Shown: one piece after another, positions 1-49,213 of the stretch
Numbering within the stretch: position 1 is the stretch's first letter
Layout: each line of letters starts with the position of its first letter
Translations under genes and position numbers: made by a program
Source: a virus
Direction: 5' to 3' (one strand)
DNA length: 49,213 bases
Virus record (IMG/VR): IMGVR_UViG_3300049846_001450
Coordinates: 1 to 49,213 of that record
Notes under the pieces: model-generated
Told to the model about the DNA's origin: nothing
The model's input: only the letters and a program-made list of their open reading frames with translations
Databases searched by the model: none

Positions 1-284
1 GGTTACACCTACATCGCCTTACAGTAGCCCACTGTTTACGTGAACGTGCGTACACACCGCTATCTGTGTACATATGTTCACACTGTGCGCACATGTCCTA
101 CATCGTCGTAATTGCGTAATGCTCATTGAATTGTTTTAATGATTAATTATCCAATCGAATAACAATGCAATACATATTTATCGTTAATTGTTTTTATGGT
201 TTTTCGTCGTATTGAATTGTAAGCGCGCCATGGTTTAAAACTTGTCCACTTGCAAACGTTGCAAACGTTGCAATAGTTTGCACC
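1..284. promoter_or_regulatory. AT-rich repeat region upstream of the first gene (origin- or operator-like)
   Basis: No gene is seen here. Three structures stand out. Positions 40-81 form a nested inverted repeat: GTGAAC (40-45) pairs with GTTCAC (76-81), and GTACACA (50-56) pairs with TGTGTAC (65-71), around an 8-nt loop. Positions about 110-235 are clearly more AT-rich than the rest of the window. Positions 250-276 hold three tandem 9-mers (TTGCAAACG twice, then TTGCAATAG). Iteron-like repeats beside an AT-rich tract are typical of replication origins, but the same layout could be operators for the gene at 285. Function is inferred only. Confidence 0.45.
250..277 (+). promoter_or_regulatory. 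Candidate promoter for the 285 gene, within the 9-mer repeats
   Basis: TTGCAA (250-255), 16-nt spacer, AATAGT (272-277), then 7 nt to the ATG at 285. The geometry matches the start-coupled promoters found elsewhere in the window, but the -35 is non-consensus and is itself part of the tandem repeats. Confidence 0.35.
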
Positions 285-1760
285 ATGTCCGACACCAACA
301 AAACACCCGCCCTCAAAATCGCACAAGACAAACTTCGTTCGTACGAGTACAAACTACTCGAAGTGTTCGCGCGCGTGTTCAATCGTAAACGCCCACCGAG
401 TTCGCTCCGATCTCTTCAAGCGTTCGCAATGGTCCTCATGCTCGAAGCGTTCGGCCTTGCGTTCCTTCTCGATCGTGAGACCGTACGCGCCGCCATCCTT
501 GCCGCCCGTGGCCCCGGTAAGGGCGACGATGATGACTTGCTTGACGATAGCGACGAGATGGTCGCAATCCGCTGGGCTTCGGCCCGGCAAGAGGCGCTCG
601 ATCGTGCCTACATGGCCGTAGCAAAAGAGCAGCATAAAAACGATTCCACGAGCCATTCCTTTGCTGAATGGATCAAGCGCGGCTACGGCCCCGACCGTGC
701 GACATTCGAGCGTCAATGGGGCGAGCGTAACCCCATCGATCCGGCGACCGCGCCCAAATGCTTCGACCCGTCCGCACAACTCTCGATTCTCGACGCCGTA
801 GGCCAAGGCGACGGATACCTAGGAGTGTTCGTATCGACTTCGTTTCTTACGTCGTCTGCGCCAAAACAAATCTCGTGCATGGGCCAAACGCTCGATCTCG
901 AAGCATGCGAAACGCTCGACGCTGCCGCATGGCGCGCGGTGTCAAAAGACTGGATCGCGTATCTAGATCATCGTGGTGCCGTTGTGGGCCTGCGATTGAT
1001 CCCGCGCACCGATGGCATTCAAACGCGACTTCGCGCACCGCTCGTCAACATCGTTTCAATGTTCAAAGAAGACAAACGAGATGAACGGATTGCGCAACTA
1101 GAAGCGCAGGTCTTTGAATGGCGCAAAGAAACCGAGTGTACCTCACCGATCGATGCTGGCGAACTCATGCGCCGACACACCGCCAACGATCGGGTTTGGC
1201 AAGACGCTACCGGCGCGAGCGATCCAGAGATGGCGCGCGAGTTGACCGTTCAGCGTATCAACCAAATAGAAACACTGTCCAACAACATTTCAGCGCCTCG
1301 ATATGCGACGAAAGACGCGTCGACCGTTGACGTAGTGCCTGCGTATGATACCGATCGGATGGTCGTCGAAGGTGTCGGCCGCATGGTTTGGCCAGATCAC
1401 ACCAACGCGCCGTGCGCCATGAAATGCGCAAATGCCATTGTTTCGCATCGTCGCGGCGAATTCGTCGAACTAAACTTTCCTGCAACACCAAAGATCTTTG
1501 ATAACGTTCGCGCGTGGCTCGGATTTCATCAATTCGGCGTTCGTGCTCCGACGTTAGACGCGACCGGATATTGTACTTGCGCTATTGGTCCGGGCGGCGA
1601 GATCCCGCCCGCGTGGAATACAATGAAACAAGGCAAACGCGATTCATATCCGGGGTTCGTCTTGTTCGCACCCGATGGTTCGGCCAAGGTCGTGTTTTGC
1701 GCGAAAGAGCCGTCGATTGGTAAGGTCGGAAAGCGGCGAGCGAAGGTAGGTGCGCTGTGA
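285..1760 (+). CDS. Hypothetical protein, 491 aa
   Basis: I do not recognise this protein. It starts at ATG 285 directly after the 9-mer repeats, with no Shine-Dalgarno sequence. Residues about 45-75 are hydrophobic and helical (LQAFAMVLMLEAFGLAFLLD), followed by an acidic stretch (GDDDDLLDDSDE). The C-terminal 100 residues contain scattered cysteines and end in a basic tail. It is the largest gene of the left arm and the first of an overlapping operon, with its stop overlapping the next GTG start. A replication or regulatory role is possible from its position, but no motif supports it. Confidence 0.75.
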   Translation: MSDTNKTPALKIAQDKLRSYEYKLLEVFARVFNRKRPPSSLRSLQAFAMVLMLEAFGLAFLLDRETVRAAILAARGPGKGDDDDLLDDSDEMVAIRWASARQEALDRAYMAVAKEQHKNDSTSHSFAEWIKRGYGPDRATFERQWGERNPIDPATAPKCFDPSAQLSILDAVGQGDGYLGVFVSTSFLTSSAPKQISCMGQTLDLEACETLDAAAWRAVSKDWIAYLDHRGAVVGLRLIPRTDGIQTRLRAPLVNIVSMFKEDKRDERIAQLEAQVFEWRKETECTSPIDAGELMRRHTANDRVWQDATGASDPEMARELTVQRINQIETLSNNISAPRYATKDASTVDVVPAYDTDRMVVEGVGRMVWPDHTNAPCAMKCANAIVSHRRGEFVELNFPATPKIFDNVRAWLGFHQFGVRAPTLDATGYCTCAIGPGGEIPPAWNTMKQGKRDSYPGFVLFAPDGSAKVVFCAKEPSIGKVGKRRAKVGAL

Positions 1761-2050
1761 ATTGCTTCGATAGCGATTGCGAATGCGCATGCCATGATAA
1801 TGACGATGACGACGACAACGATCGCGGAGAAGTGCTAGACGATATCGCGTTGATGTACGATTCGATAAATACGTACTTCAATCCAGCATCAAGAGGCAGC
1901 GTTAAAACGGACTACGCCCAAATATTGGCCAATGGTTTGACCAAATTGGAAGACGTTATCGATGGTGCACGCGGCGACCCTGGCAAACTCTACCCATTAC
2001 ATGAACGCGTACGGCAAATCTTTGCCGCGCCGCAAACGAGGTCCAGATGA
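1757..2050 (+). CDS. Hypothetical acidic protein, 97 aa
   Basis: GTG start overlapping the previous stop (GTGA), which indicates translational coupling. The N-terminus carries a Cys-rich piece (CFDSDCECACHD) followed by a run of aspartates, then a helical segment and a basic C-terminus. No family recognised. The clustered Cys and His could bind a metal, but this is inference. Confidence 0.7.
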   Translation: MNCFDSDCECACHDNDDDDDNDRGEVLDDIALMYDSINTYFNPASRGSVKTDYAQILANGLTKLEDVIDGARGDPGKLYPLHERVRQIFAAPQTRSR

Positions 2051-2508
2051 TGAAATCGAATGCCATTATCGGCGAAATCCTTGCTGCATGGGAAGATGCC
2101 GCAAACACAGCAGCAATCGATTGCCATCGCAACGCAGAAGAAGACGCTATTCGATTACTTCGCAACGGCATCGAGTTGCCTATCGGCGCGACGCGAGAAG
2201 TTCATGAGCAGGCTATACGCGCCGCGTGGGAAGCCATCGAGAACGGGCGCGAGATGGCCAAAGCATGGCGCATCGTAGCGAACGGACTGCGGCGCTTTCT
2301 GCGTGTATTGAATGTTCCGACGTATTGGCAGCGCGGGCATCGAGTGGCGAACGCTCCAGCGAGACCATGGCAGCGACGACACGAACACGACGCCGCGATG
2401 CAAGCCGGCTCCGTTGCGCCGCACGATAAGCGGACACCGATCGCACTGCCGAGTGTTGACGCAATCGTGAGCGCTGCAAAAGCGCAAGGGATCGAGGTGA
2501 TCGAATGA
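2047..2508 (+). CDS. Hypothetical protein, 153 aa
   Basis: ATG start overlapping the previous stop (ATGA). It is mostly helical, with many Ala, Glu and Arg residues and a tryptophan-rich centre (KAWRIVANGLRRFLRVL). No catalytic motif is evident. It is a member of the tightly coupled 285-3339 operon, and its own stop overlaps the next ATG. Confidence 0.7.
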   Translation: MMKSNAIIGEILAAWEDAANTAAIDCHRNAEEDAIRLLRNGIELPIGATREVHEQAIRAAWEAIENGREMAKAWRIVANGLRRFLRVLNVPTYWQRGHRVANAPARPWQRRHEHDAAMQAGSVAPHDKRTPIALPSVDAIVSAAKAQGIEVIE

Positions 2509-2732
2509 GTAAAGAAACGTGCCCCAAATGCTACATACCGATCGATGTAGACCACGAAGAAATAGCCTACGACGAGCAACGCTATTCGTGCACGTGTCCG
2601 GCTTGCAATACGCATCTGATTGCGACCGCTGACGTTTCGATCAAATACGAATTGGAGATCGCCGAACTCGATCCGGACGATGGTACTCCCAGGGAATATT
2701 GCGACGACAGCGTGCGCGTGAGGTTGGTATGA
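2505..2732 (+). CDS. Small zinc-ribbon-like protein, 75 aa
   Basis: Two CxxC pairs (CPKC near residue 6 and CPAC near residue 32) about 26 residues apart fit a zinc ribbon. The rest is acidic. It overlaps both neighbours by 4 nt. Its role is unknown; small zinc-ribbon proteins are common in phage early regions as partners of host enzymes. Confidence 0.7.
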   Translation: MSKETCPKCYIPIDVDHEEIAYDEQRYSCTCPACNTHLIATADVSIKYELEIAELDPDDGTPREYCDDSVRVRLV

Positions 2733-3100
2733 GTCGCAAACATAAGCGATCATCTTCATGGCGCAGCACTCGAGCGATCGCCGCGTCGACCCGATGCGCA
2801 ATTCTGCATCGCGACGGTTTCGCGTGCGTATACTGCGCCAAACCTCTACCGGTCAAAGGCGCGCAACTCGATCATCTTCTGCCACGTAAAGATGGCGGAA
2901 AAGCGATCGCGACAAACCTCGTGACGTGCTGCGGAGATTGCAACCTTGCCCGTGCGCATGATCGAATGCACCCACGCAAGGTACTCGACGCCATCGGTAA
3001 AGCATGGCAGCAGATTAATCGCGATATGGGTCGGCAACTCGCCCGCGAGCATTACCCATCGAGGATGGCGAGAAAGGCGCGGCCATGCGTAACGCCGTGA
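2729..3100 (+). CDS. HNH endonuclease, 123 aa
   Basis: The start at ATG 2729 overlaps the upstream stop. The protein has the HNH layout: CVYC near residue 40, a catalytic-region LDHLLPRKDGG near residue 55, then NLVTCCGDCN near residue 72. The second Cys pair completes the zinc site, and the Asn and His fall in the expected order. Such HNH enzymes cut or nick DNA. In many phages they sit beside the terminase and act in packaging, but this one lies about 10 kb from the terminase, in an early-type operon. It could be a free-standing homing-type enzyme or a replication or recombination nuclease. Confidence 0.85.
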   Translation: MSRKHKRSSSWRSTRAIAASTRCAILHRDGFACVYCAKPLPVKGAQLDHLLPRKDGGKAIATNLVTCCGDCNLARAHDRMHPRKVLDAIGKAWQQINRDMGRQLAREHYPSRMARKARPCVTP

Positions 3101-3339
3101 CATCGCTCGCTTATGCGATTGTGCCCGCGGGCGACACCGACGCACCGGACCCGTCCGATGAATGGATCCAGCGCATATCGCGCGAAACTGGATTCACGGC
3201 CGAAAGCATTGCACAATTGTGCGCCGAAGTATTTGCGTCTGCGCTTGTGCGTACTGGCGTCCGTCCCGCGCTTGAAGATATCGTCGCGGCCGTCGAGGCC
3301 ACGATCCACGAAAAGCAGAGCGCGAAGCACGTGCGTTGA
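3085..3339 (+). CDS. Hypothetical protein, 84 aa
   Basis: Starts inside the end of the HNH gene (ATG 3085) and is last in the operon. The core is acidic and helical (ESIAQLCAEVFASALVRTGV). No family recognised. Its stop codon overlaps the TTGACA box of the next promoter, so transcription is re-initiated here. Confidence 0.65.
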   Translation: MRNAVTSLAYAIVPAGDTDAPDPSDEWIQRISRETGFTAESIAQLCAEVFASALVRTGVRPALEDIVAAVEATIHEKQSAKHVR

Positions 3340-3363
3340 CAAGTCCAGTTCGTGCCGTATTAT
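3336..3363 (+). promoter_or_regulatory. Start-coupled promoter (GCGTTGACAAGT family)
   Basis: TTGACA (3336-3341), 16-nt spacer, TATTAT (3358-3363), then cgcggg and ATG 3370. This is the best -10 match of the family. The start codon lies 6 nt after the -10, so the predicted mRNA is leaderless. Confidence 0.75.
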
Positions 3364-3369
3364 CGCGGG

Positions 3370-3741
3370 ATGAGCAGCAAAACAATTCCCAACGATATCG
3401 CAATTGCCGCATCAAACTACGCGTGCAAAATCGCCACTCGACAGCCACTCCCCGAAGAGCGCGCGATAGTTATGGTTAATTCAGCGATCAACGGATCGGT
3501 GATGCGTGGCGTTTGGAGTGAAGCCGTGTGCGCATTCGTCGCGGGTTACGAATTCTCCAAACCATACCGCGATCGAATCGCCGAACTCGAAGCCGAGCTT
3601 GTTCGATTGCGACCGCCCAACATCCAAACCGAGCATGGTTTCGGCTCGGGCCTTCCGTGTCATTGTCCGGCATCATCCGAGTACGACCCACCTTGCCCGC
3701 GTCATGGCGTTCTTGGTATCGGCGTTACCGGCCGCGATTGA
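3370..3741 (+). CDS. Hypothetical protein, 123 aa
   Basis: I chose ATG 3370, which lies 6 nt after a TATTAT -10 box, over an in-frame GTG at 3352 that would lie inside the promoter. The N-terminal half is helical. The middle has a short coiled-coil-like stretch (RIAELEAELVRLRP), followed by a Cys/His-rich tail (CHCPASS...CPRHG) that could bind metal. This layout is common in small phage proteins of unknown function. Its stop overlaps the next start by one base. Confidence 0.7.
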   Translation: MSSKTIPNDIAIAASNYACKIATRQPLPEERAIVMVNSAINGSVMRGVWSEAVCAFVAGYEFSKPYRDRIAELEAELVRLRPPNIQTEHGFGSGLPCHCPASSEYDPPCPRHGVLGIGVTGRD

Positions 3742-3920
3742 TGCCGCGTAAGCTTACTCGCGACGAAGAGATCGACATCCTCGCCGTCGAGATCCGCAAG
3801 CGTCGCAACCGCTGCCCGATCCTCCTGTCCGTCCAAGTGCTGTCCGCGGTTGTTGCCACGGGCATGACCCAAGCCGACGTCGACGAAGCTTTCCGACGCG
3901 CCGACGACGAAGACGCCTAG
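3741..3920 (+). CDS. Small hypothetical protein, 59 aa
   Basis: ATG at 3741 shares a base with the upstream stop (TGATG). The protein is charged (RKLTRDEEIDILAVEIRKRR), then has a short helix ending in acidic residues (RRADDEDA). Unrecognised. It closes the operon before the structured non-coding region. Confidence 0.6.
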   Translation: MPRKLTRDEEIDILAVEIRKRRNRCPILLSVQVLSAVVATGMTQADVDEAFRRADDEDA

Positions 3921-4205
3921 TTGCCCGCTCACACGACCATCCCTCCCCTGCCACATCTTCTCCCGCTACGCCTGCCGCTCGCGCGCTGGCGACTATGCCG
4001 CGCGTTGCCGTTCGCCACCTCGAAGACTTCGAAGTCTCGAAGGGTTGGCACTGGTGTACCTTCGAAGTTTCGTGCGTAAGCAAGCGCAGTGTTTTCTTTC
4101 CGGAATCGCATCCTGAGAACGTATCAGATCTCCCAGATCCAGAAATAATACAAGAGAGAGCTTACAGCGATCGGGCAAGCCGATCGCGTGACGCGTGTTC
4201 AGTGG

Positions 4206-4233
4206 TTGACATTTTGTCGAGACGACTAAAGTT
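4206..4233 (+). promoter_or_regulatory. Candidate promoter with a long hairpin leader
   Basis: TTGACA (4206-4211), 16-nt spacer, AAAGTT (4228-4233). TTTGAT at 4232-4237 is an alternative -10 with a longer spacer. Transcription from here would give a leader of about 75 nt that contains the 4255-4283 hairpin. Confidence 0.4.
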
Positions 4234-4254
4234 TGATACCGCTCGTACACCTCC

Positions 4255-4283
4255 GCTCTGGGGACGTCGACAATCCCCAGAGC
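4255..4283 (+). terminator. Perfect 9-bp hairpin followed by ACTTTTA (terminator or attenuator candidate)
   Basis: GCTCTGGGG (4255-4263) pairs with CCCCAGAGC (4275-4283) across an 11-nt loop. A short T-rich stretch follows. It lies between the candidate promoter at 4206 and the start at 4315, so it could attenuate transcription or end read-through from the upstream operon. Confidence 0.4.
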
Positions 4284-4314
4284 ACTTTTACCGAGGTGTG
4301 AGCCCAAGGTGAAT

Positions 4315-4539
4315 ATGAGCAATGAAACAATGCAGCGCGCCGACGTTGTCGCGATTCTTCGCGGACTCGCAAAGAGGTTCGAGGACGAACGCGGCGAACA
4401 TAAGACCAGCGAGCGCATGTTTGCCGCTACCGGATTTCGTGACGCCGCGTCAGAGCATCATGGATCTGCCGACACGTGCAGCGTTCATGTAGACACCGTT
4501 CGCAAGCTTGCCGACGAGATCGAGCAAGGTACACCATGA
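4315..4539 (+). CDS. Hypothetical protein, 74 aa
   Basis: ATG 4315 is preceded by AAGGTG, a reasonable Shine-Dalgarno sequence, and is preferred over the GTG at 4309. The protein is helical and charged, with scattered Cys and His. No family recognised. It is first in the 4315-7769 operon and overlaps the next gene by 4 nt. Confidence 0.65.
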   Translation: MSNETMQRADVVAILRGLAKRFEDERGEHKTSERMFAATGFRDAASEHHGSADTCSVHVDTVRKLADEIEQGTP

Positions 4540-4733
4540 CGCACTCCGACCTCATTGCCGCATGCGCCGCGATCGCTTCCGACGTCGCACACGTCGACGC
4601 CACGATCCTCGACTTCGCAGATGCCGCCTACTCGCGTGCGTTTCTCACGACAAACGAAAACGCTTGTTTCGTTGACGCGGCGTCTGCGTTTGTCGTGGCG
4701 ATCATGCTTGCTGCGTGCGGATGGCCAACATGA
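4536..4733 (+). CDS. Hypothetical protein, 65 aa
   Basis: ATG 4536 overlaps the upstream stop. The protein is Ala-rich and helical throughout, with a hydrophobic C-terminal segment (ASAFVVAIMLAACGW) that might be a weak membrane anchor. Function unknown. Confidence 0.6.
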   Translation: MTHSDLIAACAAIASDVAHVDATILDFADAAYSRAFLTTNENACFVDAASAFVVAIMLAACGWPT

Positions 4734-5167
4734 ACAACGACCTCGAAGACCACGACGCCAACGATCTCGACGACGTTGACCAGTTCGATGAATACTTTGA
4801 TATTCACGAACCGTCCGACGATTATGAAGACGAGTGTGCGTCGTTACGCGGCACGAGCCAATGTGACGGGCTTTGCGATCCGCAATGCGATTGGTGCATG
4901 ATTTCGCATTCGTGTATTGAGCTTGAATGCGTTGGCGGCCCATGCCCGTATGAATTACTCGACCCAAGTTTGTACGGAAATCGTGACCATACGCTAGGCT
5001 CGCTTGATGCATTCGATGGAACAAAACGCAAGCGTCTCATGAAAGGTGTTTCCCGCCGACATTACCTGCGCGGCTGGGAATCATGGATCCGTCGCAAGGA
5101 TCCACGGCAACGTGCAAAGGAAGTGGCAGAGCGACGCAAGGAAGTTGATTGGAGTGAGGTGTTTTGA
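4730..5167 (+). CDS. Hypothetical acidic Cys-containing protein, 145 aa
   Basis: I chose ATG 4730 because it overlaps the upstream stop (ATGA); GTG 4715 and ATG 4721 are in frame but lie deeper in the previous gene. The N-terminal 40 residues are extremely acidic. The middle contains several Cys (CDGLCDPQCDWC) that could hold a metal ion. The C-terminus is strongly basic (RKRLMKGVSRRHYLRGW). The acidic-Cys-basic layout suggests nucleic-acid or protein contact, but no family is recognised. Confidence 0.65.
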   Translation: MNNDLEDHDANDLDDVDQFDEYFDIHEPSDDYEDECASLRGTSQCDGLCDPQCDWCMISHSCIELECVGGPCPYELLDPSLYGNRDHTLGSLDAFDGTKRKRLMKGVSRRHYLRGWESWIRRKDPRQRAKEVAERRKEVDWSEVF

Positions 5168-5168
5168 T

Positions 5169-5645
5169 ATGACAAACCTACGTCACCACATCGATGCTAT
5201 TGCGCGCGAATATCTCGACGGTTTCAAGAGCGCGTTGGGTATCGCGTCGCCGTCTCGCGCATTCGCTGACGTCATGCGTGGCGTCGAGTGGGATCGCGCT
5301 ATCGTCGACGGCGTATCGTGGCCACCTTCTCCCCCATTGCCCTGGTACTCTGTTCGAGGCTCCCGCGACGTATACGAATCACCCGAACTCCGCGCCGCCG
5401 CTCGTCGTGTTCGCCGGCTCATTCGTCGGCACTGGTTCGCGCTCATGTTCGAACCGGATAGCGATATCGCGTGGGAAGTGCGGATCGCCACGGCTTCGCG
5501 CCCTCGAACACTAGGCGAGTCATCGCTTTTTGATGAGTACGTACAAGCCCAAAAACTTGGTTTGGTTCCGCACGACGAACCTGGTTTGATACGCGAGCTG
5601 TTCGCCAAGCTTGGCGTAGATCTCGGCAACTCGATCGCCCCTTGA
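5169..5645 (+). CDS. Hypothetical protein, 158 aa
   Basis: ATG 5169 immediately follows the upstream stop. An in-frame extension to 5046 would overlap the previous gene and looks spurious. The core has paired Trp/Pro and Arg clusters (RRVRRLIRRHWFALMFEPD). It resembles other phage hypothetical proteins in composition but matches no family that I can name. Confidence 0.65.
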   Translation: MTNLRHHIDAIAREYLDGFKSALGIASPSRAFADVMRGVEWDRAIVDGVSWPPSPPLPWYSVRGSRDVYESPELRAAARRVRRLIRRHWFALMFEPDSDIAWEVRIATASRPRTLGESSLFDEYVQAQKLGLVPHDEPGLIRELFAKLGVDLGNSIAP

Positions 5646-5751
5646 CATTCCCGTCCTCCCGCCTCACCTTGCCCGCGTCATGCACCTGCGCCCGTCACGT
5701 CTTGCAAGCGTGGCGGGCAAAACTAACAGGTGGTGACCCGCAGGTGATATT

Positions 5752-5937
5752 ATGACAAACCAAAAGCGTTTCCGCGTATCGTTCAGGTTCGCATGGTACG
5801 ACATGTGGATCGGTGCGTTCTGGGATCAAAAGAAGCGCATCTTGTACGTGTGTCCGTTGCCGATGATGCTCGTCGTCATCGAGCGCGTCCGAGGTGTTAC
5901 CGCAGGCGGGGGCACTACTGGACCAAAAGCACCATGA
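5752..5937 (+). CDS. Small hypothetical protein, 61 aa
   Basis: ATG 5752 is preceded by CAGGTG (Shine-Dalgarno-like). It is rich in aromatic residues (FRFAWYDMWIGAFWD) with a short hydrophobic stretch (LPMMLVVIE), and may be membrane-associated. The stop overlaps the next ATG. The gap 5646-5751 holds a TTGACA (5642-5647) with a CACCTT hexamer 17 nt on, a possible weak promoter. Confidence 0.55.
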   Translation: MTNQKRFRVSFRFAWYDMWIGAFWDQKKRILYVCPLPMMLVVIERVRGVTAGGGTTGPKAP

Positions 5938-6029
5938 CAAACCTGATAGAATGCATATCGGCACTGTTGTGCGGCATCGTGGTTGGCGCAGCGATCTCTT
6001 ACGTGAGATCGTTTGGCGATTGGTTTTGA
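5934..6029 (+). CDS. Small membrane protein, 31 aa
   Basis: ATG 5934 overlaps the upstream stop. Almost the whole chain is one hydrophobic helix (ISALLCGIVVGAAISYV), followed by a charged end. It is too short to classify. Its coupling to the previous gene and its hydrophobic content make it a plausible real small membrane protein. Confidence 0.5.
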   Translation: MTNLIECISALLCGIVVGAAISYVRSFGDWF

Positions 6030-6032
6030 GGC

Positions 6033-6101
6033 GTGAGTAACGTGAGCGCTCAAGACGAGCACATCGGACAACGCCGTTGCCCACAGATAGGGCAAGCATG
6101 A
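6033..6101 (+). CDS. Possible 22-aa leader ORF before the replication initiator-like gene
   Basis: GTG 6033 opens a short frame whose stop overlaps the ATG of the next gene (ATGA), as seen at other gene junctions here. It may only serve to couple translation. No recognisable product. Confidence 0.3.
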   Translation: MSNVSAQDEHIGQRRCPQIGQA

Positions 6102-7063
6102 TCGGCAAGGTCGCCCGATACATCGCCCACCGTGCGGCGCAAGCATGGCTCGCGACGCTCGACGCCATACGCGGCACGTCGCGCGAGATCTTCCGCGCGA
6201 TCCTCTCGATGGTCGACAACCGCACCGGCGAGTCTCATCCGCGCTACCCCATCACGCTCGAGCGCATCGCACAGACGATCGGGCGCTGCGTGCAGACCGT
6301 CTCCCGGCACCTTCCCTGCCTCGAGGCTGCTGGCGTGATGATCGTTCGCCGTGCCGAACCAAGGCGCCAAGACGATGGCACCTTGCGCCAACATCCGAAC
6401 GACTACCAGCTCGTGCTGCCCGACGAGTGTTGGCGCGAGATAACCCCTGTCGAGTCAACCGCGATCGCTCGAGCGCCCGCGCCTCGATCCGAGTCTGTCC
6501 CGGAACCTACTCCCGTCGCACCCGAGTCTCGCTGGTCGCGATCAGTTCGCGGTCGTTTGTCAGAACAGAACGCCGCGCCGAAGGTACCGATCGCGCGCTG
6601 GAAACTCGACGCATCCGAGGATCAAACGTTCGACGGGATACGCTTTGACGATCTCGCACCGAAACTGCTCGACGTCGCGATGATCGCTTCCGAGGGCGCA
6701 GGCGATGACGTTCGTCACCGCGTCGTAGTCTGTCTCAACGAACTTCGCACGCGCGCTCACGAGGTCGCACTGTTCGCGTGTAATCTTGTGCTCTTCTCAT
6801 GGGACGCATGTAACGCCGTGCGTGGTTGGGTGCGCAAGTGCTTGCTCGATCCAGATCGTCGCGTCGACTCTGCGGAGCATTCGATGAACATCTTGCGCAA
6901 GTTTGTCCAGGGGCAGTACGACGAACTGTACGGGGGCAAAGGAATCGAGCGTCGACGTGCGCAGCGGGAAGAGGTGCAACACCAACACGATGAAGACCAA
7001 CGCGCTGTCGAGCTGCGACGCGCACGTGCCGAGTGGGAATCGATCGGGATTCGATTTGCATAG
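6098..7063 (+). CDS. Helix-turn-helix replication initiator-like protein, 321 aa
   Basis: ATG 6098 is preferred over an in-frame TTG at 6077 because of its ATGA overlap. Residues about 25-80 form a winged helix-turn-helix (ITLERIAQTIGRCVQTVSRHLPCLEAAGVM), the type found in lambda O-like and plasmid replication initiators. A proline-rich linker (about 115-150) leads to a C-terminal helical domain with basic residues. With the DnaC-like loader at 10460 it could direct host helicase to the phage origin. It could instead be a transcription regulator; the domain alone does not decide. Confidence 0.6.
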   Translation: MIGKVARYIAHRAAQAWLATLDAIRGTSREIFRAILSMVDNRTGESHPRYPITLERIAQTIGRCVQTVSRHLPCLEAAGVMIVRRAEPRRQDDGTLRQHPNDYQLVLPDECWREITPVESTAIARAPAPRSESVPEPTPVAPESRWSRSVRGRLSEQNAAPKVPIARWKLDASEDQTFDGIRFDDLAPKLLDVAMIASEGAGDDVRHRVVVCLNELRTRAHEVALFACNLVLFSWDACNAVRGWVRKCLLDPDRRVDSAEHSMNILRKFVQGQYDELYGGKGIERRRAQREEVQHQHDEDQRAVELRRARAEWESIGIRFA

Positions 7064-7137
7064 GCTCAAATGTCGATGGCGGGCGTTTGGGGATTGCGTA
7101 AGGGCGTGGGAATGGTGATGCTCGAACCGGAGGTTTT

Positions 7138-7317
7138 ATGTCGAACTGCGGCAAACGATCTTACGCATCACGCAACGCGGCTCGTGCGGCGATGAAAGGC
7201 TGCCAGCGTCGGCGCTCTGTTGAGCTACGTATATACCTTTGCGACGACTGCTACACGTGGCACTTGACCGGTCGTGACGAAGCCTATGTGCAGCCAAAGC
7301 GTGGGCGCCGAAGGTGA
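7138..7317 (+). CDS. Small Cys-pair protein, 59 aa
   Basis: A strong Shine-Dalgarno sequence (GGAGG) lies 5 nt before ATG 7138. The chain ends in a motif CDDCYTWHLT. A Cys pair followed by a Trp-His-Leu-Thr end is a pattern I know from small phage and plasmid proteins of unknown function. The N-terminal half is basic with a lone Cys pair (NCGK...GCQ), so a zinc site is likely. The 74-nt gap before it shows no other feature. Confidence 0.65.
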   Translation: MSNCGKRSYASRNAARAAMKGCQRRRSVELRIYLCDDCYTWHLTGRDEAYVQPKRGRRR

Positions 7318-7320
7318 GGT

Positions 7321-7536
7321 GTGGACGTGACAGACGACGCTCTTGCTCAGAAGATTCGCGACGAGGGCATCGACTACGGCGCGACAAACTGGACCGCGGA
7401 TACGCTCAACGTGGCGCGTGCGCAGCTCGAGTACCTGCGCGCTCGTCGGAAGCTGCTCGAAGCGTGCGGACTCCCCGCTGACGATTCAGATCGGTTGATT
7501 TCGCAGCTCGAGCAGCTCATTCGTGCAAGTGGGTGA
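7321..7536 (+). CDS. Hypothetical helical protein, 71 aa
   Basis: GTG 7321 start, with GTG 7327 as an alternative. The chain is helical and coiled-coil-like (NVARAQLEYLRARRKLLEACG). The end overlaps the next start (GTGA). Unrecognised. Confidence 0.6.
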   Translation: MDVTDDALAQKIRDEGIDYGATNWTADTLNVARAQLEYLRARRKLLEACGLPADDSDRLISQLEQLIRASG

Positions 7537-7769
7537 TTGGGATGATCGACGACACGATCCGAGTCAACGGCATCGACGCACCGATCCCGATCATCGCCGA
7601 AGCCTATCGCGCAAACGTCATACACGAACCAACGCAAGTGCTCATCCCGGGCGTGATGCGAGTGCAGTTCGACACGACGCCGGATCTGTCAGATACTGAG
7701 TACGTCGAGCGTATTCGTTGCGTTGTGCGCGAGTTTAGGATGTGCGACGGATTAAGGCGTTGTGGGTGA
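7533..7769 (+). CDS. Hypothetical protein, 78 aa (75 aa if started at ATG 7542)
   Basis: GTG 7533 overlaps the upstream stop, while ATG 7542 is the stronger start codon. The sequence looks beta-rich (IRVNGIDAPIPIIAE; LIPGVMRVQFD). It is the last plus-strand gene before the opposite-strand cluster and converges with the gene ending at 7778. Function unknown. Confidence 0.55.
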   Translation: MIGMIDDTIRVNGIDAPIPIIAEAYRANVIHEPTQVLIPGVMRVQFDTTPDLSDTEYVERIRCVVREFRMCDGLRRCG

Positions 7770-7777
7770 TGTTGGAG

Positions 7778-8296
7778 CTACCCTAGGCACGGGCTTGTGT
7801 GGCCGTCTCCGGCGTGCATTGCCTCGATGGTCGCGTCGAGCACACCGATCGCGTCTTGTTCTCGTGTCCCCGTCCAAAGCACCGTGAACCGTGCACCAGG
7901 CGGGAACGATTTGATGCACGCGGCGCTCGTGCGGATCTTCTCCCACGACAGCCAAAGCCCGCGCCACATCGTGGATGGGCGGCGCATCATGCCGCAGGTG
8001 GCGCACACGACGACGAATCCCGTCACGTGCTCGTCGGTTTCGGTGCGGCACGCGTGGAGACGCTTGTCGTGAAGGCAGCGTTTGATGCGAGCGCGTTCTC
8101 GGTTGCGCGCCATAAGGCGACCTTTTGCCGTGAGTCGTGGTTTACCAGCGCTGCGATACTGGAGTTCGTAGCCGACCTGCTCTTTCCACGGCCGCTCGAA
8201 TGGACCAGGACGAAGCCCACGCCGCCTAAATTCCGTGTCATCAAATGGCGGCGCGGACTTCGTTTGAGGTTCGCGGCCGCGCTTCAGTTGTTTCAT
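7778..8296 (-). CDS. Hypothetical protein, 172 aa
   Basis: Minus-strand gene. ATG 8296 overlaps the stop of the upstream gene (ATGA), which decides the start against an in-frame ATG at 8335. It has a basic N-terminal half and a Cys pair (VVCATCGMM) plus further Cys/His (CLHDKRLHACRTE) that could form a zinc site. The C-terminal 70 residues look like a compact alpha/beta unit. Not recognised. It is last in the 10383-7778 cluster. Confidence 0.6.
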   Translation of the reverse strand: MKQLKRGREPQTKSAPPFDDTEFRRRGLRPGPFERPWKEQVGYELQYRSAGKPRLTAKGRLMARNRERARIKRCLHDKRLHACRTETDEHVTGFVVVCATCGMMRRPSTMWRGLWLSWEKIRTSAACIKSFPPGARFTVLWTGTREQDAIGVLDATIEAMHAGDGHTSPCLG

Positions 8297-8481
8297 CGCG
8301 CGACCTTTGCTTCGTTCAGCTCCCTCCGAAAGCACGCCATGTTTGCGCGCTCGTGCTTGGTCCAGCGATCGAGTTCTGTGGCGTCGTTGGCTGCTCGAGC
8401 TGCAGCGATGCGGACGCGTGCTGCGCGGGCGATGCGAGCGTGTGCCAGAGCGAGTTCGAGGGATGAATACGGCGTAAGCAT
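8293..8481 (-). CDS. Small hypothetical protein, 62 aa
   Basis: ATG 8481 has an upstream TAGGAGAA Shine-Dalgarno sequence. It is a single Ala/Arg-rich helix with many charged residues (ARIARAARVRIAAARAANDA). It overlaps the next gene by 4 nt. Unrecognised. Confidence 0.55.
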   Translation of the reverse strand: MLTPYSSLELALAHARIARAARVRIAAARAANDATELDRWTKHERANMACFRRELNEAKVAR

Positions 8482-8515
8482 GGGGATTCTCCTACCGCCA
8501 AAGCCGCCAACGGCG

Positions 8516-8833
8516 TTACCCGTACGGCGGCGTTTGCGCGGTGAAACGATTCAGCGATTGACTCGCCGACGCGCGTTCCGGCGCCGACGAGAACCTCCGA
8601 CACATCTGACATGCGTCGACGCGATCTTTGCCGCACTTGCGGCGATCGCCAGGTTTACATTGTATGTTGACAGCAAGATCCACCGGCGGCGACCCACTGG
8701 GTCGCCCGCGTTCGTGCCACAAGCAAAGCCTGCCGACGCTACCCAATGCCCACTTTTGTGGCCGCGGGCCACGTCTGCCATTAATAGGGCAGCGTCGTTC
8801 GCTGCATACCGATTCATGCCTTTGCACAGGCAT
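8516..8833 (-). CDS. Cys-rich hypothetical protein, alternative frame
   Basis: This frame overlaps most of the 8551-8937 gene in another frame, so only one may be used downstream of about 8780. The stretch CKPGDRRKCGKDRVDACQMC has two spaced Cys pairs typical of small zinc-binding phage proteins, and the preceding Gly/Arg/Pro-rich part (RRGPRPQKWALGSVGR) also looks natural. No clear Shine-Dalgarno sequence is seen at 8833. It may be a separate gene starting further in, or the true C-terminus of the 8937 gene if there is a frameshift. Confidence 0.4.
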   Translation of the reverse strand: MPVQRHESVCSERRCPINGRRGPRPQKWALGSVGRLCLWHERGRPSGSPPVDLAVNIQCKPGDRRKCGKDRVDACQMCRRFSSAPERASASQSLNRFTAQTPPYG

Positions 8834-8937
8834 GCATAATAAAATGCTTGTGCCAAATAATCATGTCCGCGGCTGTCGTCAACGATGCAATAGCCGTCGA
8901 CAAACACGTAAAACTTGTTTATGGGAATCTCCAGCAT
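8551..8937 (-). CDS. Hypothetical protein, up to 128 aa; C-terminal half uncertain
   Basis: ATG 8937 has a good Shine-Dalgarno sequence (GGAGAG). The N-terminal 45 residues look like a genuine protein (KFYVFVDGYCIVDDSRG, then a helical AFYYACLCKG). After about residue 50 the frame becomes low in natural character, while the overlapping frame ending at 8516 becomes convincing. A frameshift or a short gene followed by an overlapping one are both possible. Confidence 0.5.
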   Translation of the reverse strand: MLEIPINKFYVFVDGYCIVDDSRGHDYLAQAFYYACLCKGMNRYAANDAALLMADVARGHKSGHWVASAGFACGTNAGDPVGRRRWILLSTYNVNLAIAASAAKIASTHVRCVGGSRRRRNARRRVNR

Positions 8938-9005
8938 CTTCTCTCCATTGCACGAATGCCGTCGCGCACGTGATTGGTTTGCCACTGTAGCGCGTGGCCC
9001 GCGGT

Positions 9006-9037
9006 CCCCATTACTCCGCTCCGAGGTGGCAATGGGG
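9006..9037 (-). terminator. Hairpin after the 9044-9238 gene
   Basis: CCCCATT (9006-9012) pairs with AATGGGG (9031-9037), with partial inner pairing. It lies 6 nt after the stop of the minus-strand gene. There is no clear T-run, so it may be a processing or weak termination site. Confidence 0.3.
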
Positions 9038-9043
9038 GAAGAA

Positions 9044-9238
9044 TTAGTCCTCGTGCGGAGGACTCACCACGATTTCGCCCCGCTCCTCGCGAACTTGCCA
9101 TGGCGGATCGCAGTTCTTTGCCTCTGCCCGGGCGAAGCGGAGCGCTTCCGCTCGCGAGCGAAAGCTGCGAATCTCGTATCCAACGATACGCACGTGGTGA
9201 CGACATCCAGTGATTTGTTCAGTCGTGACTTGGCTCAT
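9044..9238 (-). CDS. Small hypothetical protein, 64 aa
   Basis: ATG 9238 has a Shine-Dalgarno sequence (GAGAGGG) and directly follows the hairpin leader. The core is beta-alpha-beta-like (HHVRIVGYEIRSFRSRAEALRFARAEA), then an acidic C-terminus. The first 17 codons, with the whole leader, occur again in inverted orientation at the right end of the window (49163-49213). Function unknown. Confidence 0.65.
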   Translation of the reverse strand: MSQVTTEQITGCRHHVRIVGYEIRSFRSRAEALRFARAEAKNCDPPWQVREERGEIVVSPPHED

Positions 9239-9313
9239 GTTACCCTCTCTCAACGCCCCAACCCCGGGGCTCGTAGCCTACCGGGGTGAGCGTTGCTCGA
9301 TCGCCTAAAGCAG
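9188..9313. repeat. 126-bp exact inverted repeat, left copy
   Basis: Identical to the reverse complement of 49088-49213. It covers the last 9 nt of the coding part of the 9305-9472 gene, the hairpin leader and the first 17 codons of the 9044-9238 gene. The match stops at the window end on one side and at a mismatch (9314 versus 49087) on the other. Confidence 0.95.
9251..9295 (-). promoter_or_regulatory. Conserved hairpin leader, copy 1
   Basis: CCCCGG (9262-9267) and GGCT (9268-9271) pair with AGCC (9275-9278) and CCGGGG (9281-9286), with a 3-nt loop and a 2-nt TA bulge. A lower stem, CAACGC (9251-9256) with GCGTTG (9290-9295), extends it. It lies between the stop of the upstream gene and the Shine-Dalgarno sequence of the next, so it can act as an intercistronic RNA element. 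Copies occur at 9775-9799 and 49104-49148. Confidence 0.65.
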
Positions 9314-9472
9314 GGTGCCTACGAGCAGCGTGTGCCACGTACCGTGCTTCGTCGTGCACTTGGACGCAATCGGAAGCGCCGTCACTTGCGCCTCCAAGTC
9401 GGGCTGGAGGTAGAACGCCCGTCGACGTGCAACGCGTCCTTTCCCAGGCCGGTCGAAGTCGAGTTCGGTCAT
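9305..9472 (-). CDS. Small hypothetical protein, 55 aa
   Basis: ATG 9472 overlaps the stop of the upstream gene (ATGA) and has GGAG upstream. It reads as a compact basic protein ending in CTTKHGTWHTLLVGTLL. A basic N-terminus and a short beta-rich end are seen. Not recognised. Followed directly by the hairpin leader. Confidence 0.6.
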   Translation of the reverse strand: MTELDFDRPGKGRVARRRAFYLQPDLEAQVTALPIASKCTTKHGTWHTLLVGTLL

Positions 9473-9750
9473 TGGCCTGCTCCTTTGACAGCCAACATAG
9501 CCCGGCCCCTGTCGTTGATCTGGCCCATGACCAGCCCACCATGTTTCCGCAGATCAATCAAGCCACGATCCGCAAGCGCTTTGGCTGTGCGCCTTGGGGC
9601 CCACGTGCCGCCAATTGACGCGTCGGGACTACATCCAAACAAATTCACGGATTCCCCGTCGCGCATTGACGGATTTTCGATCGAGGCTTTGAATTGCCGG
9701 TCGAAGTTTCCCAACACTCGAACCATTTCTTCGCTGAGCGTATGTTTCAT
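9469..9750 (-). CDS. Hypothetical protein, winged-helix-like, 93 aa
   Basis: ATG 9750 lies after the second hairpin leader, with GAGAGGGTAGG as Shine-Dalgarno region. Residues about 50-85 (RRTAKALADRGLIDLRKHGG, then INDRGRAMLAV) have the helix-turn-wing look of a small winged-helix DNA-binding fold. That reading is by eye only. It may be a small regulator of the cluster. Confidence 0.6.
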   Translation of the reverse strand: MKHTLSEEMVRVLGNFDRQFKASIENPSMRDGESVNLFGCSPDASIGGTWAPRRTAKALADRGLIDLRKHGGLVMGQINDRGRAMLAVKGAGQ

Positions 9751-9774
9751 CGTCCTACCCTCTCACGCATCCAA

Positions 9775-9799
9775 CCCCGGGGCTCGAAGCCTACCGGGG
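9775..9799 (-). promoter_or_regulatory. Conserved hairpin leader, copy 2
   Basis: Same structure as copy 1: CCCCGG-GGCT / AGCC-TA-CCGGGG with a CGA loop. The flanks differ from copy 1, but the hairpin core and the spacing to a GAGAGGG-type Shine-Dalgarno sequence are kept, which points to selection on the RNA rather than simple duplication. Confidence 0.6.
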
Positions 9800-9820
9800 C
9801 GAGGTGTCTAGTGGTGGGGT

Positions 9821-9997
9821 TCAGTACGGGCGCAGCGTCTCCTCTTCGTAAAGACTCTCTCCGCATGCGGTCTCCGCGAGGTTGGCGGGGTTCACCTCTT
9901 TCACACTGTAGTGAAGTTTTCCAAACACGATCCCCTTGCCTACGACCACGAAAACACCCGCCACCTTGCCGCGCACGATTTGGTTGATCTCGAACAT
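9821..9997 (-). CDS. Small phage protein of unknown function, 58 aa
   Basis: ATG 9997 has GAGGGAGCGG upstream; the longer frame to 10069 lacks a Shine-Dalgarno sequence. The chain (FVVVGKGIVFGKLHYSVKEV, then NPANLAETACGE) resembles a family of small phage proteins with a conserved valine-rich strand and a VKEVNP motif that I have seen in other phages, function unknown. Confidence 0.6.
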   Translation of the reverse strand: MFEINQIVRGKVAGVFVVVGKGIVFGKLHYSVKEVNPANLAETACGESLYEEETLRPY

Positions 9998-10113
9998 CTC
10001 TCTACCGCTCCCTCTCGGCATCTCGCCGTCGACAGAGATGACTCTACATCCGGTGTGCGCACAACGCAAGAAATATTTTCAAGCTCGTGTCGATTTCTTG
10101 AAACGCCTTCAGA

Positions 10114-10383
10114 TCAAGGCGTTTGCTCGTCTTCTGTCGGCCATGCGTCGATCGCGTACGGAGCGCCATGGTGTCGCACGTTGGCCGCGTGCGTGGCCGA
10201 TCTGCTGGCAGCGTCGTCGCGCGCGGCGTCCGTGGCGGCGTAGTGCTGCTCGAGACGCAGCACGTCGCCTGCCGCGAGCGCACGCGCGAGCATGTCGACG
10301 GTGCGCGCTGGCGCCGAGCCAAGTGCGGCGTGAGCTTCGGGGGAAAGCGTGATGTTGAGTCGAGGCCGGGAGCGCATAGTCAT
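10114..10383 (-). CDS. Possible ribbon-helix-helix protein, 89 aa
   Basis: Two in-frame ATGs (10383 and 10377). The N-terminus RLNITLSPEAHAALGS resembles the strand and first helix of ribbon-helix-helix DNA-binding proteins. The remainder is Ala/Arg/Asp-rich. It is first of the minus cluster and diverges from the helicase loader gene at 10460, as expected for a local regulator. The assignment is tentative. Confidence 0.5.
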   Translation of the reverse strand: MTMRSRPRLNITLSPEAHAALGSAPARTVDMLARALAAGDVLRLEQHYAATDAARDDAASRSATHAANVRHHGAPYAIDAWPTEDEQTP

Positions 10384-10425
10384 GCCGCAAGCATGCGCAC
10401 GACGTACGTATTACGCAAGGGTGCG

Positions 10426-10453
10426 TTGACAAGTTCGCGATCGTGACGATCAT
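10426..10453 (+). promoter_or_regulatory. Start-coupled promoter (GCGTTGACAAGT family)
   Basis: TTGACA (10426-10431), 16-nt spacer, GATCAT (10448-10453), then 6 nt to GTG 10460. No Shine-Dalgarno sequence. Same 34-nt distance from TTGACA to start codon as at 3336. Confidence 0.65.
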
Positions 10454-10459
10454 GTCCGC

Positions 10460-11350
10460 GTGGAACATCTTGCGTACGAGACAAACGCGCCAACGTCCTT
10501 GCCGGACTGGACGAAGCTGCGCGTAATATCCGAGGACGAAGCTGCTCGCGCGAAGATTGAACACGACAAACTTGCACGAGCGCAGTGGTCACTTCGGTTC
10601 AAGGCGGCGCGAGAGACAATCCCGCCAAAGTTCTCATGGATCGATCCGATTCGGCCAACGCCAAGGGGCCAGTCTGCGCGCTTTGGAGATCTATGGTCTG
10701 CGCGTTTGCCATGGCTCGACAACGATCGTGTGTGGCGATTGTTGGAGCTTTGGAAAGAACGGACAAACCTTCTGATACTTGGACCGCCCGACGTAGGCAA
10801 AACATGCCTACTTGTACTGCATGCGCAGTGGACGCTTGCACTTGGCGAGTACGACGCACGCGAAGTGCGCGAGCGTCGCGAACGTCTTGATTCGTGGACA
10901 CCAAAAAGTCGCCTCGACGCACCGCCGCCAGATCCAGTTTGGCTGCCCCAAGTGCGCGAAGCGAAGGGGCTACGGTTTTTCTCGGCGCCGGATCTGCTTG
11001 ACGAACGACAGCAAGGTCCGAACGAAGAACGTCTGCGCGCAGCGATTGGTGCAAGCGCTCTGTATCTCGATGAAGTCGGCCGCGAGCTATATGGCGCGAA
11101 GGGGGGCGGACATCTCGCGAGCGGTCGACGCGCGGTGATGATGCGCGTGCTCGAGGCGCGTTGGGCAAATGAGCGAAGGTTTGTCGCAACGAGCGAACAC
11201 ACGACAGAAGAGATCGCTGCGCTCTACGGCAACGGTTCGTTTCGTCGCATCGCAGGCGAGCGGAGTGGCGCGACCGTGATCGATCTTGGTGACGACCAAT
11301 GGGCGGGGGTTTGGCTCAGATCGCAAGGCAAAAATGGGCGCAATCGTTGA
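10460..11350 (+). CDS. DnaC/IstB-like ATPase, helicase loader, 296 aa
   Basis: GTG 10460 lies 6 nt after the -10 box. A Walker A motif (GPPDVGKT) appears near residue 110, and a hydrophobic strand ending in aspartate/glutamate (ASALYLDEVGRE) near residue 200 is the Walker B. A conserved Arg/Ser-rich region follows (GSFRRIAGERSGA), as in DnaC-type AAA+ proteins. DnaC homologues load the replicative helicase at the phage origin. IstB-type transposition helpers share the fold, but no transposase is present, so a replication role is favoured. Confidence 0.8.
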   Translation: MEHLAYETNAPTSLPDWTKLRVISEDEAARAKIEHDKLARAQWSLRFKAARETIPPKFSWIDPIRPTPRGQSARFGDLWSARLPWLDNDRVWRLLELWKERTNLLILGPPDVGKTCLLVLHAQWTLALGEYDAREVRERRERLDSWTPKSRLDAPPPDPVWLPQVREAKGLRFFSAPDLLDERQQGPNEERLRAAIGASALYLDEVGRELYGAKGGGHLASGRRAVMMRVLEARWANERRFVATSEHTTEEIAALYGNGSFRRIAGERSGATVIDLGDDQWAGVWLRSQGKNGRNR

Positions 11351-11813
11351 CCTGATCCAAGCGCAAGGTATGGCTGCCGGGCAGATCTATGGCTACGTGC
11401 CCGATCCGCCATGGGGCCCGCCGCATCAATGTCCAGGGTGTCAACAACGCCCAGGCAAACCATCTCTCGCAAGCAAGTGGGATGAATGGCAATCGCTCGA
11501 AAAGAAGCTGCTTGCTTTGGGCGAAACACCGTCGTGCCCTATCGTGCGGGGTGAACGTTTGCCCGAACCGTATACAAACGAAGAGCGCATCGCTCGCGGC
11601 GGAATGCCAACGGATAGGCTCCCGCGATACGAAGCGCCAAAGCAGGCGCCAATTGTCGAGACGGTGCATGTCGATACTGCGTCGCACGATGAATTGTTGC
11701 TACCGCAAACGCCGGTAGAACCGCCAGTGCAGGACAAACCGACGTGTAGGGCACCAGCAAAGCGAACGCCGAAACTGAAAGAGGCGCCGAAAGGACAAGG
11801 ATCACTGTGGTAG
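11334..11813 (+). CDS. Hypothetical protein, 159 aa
   Basis: ATG 11334 starts inside the end of the loader gene; the TTG at 11286 in frame is less likely. It has an N-terminal Cys pair (CPGCQQRPGK) and a long Pro/Lys-rich, low-complexity C-terminus. Coupled to the Dam gene by a short overlap. Function unknown. Confidence 0.6.
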   Translation: MGAIVDLIQAQGMAAGQIYGYVPDPPWGPPHQCPGCQQRPGKPSLASKWDEWQSLEKKLLALGETPSCPIVRGERLPEPYTNEERIARGGMPTDRLPRYEAPKQAPIVETVHVDTASHDELLLPQTPVEPPVQDKPTCRAPAKRTPKLKEAPKGQGSLW

Positions 11814-12604
11814 CGAAACCGTTTATCAAGTGGGTTGGCGGCAAACGGCAACTGTTACCTGAACTTCGCGCACGCATCCCGTCGGCGTTTGGTACGTATC
11901 ACGAGCCGTTCGTAGGGGGCGGCGCGCTGTTCTTCGATCTGCTGCCGAAGTGCGCGATCTTGTCGGATACGAATGAGCGCTTGGTGCGCACATATCGAGC
12001 AATTCGGGACAGCGTTGAGCATGTGATCGCGCTACTGAAAACGTACCCGCATGATCGCGATTTCTTCGAGCAGTTGCGCGCGCAACGTATCGACGACGCG
12101 GACGATGTGTGCGTAGCGTCGTGGTTTGTCTATCTCAACAAACACACGTTTAACGGCCTGTATCGCGTCAACCGCGGCGGACAATTCAACGCGCCGTTTG
12201 GTGTTCAACGCGCCCCCGTCGAGTGCGACGCGGACGGCATGCGCGCATGCTCCGAAGCGTTGCGCGGCGTCGACATTCGTTACGAGCACTTCGCCGCAAC
12301 GCTTTCACGTGTCGAGCCTGGCGATCTTGTCTACTTCGATCCGCCGTACGTTCCGCTTTCTGCGTCGTCGAGTTTTACCGCGTACACGTCGGAAGGATTC
12401 GACCTTGCTGAGCAGGTCAAACTTCGCGACGTCGCGCGCGAATTGAAGCGTCGAGGTGCGTACGTGTTGCTGTCGAACTCGTCGGCGCCACTTGTGTCGA
12501 CATTGTATGGCAAAGACTTCACGATCGAACATATCAACGCAGGTCGATCGATCAATTGTGATGGCGCGAAACGTGGGCGCATCGCAGAGTCGATTATGCG
12601 TTGA
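11807..12604 (+). CDS. dam: DNA adenine methylase (Dam-type, D12 class), 265 aa
   Basis: GTG 11807 overlaps the previous stop. The N-terminal KPFIKWVGGKRQL and FVGGGALFFDL form the AdoMet-binding motif. DLVYFDPPYVP near residue 175 is the catalytic DPPY. The length fits Dam-type N6-adenine methylases, which usually target GATC. Likely roles are protection from host restriction and marking DNA for replication timing or packaging. The sequence does not tell which site is methylated. Confidence 0.9.
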   Translation: MVAKPFIKWVGGKRQLLPELRARIPSAFGTYHEPFVGGGALFFDLLPKCAILSDTNERLVRTYRAIRDSVEHVIALLKTYPHDRDFFEQLRAQRIDDADDVCVASWFVYLNKHTFNGLYRVNRGGQFNAPFGVQRAPVECDADGMRACSEALRGVDIRYEHFAATLSRVEPGDLVYFDPPYVPLSASSSFTAYTSEGFDLAEQVKLRDVARELKRRGAYVLLSNSSAPLVSTLYGKDFTIEHINAGRSINCDGAKRGRIAESIMR

Positions 12605-12628
12605 CAAGTCGTGGCCAAGCTACACGAT
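12601..12628 (+). promoter_or_regulatory. Start-coupled promoter (GCGTTGACAAGT family)
   Basis: TTGACA (12601-12606) overlaps the dam stop codon. A 16-nt spacer leads to CACGAT (12623-12628), then 6 nt to ATG 12635. The promoter geometry decides the start codon of the next gene. Confidence 0.6.
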
Positions 12629-12634
12629 CGACGG

Positions 12635-12991
12635 ATGCAAGATCGTCGAGAAATCAAATTCAACAAATTGCGCGCCAAATACACAACCGCGAAAGCTGCG
12701 CTTGACGCGTATGAGACGCAGCTTCGCGGGACATGCGGCGACGCACGCGGAACGCTTTGGTCAACACCCGCAGAGAAACGACAACGAGACCAGTTGCGAA
12801 AGCGCATGGTCAATGCGCAGGATGCATTCTTCGAGCATCTGCAAAGTATCTCGCCACGTAATTGGCGTCATGGCGTGCCAGCGTATTGGATCTACGAATC
12901 GCTCACATTTGCCGACGCGATACGCCCCGTCAACGAGCCGCTTAGCGTTGTGCCTCCGATGGCGTACGGCGCAACGGAGCCGCGAAGATGA
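12635..12991 (+). CDS. Hypothetical protein, 118 aa
   Basis: Start chosen at ATG 12635, exactly 34 nt after the TTGACA; a GTG at 12611 would lie within the promoter. The N-terminal half is a long charged helix (KLRAKYTTAKAALDAYETQL), and the C-terminal half contains aromatic and proline residues. It could be part of the packaging machinery given its place before the terminase, but no domain is recognised. Confidence 0.6.
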   Translation: MQDRREIKFNKLRAKYTTAKAALDAYETQLRGTCGDARGTLWSTPAEKRQRDQLRKRMVNAQDAFFEHLQSISPRNWRHGVPAYWIYESLTFADAIRPVNEPLSVVPPMAYGATEPRR

Positions 12992-13272
12992 GCGCGCTCG
13001 AACTACGAAAACTCGAACTTGGACGCGGTAAACGCGAGCGATGGCACCCACGTTGGGCAGTCGTCGAAACGGTCTCGGGCGAGGGCTTGGCCGTGGGCAG
13101 GTTTGTCTACAAAAAGACCGCACAGATAGCACTTCGCGGCACACTCAAGAGCGCCGATCGATTGGTACGCGCGGCGCTCTCGAGTGAAGACACGCCAGCC
13201 AAGTGGCGTGCACTTAACGTGCTGCGTAGATACTTTCGCATTCATCGACAGCGTGAGGGATTTGGGACATGA
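12988..13272 (+). CDS. Hypothetical basic protein, 94 aa
   Basis: ATG overlaps the upstream stop. Basic and helical (RLVRAALSSEDTPAKWRALN). Possibly DNA-binding; small terminase proteins often look like this, but no helix-turn-helix is clear. Confidence 0.55.
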   Translation: MSALELRKLELGRGKRERWHPRWAVVETVSGEGLAVGRFVYKKTAQIALRGTLKSADRLVRAALSSEDTPAKWRALNVLRRYFRIHRQREGFGT

Positions 13273-13493
13273 GCTGCACGAACAAAACGACCACATGCTA
13301 TTACCGCTCGCGCGACAATATGTCGCCACAGATCGAGCTTGCGTTTTGCCAGGAACACGATCCCGGTGACGCTGGCGCGAAGGCGCGCATGGATCGTGGC
13401 GACGCGCTGACGACGTACGTTGACGGCGCGCACATCAACGGGATCGAAGGTTGGCCACGCCGCGCGTGCGAGCACGGAAAGTGCTACACGTAG
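13269..13493 (+). CDS. Cys-containing hypothetical protein, 74 aa
   Basis: ATG overlaps the upstream stop. Cysteines and histidines occur at both ends (MSCTNKTTTCYY near the N-terminus, CEHGKCYT at the C-terminus) and could form one metal site. Unrecognised. Confidence 0.55.
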   Translation: MSCTNKTTTCYYRSRDNMSPQIELAFCQEHDPGDAGAKARMDRGDALTTYVDGAHINGIEGWPRRACEHGKCYT

Positions 13494-13496
13494 CGC

Positions 13497-15374
13497 GTGA
13501 TCGTCGCCGACAAAATTGAAGAGCTGTGCAGGCTACTCGCTCAACACGTCCCAATCGGTGATGCGCGCAAACGCGCAGGAATCACCGACAAGCAATACGA
13601 AAAGCTGCTCGAAGACTCGAAGGCTCGAACGCGTATCGAAGCGGCGCAACGTGGCGTAATGCAGCCGAGCGAGCGCAAAGACAAACCAGTATCGGAAGCG
13701 CTCGCATCGTTAACAGACGTCAAGTTTTACGAGTTTCTTACCCGTCCAGATCTTTGTGCACTCGACTTGTCGCCAGCTGTTCGCGCCATCGCTCTCGCGT
13801 CGGACGGTCGACCCGACGAGATCCAAGACGACAAACTTTGCATCCGCTTGTTTGGGTGTGGCCCGGACAGACTGCCACGTAAACCGCCACGCGTTGTCGT
13901 ACTTCGGAGTGGTGGCCAGTGCGGCAAGACATCGCGACTTGGCGCGCCAAAAGCGCTTCATGGTGCGCTCACGGTTCCCGCGCCAAACGTTCTTCCTGGA
14001 CAGTGGGCGCGTTCGTTGATCACGGCACCCGACACGGACCTCGCGACGGCTGCGCTCAACTACTGCCAAGGCTACGTGTACAACTCGCCAGTGATGCGCG
14101 CGATGCTTTCGGATGAACTATCCGACGAAGACGACGAAGAAAACGTTGGTACTGCGCAGCGGATCCGATTTAAACGCCATGATGGTTGTCTTGTCGAACT
14201 CAAAATCAAGGCAGCGAACCGAAGCGGCACGGGCGGGCGATCGCGCTCGCTTCTAAGCGCACTCATGGACGAAGTCTGCTTTTACCTTGGCGCGGAATAC
14301 AAGGTCAGCGACGCGGAGATCTTTGGTGCCATTGAGCCGCGTGTAGTACCAGGCGGACAAACCTGGTTGACGTCGTCGCCGAACATCGAAGGCTACGGGC
14401 TGCTCGAGGATCTTGTTGCTGCCGAGTACGGCAAGCATGAGACGGCGCTCGTTGTGCTCGCGTCGACGCGCCTCATGTTTCCGGGATGGGATCCGGATTA
14501 CGAGATCGAGACGCCGATGCGCAAGCGCGATCCAGATCGTGCGCGTCGCGAGATCGATGGTTTGCCTTTACCGGCTTCGGCTACGTCGTTTTATTCGCCG
14601 TTGATCATTGCCAGCGCGGAGTCGCTCGAAATTGCGCCAACGTCGAAAGTGATCGCGAAGGCGTCTGGTGGTGACTTTGCGTTTGTAAACAACTCGTCGG
14701 CGCTCGCCATCGCCGAATCATACGAAGACGGAACGTTTGCCGTGACGCACATTGACGAACAAGAGCCACGCCAAGGCAAGCCGCTGCGTCCGTCGATTGT
14801 GTGCGCGAAGCATGCGCGCGTTTTATTTTGCGCTCAAACGTTTTCCGTCGTGTGCGATGGTCACTACCGTGAAAGCGTTCGTGAGCACTTCGGCAAACGT
14901 CGCGCGGTTTGTCCAGCGTGCGGAATGCTTGTCGAGGCGCCGCGGCAAGGGCAGTGGGTGTGCGAGATTGACGCGCGAGACGAAGAAGAACTTGGCCACG
15001 GATGCGGATTCGTTTGGACACCAAACAATGCGCGCAGCGTCGCGATCTACGCAGGTCCCGAAAGCACGAACGCAAGCAAGCCTTTTAAGGCGCTGCTCGA
15101 TGGCCTGCGCGAAGGCATCGTCAAGCTCCCGAATCACGCTCGATTGAAAGCGCAGCTCAAAGCCGTAAAAGGCACACCGCGGCCTGGCGTCGGGCAGGAC
15201 TACACGATCACGCAACCAGAAAAGAAAAACGCTGGTCCCGACGGCACGATGTCGCATGGCGATCTCGTGTCCGCTGTTGTGCTCGCGCTTTGGCGTGTGG
15301 GCCTTGGGCGACAAAAGAACAAGGCACCACTTTGGCTCGATAAGCCCTGCCAAGGCGAACGTCGCGCCTACTGA
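13497..15374 (+). CDS. Terminase large subunit with N-terminal helix-turn-helix, 625 aa
   Basis: DNA-packaging motor that fills the prohead and cuts the DNA. GTG start 13497. Residues about 1-55 look like a small-terminase-type helix-turn-helix (IGDARKRAGITDKQYEKLLED). Then come the ATPase: a deviant Walker A (RSGGQCGKTS) near 137-146 and Walker B (LLSALMDEVCF) near 250-260. The nuclease domain follows: GGDFAF near 392, DGHYRESV near 453, and HGDLVSA near 586 supply the three acidic positions. Between them, near 470-505, CPACGM and later Cys residues form a zinc-ribbon insertion. The usual 'RDSSAL' segment reads NNSSAL here. No separate small terminase is recognised, so the N-terminal domain may serve as one. 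Confidence 0.9.
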   Translation: MIVADKIEELCRLLAQHVPIGDARKRAGITDKQYEKLLEDSKARTRIEAAQRGVMQPSERKDKPVSEALASLTDVKFYEFLTRPDLCALDLSPAVRAIALASDGRPDEIQDDKLCIRLFGCGPDRLPRKPPRVVVLRSGGQCGKTSRLGAPKALHGALTVPAPNVLPGQWARSLITAPDTDLATAALNYCQGYVYNSPVMRAMLSDELSDEDDEENVGTAQRIRFKRHDGCLVELKIKAANRSGTGGRSRSLLSALMDEVCFYLGAEYKVSDAEIFGAIEPRVVPGGQTWLTSSPNIEGYGLLEDLVAAEYGKHETALVVLASTRLMFPGWDPDYEIETPMRKRDPDRARREIDGLPLPASATSFYSPLIIASAESLEIAPTSKVIAKASGGDFAFVNNSSALAIAESYEDGTFAVTHIDEQEPRQGKPLRPSIVCAKHARVLFCAQTFSVVCDGHYRESVREHFGKRRAVCPACGMLVEAPRQGQWVCEIDARDEEELGHGCGFVWTPNNARSVAIYAGPESTNASKPFKALLDGLREGIVKLPNHARLKAQLKAVKGTPRPGVGQDYTITQPEKKNAGPDGTMSHGDLVSAVVLALWRVGLGRQKNKAPLWLDKPCQGERRAY

Positions 15375-15399
15375 ACGAATTTTCGTGACATGTAGGTCT

Positions 15400-16860
15400 A
15401 TGCGTGCAACATCCCGACACGTGCGCCCGCTTGCTCGATGGATCTCCAGTCTAGGCGCTCGCCTCTCGCGAGCCGTCGTCGGCGTGGCGCGTACACTTGG
15501 CCAAGCGCGCAGCGCTTTTCGCGTTGGCGCATGGTCTGGACGCTCGACCGTTCGAGGACAACTCGGCACGCGCGGCGGGAACGTCGACGCATCGCAATAT
15601 TTCGAGCAATGGTCGCACGTGTTACACAGCTGGACTTACGACTCGTATTACGGCGCAATGAGTTTGGCCGAGTCCGGCGATATGCGCGGCATTGCGGATC
15701 TTTGCATGGCGATCATGGGATCGCCACGCGCGGGCGCAGACCTTCGCACGCGAGCGCTCGCCATTTCGGGCGCACCAATTCGATTCGATCGTGCTCCGCG
15801 TGGACGTCGAGCCCGTACGGCAGTACGCGCAATCGATGCGGACGAGGACTGGTTTTACATGGTCACCGAAGCCGAGCAAAACCAGATCCAAAAGTGGTTT
15901 TGGATGATGGGACTCGCGCTCGGAAGACTCGAGTGGTGGGAAGATAACCCCATTGCAGCGACGCCTGAGGCCGCGCAGCGTTTGCCCAAGGTCGCGCGTA
16001 TTCGCAATGGTCGAAACGTGCCCACCTTGAAAGCGTGGAATCCTCGATGCTTGCGCTATGATTGGCAAGAGCGCGTTTGGAAAGTACGTCTCGAAAATGG
16101 CGAAGAAGAGACGATCAAGAATGGCCTTAACGGTTGGATTCTTTGGTTGTCAACCGAATCACGCCCATGGCTTAACGGGCTTTGGCGTGGGCTTGCTCCA
16201 ATGTTTTTGCTTATTGGTTTTGCCATTTCGGATTGGCGAAACCAAAGCGAAAAGTTTGCTCATGGCGTCGCGGTATTCAGTGGCCCCGCTGCGCACGACG
16301 ACGAGTTTCGCGTCAAGCTTGTCGACGATTGGCGCAATGCTGGCGCACGCGGCGCAGTCTATTTGCCGGAAGAAACGAAGCTCGAAGTCTTCGAGTTGAA
16401 AGCCGACAACTGGAAAACATTTGTTGAGCAAATCAAACTTGCGGAAACGTCAATCACGATCACGATTCGCGGCGCAAATCTTCCGACAGAATCAGTCGCA
16501 AACGTAGGCACCGGGGCAAACGCGCAAGGCGAAACCGTTCTCGACGTCAAAAAAGGCGACGCTCGCGACTTTGAAACGTTCGCCCATTTAAATGTCGTGC
16601 GACCATGGGGCCAAGCCAATTATTTGAGCGCAGATGTAGCGCCATGGATCTCGATTTTGGTTGAGCCAAAGGACGATGCCGCTTCATTCGCTGCGGCCCA
16701 AAAAAGCGGCGCGGACGCGTTCAAGGTTTGGCAAGAAACAGGCGCACCAATTGACGTCGCAGAATACATGCAAAAACTCGGCACGCCGATTGATACCGAA
16801 AAGCTCAAAGCGATGCGCGCAGCAGAAATCGCTAACACGCAAGAAAGTGCAGCGGCATGA
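15400..16860 (+). CDS. Portal protein (Mu gp29/DUF935-like), 486 aa
   Basis: Forms the dodecameric head vertex through which DNA passes. ATG 15400 is preferred; the frame runs back into the terminase gene to 15256 but lacks protein-like sequence there. Supporting features are a central Trp-rich alpha/beta region (NQIQKWFWMMGLALGRLEWW), a long helical segment after residue 300, and a C-terminus with GADAFKVWQETGAPIDV, typical of DUF935 portals. Position between terminase and protease matches Mu-like gene order. Confidence 0.8.
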   Translation: MRATSRHVRPLARWISSLGARLSRAVVGVARTLGQARSAFRVGAWSGRSTVRGQLGTRGGNVDASQYFEQWSHVLHSWTYDSYYGAMSLAESGDMRGIADLCMAIMGSPRAGADLRTRALAISGAPIRFDRAPRGRRARTAVRAIDADEDWFYMVTEAEQNQIQKWFWMMGLALGRLEWWEDNPIAATPEAAQRLPKVARIRNGRNVPTLKAWNPRCLRYDWQERVWKVRLENGEEETIKNGLNGWILWLSTESRPWLNGLWRGLAPMFLLIGFAISDWRNQSEKFAHGVAVFSGPAAHDDEFRVKLVDDWRNAGARGAVYLPEETKLEVFELKADNWKTFVEQIKLAETSITITIRGANLPTESVANVGTGANAQGETVLDVKKGDARDFETFAHLNVVRPWGQANYLSADVAPWISILVEPKDDAASFAAAQKSGADAFKVWQETGAPIDVAEYMQKLGTPIDTEKLKAMRAAEIANTQESAAA

Positions 16861-18131
16861 GAAACACGACCGCAAAAGAGCGCGAACAAATCATTGGCGC
16901 GCTCGCGATCCATGACGCGTACCATCGTGCATTGATTGCTGGCACGATTCCGCAAACAATCGAGCGCCGCGCGGACGATGGCGAGTATGTCGACACCGAT
17001 GGCGGCTGCTACGAACTACGTAATGGTGTCGCGATCATCTCGATTGTTGGCCCGCTCATGCAATACGGTGGATGGTGGTACGATGGCCACGCATCCGTGC
17101 AAGCACGCATCGTCGCTGCATTGCTCGACGCACGCGTCGGATCAATCGCACTCGAAATCAATTCGCCTGGCGGCGTCGTGTCGGGATGCTTCGATGCTGT
17201 TCGCGCAGTTCGTGATCTTGCGCGTGCGGTCGGGAAAAAGATCTATGCATTCGCGCTCGATGGCGCGTACTCGGCTGCCTATGCGTGGGCAATGGTCGCG
17301 AATGAATTGCATTTACCAGACAGCGGTGGCGTTGGATCAGTTGGTGTGCTCGGATGTATCGAGTCGTGGGATCGGTTTAACAAAGAAATGGGGATCGATA
17401 TTGCGATCATTCGCAGCGGCACGCAAAAGGCGGATGGGCATCCGGATCTGCCACTTGATCCCGCAGCCGTTGCCCGTGAGCAAATCGAGGTCGATCGACT
17501 CGCCAGCATCTTTGCTGGAATCGTTTCCGAATCACGCGGCTTGACAGTCGAGGAAATCCTTGCAAAGCAAGGCGCGACGATTCATGGCCCCGAAGCCGTT
17601 GCAGCGGGGTTTGCCAATAGTGTCACAACGTTTTCCGCCGTGCTCGCAATGGCCGAGCAGGCATCGAGGGAATATCGAATGCAATCGATTGCAGCTCGCC
17701 TCGGTCTCGCCGCCAACGCGACCGAAAGCGACATCAACGCAGAAATCACGAAACGCGAAGTCGCGCAAGCGGCGGCGTTGGTAGGTGCCCAAAAAGACGC
17801 GGCCGAAGCAAATGCTAAGGTCGATGCGCTCGCCGGATGCGCGGCGGATCTGGCAGTGCGCTGCGGCATCATTACAACTGGACAACGCGATGCGCGCGTG
17901 GCGTATCTGAAAGCCGCTCCCATGGCTGCCGCGTCGGAATTGGCAACGGCATCGCCCGTGCTTCCTCCGCAGCGCCAAGAGTCGAGCGAAGGCGCGAAGA
18001 GCGGCGCAGCGTATGCGTCCGAGAAAGATCCGACGGAATTTCCCGCGGATATCGAGGCGCAGCTTGCGCTTTACAATCGAAACCCGCAACTCTATCACAA
18101 ACTGCGCAATGAAGCGCGGAAAGGTTCGTGA
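16857..18131 (+). CDS. Head maturation protease (S49/SppA-like) fused to scaffold-like domain, 424 aa
   Basis: Cleaves or releases the internal scaffold during head assembly. ATG overlaps the portal stop (ATGA). Residues about 55-250 form a S49-type serine peptidase: EINSPGGVVSG near 100 (oxyanion loop), the presumed nucleophile in GAYSAAYAWAMVA near 140, then GSVGVLG. From about 280 the chain becomes helical, Ala-rich and charged, like the scaffold half of Mu gpI and lambda C/Nu3 proteins. No separate scaffold gene is seen, which supports a combined product. Confidence 0.85.
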   Translation: MRNTTAKEREQIIGALAIHDAYHRALIAGTIPQTIERRADDGEYVDTDGGCYELRNGVAIISIVGPLMQYGGWWYDGHASVQARIVAALLDARVGSIALEINSPGGVVSGCFDAVRAVRDLARAVGKKIYAFALDGAYSAAYAWAMVANELHLPDSGGVGSVGVLGCIESWDRFNKEMGIDIAIIRSGTQKADGHPDLPLDPAAVAREQIEVDRLASIFAGIVSESRGLTVEEILAKQGATIHGPEAVAAGFANSVTTFSAVLAMAEQASREYRMQSIAARLGLAANATESDINAEITKREVAQAAALVGAQKDAAEANAKVDALAGCAADLAVRCGIITTGQRDARVAYLKAAPMAAASELATASPVLPPQRQESSEGAKSGAAYASEKDPTEFPADIEAQLALYNRNPQLYHKLRNEARKGS

Positions 18132-19057
18132 TTCCAATGGGAACCGGACGAACTCTGATTGGCGATAACGTCGTCGTTCCTGTTTTGGTCGATGCCGTTT
18201 CCGCCGCATTCCCAAATAACCCAAGCGTGTTTGTGCGCAGTGGGGCAATGATTCAAGACTTGTCGTTTCCACCCGCGTACAAGGGTGTAAAGCAAGTCGA
18301 GGTCCCGACGTTCGCGCGTATGCCCGAAGCTGTCGAGGTCGAAGACGGCCAGCCCGTCGAGCCGAACAAGTTGACGTCGAGCGGCGAATTCGCAGACGTG
18401 CGCGAATTCGCAATCGCATTCTCGTTGACCGATCGAGCGCGTTCGTCGCAGCTTGGGACGTACGAAGAAGGCGGACGCCAATGCATGATTTCGATCGCCG
18501 AAAAGGTCGACTCGCGCGCATTGACGCAGGTTCGCGCAGCGTCTTGGTTGTCCGATTATACGGTCGACGTGTTCAGTTCGACGACACCCGTCAATTTCAC
18601 GAGCGACACGTATATCGCCGCCCGCGCCAAACTCGGCGATGTTGGCTGGAATGAAGCGCCAGTTATGGTCGCGATTCACTCCGATGTCATGGCGACTATG
18701 ACGCGTGTTCGTAATGCGAGCGGCACGTACGATCTCGTCGAGGAAGGTCCGCCCGGCCCTGACGGAATGCCGATGTGGCTCAAATTGAAGCCGTGGGGGA
18801 CCGCGATCCTCGTATCGGACAAACTCAATAAAGAAGCATCTGGCGGCAAATACAAATACGAAAGCTTCGTCATTTGGCGCGATTCGATCGCGGTATGGCT
18901 TGAAGCTTCGCCGTCGTCGGAACAAGAGCGCATTGCCAAGGTCGCAGCCGATTCGATCTACATGCGGCAATTCGGCATTGTGCATCCCTACGCGCGGCGC
19001 CCTGGTCGCAAGACGCCCGGCATCGTCCGGTGCTACACGAACGCCGTCACCGTTTGA
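18128..19057 (+). CDS. Major capsid protein (HK97-fold, Mu T-like), 309 aa
   Basis: Main shell protein. GTG 18128 overlaps the upstream stop; ATG 18137 is the alternative. An N-arm is followed by a beta-rich E-loop-like segment and by a spine helix region (GRQCMISIAEKVDSRALTQVR). The P-domain strands near the end carry WRDSIAVWLEASP. Size and position directly after the protease fit Mu-like capsids of about 305 aa. Function follows mainly from gene order. Confidence 0.8.
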   Translation: MIPMGTGRTLIGDNVVVPVLVDAVSAAFPNNPSVFVRSGAMIQDLSFPPAYKGVKQVEVPTFARMPEAVEVEDGQPVEPNKLTSSGEFADVREFAIAFSLTDRARSSQLGTYEEGGRQCMISIAEKVDSRALTQVRAASWLSDYTVDVFSSTTPVNFTSDTYIAARAKLGDVGWNEAPVMVAIHSDVMATMTRVRNASGTYDLVEEGPPGPDGMPMWLKLKPWGTAILVSDKLNKEASGGKYKYESFVIWRDSIAVWLEASPSSEQERIAKVAADSIYMRQFGIVHPYARRPGRKTPGIVRCYTNAVTV

Positions 19058-19104
19058 CCCATAACGCAGTTTGAAGCGCCGTCATCCGGCGAGACGATTA
19101 TTAA

Positions 19105-19500
19105 ATGACGATCCCCAACATGCAATCGCGTTCCGTGGTTTTGCCGAACGGCCACGGGCGAACCATTCCCACGGCGAACCTTGCCGACGAAACCGATCTT
19201 GCGGCAACGAAAACGCAAGACTCGCTCGATCTCGGAGGACCGATTGGCGCCCTCACGATGACGCTCACCGTCACGGCAGCGAGCGGCACGAGCCCCACGA
19301 ATGATACGATCGTCGAGCATTCGCACGACAATTCGACGTTTGCGACGCTCGGCAGCTTCACGCAGGTAACTGCGGCTGGTACGGAAACGAAAACGTTTGG
19401 CCCGGCACGACGGTACATCCGGGCCAAGTCCACACTTGGCGGAACATCGCCCGTCTTTTCGTTTACCGTCTCCGGAGATCTCGATCTGTCGTTCATCTGA
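19105..19500 (+). CDS. Putative head decoration protein, 131 aa
   Basis: ATG 19105. Residues about 45-131 form a beta-sandwich with repeated pattern (SHDNSTFATLGSFTQV, YIRAKSTLGGTSPVFSF). The same pattern recurs inside the next protein. Beta-sandwich proteins directly after the capsid gene often decorate the shell. No signal peptide or catalytic residue is seen. Confidence 0.6.
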   Translation: MTIPNMQSRSVVLPNGHGRTIPTANLADETDLAATKTQDSLDLGGPIGALTMTLTVTAASGTSPTNDTIVEHSHDNSTFATLGSFTQVTAAGTETKTFGPARRYIRAKSTLGGTSPVFSFTVSGDLDLSFI

Positions 19501-19508
19501 AACAAACC

Positions 19509-20588
19509 ATGACGTACGCGCAAACCATTGCCCTGTTACCTTCGAGCGGATACGCCCGCAGCGGCAGTGGTTTGCCCGTGCTCATTGGCCGCAATTCGTC
19601 GTTGTCGCTGTTTGTTAACGTACTCAACGCCGACGATAATGCGATGACCATTATAAAGATCGAAACGAGTTCATTCGCAGTACGCGATCGCGAGCGCCAC
19701 GCAGTCACATGGCGGCCAATTGAAGGTGTAGTAATCACGGGCAACGCGACTGCGCCAATAACAGTTCAAAACGCAGACGCATTTGTGAGAGCTACTTATG
19801 ACGTCTCCGGAGCGCCAGTTTCAATATCGTGTGAAGGACTCGCGACGCGTCCGCTGGTAGCGTCGCAATCGATTACGTCAAGTGGCGTGTCGGCAGCAGT
19901 TGACCTTGCGCAGTACCACGGCGGAAGATTCGCGGCGTACGTGACGGCGGCACCTTCCGGACAAACTTTAACGCTCTCAATCGAGCGCAGCAGCGACGGC
20001 ACGAAGTGGGAAACGGCGGCGACGTGGGCGGCCATTTCGACGACTGGCGAATACGCGATCGAGAGTGCCGATCTTGACAAGTTTGTCCGCGTACGTTGGG
20101 CCGTTTCTGGCGCTGGCACGTGGACGTTCAGCGTTTCCGGAAAACTATCATTGATTTTTGCACGCACGCGCGACCGTTCGCTGCTCGGCATTCGTTCGGC
20201 CGCAGTGCCAAATGCGACGGCTGCGAAGTATTTGTCCGCATTCGAGGCAGCGACGGCGACCATCGAGGGCGACCTTGGCGCGTTCGTGTTACCGCTGCGT
20301 CAATGGGGCGACGAACTGCGGCGCCATTGTGTTGCGCTTGCCGATTGGTATTTGCTCACGAATGAAGGTGAAGAGCCGCAAGGTGGATTGTATTCGACTC
20401 TTTATTTGCAGGCTCAGGAATGGCTCGCGAATGTTGGCGGACGTGTCCCTGGTAATCATGGTCGGCGTATTCGACCGACAAACGTTATCGACTCGACACC
20501 TCCGGACGCAAATGGTACGCGAGCGGCCTACGCGTTTCAATCTGATCCATTGCGTGATTCGTGTCGCAACCGCGGAGTTATTTACTAA
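19509..20588 (+). CDS. Head-tail adaptor: beta-sandwich domain(s) fused to gp36-like (DUF1320) domain, 359 aa
   Basis: ATG 19509. The N-terminal two thirds contain beta-sandwich repeats like those of the gene at 19105 (IERSSDGTKWETAATW, VRVRWAVSGAGTWTFSVSG). From about residue 235 it has the features of Mu gp36/DUF1320 proteins: FEAATATIEGDLGAFV, then LRRHCVALADWYLL, and a late helix LYLQAQEWLANVGG. gp36-like proteins are head completion or tail-connector parts. The fusion of decoration-type and connector-type domains is unusual. Confidence 0.65.
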   Translation: MTYAQTIALLPSSGYARSGSGLPVLIGRNSSLSLFVNVLNADDNAMTIIKIETSSFAVRDRERHAVTWRPIEGVVITGNATAPITVQNADAFVRATYDVSGAPVSISCEGLATRPLVASQSITSSGVSAAVDLAQYHGGRFAAYVTAAPSGQTLTLSIERSSDGTKWETAATWAAISTTGEYAIESADLDKFVRVRWAVSGAGTWTFSVSGKLSLIFARTRDRSLLGIRSAAVPNATAAKYLSAFEAATATIEGDLGAFVLPLRQWGDELRRHCVALADWYLLTNEGEEPQGGLYSTLYLQAQEWLANVGGRVPGNHGRRIRPTNVIDSTPPDANGTRAAYAFQSDPLRDSCRNRGVIY

Positions 20589-20812
20589 TGAACAACGAAG
20601 CGCACCGTAATAGCATTCTACTAAAACTCATGCAGTTGCTTGGGTATATCGTCTCGTTTTGTACGGTGCGTTTGCGTGTTGAATTCGAGATTGGCAAGCA
20701 ACAAGGCGCGCAGCGGGCCCACAATGAATTGACGCAGAACGCTGGGCATCACAAACGTACGCCGATGCTCATACTACCACCGCCAGAACGAAAGGATCGG
20801 GTAGTATATTGA
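20588..20812 (+). CDS. Small hypothetical protein, 74 aa
   Basis: ATG 20588 shares a base with the upstream stop. Basic and helical, with a hydrophobic segment (LLKLMQLLGYIVSFCTV) that could be membrane-active. It sits between two head-tail connector genes. Its stop overlaps the next TTG start. Confidence 0.55.
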   Translation: MNNEAHRNSILLKLMQLLGYIVSFCTVRLRVEFEIGKQQGAQRAHNELTQNAGHHKRTPMLILPPPERKDRVVY

Positions 20813-21399
20813 GCTGGGCGCTTACCGCATGGGGCCAAACGTGCGCACAGATTCACACACGGCTCGTGTCTGAATTTCCGACGCTTGCGCTTGGCATTGG
20901 TCCAGACGGATGGGCGCGGCATGACGCTACGCTGCGACTTTTGTTTCTTGGGCCTGGTATGGTTGCGCGATACCAAACGACAGACATTGTCGTGCCAAAC
21001 GAAACGCTAGAAATGCCGACCGTAGGACAACGCCCACCTGGCAAGCGCGCAATTCGAGATCGTGTTTGTCCGATTGTTGCGTTCATCGCGTCGCCGTACA
21101 ATGGTACCGAGGATGCATCGACGGACACGAGCGCTGTTGTTGTAGAAGATATTTACGAGCGCTTTCTTGCCGCCGTCGATTACGTCGCGCATGGTCGCGC
21201 GTCAACGCTCATTGACGCGCAATGGCTCGGTGGTTCGGCTGGTCGCAATGGCTGCGCAGTTCAGATTAATATGACGCTTCGTTTCGTCGTGCTTGACAAT
21301 CCGCTCGCGAAGGCGAAGCCAACATCAACGACGGTAACAGGTTTGTCCGTAGCGAATCCAGCGGGCACCGTCGTAGAAACGGCGGTCCCCGGTGCTTAG
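20809..21399 (+). CDS. Tail-completion protein, Mu gp37-like (DUF1834), 196 aa
   Basis: TTG start at 20809 overlaps the upstream TGA, which the gene order supports. The chain resembles gp37-like proteins: a helical start (QTCAQIHTRLVSEFPTL), conserved Pro/Gly-rich turns (PPGKRAIRDRVCPIV), then beta-strands with a NGCAVQINMTLRFVV end. Mu gp37 joins tail to head. The assignment rests on the position after the gp36-like gene and on overall shape. Confidence 0.55.
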   Translation: MSWALTAWGQTCAQIHTRLVSEFPTLALGIGPDGWARHDATLRLLFLGPGMVARYQTTDIVVPNETLEMPTVGQRPPGKRAIRDRVCPIVAFIASPYNGTEDASTDTSAVVVEDIYERFLAAVDYVAHGRASTLIDAQWLGGSAGRNGCAVQINMTLRFVVLDNPLAKAKPTSTTVTGLSVANPAGTVVETAVPGA

Positions 21400-21931
21400 G
21401 GCTCGCAATCTCGCAAAGGCAATCCGCGCAGGCGAGAAGCTATCGCGCGGGCTGCGCGACGTCGCGTCAGGCAAAGCGTTGGAGCCGGTTGCAGACGCAA
21501 TGCAGCGGCGCGGCCAAAAGCTTTTGAATGATGTTTTTCGCACATCGACCGAGCCGGATGGTTCGCCCATGGCGCCGCTTGTGTACCGTGTCGGAAAACC
21601 ATTGATTCTGACAGGCGCATTGTCGAAAGGTGCGCTCGTGCGCGTTGTCGGCGTGGCTCGCTGGGGAATCAAGCTGCTTTTCGAGGTGCACGACACGTCA
21701 GACGTCAAAGCGATCTGGCATCAAAAAGGCACCGTGCGCGGCGGGCCAACCACGGACCCACGACGCGCGCAGAATCGAAAAAGTTTTCGCTCTGGCGAAG
21801 CAGAAAGACAACACATCCCAGCGCGAAAGATGCTACCGGAAACAGCGCAAGAGGCGGCGCGATGGATCGCCGAACTCGAAAAGGTCGGACAAGAAAAACT
21901 CGACAAGGTGCTACAGCGCCTTGCTTTTTGA
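21392..21931 (+). CDS. Virion morphogenesis protein (Mu gpG-like), 179 aa
   Basis: GTG 21392 overlaps the upstream stop. Residues GSPMAPLVYRVGKPLILTGALSK and IPARKMLPE match the pattern of the phage virion morphogenesis (gpG) family: an RVGKPLI-type central motif, a TGALSKG turn and a C-terminal P-A-R-L/M-P element. These proteins complete the tail tip or head-tail joint. In Mu the gene lies before the capsid gene, but here it is next to the sheath gene. Confidence 0.75.
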   Translation: MLRARNLAKAIRAGEKLSRGLRDVASGKALEPVADAMQRRGQKLLNDVFRTSTEPDGSPMAPLVYRVGKPLILTGALSKGALVRVVGVARWGIKLLFEVHDTSDVKAIWHQKGTVRGGPTTDPRRAQNRKSFRSGEAERQHIPARKMLPETAQEAARWIAELEKVGQEKLDKVLQRLAF

Positions 21932-21940
21932 GGGCAAACC

Positions 21941-24067
21941 ATGGGTGTCAATCTCCGAATTGTTGAAGGTCCGCCTGGACCGCCGCCAGACATAAGCAAA
22001 ATCGTTGCAACGCTGGCATGGTGTCCAGCGCTTGCGGTCGCGAGTCCTGATACGACGGTCGCGCAAATTGATTCGCTTTCTGGGCTGCGCGACACGCTTG
22101 GATATTCGATTGGTAGCGAATGCGTTTCGCGTAGATACCGTATCTCGAAATCGCGCGGCTTGCTTATGTCGCATTTAGCAAGCGTTGCTGGCGCCATTTC
22201 GAGCATTACGCAAACGGGCCTTGGTCCGGCGATGACGGTGGCCGCCGATGATACACATCCGCTCGATGACGCGAGCGTGATCGTGCGATGCAAAAAGGGC
22301 GGCGCTCCGGGTGTTGCCGAGGTCGAAATCTCTCACGGATACAACGTGATCCAACAAGGGAATGTGCAGCGTCTCTACGGTGCCGCGCAGCTCATGCCCG
22401 CGCGTTTGCCCGCGACAATCGTTGGGACCAAAGACCTGACGACGATTGTGTACGCCAAACCCGCAATCGTCACGGGTACGACCGACGTTTCCGATCCGAC
22501 GTTGTACGGATCCGGCGGAAGTTTGGCAGGAAAAACAATCATCGTTGATTTCGATGGGGCCGGATCGCCAACAACGTACACGATTCCGTCTGGCTCATCG
22601 GCGCCCGCCGATCTTGATGCGCTTGTCGCGTGGCTCAATTCGCAATTTGGTAGCAATGGCGTGGCTGGATATACGAACTATCCAAAGCTCACGATCAGCG
22701 GCGTTGATCTTGGTACGTCCGGTGAGGTCGATATTACCGGCGGAACGGCGCTTTCTCTGCTCGGTTTGTCTGTTGCCACGACCAACGGCACAGCTGGCGC
22801 TCTCGACGGTTTGACAGTGATCCTCGACGAGGACACGACGACGTCGCAAACGCTCACTTTTGGCACGGGCACGTCTGCGCCGGAGAATGCGGAAGCTATC
22901 GTTGCCGCATTCAATGCATTGACAAACGTCAGCGCTGCGCTTTATTCTTCGCAAAATTACCTGTCGCTTTCGAGCGGCACGATCGGGTTGGCGTCATCGC
23001 TCGCCATCACCGGCGGCACCGGGCTGGCCGCGCTTGGTTTGACCGCGAGCGTCTCACCTGCGGAAGGCGCGGAATCGACCATTACAATCGAGCATCTTGG
23101 TGTTACGTGCACGTTTCCTGCGGGCACATATCGCGCTGGCACCACGTATGCGTTTAGTACCAAAGCGCCAATGCCGAGCGTATCCGAGATCGAGGATCGT
23201 CTTGCGGAACTTGACGCCGCTGGATATGACTTTGGCGTTGTGCACATTGCGGCGCCGTTCCTCGCGAGCGATGCTCTCGCATTGGCAACTGCGCTCGATG
23301 CGCTTGGCGCAGAATGGGAAGCGCGCGAGGGCAATCCTCGCGCGGTGCATTTCGTGATCGGCGTTGATGTGAATGAGACCGATGCCGTCGTTAAGGCGAC
23401 CTTCGCAGGCTTTCGTTCGCGTCGTGTCGACATTGCGGCTCGTGGTGCGTACGTGTCGTCTGGACTCGTACAAGGCGGCGCGAGTTTGCTTCGATCGCAA
23501 TCGTGGCCAGCGGCAGACGCCGACGCATTGATCGAGTTTTACCAGGACCGCGGAGAGCGCCAGTTACCAGCGCTTCGCAGCGGCTTCCCGGAGGTCCGTG
23601 CAATCACGGCAGACGAAAACACGGCATCTGTGAAGTTCGTCAATCCAAGCGGTATGCGATTCAATGTTATGGTCGCGGATACGCCGTCAACGATCCACTT
23701 CAAGGGCGGCTATTCGTCAGCCGACGCGTCGAGCAAATTCGCTGATGCGAGCGTTCGCAACGTGACCAATCGCGGGTTCGTCGTGCTGTATCAGGCATTG
23801 AAACGCAACGAAAACAGAACGGATCTCGATACCGAGTCGAGCGGCGTCTTGACCGAATCATCGGCGGGCAAGGTCGAAACGAGCGCCGATCCGGATCTGC
23901 GCGCGGCTCTCGTGCCGAATGCGGCGACGGACGTCCGCGTCAACGTTTCGCGGACAAACGACTATTACAACGATCGCACAATCTTCGGGAGTGCGACGAT
24001 TCAAAACCGCGTACCTGCGCGCAATATCGAATTCTCGATCGGGCCTGGCCTGATTGTGGAGGGCTGA
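21941..24067 (+). CDS. Tail sheath protein (Mu gpL-like), 708 aa
   Basis: Contractile sheath subunit. ATG 21941. The C-terminal half has sheath features (PAFLASDALALATALDALGAEWEA is close to the sheath core by eye; later PSGMRFNVMVADTPSTI and VTNRGFVVLYQALKRNENR). At 708 aa it is about 200 residues longer than Mu gpL. The excess lies near residues 190-370, where a beta-rich module occurs twice in tandem (each ending in an ITGGTALSLLGL-type motif). A related module is in the fibre at 33386. These inserts probably face outward. Confidence 0.85.
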   Translation: MGVNLRIVEGPPGPPPDISKIVATLAWCPALAVASPDTTVAQIDSLSGLRDTLGYSIGSECVSRRYRISKSRGLLMSHLASVAGAISSITQTGLGPAMTVAADDTHPLDDASVIVRCKKGGAPGVAEVEISHGYNVIQQGNVQRLYGAAQLMPARLPATIVGTKDLTTIVYAKPAIVTGTTDVSDPTLYGSGGSLAGKTIIVDFDGAGSPTTYTIPSGSSAPADLDALVAWLNSQFGSNGVAGYTNYPKLTISGVDLGTSGEVDITGGTALSLLGLSVATTNGTAGALDGLTVILDEDTTTSQTLTFGTGTSAPENAEAIVAAFNALTNVSAALYSSQNYLSLSSGTIGLASSLAITGGTGLAALGLTASVSPAEGAESTITIEHLGVTCTFPAGTYRAGTTYAFSTKAPMPSVSEIEDRLAELDAAGYDFGVVHIAAPFLASDALALATALDALGAEWEAREGNPRAVHFVIGVDVNETDAVVKATFAGFRSRRVDIAARGAYVSSGLVQGGASLLRSQSWPAADADALIEFYQDRGERQLPALRSGFPEVRAITADENTASVKFVNPSGMRFNVMVADTPSTIHFKGGYSSADASSKFADASVRNVTNRGFVVLYQALKRNENRTDLDTESSGVLTESSAGKVETSADPDLRAALVPNAATDVRVNVSRTNDYYNDRTIFGSATIQNRVPARNIEFSIGPGLIVEG

Positions 24068-24070
24068 TCC

Positions 24071-24523
24071 ATGGCTGCGAATAGCGAAAAAACGCCGAAG
24101 TACGAATACACCAAAGGAGACTTCGATCTGATTCTGGTATTCGCCGACAAGAGCGAACTGCCAGCTTTCGATCGATGGGAGGAAGCGACACTTACGCCGA
24201 ACGGCGAATCGGCAACGCTTGCCGGGTCTGGCCAGTTCGAGCGCGCACATGGCAAAATCTACTACAAGCCTGATTTTGCGGTCACGTTCGACGTGGACTT
24301 TGCGGCGCATGTTGTGAAGCGTGCAAACGGTATTCCGGTTGCGCAGGTGAAAATGATTCGGCAGCGCCCTAGCGGATCGCCGATTATTGACCTGATCAAC
24401 GATTGGCAGCCGCCGCTTGGTGAAATTGCAGTCGGCGACGAAGTGTCCACATGCGAGCTTTCCGGCCGTGCATTGTCGTTCAAGTTGGACAGCACGAACA
24501 AACTTGCTACACCGGGCATCTGA
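24071..24523 (+). CDS. Tail tube protein (Mu gpM-like), 150 aa
   Basis: ATG 24071, four nt after the sheath stop. Acidic-Gly-rich beta protein with a FDRWEEATLTPNGE segment and a long hairpin-like VTFDVDFAAHVV region. Size and position right after the sheath fit the inner tube protein, which forms the channel for DNA. Confidence 0.8.
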   Translation: MAANSEKTPKYEYTKGDFDLILVFADKSELPAFDRWEEATLTPNGESATLAGSGQFERAHGKIYYKPDFAVTFDVDFAAHVVKRANGIPVAQVKMIRQRPSGSPIIDLINDWQPPLGEIAVGDEVSTCELSGRALSFKLDSTNKLATPGI

Positions 24524-24611
24524 CGCGACCGGGCCAGCGGTCGCATACGCCGCGTAAAGTTTGTCCAGTCTGGCAGCGACGAACCGAGCGCGGCACCATC
24601 GAGGCCAGACG

Positions 24612-25265
24612 ATGAAACCGATCACATTCATTCATAGACACGATTCCGATCTCAAAATCACCGTCGCTCTGCCAGCCGGACAAGCGGGCGAAGACGCAAT
24701 TGCTGAGTACGTCGACGCTATTTCTGCGGGCAACAAATACCAGGCCGCGTACGACTTGACGCGTTTGTGCGCTGTCGAGCCAACCGGCGAAGCGCTTTCC
24801 AATCTGCTGCGAATATGGTCTGGGGCCTGCCTCACCGCAGCGCAAGCCGTTTATGATGCGCTCGATTTCGACTTGCCGAAGCTGCTCGATCCTCGCGAAG
24901 TCGTCGCGAATTACGAAAAGCACCAAGTAACCAAGGGTATGCCGTCGCGTGAATCGATCGAGCAATGGATCCGGCAGTATCCGCGAAAAGGACCTCCGGG
25001 CGAGGCTCAATTTGGGCTTGCCATCTTTGATTGGGGCGTTGTTCCATATCGCGCTCCGGAGCCGACTGAATGGTTTGCCGTCGAGCCAATTCGCAAGGCC
25101 GGCAAAGGGTACGCTGTACTTCGTTCGTTCGTGCAATCGTGCGTGCTTGCCGACGTGGAATCGATACTCGAGCGCAATAAGTCAAACCCGCTGATCGTTC
25201 CGACGATTGGCCGCTTTATTCGTAACGCGGCTGGGGAGGACTTCGCGCAGCGCATGGGGGAATGA
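24612..25265 (+). CDS. Tail assembly protein (gp41-like position), 217 aa
   Basis: ATG 24612, after an 88-nt gap that shows no other feature. Alpha-helical, with conserved-looking Trp and Pro residues (FGLAIFDWGVVPYRAPEPTE). It occupies the slot of the Mu tail assembly chaperone gp41, between tube and tape measure. No domain name can be given from sequence alone. Its end overlaps the next gene (ATGA) right after a run of five G. Confidence 0.55.
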   Translation: MKPITFIHRHDSDLKITVALPAGQAGEDAIAEYVDAISAGNKYQAAYDLTRLCAVEPTGEALSNLLRIWSGACLTAAQAVYDALDFDLPKLLDPREVVANYEKHQVTKGMPSRESIEQWIRQYPRKGPPGEAQFGLAIFDWGVVPYRAPEPTEWFAVEPIRKAGKGYAVLRSFVQSCVLADVESILERNKSNPLIVPTIGRFIRNAAGEDFAQRMGE

Positions 25266-25492
25266 TTCGGCGCCTCAAGGAAGCGTCTCGAAATCCGTGG
25301 CATGGCGCAACATGCAAACGAGCGTTCGAGCGCCAAAGGGGGCGCCTGCACCGGGGCGAGCGAGTCGACTTTGACGTTGACGCCGAAGTGGGACTCATGC
25401 TCGAAGTAGCAGCGCAAGGATCGTCCATAACATGGGCCGACGAAAAGCAGGACAAACCAAAGCAACCACTAAAGCGACGAAGTAGACGATGA
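25262..25492 (+). CDS. Small basic protein overlapping the tail assembly gene, 76 aa
   Basis: ATG 25262 overlaps the previous stop and is in the -1 frame relative to it. Rich in Arg, Lys and Glu. In many tailed phages this position holds a chaperone extension made by frameshifting, so this reading frame could be reached either by re-initiation or by slippage on GGGGGAA (25256-25262). It ends at the start of the tape measure gene. Confidence 0.5.
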   Translation: MIRRLKEASRNPWHGATCKRAFERQRGRLHRGERVDFDVDAEVGLMLEVAAQGSSITWADEKQDKPKQPLKRRSRR

Positions 25493-27741
25493 GTATTTCA
25501 GCGGGGCTCGATTGGACAGGGAACCTTGCGGACAACGCGGAGAAAACCGCTTCGTCCGTGGACGAACTCGTCCAATCGCTCCGCTCATTGCAATCACTTC
25601 AAGGCAAGACCGGCCCAACGTCGGCGGGACTCGGCGCCGGAGGTGGCGGGATTGGAGCGGCGGCGAAGGAACAAAATAAAGCCGTTCTGATTCAAACCAA
25701 AAGCGTCGCGGATCTTGCCAAGATCGAAGCGCAGCGCGCGGCCAATCTCGACGTTATAGCGGCCAAGCAAAAAACCAGCGGAGCCGCGTCAGATAGCAAG
25801 CTCGCGGGTATCGAGGCCAAACGTTCGGCCAATATATCTGCCATCGAATCAAAGAGCGCCGCATCGCTTGCGCTCATGAAATCGAAATCTGCAAATGCGA
25901 TAGCGGTAGAGGAAGCTAAGGGCGCACAAGCCGCACAACGAGCCGTCGAAAAGTCTGCGCTTGTTGAATTGCAGGGGGCGCAAAAAGCATCCCAGCTTCG
26001 CGAAAAATCGGCAGCCAATCTCGTTGCAATCGAAGCCAAGAAAAACGCCGATATCGCGCGCGCAGAATCAAAGCGTCGCATCGACGCCGACAAGGCAGCG
26101 CGCAAAGCGGAGACACGCGCCAAGGGCAAGCCGCTACCAGTCACCGAGGAAACTACAAGCGGGTTTGGTGGCGCCGCAAAGGCGATACTCGAGGGTAAGG
26201 GTCTCAAGGGTGCACTTGGCGCATTTGGCGGCAAGGGCGCGAAGATTGCGGCCGTTGCCGAAGTCGCTTTGTCTGTCGGCCGCGCAGCATTCGACGCGGC
26301 CAAGCAAGTAGCTGGTATATCGTTTGAGTTTGGCAAGGCAACCGTATCGGCGCAGGCATATAAGGAAGACGTCTCCGAAGCCTTCAAAACCGTTCGGCGC
26401 ACGTCAACAGCCGCAGATGCCACAATGCAGACCGCGCTTAAAAACGCGGATCGTCTTGGTATTGCGCGCGCCGAGTCTGTTGGCCAATTCTTGGACTTAG
26501 CCACCAAGGGATTTGATGACAAGAAAATCAAAGAGATCCAAGGTCGCCTTTACGATATTACCACGATCGATCCAAGTGCTTCAATTGAAGGCTTGACCAA
26601 AGTCATCGGCAAAGTCCAGGCTACCGGGCGACTTAATCAAGAAACATTGAATGAGCTTTCGACGTTTGGCTTGGAACAATCCGACGTCATTAAAGAGATT
26701 GGGAAGCTACTCAAAAAGAGCGATGCCGAAGTCTTGAAGGCATTGTCGTCTACCGGTGGTATTCGTGGGCTTGGAGTAGATCCGATTTTAAACGCTATCG
26801 CTGCACAGACTGGCGGCGGCGAAGCTGGAGCGAAACAAATTGAGAAAGCCAATCGCAACCTTTCAAGCCTAATCAAACGCGTCACCGAGATACCACAAAA
26901 TGTATTATTCGACATTGATGTTGGTCCTGGCATCGACGGAATTAAGGGCATCCTAAAGTCGATACTCGACTTTTTTGCCGCAGGTAGCAGTACCGCCAAG
27001 GAAGCAAGTCGAGTTATTGGCGGTGCATTCAATGCATTGATCAGTGGATTGACCGGTAAAGACATTACCAAAGACTCCGGAGGTATTGCCGACACAATTA
27101 GCGACATATTGATCATCGTCGAAATGGCAACTCCGGCTATCCAAGCATTCGGCACAGCCGCGCGATACACAGTGATTGCTGTCGCTGGCGTAATTGGCGG
27201 TATCGGCGAGATTATCAAATTCTTTAGTGGTGATTTTTCGTCCGTCGAAGCGTCCGCCTCATATTTCGGAACGGCAATCGTTGACGGGCTCAAGGGTGGC
27301 ATATTGGCCGGCGCATCAGGCGTGGTTGACGCAGTCAAAAGCGTGGCCAATCGCGCGCTCGCGACAGCCAAATCGGTGCTAGGTATCGCGTCGCCATCCA
27401 AAGAAACTGCGCAGTTGGGCGAATGGTACTCGATTGGTATGGGCGATGGCATCGAGAGTCGAGCCGACTACGTTTCGCGCGCCGCTCGCCTCATGGCCGA
27501 AGATGCGCTCATTGCTAGCTCGATGTCCGTTCCGCAGCTCGGGGCGCCGCAATCGTCAACGTCGCGCAATAGCGGGGCATTAGCAGCGCGTAGAGAGCTA
27601 CCACCGATTACGATCAATGTTAACATCGGGAACGCTGGCAACGATTCCGAACTGAGCAAGGAATCGATCAAAGATAAGTACCGTCCAGCGTTTCGAGAGC
27701 TTGCGATCGAGCTGCTCATGCAGATTGCGCAGGAGGCATAA
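25489..27741 (+). CDS. Tape measure protein, 750 aa
   Basis: Sets tail length and is injected or exits ahead of the DNA. ATG 25489 overlaps the upstream gene. Residues about 60-210 are a long coiled coil of Ala/Lys/Glu repeats (AEKSAANLVAIEAKKNAD-type units). Residues about 215-270 are Gly/Ala-rich, followed by helical and hydrophobic segments (IQAFGTAARYTVIAVAGVIGG) that can act on membranes. The C-terminus is compact (SVLGIASPSKETAQLGEWYSIG, near 620), a motif seen in many tape measures. It is the longest gene of the tail module. Confidence 0.85.
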   Translation: MSISAGLDWTGNLADNAEKTASSVDELVQSLRSLQSLQGKTGPTSAGLGAGGGGIGAAAKEQNKAVLIQTKSVADLAKIEAQRAANLDVIAAKQKTSGAASDSKLAGIEAKRSANISAIESKSAASLALMKSKSANAIAVEEAKGAQAAQRAVEKSALVELQGAQKASQLREKSAANLVAIEAKKNADIARAESKRRIDADKAARKAETRAKGKPLPVTEETTSGFGGAAKAILEGKGLKGALGAFGGKGAKIAAVAEVALSVGRAAFDAAKQVAGISFEFGKATVSAQAYKEDVSEAFKTVRRTSTAADATMQTALKNADRLGIARAESVGQFLDLATKGFDDKKIKEIQGRLYDITTIDPSASIEGLTKVIGKVQATGRLNQETLNELSTFGLEQSDVIKEIGKLLKKSDAEVLKALSSTGGIRGLGVDPILNAIAAQTGGGEAGAKQIEKANRNLSSLIKRVTEIPQNVLFDIDVGPGIDGIKGILKSILDFFAAGSSTAKEASRVIGGAFNALISGLTGKDITKDSGGIADTISDILIIVEMATPAIQAFGTAARYTVIAVAGVIGGIGEIIKFFSGDFSSVEASASYFGTAIVDGLKGGILAGASGVVDAVKSVANRALATAKSVLGIASPSKETAQLGEWYSIGMGDGIESRADYVSRAARLMAEDALIASSMSVPQLGAPQSSTSRNSGALAARRELPPITINVNIGNAGNDSELSKESIKDKYRPAFRELAIELLMQIAQEA

Positions 27742-28485
27742 ATGGGCGCGCTCAATATCCCCAACCCATACACGACGCCACGGCCTTACGATACGCTCGA
27801 AATCGAAGGTGCCGAGCAGAAGTTTGTCTGGCCTCCGGAGACGAACGACAACACGGAGCAATACGGGATTGTCGAATGGTCATCTTTCAAAACCAAGGCC
27901 AAGATCGATAAGAAAGCAAAGTCTGGAGCGGCAAAACCGAAAGTGTCAAAGACCGGTGGCGAAGGCATTGACTTTTCTTTTACGCTTGTTGTTGTGCAAT
28001 CGGACGAAGCGATCGAAAGCGTATCGCCAGTGATCGACGCATTGCGACTTGGCTCGACGTGGGTACTGAAGCGACAGCCCGACGCGACCCTGCTAGGCGT
28101 GTCTGATTTTATGGTCGAGTCGATCGAGATCCCGCCTCCGGGCAATGGCGTAAAGCGCTACACGTTCGGATGTACGCAAATCGATCAAGATGCGCAAAAA
28201 GGCAAAGGCGGTAATGCGACGTCGACGCCAAGCGAGACGCAATACGAGCAGCTTTACCGTGCAGAATTCGAGCGCCAGCAAGGCATTGCACGCAACCTTC
28301 AAGCGGCCGAGCAAGAGCGCCGTATCCTTGCGCAGGCCGCCGAAGCAAAAGCCAATTTCGATCAAACTGGCGTTCGCACCGCGCGCAAATTGTCATCCGT
28401 TCTCGCCGGAGAAGGCGAGATCGATATCAATAATGTGCAGCCGCGACAACCTAATAAAGCCGCAGTTGCGGAAGGAAAGATCTGA
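27742..28485 (+). CDS. Tail tip/hub-associated protein, possibly GpU-like, 247 aa
   Basis: ATG 27742 follows the tape measure stop directly. A beta-rich domain (about 5-145, including LRLGSTWVLKRQPDATLLGV and VKRYTFGCTQIDQDA) resembles phage tail proteins of the P2 GpU type, which cap the tail. Residues about 170-230 are a charged helix (AEFERQQGIARNLQAAEQER). The assignment is tentative; position fits Mu gp43. Confidence 0.5.
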   Translation: MGALNIPNPYTTPRPYDTLEIEGAEQKFVWPPETNDNTEQYGIVEWSSFKTKAKIDKKAKSGAAKPKVSKTGGEGIDFSFTLVVVQSDEAIESVSPVIDALRLGSTWVLKRQPDATLLGVSDFMVESIEIPPPGNGVKRYTFGCTQIDQDAQKGKGGNATSTPSETQYEQLYRAEFERQQGIARNLQAAEQERRILAQAAEAKANFDQTGVRTARKLSSVLAGEGEIDINNVQPRQPNKAAVAEGKI

Positions 28486-28487
28486 TC

Positions 28488-29159
28488 ATGGCACTTGCGC
28501 GCGTTGGGTCATTCGACGTTATCTATGCTCGAATCGAAATGCCGCTGATTGGCGCATGGGGCGCGATCATCGAACTCGATATCGGCGACGGGTCTGCGCC
28601 CACCGGATCAACTTCAATCGACTTCGACACGTCACCATCCGTGTCGTTTGTCGGCTCCATTCTTCCAAGTCTCGGCGAAGGTTCGCCCGTTTCCGGTCGC
28701 GCTCGCATCCTCGTGCGTGCAGGTGTCAATGCTTTGCTCGGCGAAGTCGTAGGCAAACCATACGAGAATATCGCGCCGCGATTGGTTGTTGAGGATATCA
28801 TTGCCGATGCGGGCGAAGAAATTGAAGCGCTATCCAGTGTCGACAGCCTGCCAACGCAACGTCTTTGGGTGCGCCCAAAAGGAAAGGGCACGCAAGCATT
28901 GTCTCGTTTCTTGGAAAGTTCAGGGTTAACGTGGCGCTTTCGTTCGTCGGGGCGCATCGAGATCCTTGCCGACACGTGGCCCACGTATTCTGGCGATGCC
29001 ACCTTAACCGCAGCGGCGAACGAATTGAACCGAGCAGAGTATGCGCTCGATACGCCGGATCTGTTTCCCGGCATGTCGCTCGACTCAAAAAACTGCAAAC
29101 GCGTCGTGCATTGTATTCGACGCGATGGTACGTTCCGAACCGAGGTGACGTTTCAATGA
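28488..29159 (+). CDS. Baseplate hub protein (Mu gp44/P-like), 223 aa
   Basis: ATG 28488. It shows the features of the hub family: a beta-barrel start, then a segment GTQALSRFLESSGLTWRF and a late strand (IEILADTWPTYSGD). The beta domains pair with a short helix that reads 'FLESSGLTWRF', which is characteristic of gp44-like hubs. Position agrees. Confidence 0.6.
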   Translation: MALARVGSFDVIYARIEMPLIGAWGAIIELDIGDGSAPTGSTSIDFDTSPSVSFVGSILPSLGEGSPVSGRARILVRAGVNALLGEVVGKPYENIAPRLVVEDIIADAGEEIEALSSVDSLPTQRLWVRPKGKGTQALSRFLESSGLTWRFRSSGRIEILADTWPTYSGDATLTAAANELNRAEYALDTPDLFPGMSLDSKNCKRVVHCIRRDGTFRTEVTFQ

Positions 29160-29755
29160 ACGACGAACGCGAAGCATTTGCCGCAGCTATTGCCGCAACC
29201 ACTGCGCCGCAAGCGCTGCGCGTGCTGCATAAGGCGATCGTTGTCGACCAGGAAGGCGGCGACGTTGGCGTGAAAATGCCAGACGACGATGCGCCATCCG
29301 CGACGGCGAAGCCCGTGCCAATATGGTTTGGCCTGCCTGGATTTTCTGCGGAATTCAAGCCTGAGGCTACACCTCAGACAGCGATCGGGTTTCATGGCGG
29401 TGCAGAAAATAAAGCGTTTTCCGCGCTGTATCCGTACCACTCCGGCACACAGACAGAATTGCCTATTCATACGCTATCATTCGGCGCCGGAACGAAACCA
29501 ATAGCAAGGGTTGACGATGAAGTTGACGGCGGCAAGATTCTTTTCCGGTTCGTCCCGGTTGGTCCTAGTGGAGTCCCGTCCACGTTGACGATATCATATC
29601 GACCGCCAGGCGGCATAGAGACGCCAATTATTTCATTTCCAATACCGGGGCCTGCAATTATCTTAACGCCAGATCTCGAAGAGATAAGCATTAACGTCGG
29701 CTCGATCAAAATTCGTGGCAAAATCACCACTGGCAGAACGGAGTTTCTGGCGTAA
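29156..29755 (+). CDS. Baseplate spike/assembly protein (gp45 position), 199 aa
   Basis: ATG 29156 overlaps the hub stop. The middle has a beta-rich core (LGFHGG-type IGFHGGAENKAFSALYPYHS) and the C-terminal 60 residues are a run of short beta strands (LTPDLEEISINVGSIKIRGK), as expected for a membrane-piercing spike. I cannot show the classic OB fold of Mu gp45, so the family name rests on position and on the beta-helix-like end. Confidence 0.55.
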   Translation: MNDEREAFAAAIAATTAPQALRVLHKAIVVDQEGGDVGVKMPDDDAPSATAKPVPIWFGLPGFSAEFKPEATPQTAIGFHGGAENKAFSALYPYHSGTQTELPIHTLSFGAGTKPIARVDDEVDGGKILFRFVPVGPSGVPSTLTISYRPPGGIETPIISFPIPGPAIILTPDLEEISINVGSIKIRGKITTGRTEFLA

Positions 29756-30177
29756 TGGCAACCGATTCGGGACCCGACTACGGCGAAGCGATCAATTTGA
29801 TTGCGCCAGATGGCACGCTCGTGGCCGACATGGCCGGTCCAATGGTTACCGGGATGCGCGCCGTTGTTATGCGCGTGCTCGGGCGTTTGACCATGAGGCG
29901 CGGCGTGCTTTTCTATGCGTCATCTGTTGGCGAAAATATTCTCGATCTCGAAAACGCAACCAATGACGACACGAACTTTTCGGCACAAGCGTCTCGCATT
30001 GCATCCGAAGCAGAGCGCGAGCTAGGCGTATCGTTTGCCCGCTGTCGCATTACCCGATCGGCGGTAGTGCCGACGCGTGTTGTTGTGTCATTGCAACTCG
30101 GGATCTCGTCGCGTACCATCGGCGTGAATCTTTTTATCGTACCAGGTCAAACGACCGTCGCAATTACCGGAGCTTGA
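29755..30177 (+). CDS. Baseplate wedge protein (gp25/W-like, Mu gp46 position), 140 aa
   Basis: ATG 29755 overlaps the upstream stop. It contains ENILDLENATNDDTNFSAQ and a mid-helix ERELGVSFARCRITRS, then strands (VVSLQLGISSRTIGVNLF). Size and context match the small baseplate wedge gp25-like proteins that initiate sheath polymerisation. Confidence 0.6.
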   Translation: MATDSGPDYGEAINLIAPDGTLVADMAGPMVTGMRAVVMRVLGRLTMRRGVLFYASSVGENILDLENATNDDTNFSAQASRIASEAERELGVSFARCRITRSAVVPTRVVVSLQLGISSRTIGVNLFIVPGQTTVAITGA

Positions 30178-30180
30178 TCA

Positions 30181-31302
30181 ATGTCGTCAACCTACGAGCA
30201 GCTCGCAACCATTCGCACGCAAAGCGCGATTGCTACTGATATTTACAATCGAGCAGCGGCCCGCGGCGCGAACGTAAAGGGTTTGACCGACGCCGACTTG
30301 CGGCGAATCTTGATCGAGGTCATTGCAGACGTGCGCGAGTCCGAAGAAACGGCGCGCCTCGACATTCTCAATTCTGGATTCGTTGACCTTGCCGAAGGCG
30401 CGATGCTCGATCTTTTGGGCGTCGGGTTTTTCGACGAAGAGCGTTTGCCCGCGACCGCTGCGACGGTTCAGCTTCGAATGTACGATACGGTCGGCCAAGG
30501 CCCGTACGACGTGCCAGCGCGAACCATCGCCGTCGTCGGCGCTGATACCGAATCGCCGCTTTATTACCGACTCGCGACCGCTATCACGGTTCCGCAATCT
30601 GGCGAAAAGCTCGAATGCTTTTTTGAGGCCATCGCTGTAGGGGCTGCGTACAACATTCTATCCGGTACTCCGGTCAAACTTGCAACACCAATCCCAGGCG
30701 TAGGCATTATCGCAACGTTTGTCACGGCATTGTCCGGCGTCGTCGTCAAGGCTGGCACCGATGCCGAATCCGACGCGAGCTACCGCCAGCGATTACGCGA
30801 TAAATGGGCAACACTTTCCGCGGGCTGGACGGCCGCCGCAATTCGTTACCATATTCGCAAGATACTGCCGAATGCTACGCGTATCTTCGTTCGCGACGAT
30901 GCGCCCGCATCGGGCCAGGCGTGGGCGTACTGCGCAGGACCAACTGCGCCGATCTCGACGGCAGACGCAGTCGCCGCAATGGCGTATCTAAACGATTCGG
31001 AGCGCAAGCCCGTATCAAATAGGCCCGTGCTGGTCATTCCGTCGATCCCCGTCGTCGTACCGCTCGCCATTACGCTTTACACCGACGGCTCAGATGATGC
31101 GCTGTCTCTTGCCGCTGCTCGCCTTGCCGCGTCGACCGTCGATTACATCGAGCGAATCTATCCGATTTCGAGGGCAAACGATGCGCTTTACGACGTCGAC
31201 AACGGCGTCTTGAATGTTGCCATTTCTCCAAGCGATGATGTTCAGCTTGCGCCCGAAGAAGTGATTTCATTGCAGCCGACCTATACCGTGGAGCTTTTCT
31301 GA
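30181..31302 (+). CDS. Baseplate J-like protein (Mu gp47), 373 aa
   Basis: Baseplate wedge component. ATG 30181. It has the J family layout: ESEETARLDILNSGFVDLAEG near the start, repeated beta-rich central domains with a GPYDVPARTI strand, and a hallmark segment ATPIPGVGIIATFVTALSGVVVKAGTDAESDASYRQRL split here by a loop. A C-terminal DAALYDVDNGVLNVAISP-type strand region follows. Highly convincing family match by pattern. Confidence 0.85.
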   Translation: MSSTYEQLATIRTQSAIATDIYNRAAARGANVKGLTDADLRRILIEVIADVRESEETARLDILNSGFVDLAEGAMLDLLGVGFFDEERLPATAATVQLRMYDTVGQGPYDVPARTIAVVGADTESPLYYRLATAITVPQSGEKLECFFEAIAVGAAYNILSGTPVKLATPIPGVGIIATFVTALSGVVVKAGTDAESDASYRQRLRDKWATLSAGWTAAAIRYHIRKILPNATRIFVRDDAPASGQAWAYCAGPTAPISTADAVAAMAYLNDSERKPVSNRPVLVIPSIPVVVPLAITLYTDGSDDALSLAAARLAASTVDYIERIYPISRANDALYDVDNGVLNVAISPSDDVQLAPEEVISLQPTYTVELF

Positions 31303-32594
31303 TGGCTTACCACGTAATCAACGCAGACGCTCGCGCGACGGGTTTGCCCGACGCATTCTTTCATTGTGTCGCCACATCTCCGCCTTATTTTGGATTGCGT
31401 GAATATGGCGACGACGATCGAGAAATAGGCGACGAGAAAACCCCTGCCGAATACGTGACCGAAATTGTTAAGGTCGGTCGCGAGGTTCGTCGCGTAATGC
31501 GTGACGATGGCGTTTGGTGGCTGAACCTGGGGGACTCGTTCGGGCCTGGCAAATCCCTCCTCATGATCCCCCAACGCGTTGCCCTCGCATTGCAGGACGA
31601 CGGCTGGATTGTCCGCGCGCATATCCCATGGTTCAAGGCTTCATGCATGCCCGAAAGCGTACGGGACAGACCGACCGTTGCGCACGAATACGTGTTTCAG
31701 TTGGTCAAACAGCCGCGGTATTTTTGGGATCCGGATGCGGTGCGCGTGGGGAGCGATGTTCATGTCCGCAAGGGGGTGCCGCATAAGCTTACCCAAATGG
31801 AAGGGTATAAGGGTTTGGCTGGCGGTACGCTAAAGCGTGACCCAAACGAACCATACGGGTTCGCGCGCGATATTGTTACGGTTGGCCGCAACATTCGCAC
31901 GTCCGATTTCTTCAATGCTGGCCTCGACGAATACGAAGCGCACATCGCGCACGTTCGCGAGAATGGCGGGATGATGCTTTCACCCGAGGGCGATCCGCTC
32001 GCGTTCCTCGTCAACCCCGTTGGCTCGAAGCTCGCGCATTTTGCAATGTGGCCGCCGAAGCTCGTAAAGCCGATGATTCTGTCGAGCACGTCTGAGAAAG
32101 GATGCTGTCCACAATGCGGTGCGCAATTGGCAAGGGTTGTGGAGAAAACGGGCGAGGTCGTGTCGTCATACGCCGGTGGCCATATCATGAAGGGGTCGAT
32201 GGCGCGCAGTCGTAATCGAACACGTGCAGACTTGTCAGTGCGTGAGCCCGATGGTTGGGGTCATTTGCCAAAGAACGTGCTTCGCGACAGAGGTTTCTCC
32301 CCGTCCTGCGAATGCAACGCAGGCGATCCGGTCCCCTGCCGAGTGCTCGATCCGTTCGCTGGCAGTGGCACAACCATGCAGGTGTGCGAAGCGCTCGGCC
32401 GCGATTCGTGGGGCGTGGAGTTGATGGCGAAGAACCTGCCAATCATTGCCGAGCGGATGAAAGAAACGCTCGATCCGCAGACAATGAAACCTACAAAGAA
32501 ATACCTTGTGAAAGGCCGAGAAACGAAGCATAAAAGCTTGACCGATCTGCACGCGGAATACATGGCGAAACTTCTACCAATGGCGGCAGAATAA
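31302..32594 (+). CDS. DNA methyltransferase (N4/N6 class, phage type), 430 aa
   Basis: ATG overlaps the baseplate J stop. The catalytic motif TSPPYFGLREYG is near residue 25, and the AdoMet motif DPFAGSGTTMQV near residue 350, an order (IV before I) typical of beta-class methylases. Residues between include VWWLNLGDSFG and a Cys pair insertion (CCPQCGAQL near 265 and CEC near 330) usual in phage methylases. SPPY suggests N4-cytosine or N6-adenine as the target base; the site is unknown. It is inserted into the baseplate operon, with no recognisable partner nuclease, so self-protection from host restriction is the simplest role. Confidence 0.9.
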   Translation: MAYHVINADARATGLPDAFFHCVATSPPYFGLREYGDDDREIGDEKTPAEYVTEIVKVGREVRRVMRDDGVWWLNLGDSFGPGKSLLMIPQRVALALQDDGWIVRAHIPWFKASCMPESVRDRPTVAHEYVFQLVKQPRYFWDPDAVRVGSDVHVRKGVPHKLTQMEGYKGLAGGTLKRDPNEPYGFARDIVTVGRNIRTSDFFNAGLDEYEAHIAHVRENGGMMLSPEGDPLAFLVNPVGSKLAHFAMWPPKLVKPMILSSTSEKGCCPQCGAQLARVVEKTGEVVSSYAGGHIMKGSMARSRNRTRADLSVREPDGWGHLPKNVLRDRGFSPSCECNAGDPVPCRVLDPFAGSGTTMQVCEALGRDSWGVELMAKNLPIIAERMKETLDPQTMKPTKKYLVKGRETKHKSLTDLHAEYMAKLLPMAAE

Positions 32595-33376
32595 TGGGAC
32601 CTCTCGAGGCACTTGCCGAGTCCGATATCGACGCGCGTGTCATGGTCGGACAGCCACAAGGCTACCTTGGCGCATTCGGCTCCGAAGCCGACAGCGAACT
32701 CGCGCTACGCCGCGAAACCGTACGCGCTCGCTTCCCGCCGTCGCAGCATTATCGCAACCATGCGCGCAACATCGGCAGCTTGCCCGCGTCGCAAGACTCG
32801 CCTGATGGCCAATCGACGCGACTGCGCCTCATTGGCCAAACGCGTGCCATAGATCGCTACCCCGGCGAAACCGATGCGCAGTATTGCGAGCGACTTTCCA
32901 AGGCGTTCTCATCGCATATCAAACGCGGCACACCCAATGCGATCATTGAACAGCTAAAAGCGTTCGGGTTTGTCGACGTCGTAGTCTTCGAGGAATACAA
33001 CGGAGGGTTTTACGCGGAGCCTACGGATGATTACGGCTGGCGTTTCGTCGTCGTCATCGGTCCAAACTTCGGATCCGTCGGATGGCTTGGTGCGCTCGTC
33101 GGTACCGCTGTCGTCGGTGTCGATACTGTAGGGCTAGGCAATGGTACTGCGTTGCAACTCGCCGCAATTAAGCGCTTGATCATTCAGTGGAAACAAGCAT
33201 TCGCGATTCCGCTGCGTTTTGTTCTCGTTTTTGGTGACGCGCCAATCGTCGGGCTTGCCATTGTTGGCGGCGCCGTGGTAGGCGGTGGACAGACAACCGA
33301 GGTGCAAATGGTTGACCCTCGCGTGGTTGGTTCTGCAATCGTTGGCGAAGCGCCGCTCTTGGGCTTCAATCTGTAG
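32594..33376 (+). CDS. Tail protein I-like baseplate component (Mu gp48/DUF2313 position), 260 aa
   Basis: ATG 32594 shares its start with the methylase stop. It has the usual linker PGETDAQYCERLSKAFSSH-like region near 90 and a compact beta segment (GLAIVGGAVVGGGQTTEV). Tail protein I-type proteins link wedges to the fibre. The family call rests on position and on a helical core (SNAIIEQLKAFGFVDVVVF-like). Confidence 0.6.
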   Translation: MGPLEALAESDIDARVMVGQPQGYLGAFGSEADSELALRRETVRARFPPSQHYRNHARNIGSLPASQDSPDGQSTRLRLIGQTRAIDRYPGETDAQYCERLSKAFSSHIKRGTPNAIIEQLKAFGFVDVVVFEEYNGGFYAEPTDDYGWRFVVVIGPNFGSVGWLGALVGTAVVGVDTVGLGNGTALQLAAIKRLIIQWKQAFAIPLRFVLVFGDAPIVGLAIVGGAVVGGGQTTEVQMVDPRVVGSAIVGEAPLLGFNL

Positions 33377-33385
33377 AGGTTTTAC

Positions 33386-34414
33386 ATGGCAACCGATCGA
33401 TCTCCCATTGCGTACATTTGGCCGACGCTCAAAGCGTTTGCGACCGGCGACGTAATTACGCGTGAATTGCTGCGCGATTCGATCAATAAGGCTGGTGACA
33501 TTGGCTACGGCGTTCTCGCCGCATTGAACGAGCGTTTCCAACAGCTCGGTTCGACGAACGCAGGAACGAGCGCCGTACAACGCGGTAGCGTCGTCATGGG
33601 CGGGCTGTCGTTTTATGATCCCGTTGACGTTCCCGTGGGCGCACTCGATGGCTTGACGCTCATCCTCGAAACCGATCTCGCTGGCCCTGTGACGATTACC
33701 TTCGTGCAGCCCACGAGCCCAGTGCACGTCGCGACCCAAATCAACACACAAGGCGCATCGCTCGGGATCGTTGCTTCGTGTGATACAGGTGTCGATCCGA
33801 ATACGGGCGCAATCGTCGCCGCAAACGTCGGCAAACTTCTTTTGGTTCGTCCGAGCGGCGGCACGGCATCGCTTACGGTCAAAGGTTCAGGCACGGCAAA
33901 CGCGATTCTCGGATTGCCATTGATCGACACCACGACAACGGGCGCGGGAACGGCCAACGACGGTGCGTCTCGCGTAGGAGTGGCCGATCTTGCGGCCATA
34001 TCTGGCGGCACGCTGCGCGCCGTCCTTTTGGCGTTGGAATCCGCTATCCTCGGGATCGATAATTCTACATCGATTGCGTTCGGCGGAACGCTGCTACAGA
34101 TGAGCTACTCGATTCCTGGCTCATTGCTCACGTCAAAGCGCACCGTACTACGCGTGCCGAACCTTTTGGCAAGCTATGTGTATACGTTGCCGGCCCCTCC
34201 GGGTGAAGGCTACTCCGTGATCTTGTTGCTAAATCCAAACCCGCCGCAAACGCTGGAGTTGCGACGTCCGGACACGTCAACGATCGCAATCATGTCGGGC
34301 GAGTTTGGGACGCCTTCGCCTGGTCAGCAATATATCGAAATTGCAGGCTTTGGCGGCGTATGGTATGCGATTGGATGGGGAATCAACGACGACAGCTATG
34401 CGCTGCCGAGCTAG
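33386..34414 (+). CDS. Tail fibre protein, 342 aa
   Basis: ATG 33386, after a GAGG Shine-Dalgarno sequence. N-terminal helical piece (VITRELLRDSINKAG), then a beta-rich domain at about 85-195 (DGLTLILETDL... ILGLPLIDTT) related in pattern to the insert in the sheath protein. The C-terminal 100 residues are Gly/Pro-rich strands. Fibre assignment from position after the baseplate genes and from composition. It converges with the minus lipoprotein gene (34411). Confidence 0.75.
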   Translation: MATDRSPIAYIWPTLKAFATGDVITRELLRDSINKAGDIGYGVLAALNERFQQLGSTNAGTSAVQRGSVVMGGLSFYDPVDVPVGALDGLTLILETDLAGPVTITFVQPTSPVHVATQINTQGASLGIVASCDTGVDPNTGAIVAANVGKLLLVRPSGGTASLTVKGSGTANAILGLPLIDTTTTGAGTANDGASRVGVADLAAISGGTLRAVLLALESAILGIDNSTSIAFGGTLLQMSYSIPGSLLTSKRTVLRVPNLLASYVYTLPAPPGEGYSVILLLNPNPPQTLELRRPDTSTIAIMSGEFGTPSPGQQYIEIAGFGGVWYAIGWGINDDSYALPS

Positions 34415-34902
34415 TTGCACTCGCCACACGCATTGCATTGGCCCGTGCGAAACTCTGGCGACCCCTTAGCGATCGATCTGACACACGGCGAACCTGCCGG
34501 TTTTGGTTGCACAGAACGCCCCGGCTTATCGTAATTGCACCATTCGATGATGCATGCGCCATCGAATCGTTTTACCACATACGGATCGTATCCGTAACAT
34601 CCGGTTGACGACTCAGCGCACACGGTGTCCTGTAAACCGTCGCGTTCCACGATGCATAGACCATATCCGCATTGACCCGTGCGATCATCGTCCCCGACGC
34701 ACTGAGCACCGTTTGGCATTGGGTCATGGGTACACCCATGTTCCGGATCGTATATGTCGAGCGTACACGGATCGAAATCCACGCAGGACGTTTCCGGATC
34801 CGCGGTATCTGGCCCGCTGTTGCTCACGCAGTCGATCTGCTCATTGTCACAAGACACAAGCGCGAACGACAGCAAAAGCATTATTGTGTGCGCAATCTTC
34901 AC
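34411..34902 (-). CDS. Cys-rich lipoprotein, 163 aa
   Basis: GTG 34902 overlaps the stop of the upstream gene (GTGA), giving a signal peptide of about 18 residues with lipobox LVSC. The mature protein has more than 15 Cys and repeats of Asp/Pro/Gly spacing such as CVDFDPCTLDIYDPEHGC. This style recurs in secreted Cys-rich proteins of Myxococcota, from which it may have come. Expected to be lipid-anchored in a bacterial envelope. Likely a surface-altering or exclusion function, not visible in the sequence. Confidence 0.75.
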   Translation of the reverse strand: MKIAHTIMLLLSFALVSCDNEQIDCVSNSGPDTADPETSCVDFDPCTLDIYDPEHGCTHDPMPNGAQCVGDDDRTGQCGYGLCIVERDGLQDTVCAESSTGCYGYDPYVVKRFDGACIIEWCNYDKPGRSVQPKPAGSPCVRSIAKGSPEFRTGQCNACGECN

Positions 34903-35174
34903 GGCTTTACCTCTAGCGTACTCGTGCATTGACCATCGAGACAAACGCCGTAGACGTCGCATTGTGCGCATTGCATGCCGTCCGGCGCATTGTCGTATGC
35001 GCATATTCCGTCAATGCACAGTGGAACGATACAGACGCCCGGATCGCCGCAATCTGAATTTGATTCGCACGGCGCTCCACTAATCTGCGGATCAGGTTGC
35101 CAGCCGCCGCAATTATCGCTCGTGTCGCAACCAGCGATCGCGATCGCCAAAACCATTACGTACTTCAGTAGCAT
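34899..35174 (-). CDS. Cys-rich lipoprotein, 91 aa
   Basis: ATG 35174 has an excellent Shine-Dalgarno sequence (GGGAGG). A hydrophobic N-terminus (VMVLAIAIAGC) carries the lipobox, followed by about 12 Cys in pairs (CESNSDCGDPGVC, CIDGICAYD). Same style as its downstream partner, to which it is translationally coupled. Upstream, TTGCGT-16-TATTGT (about 35205-35232) is a candidate promoter. Presumed envelope-anchored. Confidence 0.75.
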   Translation of the reverse strand: MLLKYVMVLAIAIAGCDTSDNCGGWQPDPQISGAPCESNSDCGDPGVCIVPLCIDGICAYDNAPDGMQCAQCDVYGVCLDGQCTSTLEVKP

Positions 35175-35311
35175 TACGTAGCCTCCCGTCGGTAATAGTC
35201 ACGCAACAATAAGCAGTTCGTATGTAGACGCAATCAGGAAACGCCTTACGTTGTTCTTTTGTCCATTGAAAAATACTGGCGCGCCATGCATATCGTGATA
35301 CCGTCACGGGC

Positions 35312-35545
35312 ATGAAAGCAATTCGTTTTGCGTGGCTGATTGGGTGCGTGTGCTTCGTGGGCTGCGCGGATGCTGGCGGGCTTATCGTGGTCGAGCGCGA
35401 AGACGTGGACGCCGGTGCAGAGTGCGACGCGGCCGCGGAGCCAAACACGACAGACCAAGACGCGGAGGCGCAGCTGGCATGCGCAGACGCGCAAGAGATC
35501 GATGCGTCGATGGCGTGTGTGGAGAAGAATGGGAGCTGTCTGTAG
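35312..35545 (+). CDS. Small lipoprotein, 77 aa
   Basis: ATG 35312. Signal-like N-terminus (KAIRFAWLIGCVCFVGC) with a lipobox FVGC, then an acidic, Cys-containing tail (VDAGAECDAAAEPNTTDQD). TTGAAA-17-CATATC lies just upstream (about 35268-35296). It faces away from the two Cys-rich lipoproteins, forming a divergent group. Confidence 0.6.
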   Translation: MKAIRFAWLIGCVCFVGCADAGGLIVVEREDVDAGAECDAAAEPNTTDQDAEAQLACADAQEIDASMACVEKNGSCL

Positions 35546-35752
35546 CTACTTGCCAGGCGGCTTCAAAGGAAGCGCGGACGTAGCGCGGCGGATGTCTTTG
35601 AGGGTGAGCGATCCGTAAAAGATCTCGGATGCTTTGCGCTTTGCCCTCGGCGTGTACAGTTCGGGCTTGTACTCGTTGCTGCGCGGGATACTAGGATCGG
35701 GTTTGCGCCCGCCAGTATGTTGTTTCACGGGGGCGTCGAGAGGAATGCCTCG
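35546..35752 (-). CDS. Probable C-terminal part of the 35725-35934 gene, reached by a shift at A8
   Basis: After an A8 run (35753-35760 on plus, eight T) the frame switches to one that encodes about 65 convincing residues (KRGIPLDAPVKQHTGGRKPD, then PSIPRSNEYKPELYTPRAKR, to the stop at 35546). The other frame ends four codons after the run. The continuous protein would be about 127 aa. Either programmed slippage, a sequencing indel or a real split could explain it. Confidence 0.45.
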   Translation of the reverse strand, partial: RGIPLDAPVKQHTGGRKPDPSIPRSNEYKPELYTPRAKRKASEIFYGSLTLKDIRRATSALPLKPPGK

Positions 35753-35934
35753 TTTTTTTTGCGGGCGCGTTTGCGTTGCGCGGTGCGAAGTCTTTCGGCG
35801 CATGCGGCGCATGCTTCGCTTGTGTATCCGGGCTCTGCTGTTCGTGGTTTGCCGCAGCGTGCGCATGCTCCGGCAGCAAGCATTTTGTCGCGTCGCTCTT
35901 TGGCCCGCGCGCGTCTGTCAGGGTTGGTTTTCAT
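35725..35934 (-). CDS. Small zinc-finger protein, 69 aa (possibly frameshifted)
   Basis: ATG 35934 overlaps the upstream stop (ATGA). Two Cys pairs (CARC near 23 and CAAC near 43) with a basic N-terminus form a likely zinc ribbon. The chain turns basic (RTAQRKRARKKNEA) at the A8 run and stops shortly after. See the entry at 35546 for the alternative continuation. Confidence 0.6.
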   Translation of the reverse strand: MKTNPDRRARAKERRDKMLAAGACARCGKPRTAEPGYTSEACAACAERLRTAQRKRARKKNEAFLSTPP

Positions 35935-36518
35935 GTAGCAGCCTGCGATTCGTTTGACTGTGGAAGGTTCATGTAGACGTTTTGCAAAGCTTCGAGAAGG
36001 TTCGTCGGGGCTACAATGCGATCCCCGTCCCAGCGTACGAGCAGCGTCTTGGGGCCAATGGTCGCGGCGTATTTTTTGCGCCAGAGTCGAGCGTCCGCCT
36101 TGTTTGATTTGACCTGGACAAACATTGTTCCGAACGCGGTTTCAACGACGATATCTACGCCTTGTGTGTCCTCTTCTTTCGTGGCCATACGCGCACCAAC
36201 AAGTGCAGGATTCGACGCGCGTAGCGCAAGTATCGCGTCGAGCGTTCGCCGCTCGTTTCGCTTGCCTGTGGCGTTTCCGATGTCGTTCGGAAGCGTGACG
36301 ATTTCGAGCAACGTTTTCTTGGGGATGCGCGACAAACACGCTCGGGTGTCGTCAACATGCATTGACTTCGCGCCGCAGCTTGGTTGTCGACAAACCCATC
36401 CGCCGCGCTTCGATGGGTGCCAATTGTGCAACGGTGCGTTGTTTTTGAGCAACGCAAATGCTTTGCGTTCAAGTCTTGCGCGCCTCACGCCTCGCCTCGA
36501 ATCGGGTGTTTCCGGCAT
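35931..36518 (-). CDS. Restriction-endonuclease-fold protein (predicted nuclease), 195 aa
   Basis: ATG 36518. The N-terminal third has a zinc-ribbon-like arrangement (WVCRQPSCGAKSMHVDDTRAC). Residues about 85-165 look like a PD-(D/E)xK core: acidic EEDTQGVDIVVE, then the catalytic strand FVQVKSNKADAR with the D...QVK pattern and a final LLVRWDGDRIV. I infer a DNA nuclease or recombinase partner from this pattern. No partner methylase is next to it. Confidence 0.55.
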   Translation of the reverse strand: MPETPDSRRGVRRARLERKAFALLKNNAPLHNWHPSKRGGWVCRQPSCGAKSMHVDDTRACLSRIPKKTLLEIVTLPNDIGNATGKRNERRTLDAILALRASNPALVGARMATKEEDTQGVDIVVETAFGTMFVQVKSNKADARLWRKKYAATIGPKTLLVRWDGDRIVAPTNLLEALQNVYMNLPQSNESQAAT

Positions 36519-36637
36519 CCAAAAAATCGAACGTAGAACGCGGAAAGGATGGTGTCGATCATCGAATCATGATCGGATTGCAGTCGGGCAACGTCGAGCG
36601 ACGAGGCCCAAATCACGGACATGTCGAAGTGCTTCAT
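36485..36637 (-). CDS. Small hypothetical protein, 50 aa
   Basis: ATG 36637 overlaps the upstream stop (ATGA), and its end overlaps the next gene by 34 nt. Helical start (SVIWASSLDVARLQ), Cys near the end. Unrecognised. Confidence 0.45.
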   Translation of the reverse strand: MKHFDMSVIWASSLDVARLQSDHDSMIDTILSAFYVRFFGCRKHPIRGEA

Positions 36638-37059
36638 GATACACCTTGCATGTTCTGATTTGCCTGAATCGACAGCTGTTTAATAACGTCTGTCTCGGCC
36701 AAGTTTGGCTCGTGCCACTCACGATCAGCGGCTTCGATCGCTGGCAACGCTTCGTCGTCGAACGCGGCGCCGTACTCGCTTCGAGCGCGATCAAGAATCT
36801 CTTGGCGGCGCTGTCGTCGTGCGTGTGATGGAAGTTTGTCCGCAACGTCAAGTTCGTCGCGGACGTGAAGCAACAGATTCGCGCGTTGCCGATCGTCGAG
36901 TAGTGCGTTGCGCGTCATCGAGGCAAGATGTTCGGCTTCTTTGACGCGCTCGGCGTGAAAGTGATCACGCAGTAGGCGCCCTTGTTCGTGGCACATAATT
37001 CCACGCTTCGAGCCACACTTCGGACATTGAGCAGTTTTAGGGTCGACACGTCTCGACAT
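36634..37059 (-). CDS. Zinc-binding hypothetical protein, 141 aa
   Basis: ATG 37059 with Shine-Dalgarno GGAGG. The N-terminus has a CPKCGSKRG-IMC zinc-like site and a following HxH/H pattern. The remainder is a long charged helix (RQRRQEILDRARSEYGAAFD). It is the first gene of the 37059-35546 operon, driven by a family promoter. Zinc-ribbon plus helix suggests nucleic-acid binding. Confidence 0.6.
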   Translation of the reverse strand: MSRRVDPKTAQCPKCGSKRGIMCHEQGRLLRDHFHAERVKEAEHLASMTRNALLDDRQRANLLLHVRDELDVADKLPSHARRQRRQEILDRARSEYGAAFDDEALPAIEAADREWHEPNLAETDVIKQLSIQANQNMQGVS

Positions 37060-37078
37060 AAGCACCTCCGAAAGTACA

Positions 37079-37106
37079 AACATGCGTCGCGAGAAATACT
37101 TGTCAA
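37079..37106 (-). promoter_or_regulatory. Family promoter for the 37059 operon
   Basis: Reading on the minus strand: TTGACA (37106-37101), 16-nt spacer, CATGTT (37084-37079). Flanked by the conserved GACATGCG upstream. A Shine-Dalgarno leader of about 13 nt follows. Confidence 0.65.
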
Positions 37107-37123
37107 CGCATGTCGGAAGTGCA

Positions 37124-37151
37124 TTGACAAGACACTTACCGTTCGCATTCT
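37124..37151 (+). promoter_or_regulatory. Family promoter, divergent from the 37059 promoter
   Basis: TTGACA (37124-37129), 16-nt spacer, CATTCT (37146-37151), then a Shine-Dalgarno sequence (GGAGG) before ATG 37169. The two -35 boxes of this divergent pair are 18 nt apart. Confidence 0.6.
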
Positions 37152-37168
37152 GAACATCGGAGGCGAAC

Positions 37169-37423
37169 ATGCCGAACGCTCGAAATCCAACGCATTGTAC
37201 GAACGAAAAAGGTGCGATCATTTGTCAGTCAAAGGCTGGCAGAAACAAGGCTTCACGAGAGGCTTGGGACAAGCTCCCGGCGCAAGAGCAGTGTGGAAAC
37301 TGCCGAAGCGTACTGCGGCGAAGAACAGCGCCTAGGCGCGTGGACATTTCGACGTCGAAACCTCGAGCGGCCTCGACACGCGACAACGCGACGTGCTACA
37401 CGCCGCGATATGGCCAAGTATGA
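37169..37423 (+). CDS. Small basic protein, 84 aa
   Basis: ATG 37169 with GGAGG. Contains CGNCRS and an earlier Cys-rich NPTHCTNEKGAIICQ, both able to bind metal, then a basic C-terminus. Overlaps the next ATG by 14 nt. Function unknown. Confidence 0.6.
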   Translation: MPNARNPTHCTNEKGAIICQSKAGRNKASREAWDKLPAQEQCGNCRSVLRRRTAPRRVDISTSKPRAASTRDNATCYTPRYGQV

Positions 37424-38633
37424 TCCTGATCGGATAGCGGAAACCGCGGAACCTTACGCGCCTGGCACAAGCGGTATTGAGCCGCTTTGCGACGGGTTCG
37501 GGCGCCTTGTCGCTGCGCCCGTCGTTGGTGGCGGCGGAGGCGGTGACGCGACGGCGGCGAACCAAGTGCTTGGTTTGACCGCGCTCGATTCGATCTACGA
37601 CGCGCTGCAATTGGTGGGGACCGAAGCGACGAGCGCAGATATCCTTGCTGCCGTCAACTCATTGGGCGACGGTGCGACGCTTGCCGATCTCGCGACTGCA
37701 CTTGCGCCGCTCGCGACCGAGGCAACGCAAGCCGATATCCTTGCGGCGCTCGAAGCGCAGGCGATCGACGTTGGTTTGATTCAGACAAACGTAGCGTTGC
37801 TCGTACCAGACCTAGACGACGTACGTATCGCGACTCAGGCGACCGCAGCTGCTACGGGAACGACGAGCGACGCAGATACAGCGTCAACGATCGTCGGCTT
37901 GCTCAAAAAAGCCAAGTCGCTTCTCGCGGCTGGTTTACCCGCGTCCCTCACGTCAAACGGCGGTCTCAAAACTGGACTTGTTGACGCTATTCCAGCAGGC
38001 GCGAACACAATCGGCGCCGTAGCCGGGTCGGGCAATTTTGCCACAACGAATGCAGTGTCGTCGCAAGCCGATGGCCATTCGGCAAATATCGGCGCACTTG
38101 CGGACGCGGATACGGCAAACACGCTCACGGGTTTGTTGAAGTGGCTCAAGGGGCGCTGGCCCACGGCGCTTGGCACTGGCGGTGGACTCAAAATCGATGG
38201 ATCGGGTACGGCGCTACCTATCAGCGGCAACGTTGCGGCGTCGGTGGCGGCCGGTCCCGGAGCCACAACCGCAGCAACGTCAGTATCCGTTACGCCCAAC
38301 ACGACTTCATTCATAGCGGCCGGTGCACCTACGGCAGCAGAAAAGGCCACCATTAAAGCAAGCGCTGGCAGACTTATTGGATTTCGTGTACGTGGCGCAT
38401 CTGCTGGCACATATTACTTGCAAATCCACGATATCGCATCGACTGGCAGTGTCGCCGGAAGCACACAGCGTGGTCTTGGATTTGAGATTGCCGGAGCGGG
38501 CGACGATTACACCTACACATTCCCATCGCCGATATCGTTGTCGACCGGCATTACGTGGGCATTGTCCACGGCGATCGACTCATACACCGCAGCCACTGGA
38601 AAAACCGCATACGTTAATGCGACATGGGAGTAG
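37410..38633 (+). CDS. Fibre- or decoration-like structural protein, 407 aa
   Basis: ATG 37410 (in frame to 37212, but the upstream part is not protein-like). Low-complexity Ala/Thr/Gly sequence with many repeated 'TADTANTL'-type segments, and a C-terminal half that is mostly beta (GFRVRGASAGTYYLQIHDI, YTFPSPISLSTGITW). This reads as a virion surface protein. It is followed by two small structural-type genes, suggesting a second fibre or decoration module. Confidence 0.6.
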   Translation: MAKYDPDRIAETAEPYAPGTSGIEPLCDGFGRLVAAPVVGGGGGGDATAANQVLGLTALDSIYDALQLVGTEATSADILAAVNSLGDGATLADLATALAPLATEATQADILAALEAQAIDVGLIQTNVALLVPDLDDVRIATQATAAATGTTSDADTASTIVGLLKKAKSLLAAGLPASLTSNGGLKTGLVDAIPAGANTIGAVAGSGNFATTNAVSSQADGHSANIGALADADTANTLTGLLKWLKGRWPTALGTGGGLKIDGSGTALPISGNVAASVAAGPGATTAATSVSVTPNTTSFIAAGAPTAAEKATIKASAGRLIGFRVRGASAGTYYLQIHDIASTGSVAGSTQRGLGFEIAGAGDDYTYTFPSPISLSTGITWALSTAIDSYTAATGKTAYVNATWE

Positions 38634-38638
38634 CAAGC

Positions 38639-39061
38639 ATGCTGGAACGATTGACGAAATGGTTTTCAAAGCTCAGTCGAGCCCCAGTCGATTACATCGA
38701 GGTTGTAGCAGAACAGATCACGACAACCGACGCGACGCCGACAACGTGGACAGCGATCGAGATTCCGATCGACACGACAAGTGCAGGCTCTATCTTGGTG
38801 CGCTACATGTTCACTGGGCGCCAATCGGACGGCTCACAACTGTATTCTGCAATTCTTGAATCGTCGTGGTCGTGGGGTGCGGCGGGCACAGTTACGCGCC
38901 GTGCCGCCGCGGCGGGATCGGGTACCCCGTCGGCGAATACATACGGGACGCCGCGTCCAAGCGTTGCGTTCGACACGAACAATGTTCGCCCGACGATCAC
39001 GGGCAAAGCGGCGACAACGATCGTGTGGTCATGCACGTATCGCTACCAATACGAGAAATGA
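38639..39061 (+). CDS. Structural-type protein, 140 aa
   Basis: ATG 38639 with a GGGAG Shine-Dalgarno sequence. A short amphipathic start precedes a beta-rich domain (WTAIEIPIDTTSAGSILVR, TVTRRAAAAGSGTPSANTY). Ends in a beta strand (TIVWSCTYRYQYEK). Looks like a small beta-sandwich virion protein. Confidence 0.6.
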   Translation: MLERLTKWFSKLSRAPVDYIEVVAEQITTTDATPTTWTAIEIPIDTTSAGSILVRYMFTGRQSDGSQLYSAILESSWSWGAAGTVTRRAAAAGSGTPSANTYGTPRPSVAFDTNNVRPTITGKAATTIVWSCTYRYQYEK

Positions 39062-39068
39062 GGAAGCA

Positions 39069-39425
39069 ATGGCATTTGGCGAAAGCATTACGCAAAATAC
39101 GGATATCGTTGATTACCAGCTCGGCCCGAATACACCGGCCGAATGGAAAGTGTTTATTCGGCCTTCGTCCGCACCCGCGGGCACGCTAGAGCTTGTCTCG
39201 TTCCTCCCCGGAGGCGGGCAGGAAGAAGGGTCGAATCTTTGCATTTTCAACGATTCCGGCGCGGATATTGTGTTGAAACACAATGACACGAGAGGCGACG
39301 TAAACTATCGAATCCAATGCTCGACCGGAGCTGATATTACGCTTCCAAACGGAACTCCGCTTTGGGGCTTATTGCTCGAATCCGCTGAAAACCAGCCGAA
39401 TGGTTGGCACTTTGAGGCGCCGTAG
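39069..39425 (+). CDS. Structural-type protein, 118 aa
   Basis: ATG 39069, AGGA Shine-Dalgarno sequence. Beta-rich throughout (WKVFIRPSSAPAGTLELVS, YRIQCSTGADITLPNGTPL), typical of a phage tail or fibre component. Its stop lies 1 nt before the end of the next minus-strand gene. Confidence 0.6.
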   Translation: MAFGESITQNTDIVDYQLGPNTPAEWKVFIRPSSAPAGTLELVSFLPGGGQEEGSNLCIFNDSGADIVLKHNDTRGDVNYRIQCSTGADITLPNGTPLWGLLLESAENQPNGWHFEAP

Positions 39426-40115
39426 CTACACGCTTCGAATCGCCTTCGGGTGAACAGCTCTCGCCGTGTACGCAACACGTGGACACGAACATGCTGCCAG
39501 CCGTACGCCGTTTGTCTTAGCGCTCGTCGCACATATGGGCGCATCTTCGATCGGCGCTTGGCATGCAGGTTCGTCTTTTGGATCGTCGGACCAAGCGACG
39601 CGCGGATACGGCGTGCCGTCATCGAGGCGTAGCGTCGAGAATCCAACCACGTGACCACGCGCCTTTCGCATGCTCTCCCCGCCTCGAATCTGCTCAATGA
39701 ACAGCGGCGCATACTTCACACGATCTCCGATCTGATAGTTCGTCTTGGCCGATTTCGTTTGACCACAAAACGATCGCGCGGCTTCGGCGTCAACAATTCG
39801 CCACGCGTACCACGACGCATGGATCCGTTTTGCGTCGTCACTCGCGTGATGAACGCCGCCGTGATACATGAGCCCACCAAAGGCTTGCGCGGACACCGAT
39901 GGCGCGAAGAACGAGCGCGCGATCCATCCGAGGTCTTCACAGTGCCGCAACATCAGATCGAAGTCTGCGGGCTGCGTATTGAGCCCGTCTGCGCACGCCT
40001 CGACGAGTTCAGACCCGAGTGCTTCGCGCGATTCGACGAGAGACGCGAGCCACGCCTTGAAATGTGCAGTGGCGAGATATTGAAGCTTGAAGAGTGGCGA
40101 CGTGTGGTGCTGCAT
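39426..40115 (-). CDS. Hypothetical protein, 229 aa
   Basis: I chose ATG 40115 because it lies 34 nt from TTGACA on the same strand, with no Shine-Dalgarno sequence; ATG 40121 is the alternative. The N-terminal half is helical and the C-terminal half has several Cys and a beta-like region (RVKYAPLFIEQIRGGES). No family recognised. Downstream of SSB, so a replication or recombination link is possible by position only. Confidence 0.6.
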   Translation of the reverse strand: MQHHTSPLFKLQYLATAHFKAWLASLVESREALGSELVEACADGLNTQPADFDLMLRHCEDLGWIARSFFAPSVSAQAFGGLMYHGGVHHASDDAKRIHASWYAWRIVDAEAARSFCGQTKSAKTNYQIGDRVKYAPLFIEQIRGGESMRKARGHVVGFSTLRLDDGTPYPRVAWSDDPKDEPACQAPIEDAPICATSAKTNGVRLAACSCPRVAYTARAVHPKAIRSV

Positions 40116-40121
40116 CGTCAT

Positions 40122-40149
40122 AAGGTGGGCACGCTACACGACTTGTCAA
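40122..40149 (-). promoter_or_regulatory. Start-coupled promoter (GCGTTGACAAGT family)
   Basis: Minus strand: TTGACA (40149-40144), 16-nt spacer, CACCTT (40127-40122), then 6 nt to ATG 40115. Overlaps the end of the SSB region. Confidence 0.65.
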
Positions 40150-40155
40150 CGCATG

Positions 40156-40674
40156 TCAGAATGGGATCTGATCGTCGCCGCCGTCGTATCCAAAGTCCTC
40201 GGGAGGCGGCGCATCATTCGCCTGGGCTGGCGCTTGCTGCGGTGCGCTTCGTTGCTGCGTTCGTGGTGCGCCGTAGCCTTGGCGTGAGCCTCCGCTGTAT
40301 TCGCTTGCGTGCGATTCGCGATGTTGTCCGGACGAACCTTGGCGCTCCGACGAGCCGCATAGTTGTACCTTGTCAACGCGTAACTTGATCTGCGTGCGTA
40401 CGTTGTTATCGCGATCCGTGTACGTCTCGAAGCTTGGTTCGCCGGTAGCAAACACGTTCGTTCCTTTGGCGATGTACGGCGCAAGTGCGCGCGCGTAGTC
40501 ATTCCAGATCGCGCACTGAATCCATTCTGTTTTCTCTTCTGTTGCGCCACCGCGCTTCTTTTTGCGCAGGTTCACGGCGACCGAGAAAGACAAACATTCG
40601 TCTTGACCAACCGTGCGCAATTCTGCCTTGCCCACGTTGCCAATGATGTCGAGCCTAAAGAATCCTACGCTCAT
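40156..40674 (-). CDS. ssb: Single-stranded DNA-binding protein, 172 aa
   Basis: ATG 40674 overlaps the upstream gene's stop. The N-terminal 110 residues form an OB-fold with the typical SSB signature (FRLDIIGNVGKAELRTV, FSVAVNLRKKK, WIQCAIWNDYARALAPYIAKG). A Gln/Gly/Ala-rich linker follows. The last residues, GGDDQIPF, form the acidic tip that recruits host partners. It protects and organises ssDNA in replication and recombination, consistent with ERF and exonuclease elsewhere in the genome. Confidence 0.95.
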   Translation of the reverse strand: MSVGFFRLDIIGNVGKAELRTVGQDECLSFSVAVNLRKKKRGGATEEKTEWIQCAIWNDYARALAPYIAKGTNVFATGEPSFETYTDRDNNVRTQIKLRVDKVQLCGSSERQGSSGQHRESHASEYSGGSRQGYGAPRTQQRSAPQQAPAQANDAPPPEDFGYDGGDDQIPF

Positions 40675-40913
40675 GCCGCACCATGAGCGCGAACGAGTCG
40701 CGAAACGTTGTTACGTACCATCATCGCGTTGGCGTACTCCAACCACGCCACCGCATCGACGATCTTGCCGTCGTCGAGCAGTTGTTGTGCACGACGTCGC
40801 GCGATTTGCTCACAGGCAACCGTGTCCAGCGTGCGCCATCGCCGTGGCGCGCGATGTGCGTTGACAAGTTTGCGTCCAGGAACGCTGTCGAAATCATCTA
40901 GAAAAATAGCCAT
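40671..40913 (-). CDS. Small helical protein, 80 aa
   Basis: ATG 40913 has a strong Shine-Dalgarno sequence (AGGAGG) and a short predicted leader from the bidirectional promoter. The frame runs to 40961, but that extension would cross the promoter. Helical, basic (RAPRRWRTLDTVACEQIARR). The stop overlaps ssb. Unknown. Confidence 0.6.
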   Translation of the reverse strand: MAIFLDDFDSVPGRKLVNAHRAPRRWRTLDTVACEQIARRRAQQLLDDGKIVDAVAWLEYANAMMVRNNVSRLVRAHGAA

Positions 40914-40933
40914 AAACGTAGCCTCCTGTTCGC

Positions 40934-40978
40934 AACGTAAGAATTCGTCTTGACATGTCAACGCATGTCGCGCATCTT
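40934..40978. promoter_or_regulatory. Bidirectional family promoter
   Basis: The 12-nt palindrome TTGACATGTCAA (40950-40961) provides a -35 for both strands. Plus: spacer 17, CATCTT (40973-40978), leading to ATG 40999. Minus: spacer 16, TACGTT (40939-40934), leading to ATG 40913. Both outgoing genes have a Shine-Dalgarno sequence. Confidence 0.7.
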
Positions 40979-40998
40979 CGCGTTCGGAGGTGCTTCAC

Positions 40999-41157
40999 AT
41001 GTCGAAACAGGCTCAGGTTCTTTTCGCTCTCTCGATCGTTTCTCTTTCGTTTGCGTTGCGCGAACAGCGTCGACTCGACGACGCGAAACGCAAGTTCGCC
41101 CAAACGTTCCCCGAAGATGCGGCTACACTCGTGATCGATATCGAGGTGACGCAATGA
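40999..41157 (+). CDS. Small membrane-anchored protein, 52 aa
   Basis: ATG 40999 with GGAGG 6 nt upstream. Residues about 7-19 (VLFALSIVSLSFA) are a hydrophobic helix; the rest is charged and helical. The stop overlaps the next ATG. Could be part of a lysis or envelope module, which is only inferred. Confidence 0.6.
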   Translation: MSKQAQVLFALSIVSLSFALREQRRLDDAKRKFAQTFPEDAATLVIDIEVTQ

Positions 41158-41462
41158 CGCGCGAAGAACAGGTTGCGGCACTGCTCGTCGAGGCGCACGC
41201 GATACTCGATCGCCACGTTCGCGATCGTATCGCCTACTACTCGTCGCCCGACGAGGTGTCGCGGGAGCTTTTGGATCGGCAGCATGTGAGCGATGTTGCG
41301 CTGGACGAGATCATTGGCGCGATAGCTCGGCAGCTAAACGATCCATTCAACAATCTGCGCGAAGCAACGCAAACGCAGAAAAGTTGTCTCGTCGTCGACC
41401 TGCTCGAAGATGTTCTTCTGCGCGTCGATCCCCGTCAGTCCGAAGTCGCTACAGCAGCCTAG
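41154..41462 (+). CDS. Hypothetical helical protein, 102 aa
   Basis: ATG 41154 overlaps the upstream stop (the frame reaches back to 40950 only by crossing the promoter). Helical and acidic (LLVEAHAILDRHVRDRIAYY). No family recognised. Part of the 40999-42014 group. Confidence 0.6.
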   Translation: MTREEQVAALLVEAHAILDRHVRDRIAYYSSPDEVSRELLDRQHVSDVALDEIIGAIARQLNDPFNNLREATQTQKSCLVVDLLEDVLLRVDPRQSEVATAA

Positions 41463-41495
41463 CGCATCACGTCGTGCGCGTGCTATGCGCAATAC

Positions 41496-42014
41496 ATGCG
41501 CGACGTTCCAGCCATAGTTTTTCTTTCCCAAACAGCAAGCGAATCACTCGACAGTCTTGCGCGTGCGCCATGGTGGGCAGTGATGATCCTGGCGTTGCTT
41601 GGTGGCACGGCTGGGATCGCAAAAGCATGGTCCGTCTTGTCCGAGTACCTAAAGGACAAACGAGACCTCGCGCGACGACTTGCGGACGAAGACAAGCTGC
41701 GGCGCGATGCGAAAGCGAAGGCCGAAGTAGATCAGCTTGAAGCGCTCACATCGATGGCGCGCGACGTTCCAAAGCGACTTGATCAATTCGCGAGCGAACT
41801 GTCCGCGTCGAATCGAATTCTCGCGCAGCAGGTGGAAGCGAATACGCGCGCCCTCGTCGACATGCGTAGCGAGATCGCTAGCGACACACGCGCACTCGTG
41901 ATGGCAATTGCTGGAAAGCTTGGCGTTCAAACAAGTGCCGACGAGACAAACCCTAGCGGTGGTCGTCGTCAGTCGATTCCAGAGCAGCGCGCATCGCATC
42001 CGTCGCTGCTCTAA
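41496..42014 (+). CDS. Membrane-anchored coiled-coil protein, 172 aa
   Basis: ATG 41496. One clear transmembrane helix near residues 30-48 (WWAVMILALLGGTAGIAKAW) and a long coiled coil afterwards (KRDLARRLADEDKLRRDAKA, to about 120). Inner-membrane spanins and some holins have this layout. No catalytic site. Together with its neighbours it is the best candidate for a lysis cassette, but no endolysin was recognised anywhere in the window. Confidence 0.55.
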   Translation: MRDVPAIVFLSQTASESLDSLARAPWWAVMILALLGGTAGIAKAWSVLSEYLKDKRDLARRLADEDKLRRDAKAKAEVDQLEALTSMARDVPKRLDQFASELSASNRILAQQVEANTRALVDMRSEIASDTRALVMAIAGKLGVQTSADETNPSGGRRQSIPEQRASHPSLL

Positions 42015-42177
42015 GACGGCGCATGCGGTCGACGCGTTCGGCGTCGCTCTCGCGCTCTCGCGTTGCGCGTGCATGTTCTGCTGCTTGTCGTGCGCGCCGT
42101 TCCACAATAGCCCACGCCGCAAACAACGCAGCAAGTGTCCAACCAAGTGCCGCAAACTTTAGCGGCGCATTGCCCAC
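41953..42177 (-). CDS. Small membrane protein with coiled coil, 74 aa
   Basis: Last gene of the minus group 42862-41953, whose end overlaps the 41496 gene. A hydrophobic N-terminal helix (LGWTLAALFAAWAIV) is followed by a charged helix (RRARQAAEHARATRERESD). Matches an inner-membrane spanin-type layout. Function inferred only. Confidence 0.55.
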   Translation of the reverse strand: MGNAPLKFAALGWTLAALFAAWAIVERRARQAAEHARATRERESDAERVDRMRRLRAATDAMRAALESTDDDHR

Positions 42178-42674
42178 AAAATCAGCCCCGAAACGGCAAT
42201 GTGTGTCAGCGTATTGGACGCATAAATGGCGCCGCTTGCATACGCGTCATCGATCCCGATCAACGCCATTATTGCGAACGTTGCAGCATTGCCAACGAGC
42301 ATCGCAAGCATCGCGGAGCGCTCTACGTCACCCGGTAAAACGCTGCGAATCAGCGCGCAAGAAGACGATGTGCACGACATGGCGGCAACGATCGCTATTG
42401 CGCGCTGGTGGGCATTGACCAACGTGTATGCAACGGCCTGACACGCCACGCTCAGCACAACAAATGTGCCGCGCTTGGTTGCCAACGCAAAGCCGATCGA
42501 CGACACGACTAGTGACGGCGCCAGCCACATGATCAGCGCTAAGGCAAACGACTTCACTGACGCAAACTCGTCTGCGATGGCTTCGCATGCGATCGACGCG
42601 GCAACATATCTCAATCGTGGCCAACGCAGCGACGCGGCAAGGCACACGAAAAAAGCGAACGCGCGGCTCGTCAT
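42159..42674 (-). CDS. Multi-pass membrane protein, 171 aa
   Basis: ATG 42674 overlaps the upstream stop. At least four hydrophobic helices can be read: AFAFFVCLAASL near the start, VLSVACQAVAYTLV, LAMLVGNAATFAIMALIGI and IAVSGLILWAM. Small holin-like or ion-leak proteins have this character. Overlaps the next gene by 19 nt. Confidence 0.55.
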   Translation of the reverse strand: MTSRAFAFFVCLAASLRWPRLRYVAASIACEAIADEFASVKSFALALIMWLAPSLVVSSIGFALATKRGTFVVLSVACQAVAYTLVNAHQRAIAIVAAMSCTSSSCALIRSVLPGDVERSAMLAMLVGNAATFAIMALIGIDDAYASGAIYASNTLTHIAVSGLILWAMRR

Positions 42675-42862
42675 GTTCGTGGTTTGTCGTTACGCGGATC
42701 GTTTGCCGCGTTCGCTTGGCGCGCGTCCTCATTTCGCTTTGCGTCGCGGTTGGCGCGAGCGGCGGCAAGATTGCGCCGAAAGCTCCCGCAACACGACCCC
42801 TTGGGCGGAGGTTTGTCGGGTACCATGTTCGCGACCATGTCTTCGGGCTTGTCTTTTTGCAT
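42671..42862 (-). CDS. Small charged protein, 63 aa
   Basis: ATG 42862 lies 6 nt after the -10 of a minus-strand family promoter, so the start is chosen from the promoter geometry. Contains CCGSF near residue 23 and basic, Asn/Ala-rich C-terminus. First gene of the 42862-41953 operon. No family recognised. Confidence 0.55.
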   Translation of the reverse strand: MQKDKPEDMVANMVPDKPPPKGSCCGSFRRNLAAARANRDAKRNEDARQANAANDPRNDKPRT

Positions 42863-42868
42863 GTCGCC

Positions 42869-42896
42869 ATGGTTGCACGGTGGCGCGCGTCGTCAA
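42869..42896 (-). promoter_or_regulatory. Start-coupled promoter (TTGACG variant)
   Basis: Minus strand: TTGACG (42896-42891), 16-nt spacer, AACCAT (42874-42869), then 6 nt to ATG 42862. Divergent from the 42912 promoter, whose -35 begins 16 nt downstream on the plus strand. Confidence 0.55.
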
Positions 42897-42911
42897 CGCT
42901 CACGACATGCG

Positions 42912-42940
42912 TTGACAAGTCGTTGCCGCGTGCGCATCTT
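42912..42940 (+). promoter_or_regulatory. Start-coupled promoter (GCGTTGACAAGT family)
   Basis: GACATGCGTTGACAAGT element: TTGACA (42912-42917), 17-nt spacer, CATCTT (42935-42940), then 7 nt to ATG 42948. It carries the most complete copy of the extended upstream element. Confidence 0.7.
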
Positions 42941-42947
42941 CGCCGTC

Positions 42948-43772
42948 ATGCAAAACCCGACACCCGACGGCGCTACGGGCGATAGCGTCACACTGACACG
43001 CGTGCACACGTTTCTTGCTGCGTTGCTTTCGTTTCTTGGCTTCGGCGTGCTTCCTACAGCAACGATTGCGGACATGCTCGAAGAGCTAACCGGATGGCTC
43101 GAAATGGCGAAGTCAATTCGACGTGACCCCCAAGGCGCAACAGCGCGCATTTGGTGGGACGCATTCAAAGATGCTTGGAACGTGCATCCTACGAGTGCGG
43201 CCGCGCTTTGCGCAGATGATGCCATTGCTGAATTCGGCAAACGATTTCTTCCCATCAACACCGAAGAAGATCGCGATACGCTTAACACTGCCGATTTCGA
43301 TGCTATGCGCGACGAACTAGACAAGCAAACGCAGATTGCCGCGGAGCTGCGATCCGAACGTGATGCGCTTTTAAAAACGAACGCGCACCACGCGAGCGAG
43401 ATTGAATCGCTACACGCCAAAATAAAGCAATACTCGGACGAACTCGATTGGCGCGCAAAACATTTCGACGGTGTATTTACGGCGCTATATAAGGCCGCAG
43501 GTTGCGACTTTGGGGCGCAGATTGTTGACGTTGTCCAGTTGATTCGAGATGAGCGTGACGAATTGCGTACCAAGTTCGCCTGCGCCATCATCCCGTTGCC
43601 AAAACCGGAACGCGTGGAGCCTGGCCAGCGGTGGGCGCATATTACTACCATTCGCGCCATCGTTCCGCCAAACGATGAACATATCGAGTTCGTCGAGACG
43701 GATTACTCGCCATGGGTTGGTGCGCCAATTCGTAACGACAACTGGTATTACCTCGGAACGGAGTCGAAGTGA
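42948..43772 (+). CDS. Hypothetical coiled-coil protein, 274 aa
   Basis: ATG 42948 lies 7 nt after CATCTT, so the start comes from the promoter geometry; the frame reaches back to 42684 but crosses the divergent promoter. Residues about 120-170 form a coiled coil (RSERDALLKTNAHHASEIES). The C-terminus has a beta-rich stretch (WVGAPIRNDNWYYLGT). The stop overlaps the ERF gene. Could act with ERF, but no family recognised. Confidence 0.6.
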   Translation: MQNPTPDGATGDSVTLTRVHTFLAALLSFLGFGVLPTATIADMLEELTGWLEMAKSIRRDPQGATARIWWDAFKDAWNVHPTSAAALCADDAIAEFGKRFLPINTEEDRDTLNTADFDAMRDELDKQTQIAAELRSERDALLKTNAHHASEIESLHAKIKQYSDELDWRAKHFDGVFTALYKAAGCDFGAQIVDVVQLIRDERDELRTKFACAIIPLPKPERVEPGQRWAHITTIRAIVPPNDEHIEFVETDYSPWVGAPIRNDNWYYLGTESK

Positions 43773-44584
43773 TGGATCCGAAACTTGCCGCCGCGCTGAT
43801 CTCTGCGCAAAAAGAGGTCAAGTCTGCACTCAAAACGAAAGAGCAAAAGGGCCACGGGTATCGATATGCTCCGGCAGAAGAAGTTCTGATCGTTGGGCGG
43901 GAGGCATTGAATAATAACGATCTTGGAATGCGCCCAATTACGGAAGACTTTTCGGTCATATCGCCTATCGACGACAAGTGCGGCGGCGCGGTAGGCATCG
44001 TACGATGTCGCTTTGAGGTCTTTCATTCGTCTGGCGCATCGTTCGAGTTTTCGACAGACGTTCCCGTGGTACCAACGCGTGGCAATATCGGATGGGCGCG
44101 ACCTGCCGACAAATCAACATTTGCCGCGCGCACCGAGGCGCTTGGGTATGCACTGCGCGACCTGCTATTGATCCCGCGTGAAGACGCGCCAGACGTGTCA
44201 GGGCGACACGATAAAGGCAAGGCTGGGCCTGGTACCAAGGAAGAGCAGCAACGCCGCCAAGACGCGCAGCAAAACCCAAAGAAGAGTGCAGAGCAATACG
44301 CCGCCGAAATGCAAGCGCTCGACGGAGTGAATCCAGGTGACTTCGGGCAAGTGCTCAAATTGTTTGCGCATGCTCGCCGCGATGTTGTGACGCCGCAAGC
44401 AATGGCGCCGATCGAGGTTATCGTTGCCCAAAAGTTTGTCGCGAAACTCGACGCTTGCCAATCAATCGAGCGGCTCGAAAAAGACGCGACCGTTGCAGGA
44501 CGGTTGGCGCTCTTGGGCAAACCCGGCGAAGATGTTGCGAAAGCCATTGAAGCGGCGCGCGTACGGCTTGGGAGTGGGCAATGA
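43772..44584 (+). CDS. ERF family single-strand annealing protein, 270 aa
   Basis: ATG 43772 overlaps the upstream stop (GTG 43769 is an alternative). The N-terminal 150 residues match the ERF pattern: a helix-rich start, YAPAEEVLIVGREALNN near 30, VGIVRCRFEVFHSSG, then GNIGWARPADKSTFAARTEALGYALRD near 110, and DLLLIPRED. A Gln-rich linker and C-terminal helical region follow. It anneals homologous single strands and pairs with the 5'-3' exonuclease at 45012 in lambda-red-like recombination. Confidence 0.85.
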   Translation: MDPKLAAALISAQKEVKSALKTKEQKGHGYRYAPAEEVLIVGREALNNNDLGMRPITEDFSVISPIDDKCGGAVGIVRCRFEVFHSSGASFEFSTDVPVVPTRGNIGWARPADKSTFAARTEALGYALRDLLLIPREDAPDVSGRHDKGKAGPGTKEEQQRRQDAQQNPKKSAEQYAAEMQALDGVNPGDFGQVLKLFAHARRDVVTPQAMAPIEVIVAQKFVAKLDACQSIERLEKDATVAGRLALLGKPGEDVAKAIEAARVRLGSGQ

Positions 44585-45015
44585 TCGTTGTTTCTGCTGC
44601 AATCGTCGACCGCAAATCGCGGCGCATTCTACTCGCGCAACGCGCTGGTGATGCGCCCACTTATCCGTGGTTTTGGTGCTCGCCGGGCGGCAAGGTCAAT
44701 CCAGGTGAAACACACCGTGACGCATTGGCGCGTGAACTGCGCGAAGAGATCGACGTTGATATTGTGGGCAATCCTGTCGAGCTGCTCTACCGTCGAGAAG
44801 TAAAGTCACAGCGGAGTGGCGAAATGGTACCAGTATATTGTTACTTGGTGTTCGTCGAGCAACTCCGTGGCAAACCTTCGCCACGTGACGCGACGTGCGG
44901 TTTGGCATGGTTCGACAGTGACGAAGTCACGGTGCTGCGCTTGACTCCTGCTGATAATGCCGAGATCGATCGGATCGTAAAACTGCTAAACTCGTTTGCG
45001 GGGTATTCGCCATGA
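44581..45015 (+). CDS. Nudix hydrolase, 144 aa
   Basis: ATG overlaps the ERF stop (ATGA). The Nudix box is complete: G-GKVNPGE-THRDALA-RELREEI near residues 38-60, with the conserved Glu pair. It hydrolyses nucleoside diphosphate derivatives, often oxidised nucleotides, so a role in keeping the phage nucleotide pool clean is the simplest guess. Substrate cannot be read from the sequence. Confidence 0.9.
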   Translation: MIVVSAAIVDRKSRRILLAQRAGDAPTYPWFWCSPGGKVNPGETHRDALARELREEIDVDIVGNPVELLYRREVKSQRSGEMVPVYCYLVFVEQLRGKPSPRDATCGLAWFDSDEVTVLRLTPADNAEIDRIVKLLNSFAGYSP

Positions 45016-46118
45016 TGCCGCCTGGCCTTGCTCCAGAGCGCACGTTTGTTGTCGTCGATATTTCTTGGTGGATGAACCAAGCCTTGCATATCGGCGGGCT
45101 TGAATCGCTGCTATCGACAACGATCGGGCGTCTCGCAAACCTACTGCGCGGCGAAGTACCGTGGTTTCTTGCTGTTGCTGCCGATAGCGTTGGTCCGACA
45201 TGGCGGCACGAATTGACCGAAGGACTGCGCGCAGATTGGCAGTACAAGGGCAATCGTGATCCGAAACCCGCGGAGTATCATCACGTTTGCAATCGAGTTT
45301 TTGAGGTGATTCGATTGCATCGAATTCCGATTCTGTATGTCGAGGGATATGAGGCGGACGACGCGATTGCCGCAGCCGTTGACCGTGCGCATGCGTTTGA
45401 CTTGACGACGGTCATCCTTTCGGCGGACAAAGATCTCGGGCAATTGCTCGACGAGAAAACGTTTTTGTGGGATGGTAAGGATCGGCTGCGTGGTGCGAGC
45501 GATATCGAAGCCGACAAGAAACATCCCGTGCCGCCGCGACTAATTCCGGATCTGCTCGCTATTGCGTCAGACCGTGGCGACAACATCCCTGGCGTACCAG
45601 ACCTTGGGCCAACCAAAGCGGCGGCATTGCTTCGCGCCTACGGTTCACTACGCGCCGCACTCAATGCGACGCCTGAGCACGTGAGCGACGCGGCAATCAA
45701 GGCGGCCGAAAAGCTGCGTGCGCAATGCAAGAAAAGCGGCGACGCCGACAAGCTTGCGACAGCAACGACGAACCTCGAAATACTTCGCGAAAAACGCGAC
45801 CTTGCGAAGTGGCTTGGAACGCTACACGAATATCGAGCCGCGGCCGAGTTGAGTTTACAGCTAACGACGCTCGATCGCTCATGTCCAATCGCGTTCGATA
45901 TCAACGAACTCGCGATCGGTGGATACGACGCGAACGCGCTGCGCAAGACATATCGCGCGCTCGGTTTTTCGCAGCTCGCGAATGATGTTACAACGTTCCC
46001 GAAAACGTTGCCTGATTGGATGTTGCCGAACGCTGACGAGAGCGCTGTCGACGTCCCAACTATCGGCGAAGGTATCGAGTCTCCGTTTGACTCGTTCGAC
46101 GAAGCACCCGTCTTCTAG
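45012..46118 (+). CDS. 5'-3' exonuclease (FEN/T5-type), 368 aa
   Basis: ATG 45012 overlaps the Nudix stop. The metal-binding residues are visible in order: FVVVDISWWMNQ near 15, GYEADDAIAAAVD near 112, SADKDLGQLL near 137, then a helix-hairpin-helix region (IASDRGDNIPGVPDLGPTKAAALL) near 190. Degrades 5' ends to supply single strands for ERF, and may also remove RNA primers. Size and motifs match stand-alone phage enzymes, without a polymerase domain. Confidence 0.9.
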   Translation: MMPPGLAPERTFVVVDISWWMNQALHIGGLESLLSTTIGRLANLLRGEVPWFLAVAADSVGPTWRHELTEGLRADWQYKGNRDPKPAEYHHVCNRVFEVIRLHRIPILYVEGYEADDAIAAAVDRAHAFDLTTVILSADKDLGQLLDEKTFLWDGKDRLRGASDIEADKKHPVPPRLIPDLLAIASDRGDNIPGVPDLGPTKAAALLRAYGSLRAALNATPEHVSDAAIKAAEKLRAQCKKSGDADKLATATTNLEILREKRDLAKWLGTLHEYRAAAELSLQLTTLDRSCPIAFDINELAIGGYDANALRKTYRALGFSQLANDVTTFPKTLPDWMLPNADESAVDVPTIGEGIESPFDSFDEAPVF

Positions 46119-46126
46119 GAGGACAC

Positions 46127-46495
46127 TTGCGACCGATAGATCAAACCGTCTTTGGCGTTCCAAACGGAAACTGCTTATCTGCGTGCGTCGCGTCGTTGCT
46201 ACATCTCACAATCGAAGATGTGCCAACGTTTTGCGATAAACCGGAATGGCTTGACGCATTAAACGAATGGCTCGCGCTGCGTGGATTGTGGGCAATGTGC
46301 TTTCAATACAATCCGGAGCTTGTGCCGCATGGTTTCTGGATCATGGGCGGCCGAAGCCCGCGCGGTAACTTCCTGCATGCAGTTGTAATGCGCGGGTACG
46401 ACATGGTGCACGACCCACACCCAAGCCGCGACGGAGTCGAAACGCGGGTTGATTGCACCGTGCTCATCCCGTTTGACGTCGGCGCGCTGCTATAG
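46127..46495 (+). CDS. Papain-like fold protein (phage C39-like), 122 aa
   Basis: TTG 46127 has a strong AGGAGG Shine-Dalgarno sequence. It fits a known small phage/bacterial papain-like family: the catalytic Cys in GNCLSACVASLLHLTIEDVP near 15-34, a Trp segment, then FLHAVVMRGYDMVHDPHPS with the catalytic His and Asp. A cysteine peptidase or transamidase-like activity is expected. The substrate is unknown; a role in lysis cannot be excluded. Confidence 0.6.
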   Translation: MRPIDQTVFGVPNGNCLSACVASLLHLTIEDVPTFCDKPEWLDALNEWLALRGLWAMCFQYNPELVPHGFWIMGGRSPRGNFLHAVVMRGYDMVHDPHPSRDGVETRVDCTVLIPFDVGALL

Positions 46496-46888
46496 CGTCC
46501 AGACGTCAACCTCGAGCCGCTCTTGCCCCTTCTCGCACTCTTCCACGAAGCACTCGCCAAACCTGCGCACCTGCCAATCGTCCGCCCATAAAACGCCATT
46601 ACACGCGTCAAGTGCACTCTTCAAGAAATTGTCCAAGTCGCCTTGCTTTCGACCTCTGTAGACGCGTACGGACAAACCAAGCCGCACGCCCCGATCGAGT
46701 CCTGGCCATTTTGGCACTTTCGTACGGGCCGCAAGCGCCATCATGCCAACATGCGCCTCATAGGCTGCGCTTTTTGCCGGCGTGTAGCTGCGTGTCTTCG
46801 CGACGTCGGACGCGTCCTTATTCCGCACAACGCGCGCGCGTGCTTTGGGTATTGGCGGGCCATGTACGGCAAACGCTATTTTCTGCAT
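46490..46888 (-). CDS. rusA: RusA-type Holliday junction resolvase, 132 aa
   Basis: ATG 46888 is the start (the frame extends to 46960 only through the promoter). Family features: the basic PKARARVV near the N-terminus, an AYEAHVGMMA helix, and the catalytic GDLDNFLKSALDACNGVLWADDWQ with the spaced aspartates that bind metal. Resolves Holliday junctions made by recombination or replication, and so fits the recombination module. It converges with the papain-like gene (6 nt overlap at the ends). Confidence 0.9.
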   Translation of the reverse strand: MQKIAFAVHGPPIPKARARVVRNKDASDVAKTRSYTPAKSAAYEAHVGMMALAARTKVPKWPGLDRGVRLGLSVRVYRGRKQGDLDNFLKSALDACNGVLWADDWQVRRFGECFVEECEKGQERLEVDVWTL

Positions 46889-46892
46889 GCGC

Positions 46893-46942
46893 CTATGTTG
46901 CACATGCACATGCATTGACAAGTCAATTTGTGTGCATATCGT
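46893..46942. promoter_or_regulatory. Bidirectional family promoter
   Basis: The near-palindrome TTGACAAGTCAA (46915-46926). Plus: TTGACA (46915-46920), spacer 16, TATCGT (46937-46942), leading to a Shine-Dalgarno leader and ATG 46978. Minus: TTGTCA (46921-46916), spacer 16, AACATA (46899-46894), then 5 nt to the RusA ATG. Confidence 0.55.
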
Positions 46943-46977
46943 ATGCGTGCCGATTGGCAACCAACGGAGAACATACC

Positions 46978-47298
46978 ATGTCGACCGACAGCGAAAAGAA
47001 AGACTCGAAAAAATCCAAGGGCGAGAAGTCGCAAACCGACCAATGGCGCGAAGCAGAGCGTGCGGCTATTTCCGCTGAGGCGATCGCGGAAGTCGCCAGA
47101 AACAAAGCCGATCTCCTTGCATCGGAACTCAGCAAAGAACTGATCGAAAAACACAAAAGCGCGTGCGTCGAGCTTGATGGCGTCAAGTATTCTCCCAAGG
47201 CCGGCGCAACGCGCACCTTGAAAGATGGCACAACCAAAGCGCCGAAGTATCCTTTCCAGCTCGTGCGTACCAAGGACAAGGGCGTCGTCGAGGTTTGA
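46978..47298 (+). CDS. Hypothetical Lys-rich protein, 106 aa
   Basis: ATG 46978 with a GGAG Shine-Dalgarno sequence. Residues 1-25 are extremely Lys/Ser/Glu-rich, then a charged helix and a small beta C-terminus (CVELDGVKYSPKAGATRT). No family recognised. First of two adjacent small genes. Confidence 0.6.
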   Translation: MSTDSEKKDSKKSKGEKSQTDQWREAERAAISAEAIAEVARNKADLLASELSKELIEKHKSACVELDGVKYSPKAGATRTLKDGTTKAPKYPFQLVRTKDKGVVEV

Positions 47299-47301
47299 CG
47301 A

Positions 47302-47484
47302 ATGAATCCGGACAAAGACTGGCATGAGAATCTCGTTGGCACCTTATGCGACGACTATGAGCGCCGAATATGGGTGTCGACATACGAGCGCATGAATCGC
47401 TTCGGTCAATATACCGACGACATGATCCATGCGGCTGATTTTGCGGTACTCGAATACCGACAACGCACAAGCGGCAAATCGTAG
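47302..47484 (+). CDS. Small hypothetical protein, 60 aa
   Basis: ATG 47302, 3 nt after the upstream stop. Helical, aromatic and charged (WHENLVGTLCDDYERRIWVS). Likely co-transcribed with the gene before it. Unknown. Confidence 0.6.
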   Translation: MNPDKDWHENLVGTLCDDYERRIWVSTYERMNRFGQYTDDMIHAADFAVLEYRQRTSGKS

Positions 47485-47533
47485 GACTACGCGCCAAACG
47501 GGCTGGTACTGTTCGGCGGTTTTCTTATGTGCC

Positions 47534-47562
47534 TTGACAAGTCTTCCTGTCCGACCAACCCT
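47534..47562 (+). promoter_or_regulatory. Start-coupled promoter (family variant)
   Basis: TTGACA (47534-47539), 17-nt spacer, AACCCT (47557-47562), then 6 nt to GTG 47569. It lacks the usual upstream GACATGCG. Confidence 0.5.
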
Positions 47563-47568
47563 GCCCGT

Positions 47569-47892
47569 GTGGACAAGACAAGACCCAAAGTAATGCAATT
47601 GAAGATGCACGATTTCGTGCAAGATATCCCAGCGAAGTGGGCCATTCAATTTCGATGGTATACCGACGCTCGCAAACCTGGCGCGTCAGAGGGACCACGA
47701 CCGCACACGTCGCTTGCTATTTCAGCATGCTTGGCTGGCGTTGATGCGTTGCCGTATTCTGAACAGCAAAAGATTTTGCTCAATGGGATGCGCCTTGTGA
47801 TGGCGCGCGAGAATACCCTGTCAAACCGCGAACGGATGCGCCTTTGCCGATCGAGTGAGTATCGACCGGCTGGAATTGCGCGATCTGCCTAG
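47569..47892 (+). CDS. Hypothetical protein, 107 aa
   Basis: GTG 47569 is chosen from the promoter geometry; ATG 47527 would lie upstream of the promoter and ATG 47593 is a further candidate. Helical with an aromatic piece (AKWAIQFRWYTDARKPG). No family recognised. Converges with the gene ending at 47889. Confidence 0.5.
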   Translation: MDKTRPKVMQLKMHDFVQDIPAKWAIQFRWYTDARKPGASEGPRPHTSLAISACLAGVDALPYSEQQKILLNGMRLVMARENTLSNRERMRLCRSSEYRPAGIARSA

Positions 47893-48359
47893 GCTTTTCG
47901 TACCGAAATATGCGCACGTCGATCTGGTGCTGTCGCGCCTTGTATCACGTGCGCTTTCGGTCGCCCAGCGTCAAGCCATCGGGCAAATGCTGCTGTTCCC
48001 CACGCATGGATCCCGCGCCCGTAATCACGCTCGTCGGCATGCGTCTTGAAGTCGCAAACGACGTTTTCGAGCCATTCGAGCACGGCTTCCCCTTTGAGTT
48101 TTTTACCGTCAGCATCGCGCGCGTGCACGATCATGGTCTGCACTAGCGTCGAGTTTGGGCCCGCGACAACGGGCGGCGTCGATGGCTTGCCCGTGGCCTT
48201 CGATATCCCGCGCGCATACGCTTGCCCATACGCCCAGAAAAACCATGCCGACGTTCCCTTGTTCGGCTCGGTCGCGTCCGGCGTTGCCATTGGATCGGGA
48301 TTATCGGCGAGTTTACTGCGTCGTCGAATTGCTTTGGTTTGGTCTTTGGTTTTTGCCAT
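47889..48359 (-). CDS. Hypothetical protein, 156 aa
   Basis: ATG 48359, 6 nt after TATCGT, matches the 34-nt promoter-start rule; an in-frame ATG at 48383 lies inside the promoter. Basic N-terminus, then an alpha/beta region (STLVQTMIVHARDADGKKLKG) and a helical segment (AFARWLDAGRPKAHV). Not recognised. Confidence 0.6.
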   Translation of the reverse strand: MAKTKDQTKAIRRRSKLADNPDPMATPDATEPNKGTSAWFFWAYGQAYARGISKATGKPSTPPVVAGPNSTLVQTMIVHARDADGKKLKGEAVLEWLENVVCDFKTHADERDYGRGIHAWGTAAFARWLDAGRPKAHVIQGATAPDRRAHISVRKA

Positions 48360-48365
48360 GTTGCG

Positions 48366-48393
48366 ACGATAACCCGCACGCATGACTTGTCAA
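48366..48393 (-). promoter_or_regulatory. Start-coupled promoter (family)
   Basis: Minus strand: TTGACA (48393-48388), 16-nt spacer, TATCGT (48371-48366), then 6 nt to ATG 48359. Preceded by GACATAC, a near copy of the upstream element. Confidence 0.7.
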
Positions 48394-48396
48394 CGT

Positions 48397-48636
48397 ATGT
48401 CCGATGCGTATTATGATTGGGTGCCCGAAGATACCCACGACTATACCCCAATGACCCGCGGCGAACGCGAGCGGCATATGCACGTACATGCTCACTACCA
48501 CGTACATGAAGGCGCATACTGCGCGACCATTGGCGTGTTTATCCGATGGGGCGGTTCGTGGCGCTCTCGATCTGGCGAGCCGACCACGGCGCTGTCTGGT
48601 CTGTTGCCCGTGGGCTTTTTACCGCACGAGCCTTGA
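48397..48636 (+). CDS. His-rich hypothetical protein, 79 aa
   Basis: ATG 48397 is the likely start; an ATG at 48382 is made by the promoter element itself. The middle carries a cluster of His (HMHVHAHYHVHEG) that could bind a divalent metal. Trp/Gly-rich C-terminal half. Unknown. Confidence 0.45.
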   Translation: MSDAYYDWVPEDTHDYTPMTRGERERHMHVHAHYHVHEGAYCATIGVFIRWGGSWRSRSGEPTTALSGLLPVGFLPHEP

Positions 48637-48660
48637 TCTCCTACAAAACAAGCCGTTTCC

Positions 48661-48719
48661 AACTATTTTGAGGCAAGGTAAAAATAGTTCTTGCCTTGTA
48701 CGCACAGCGCATGTATATT
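48661..48719 (+). promoter_or_regulatory. Strong promoter overlapped by interleaved inverted repeats (operator-like)
   Basis: TTGCCT (48691-48696), 17-nt spacer, TATATT (48714-48719) form a good promoter. Two interleaved inverted repeats overlap the -35: AACTATTTT (48661-48669) with AAAATAGTT (48681-48689), and AGGCAAG (48671-48677) with CTTGCCT (48690-48696). Overlap of dyads with -35 is typical of repressor sites. Confidence 0.55.
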
Positions 48720-48762
48720 CCATTCATCAAGTCGCGGTTGCGACGGAGAGGCGGATGAAGAC

Positions 48763-49083
48763 ATGGCGAAGCAAGTGGCAATGATCGCGAAGTGTAAAGG
48801 ATGCAACGAGGTAATGTCCACGATCATCACCACCGAAAAAAGTGTCATCGGCCGCTCGATCACGAACTGGGGCGCCATGTTCCGCGACGAGAAGGGCGAG
48901 TCTGGCGTGTACGGCAACCACGCGATCCGTTGCCGCAAATGCGGCAAAGGTAGGGCTGCGAGGCCGGTCAAGGGTACATACAACCCTGAGCATATTTGCT
49001 CCGCCAAGTGCCTCACTTCAAAGGGTTTCGCTTGCGACTGCTCGTGCGGTGGTAAAAACCATGGTGGCGCATACGCGGCATAA
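48763..49083 (+). CDS. Cys-rich zinc-binding phage protein, 106 aa
   Basis: ATG 48763 with GAGAGG upstream (another in-frame start is possible). It has four Cys clusters: KCKGCNE, CRKCGKG, CSAKC and CDCSCGGKNHG. The end CSCGGKNHGG is a motif I have seen in phage proteins of unknown function. Probably binds zinc at two sites. It is controlled by the operator-like promoter before it. Confidence 0.65.
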   Translation: MAKQVAMIAKCKGCNEVMSTIITTEKSVIGRSITNWGAMFRDEKGESGVYGNHAIRCRKCGKGRAARPVKGTYNPEHICSAKCLTSKGFACDCSCGGKNHGGAYAA

Positions 49084-49103
49084 CAGGCTGCTTTAGGCGA
49101 TCG

Positions 49104-49148
49104 AGCAACGCTCACCCCGGTAGGCTACGAGCCCCGGGGTTGGGGCGT
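49104..49148 (+). promoter_or_regulatory. Conserved hairpin leader, copy 3
   Basis: CCCCGG (49115-49120), TA, GGCT, loop, AGCC, CCGGGG (49134-49139) on the plus strand, with the outer CAACGC/GCGTTG stem. Part of the inverted repeat. Confidence 0.6.
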
Positions 49149-49162
49149 TGAGAGAGGGTAAC

Positions 49163-49213
49163 ATGAGCCAAGTCACGACTGAACAAATCACTGGATGTCG
49201 TCACCACGTGCGT
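49163..49213 (+). CDS. 5' end of a second copy of the 9044-9238 gene (partial)
   Basis: ATG 49163 after GAGAGGG. Its first 17 codons are identical to those of the 9238 gene; the window ends within it. It is either a duplicate gene or the same gene seen from another genome arrangement. Confidence 0.6.
   Translation, partial: MSQVTTEQITGCRHHVR

Follow-up and report, generated by a model that had tools for sequence, protein, structure and literature searches.

Two coupled genes for predicted Cys-rich lipoproteins, convergent with the tail-fibre-position gene of a distant relative of Myxococcus phage Mx4, as candidates for altering the infected cell's surface

Results

Gene content of the fibre locus

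The window, by which we mean the whole stretch of DNA analysed here, is a complete IMG/VR virus record of 49,213 bp, in which genes for a Mu-type portal, a capsid protein, a tape-measure protein, baseplate J and a gpI-like protein were all found in the usual order. The genes and features around the fibre locus, together with a more distant spanin match, are as follows.

30181..31302, plus strand: baseplate J protein (family match; 34% identity to the counterpart in Myxococcus phage Mx4)
31302-32594: DNA methyltransferase gene, between baseplate J and the gpI-like gene, within the tail operon
32594..33376, plus strand: gpI-like tail protein (PF09684 sub-threshold; Mx4 gene at the gpI position, E 6e-6)
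33386..34414, plus strand: tail-fibre-position gene (directly after the gpI-like gene; same gene order in Mx4)
34411..34902, minus strand: P1, predicted Cys-rich lipoprotein, 163 aa (GTG start, Shine-Dalgarno, PS00013, module similarity)
34849..34902, minus strand: predicted signal peptide and lipobox of P1 (LVS-C, Asp at +2; from the translation and PS00013)
34639..34791, minus strand: CTDC-like module of P1, residues 38-88 (PF00526 sub-threshold, alignment, AlphaFold2)
34899..35174, minus strand: P2, predicted Cys-rich lipoprotein, 91 aa (Shine-Dalgarno, PS00013, Myxococcota similarity)
35312..35545, plus strand: P3, small acidic secreted-looking ORF, 77 aa (codon score)
35546..37089, minus strand: accessory genes (zinc-finger, PD-(D/E)XK-like and small ORFs), upstream of P2-P1
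41953-42177, minus strand: Rz-like spanin, weak match (E 0.0016)

A previous sequence-only reading had placed three lipoprotein genes next to the tail fibre, and its ORF coordinates are correct for all three. The neighbourhood to the fibre stands by position, directly after the gpI-like gene, but no family match was found for the fibre-position gene, whose fibre nature is taken from where it lies. P1 and the fibre-position gene are convergent, with 3' ends overlapping by 4 nt. Within the accessory cluster, the minus-strand ORF at 35931-36518 carries a GVDIVVET...FVQVKSN stretch that by eye resembles the core of a PD-(D/E)XK nuclease, and this ORF has no family match.

In addition to baseplate J, the portal, the tape measure, the gene at 28488 and gpI also match Mx4 with the order kept. 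Judged by these sequence similarities, the phage is related to Myxococcus phage Mx4, if only distantly, and its host is presumably a member of the Myxococcota. A search of IMG/VR with peptide patterns from P1, P2, the fibre, the sheath, baseplate J and the protease, which detects close matches only, confirmed no close relatives. TerL gave no match in approximately 240 Myxococcota genomes, so that close prophage relatives were not seen, an empty result that says little since the search had no positive control. Nor was an integrase recognised among the larger ORFs scanned in the window, which makes it doubtful that the genes, whose position had been called moron-like, are morons in the strict prophage sense. 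The final 126 bases of the record (49088-49213) are an exact inverted copy of the internal stretch 9188-9313, either because the assembly folded back where the contig ends or as a genuine terminal feature.

P1 and P2 are coupled genes of predicted lipoproteins

The GTG start of P1 at 34902 falls in the stop region of P2 (GTGA, a 4-nt overlap) and both genes have a Shine-Dalgarno sequence, AGAGG for P1 and GGGAGG for P2, in agreement with the translational coupling proposed before. The lipobox pattern of PROSITE (PS00013) is passed by P1 at Cys18 and by P2 at Cys16, and besides the lipid Cys the two proteins contain 15 and 10 cysteines, respectively. A lipobox alone is weak evidence, since five occur in the window compared to a mean of 1.9 in 100 order-2 shuffles, three of which reached five. 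When signal peptide, lipobox and Shine-Dalgarno were all required, the window yielded P1, P2 and one dubious ORF, and 15 Markov shuffles yielded one match in total. Codon statistics did not separate P1 and P2 from shadow frames, the synonymous-codon coding test being uninformative for the genome of this phage. From their gene features we regard P1 and P2 as real genes, the products of which are predicted to be exported and lipidated.

In E. coli, an Asp at +2 leads to retention of a lipoprotein in the inner membrane. The rule for Myxococcus xanthus is that lipoproteins with neither Lys at +2 nor Ala at +7 belong to the outer membrane (PMC5562445); residues +2 to +7 are DNEQID in P1 and DTSDNC in P2, free of both signals, and for a host that follows this rule an outer-membrane location of both proteins can be inferred.

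For P3, the lipobox claimed for all three proteins did not hold up as it did for P1 and P2. P3 fails PS00013 because of a Cys at -4 relative to its Cys18, no clear Shine-Dalgarno site was seen at its start, and its similarity to the Cys modules of Myxococcota was indistinguishable from that of shuffles, leaving P3 unsupported as a lipoprotein. The codon score of P3 exceeds that of every shadow ORF, a coding-like codon use.

Similarity of P1 and P2 to Cys-rich modules in secreted proteins of Myxococcota

P1 aligned to the whole length of the Dictyostelium CTDC repeat of Pfam (PF00526) with 18.1 bits and E 0.0024, below the gathering cut-off of 27 bits. At E<=0.001, P1 matched 25 and P2 matched 10 of 237 Myxococcota genomes, nearly always within long Cys-rich proteins; among the matches of P2 is a small lipoprotein, L093. 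Since Cys-rich sequences can match through composition alone, the search was compared to 150 full shuffles and another 150 in which every Cys was fixed. No shuffle of either kind reached the real score of P1 or P2, although the margin of P2 was slim (49.3 bits compared to 48.9 for the best shuffle). The mature parts of P1 and P2 hence resemble, at the level of sequence, the Cys-rich modules of secreted Myxococcota proteins beyond what Cys composition gives, and the Myxococcota style noticed earlier is borne out. Host proteins with such modules include L093, which is a stand-alone small lipoprotein, and L040, which bears a lipobox. Where the usual module has its middle Cys, P1 has a different residue (PCTLDIYDPEHGC), and so do the host proteins L078 and L082.

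AlphaFold2, when given an alignment of Myxococcota modules, modelled residues 37-88 of P1 with confidence as two paired disulfide-rich beta-hairpins (pLDDT of about 88-95 for residues 41-80 and of 74 for residues 81-90); the model was poor beyond these residues, with the C-terminal half unresolved. The single-sequence model of P2 was poor and unusable. Fold comparison gave nothing usable: the best E with Foldseek was 2.2, and the best Z with VIA was 4.0, to tick evasins (54 residues, 6.6 A), a match too weak to rely on.

Other searches gave little for these proteins: tblastn against phages with P1 and P2 returned matches at chance level, no PHROG matched either protein, the NCBIfam search returned an unrelated signal-peptide match alone at E<=1, the peptide pattern of P1 had no match in the genome collection, and neither defence models nor PDB sequences gave anything credible. 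A hand-written, consensus-like CTDC string, used solely to fetch real loci, recovered hundreds of loci from the genome collection, by title mostly Myxococcota or deltaproteobacterial, and one locus (L112) among 2.9 million viral contigs, which is a lower bound since peptide patterns detect close matches only. By this sequence survey CTDC-type modules are rare in viruses. L112 is a short viral contig on which genes for terminase and portal are joined by a final ORF with CTDC-type Cys repeats (5717-5902), and by this gene content it is another phage with a CTDC-type module.

A convergent lipoprotein gene follows the fibre-position gene of Mx4

In Mx4, the gpI-like gene and the fibre-position gene p67 are followed by a convergent minus-strand lipoprotein ORF of 134 aa (18561-18965 in OK085710.1, our L124). 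The record OK085710 misses this ORF and annotates two small plus-strand ORFs between p67 and the holin-like p70, whereas a second GenBank record of Mx4 has it as CDS WNM70406.1. The minus-strand ORF has a Shine-Dalgarno sequence (AAGGGGG), a lipobox that passes PS00013 and a GC content by codon position of 0.72/0.51/0.81, similar to its neighbours, and on these sequence features it fits better than the annotated plus-strand ORFs. Like P1 and P2, WNM70406.1 is encoded convergently and directly after the fibre-position gene and has Asp at +2 of its lipobox. Unlike them, it is the product of a single gene, has only two further Cys residues and has Ala at +7, and its sequence is unrelated to that of P1. 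A search for homologues of WNM70406.1 in approximately 210 Myxococcota genomes gave one local match inside a long ORF, which we did not accept as a relative.

The window phage and Mx4, two distant relatives, thus share a gpI-like gene, a fibre-position gene and a convergent gene for a different lipoprotein, a parallel that is new here and, with two cases, suggestive rather than proof. A scan of 28 further baseplate loci from Myxococcota, which are no census and some of which are short or possibly tailocins, showed no other clear case. Tail-region lipoproteins in these loci lie mostly on the late strand, close to holin-like genes, and in L129 and L165 a lipoprotein gene directly follows a holin-like gene. 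L129, a Myxococcota phage-like locus, also has a Cys-containing lipoprotein ORF (6504-6845) between endolysin-like and fibre-like genes.

A 16-nt repeat heads the accessory cluster upstream of P2

The promoters of their own that had been attributed to the three genes were not recovered, as no sigma-70-like site was found near P1-P3 and the region as a whole did not yield such sites beyond chance. A 16-nt sequence close to ACATGCGTTGACAAGT, which contains a -35-like TTGACA, occurs in 12 copies against 0.56 expected, a number reached by none of 100 shuffles.

3329, 10419, 12529 (minus), 12594, 37098 (minus), 40141 (minus), 40854: copies of the 16-nt repeat
40953 (minus), 42905, 46908, 47527, 48385 (minus): further copies of the 16-nt repeat

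Several copies sit shortly upstream of gene starts, for instance that of the gene before SSB, and the repeat is probably an early promoter or operator of the phage, as far as its sequence and placement tell. No copy lies at P1, P2 or P3. The copy at 37098-37113 heads the minus-strand accessory cluster, upstream of P2 on the same strand, and transcription of P2-P1 from this copy would be a guess.

Discussion

Lipoproteins encoded beside receptor-binding tail genes are known from coliphages. In T5, the gene of Llp adjoins that of pb5 on its downstream side, and Llp jams FhuA from the periplasm (PMC9586334); Rtp45 binds LptD and precludes attachment of the receptor-binding protein (PMC12685063), and in other small coliphages exclusion factors are commonly encoded at the fibre loci (PMC11990801). 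P1 and P2 have in common with Llp, Cor and Rtp45 a lipoprotein signal peptide with a lipobox (PS00013) and a gene beside the presumed receptor-binding gene. As in T5 (PMC9586334), a phage lipoprotein gene lies directly downstream of what would be the receptor-binding tail gene; Llp differs in its modelled chain of approximately 61 residues, its lack of Cys-rich modules and its origin in an E. coli siphovirus. Rtp45 and Cor are likewise small disulfide-containing outer-membrane lipoproteins of a fibre locus (PMC12685063; PMC11990801), but they are of about 6 kDa with one disulfide, compared to 15 and 10 Cys residues in host-type modules in P1 and P2, and P1 is larger and far richer in Cys than Llp or Rtp45. 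No similarity of P1 or P2 to a known exclusion protein or phage family was found in the PHROG and phage tblastn searches. By position and predicted lipidation P1 and P2 are of the Llp/Cor type, but they share no sequence with any member, and we do not assign them to these families; an Llp-like function would be theirs by analogy.

The modules of P1 and P2, in turn, are of host type. CTDC-type secreted proteins and lipoproteins of Myxococcota contain the same DPCTxD..D..xGCxHxP module (L040, L093) and resemble PF00526 and the TraA repeats (TIGR04201); most of these host proteins comprise many modules over hundreds to thousands of residues, whereas P1 shows roughly one clear module and a degenerate one. 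The SitA toxins of Mx-alpha elements are, like P1 and P2, phage-linked myxobacterial lipoproteins without Lys at +2 or Ala at +7 (PMC5562445). SitA proteins have a long conserved N-terminal region, used as a query of 441-507 aa (PMC5562445), as well as a toxin domain and an immunity gene, which P1 and P2 (163 and 91 aa) lack; we therefore rejected P1 and P2 as SitA polymorphic toxins for being too short and without a toxin domain match.

The layout in Mx4, together with the exclusion lipoproteins encoded beside the fibre genes of T5 and Rtp, makes exclusion or surface alteration our leading idea. According to it, P2-P1 would be a bicistronic unit for two secreted lipoproteins that were taken from, or imitate, Cys-rich surface proteins of myxobacteria and that, once exported and lipidated, would reside in the infected cell's outer membrane. 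There, the disulfide-rich modules may attach to or cover the surface structure that the adjacent tail fibre uses, and progeny phages would be spared loss to already infected cells or debris. We tentatively favour this picture of an outer-membrane pair with host-type modules that alters the surface of the infected cell and most likely blocks re-adsorption, at somewhat less than even chances; binding to or blocking of a receptor would follow the coliphage analogy. It is favoured by the lipobox and Shine-Dalgarno sequence on each of two coupled genes, by their convergent position right after the fibre-position gene and by modules that match secreted Myxococcota proteins, one host lipoprotein (L040) having the same modules. 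Against it stand the absence of similarity to known exclusion proteins, the unrelated lipoprotein of Mx4, and a convergent layout seen, among the loci examined, in the window and Mx4 only; the Ala at +7 of the Mx4 lipoprotein, hinting at the inner membrane by the M. xanthus rule, speaks against the outer-membrane part, as does the Asp at +2 of P1 and P2 under the E. coli rule. As for timing, P1 and P2 oppose the strand of the tail genes, with the 16-nt motif absent at P2 and present at 37098 upstream.

The modules of P1 and P2 are those of abundant secreted Myxococcota proteins and are repeats of extracellular-matrix type, PF00526 resembling the Cys repeats of TraA (PMC3325183), and the two genes sit in a minus-strand accessory cluster. 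All this would also suit moron-like envelope genes taken from the host, which would change adhesion, cell-cell contact or predation independently of the phage receptor. We consider such an envelope function with host-derived modules nearly as likely as receptor blocking. Against it, Mx4 has an unrelated lipoprotein at the same place beside its fibre-position gene, favouring a fibre-linked role, and a phage in which no integrase was recognised would have little time to gain from host traits.

Genes of o-spanins are normally embedded in or beside the i-spanin gene. A role in lysis, with at least one of P1-P3 as the outer-membrane spanin partner of the Rz-like protein (41953-42177), could account for the lack of an o-spanin candidate beside this weakly matched gene, and in L129 and L165 a lipoprotein does directly follow a holin-like gene; P1 and P2 are, however, not adjacent to the Rz-like gene but about 7 kb away, larger than expected for this role, Cys-rich and opposite to the late tail strand, and we find a spanin role improbable. 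Outer-membrane vesicles can serve as phage decoys, and since the modules of P1 and P2 mimic the host and their genes adjoin structural genes, the proteins might be carried on particles or vesicles, for instance as decoy receptors for competing phages. This is very unlikely given a strand opposite to the structural operon and an N-terminal lipidation that is unusual among virion proteins. That P1 and P2 are unexpressed ORFs, open by chance, would agree with codon statistics that fail to separate them from shadow frames, and is still harder to believe in view of the coupled start, the Shine-Dalgarno sequences, the lipoboxes and the module similarity in both.

Fibre-linked exclusion lipoproteins have already been documented in the coliphages T5 and Rtp (PMC9586334; PMC12685063; PMC11990801), and if our reading is right, what is new is an exclusion lipoprotein assembled from surface modules of the host. 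The coliphage precedents have porin-type receptors, and the principle would, if true, extend to predatory, social bacteria. Given outer-membrane exchange in the host, it is conceivable, as a long shot, that P1 and P2 are passed to uninfected neighbours along with other outer-membrane lipoproteins, in which case exclusion or altered kin contact would spread through the swarm ahead of the phage. Since Mx4 grows in the laboratory and the window phage has no known host, the exclusion idea is testable now in Mx4. In conclusion, the locus of a fibre gene and an opposite-strand lipoprotein gene could, if exclusion is true, point to the receptor of Mx4.
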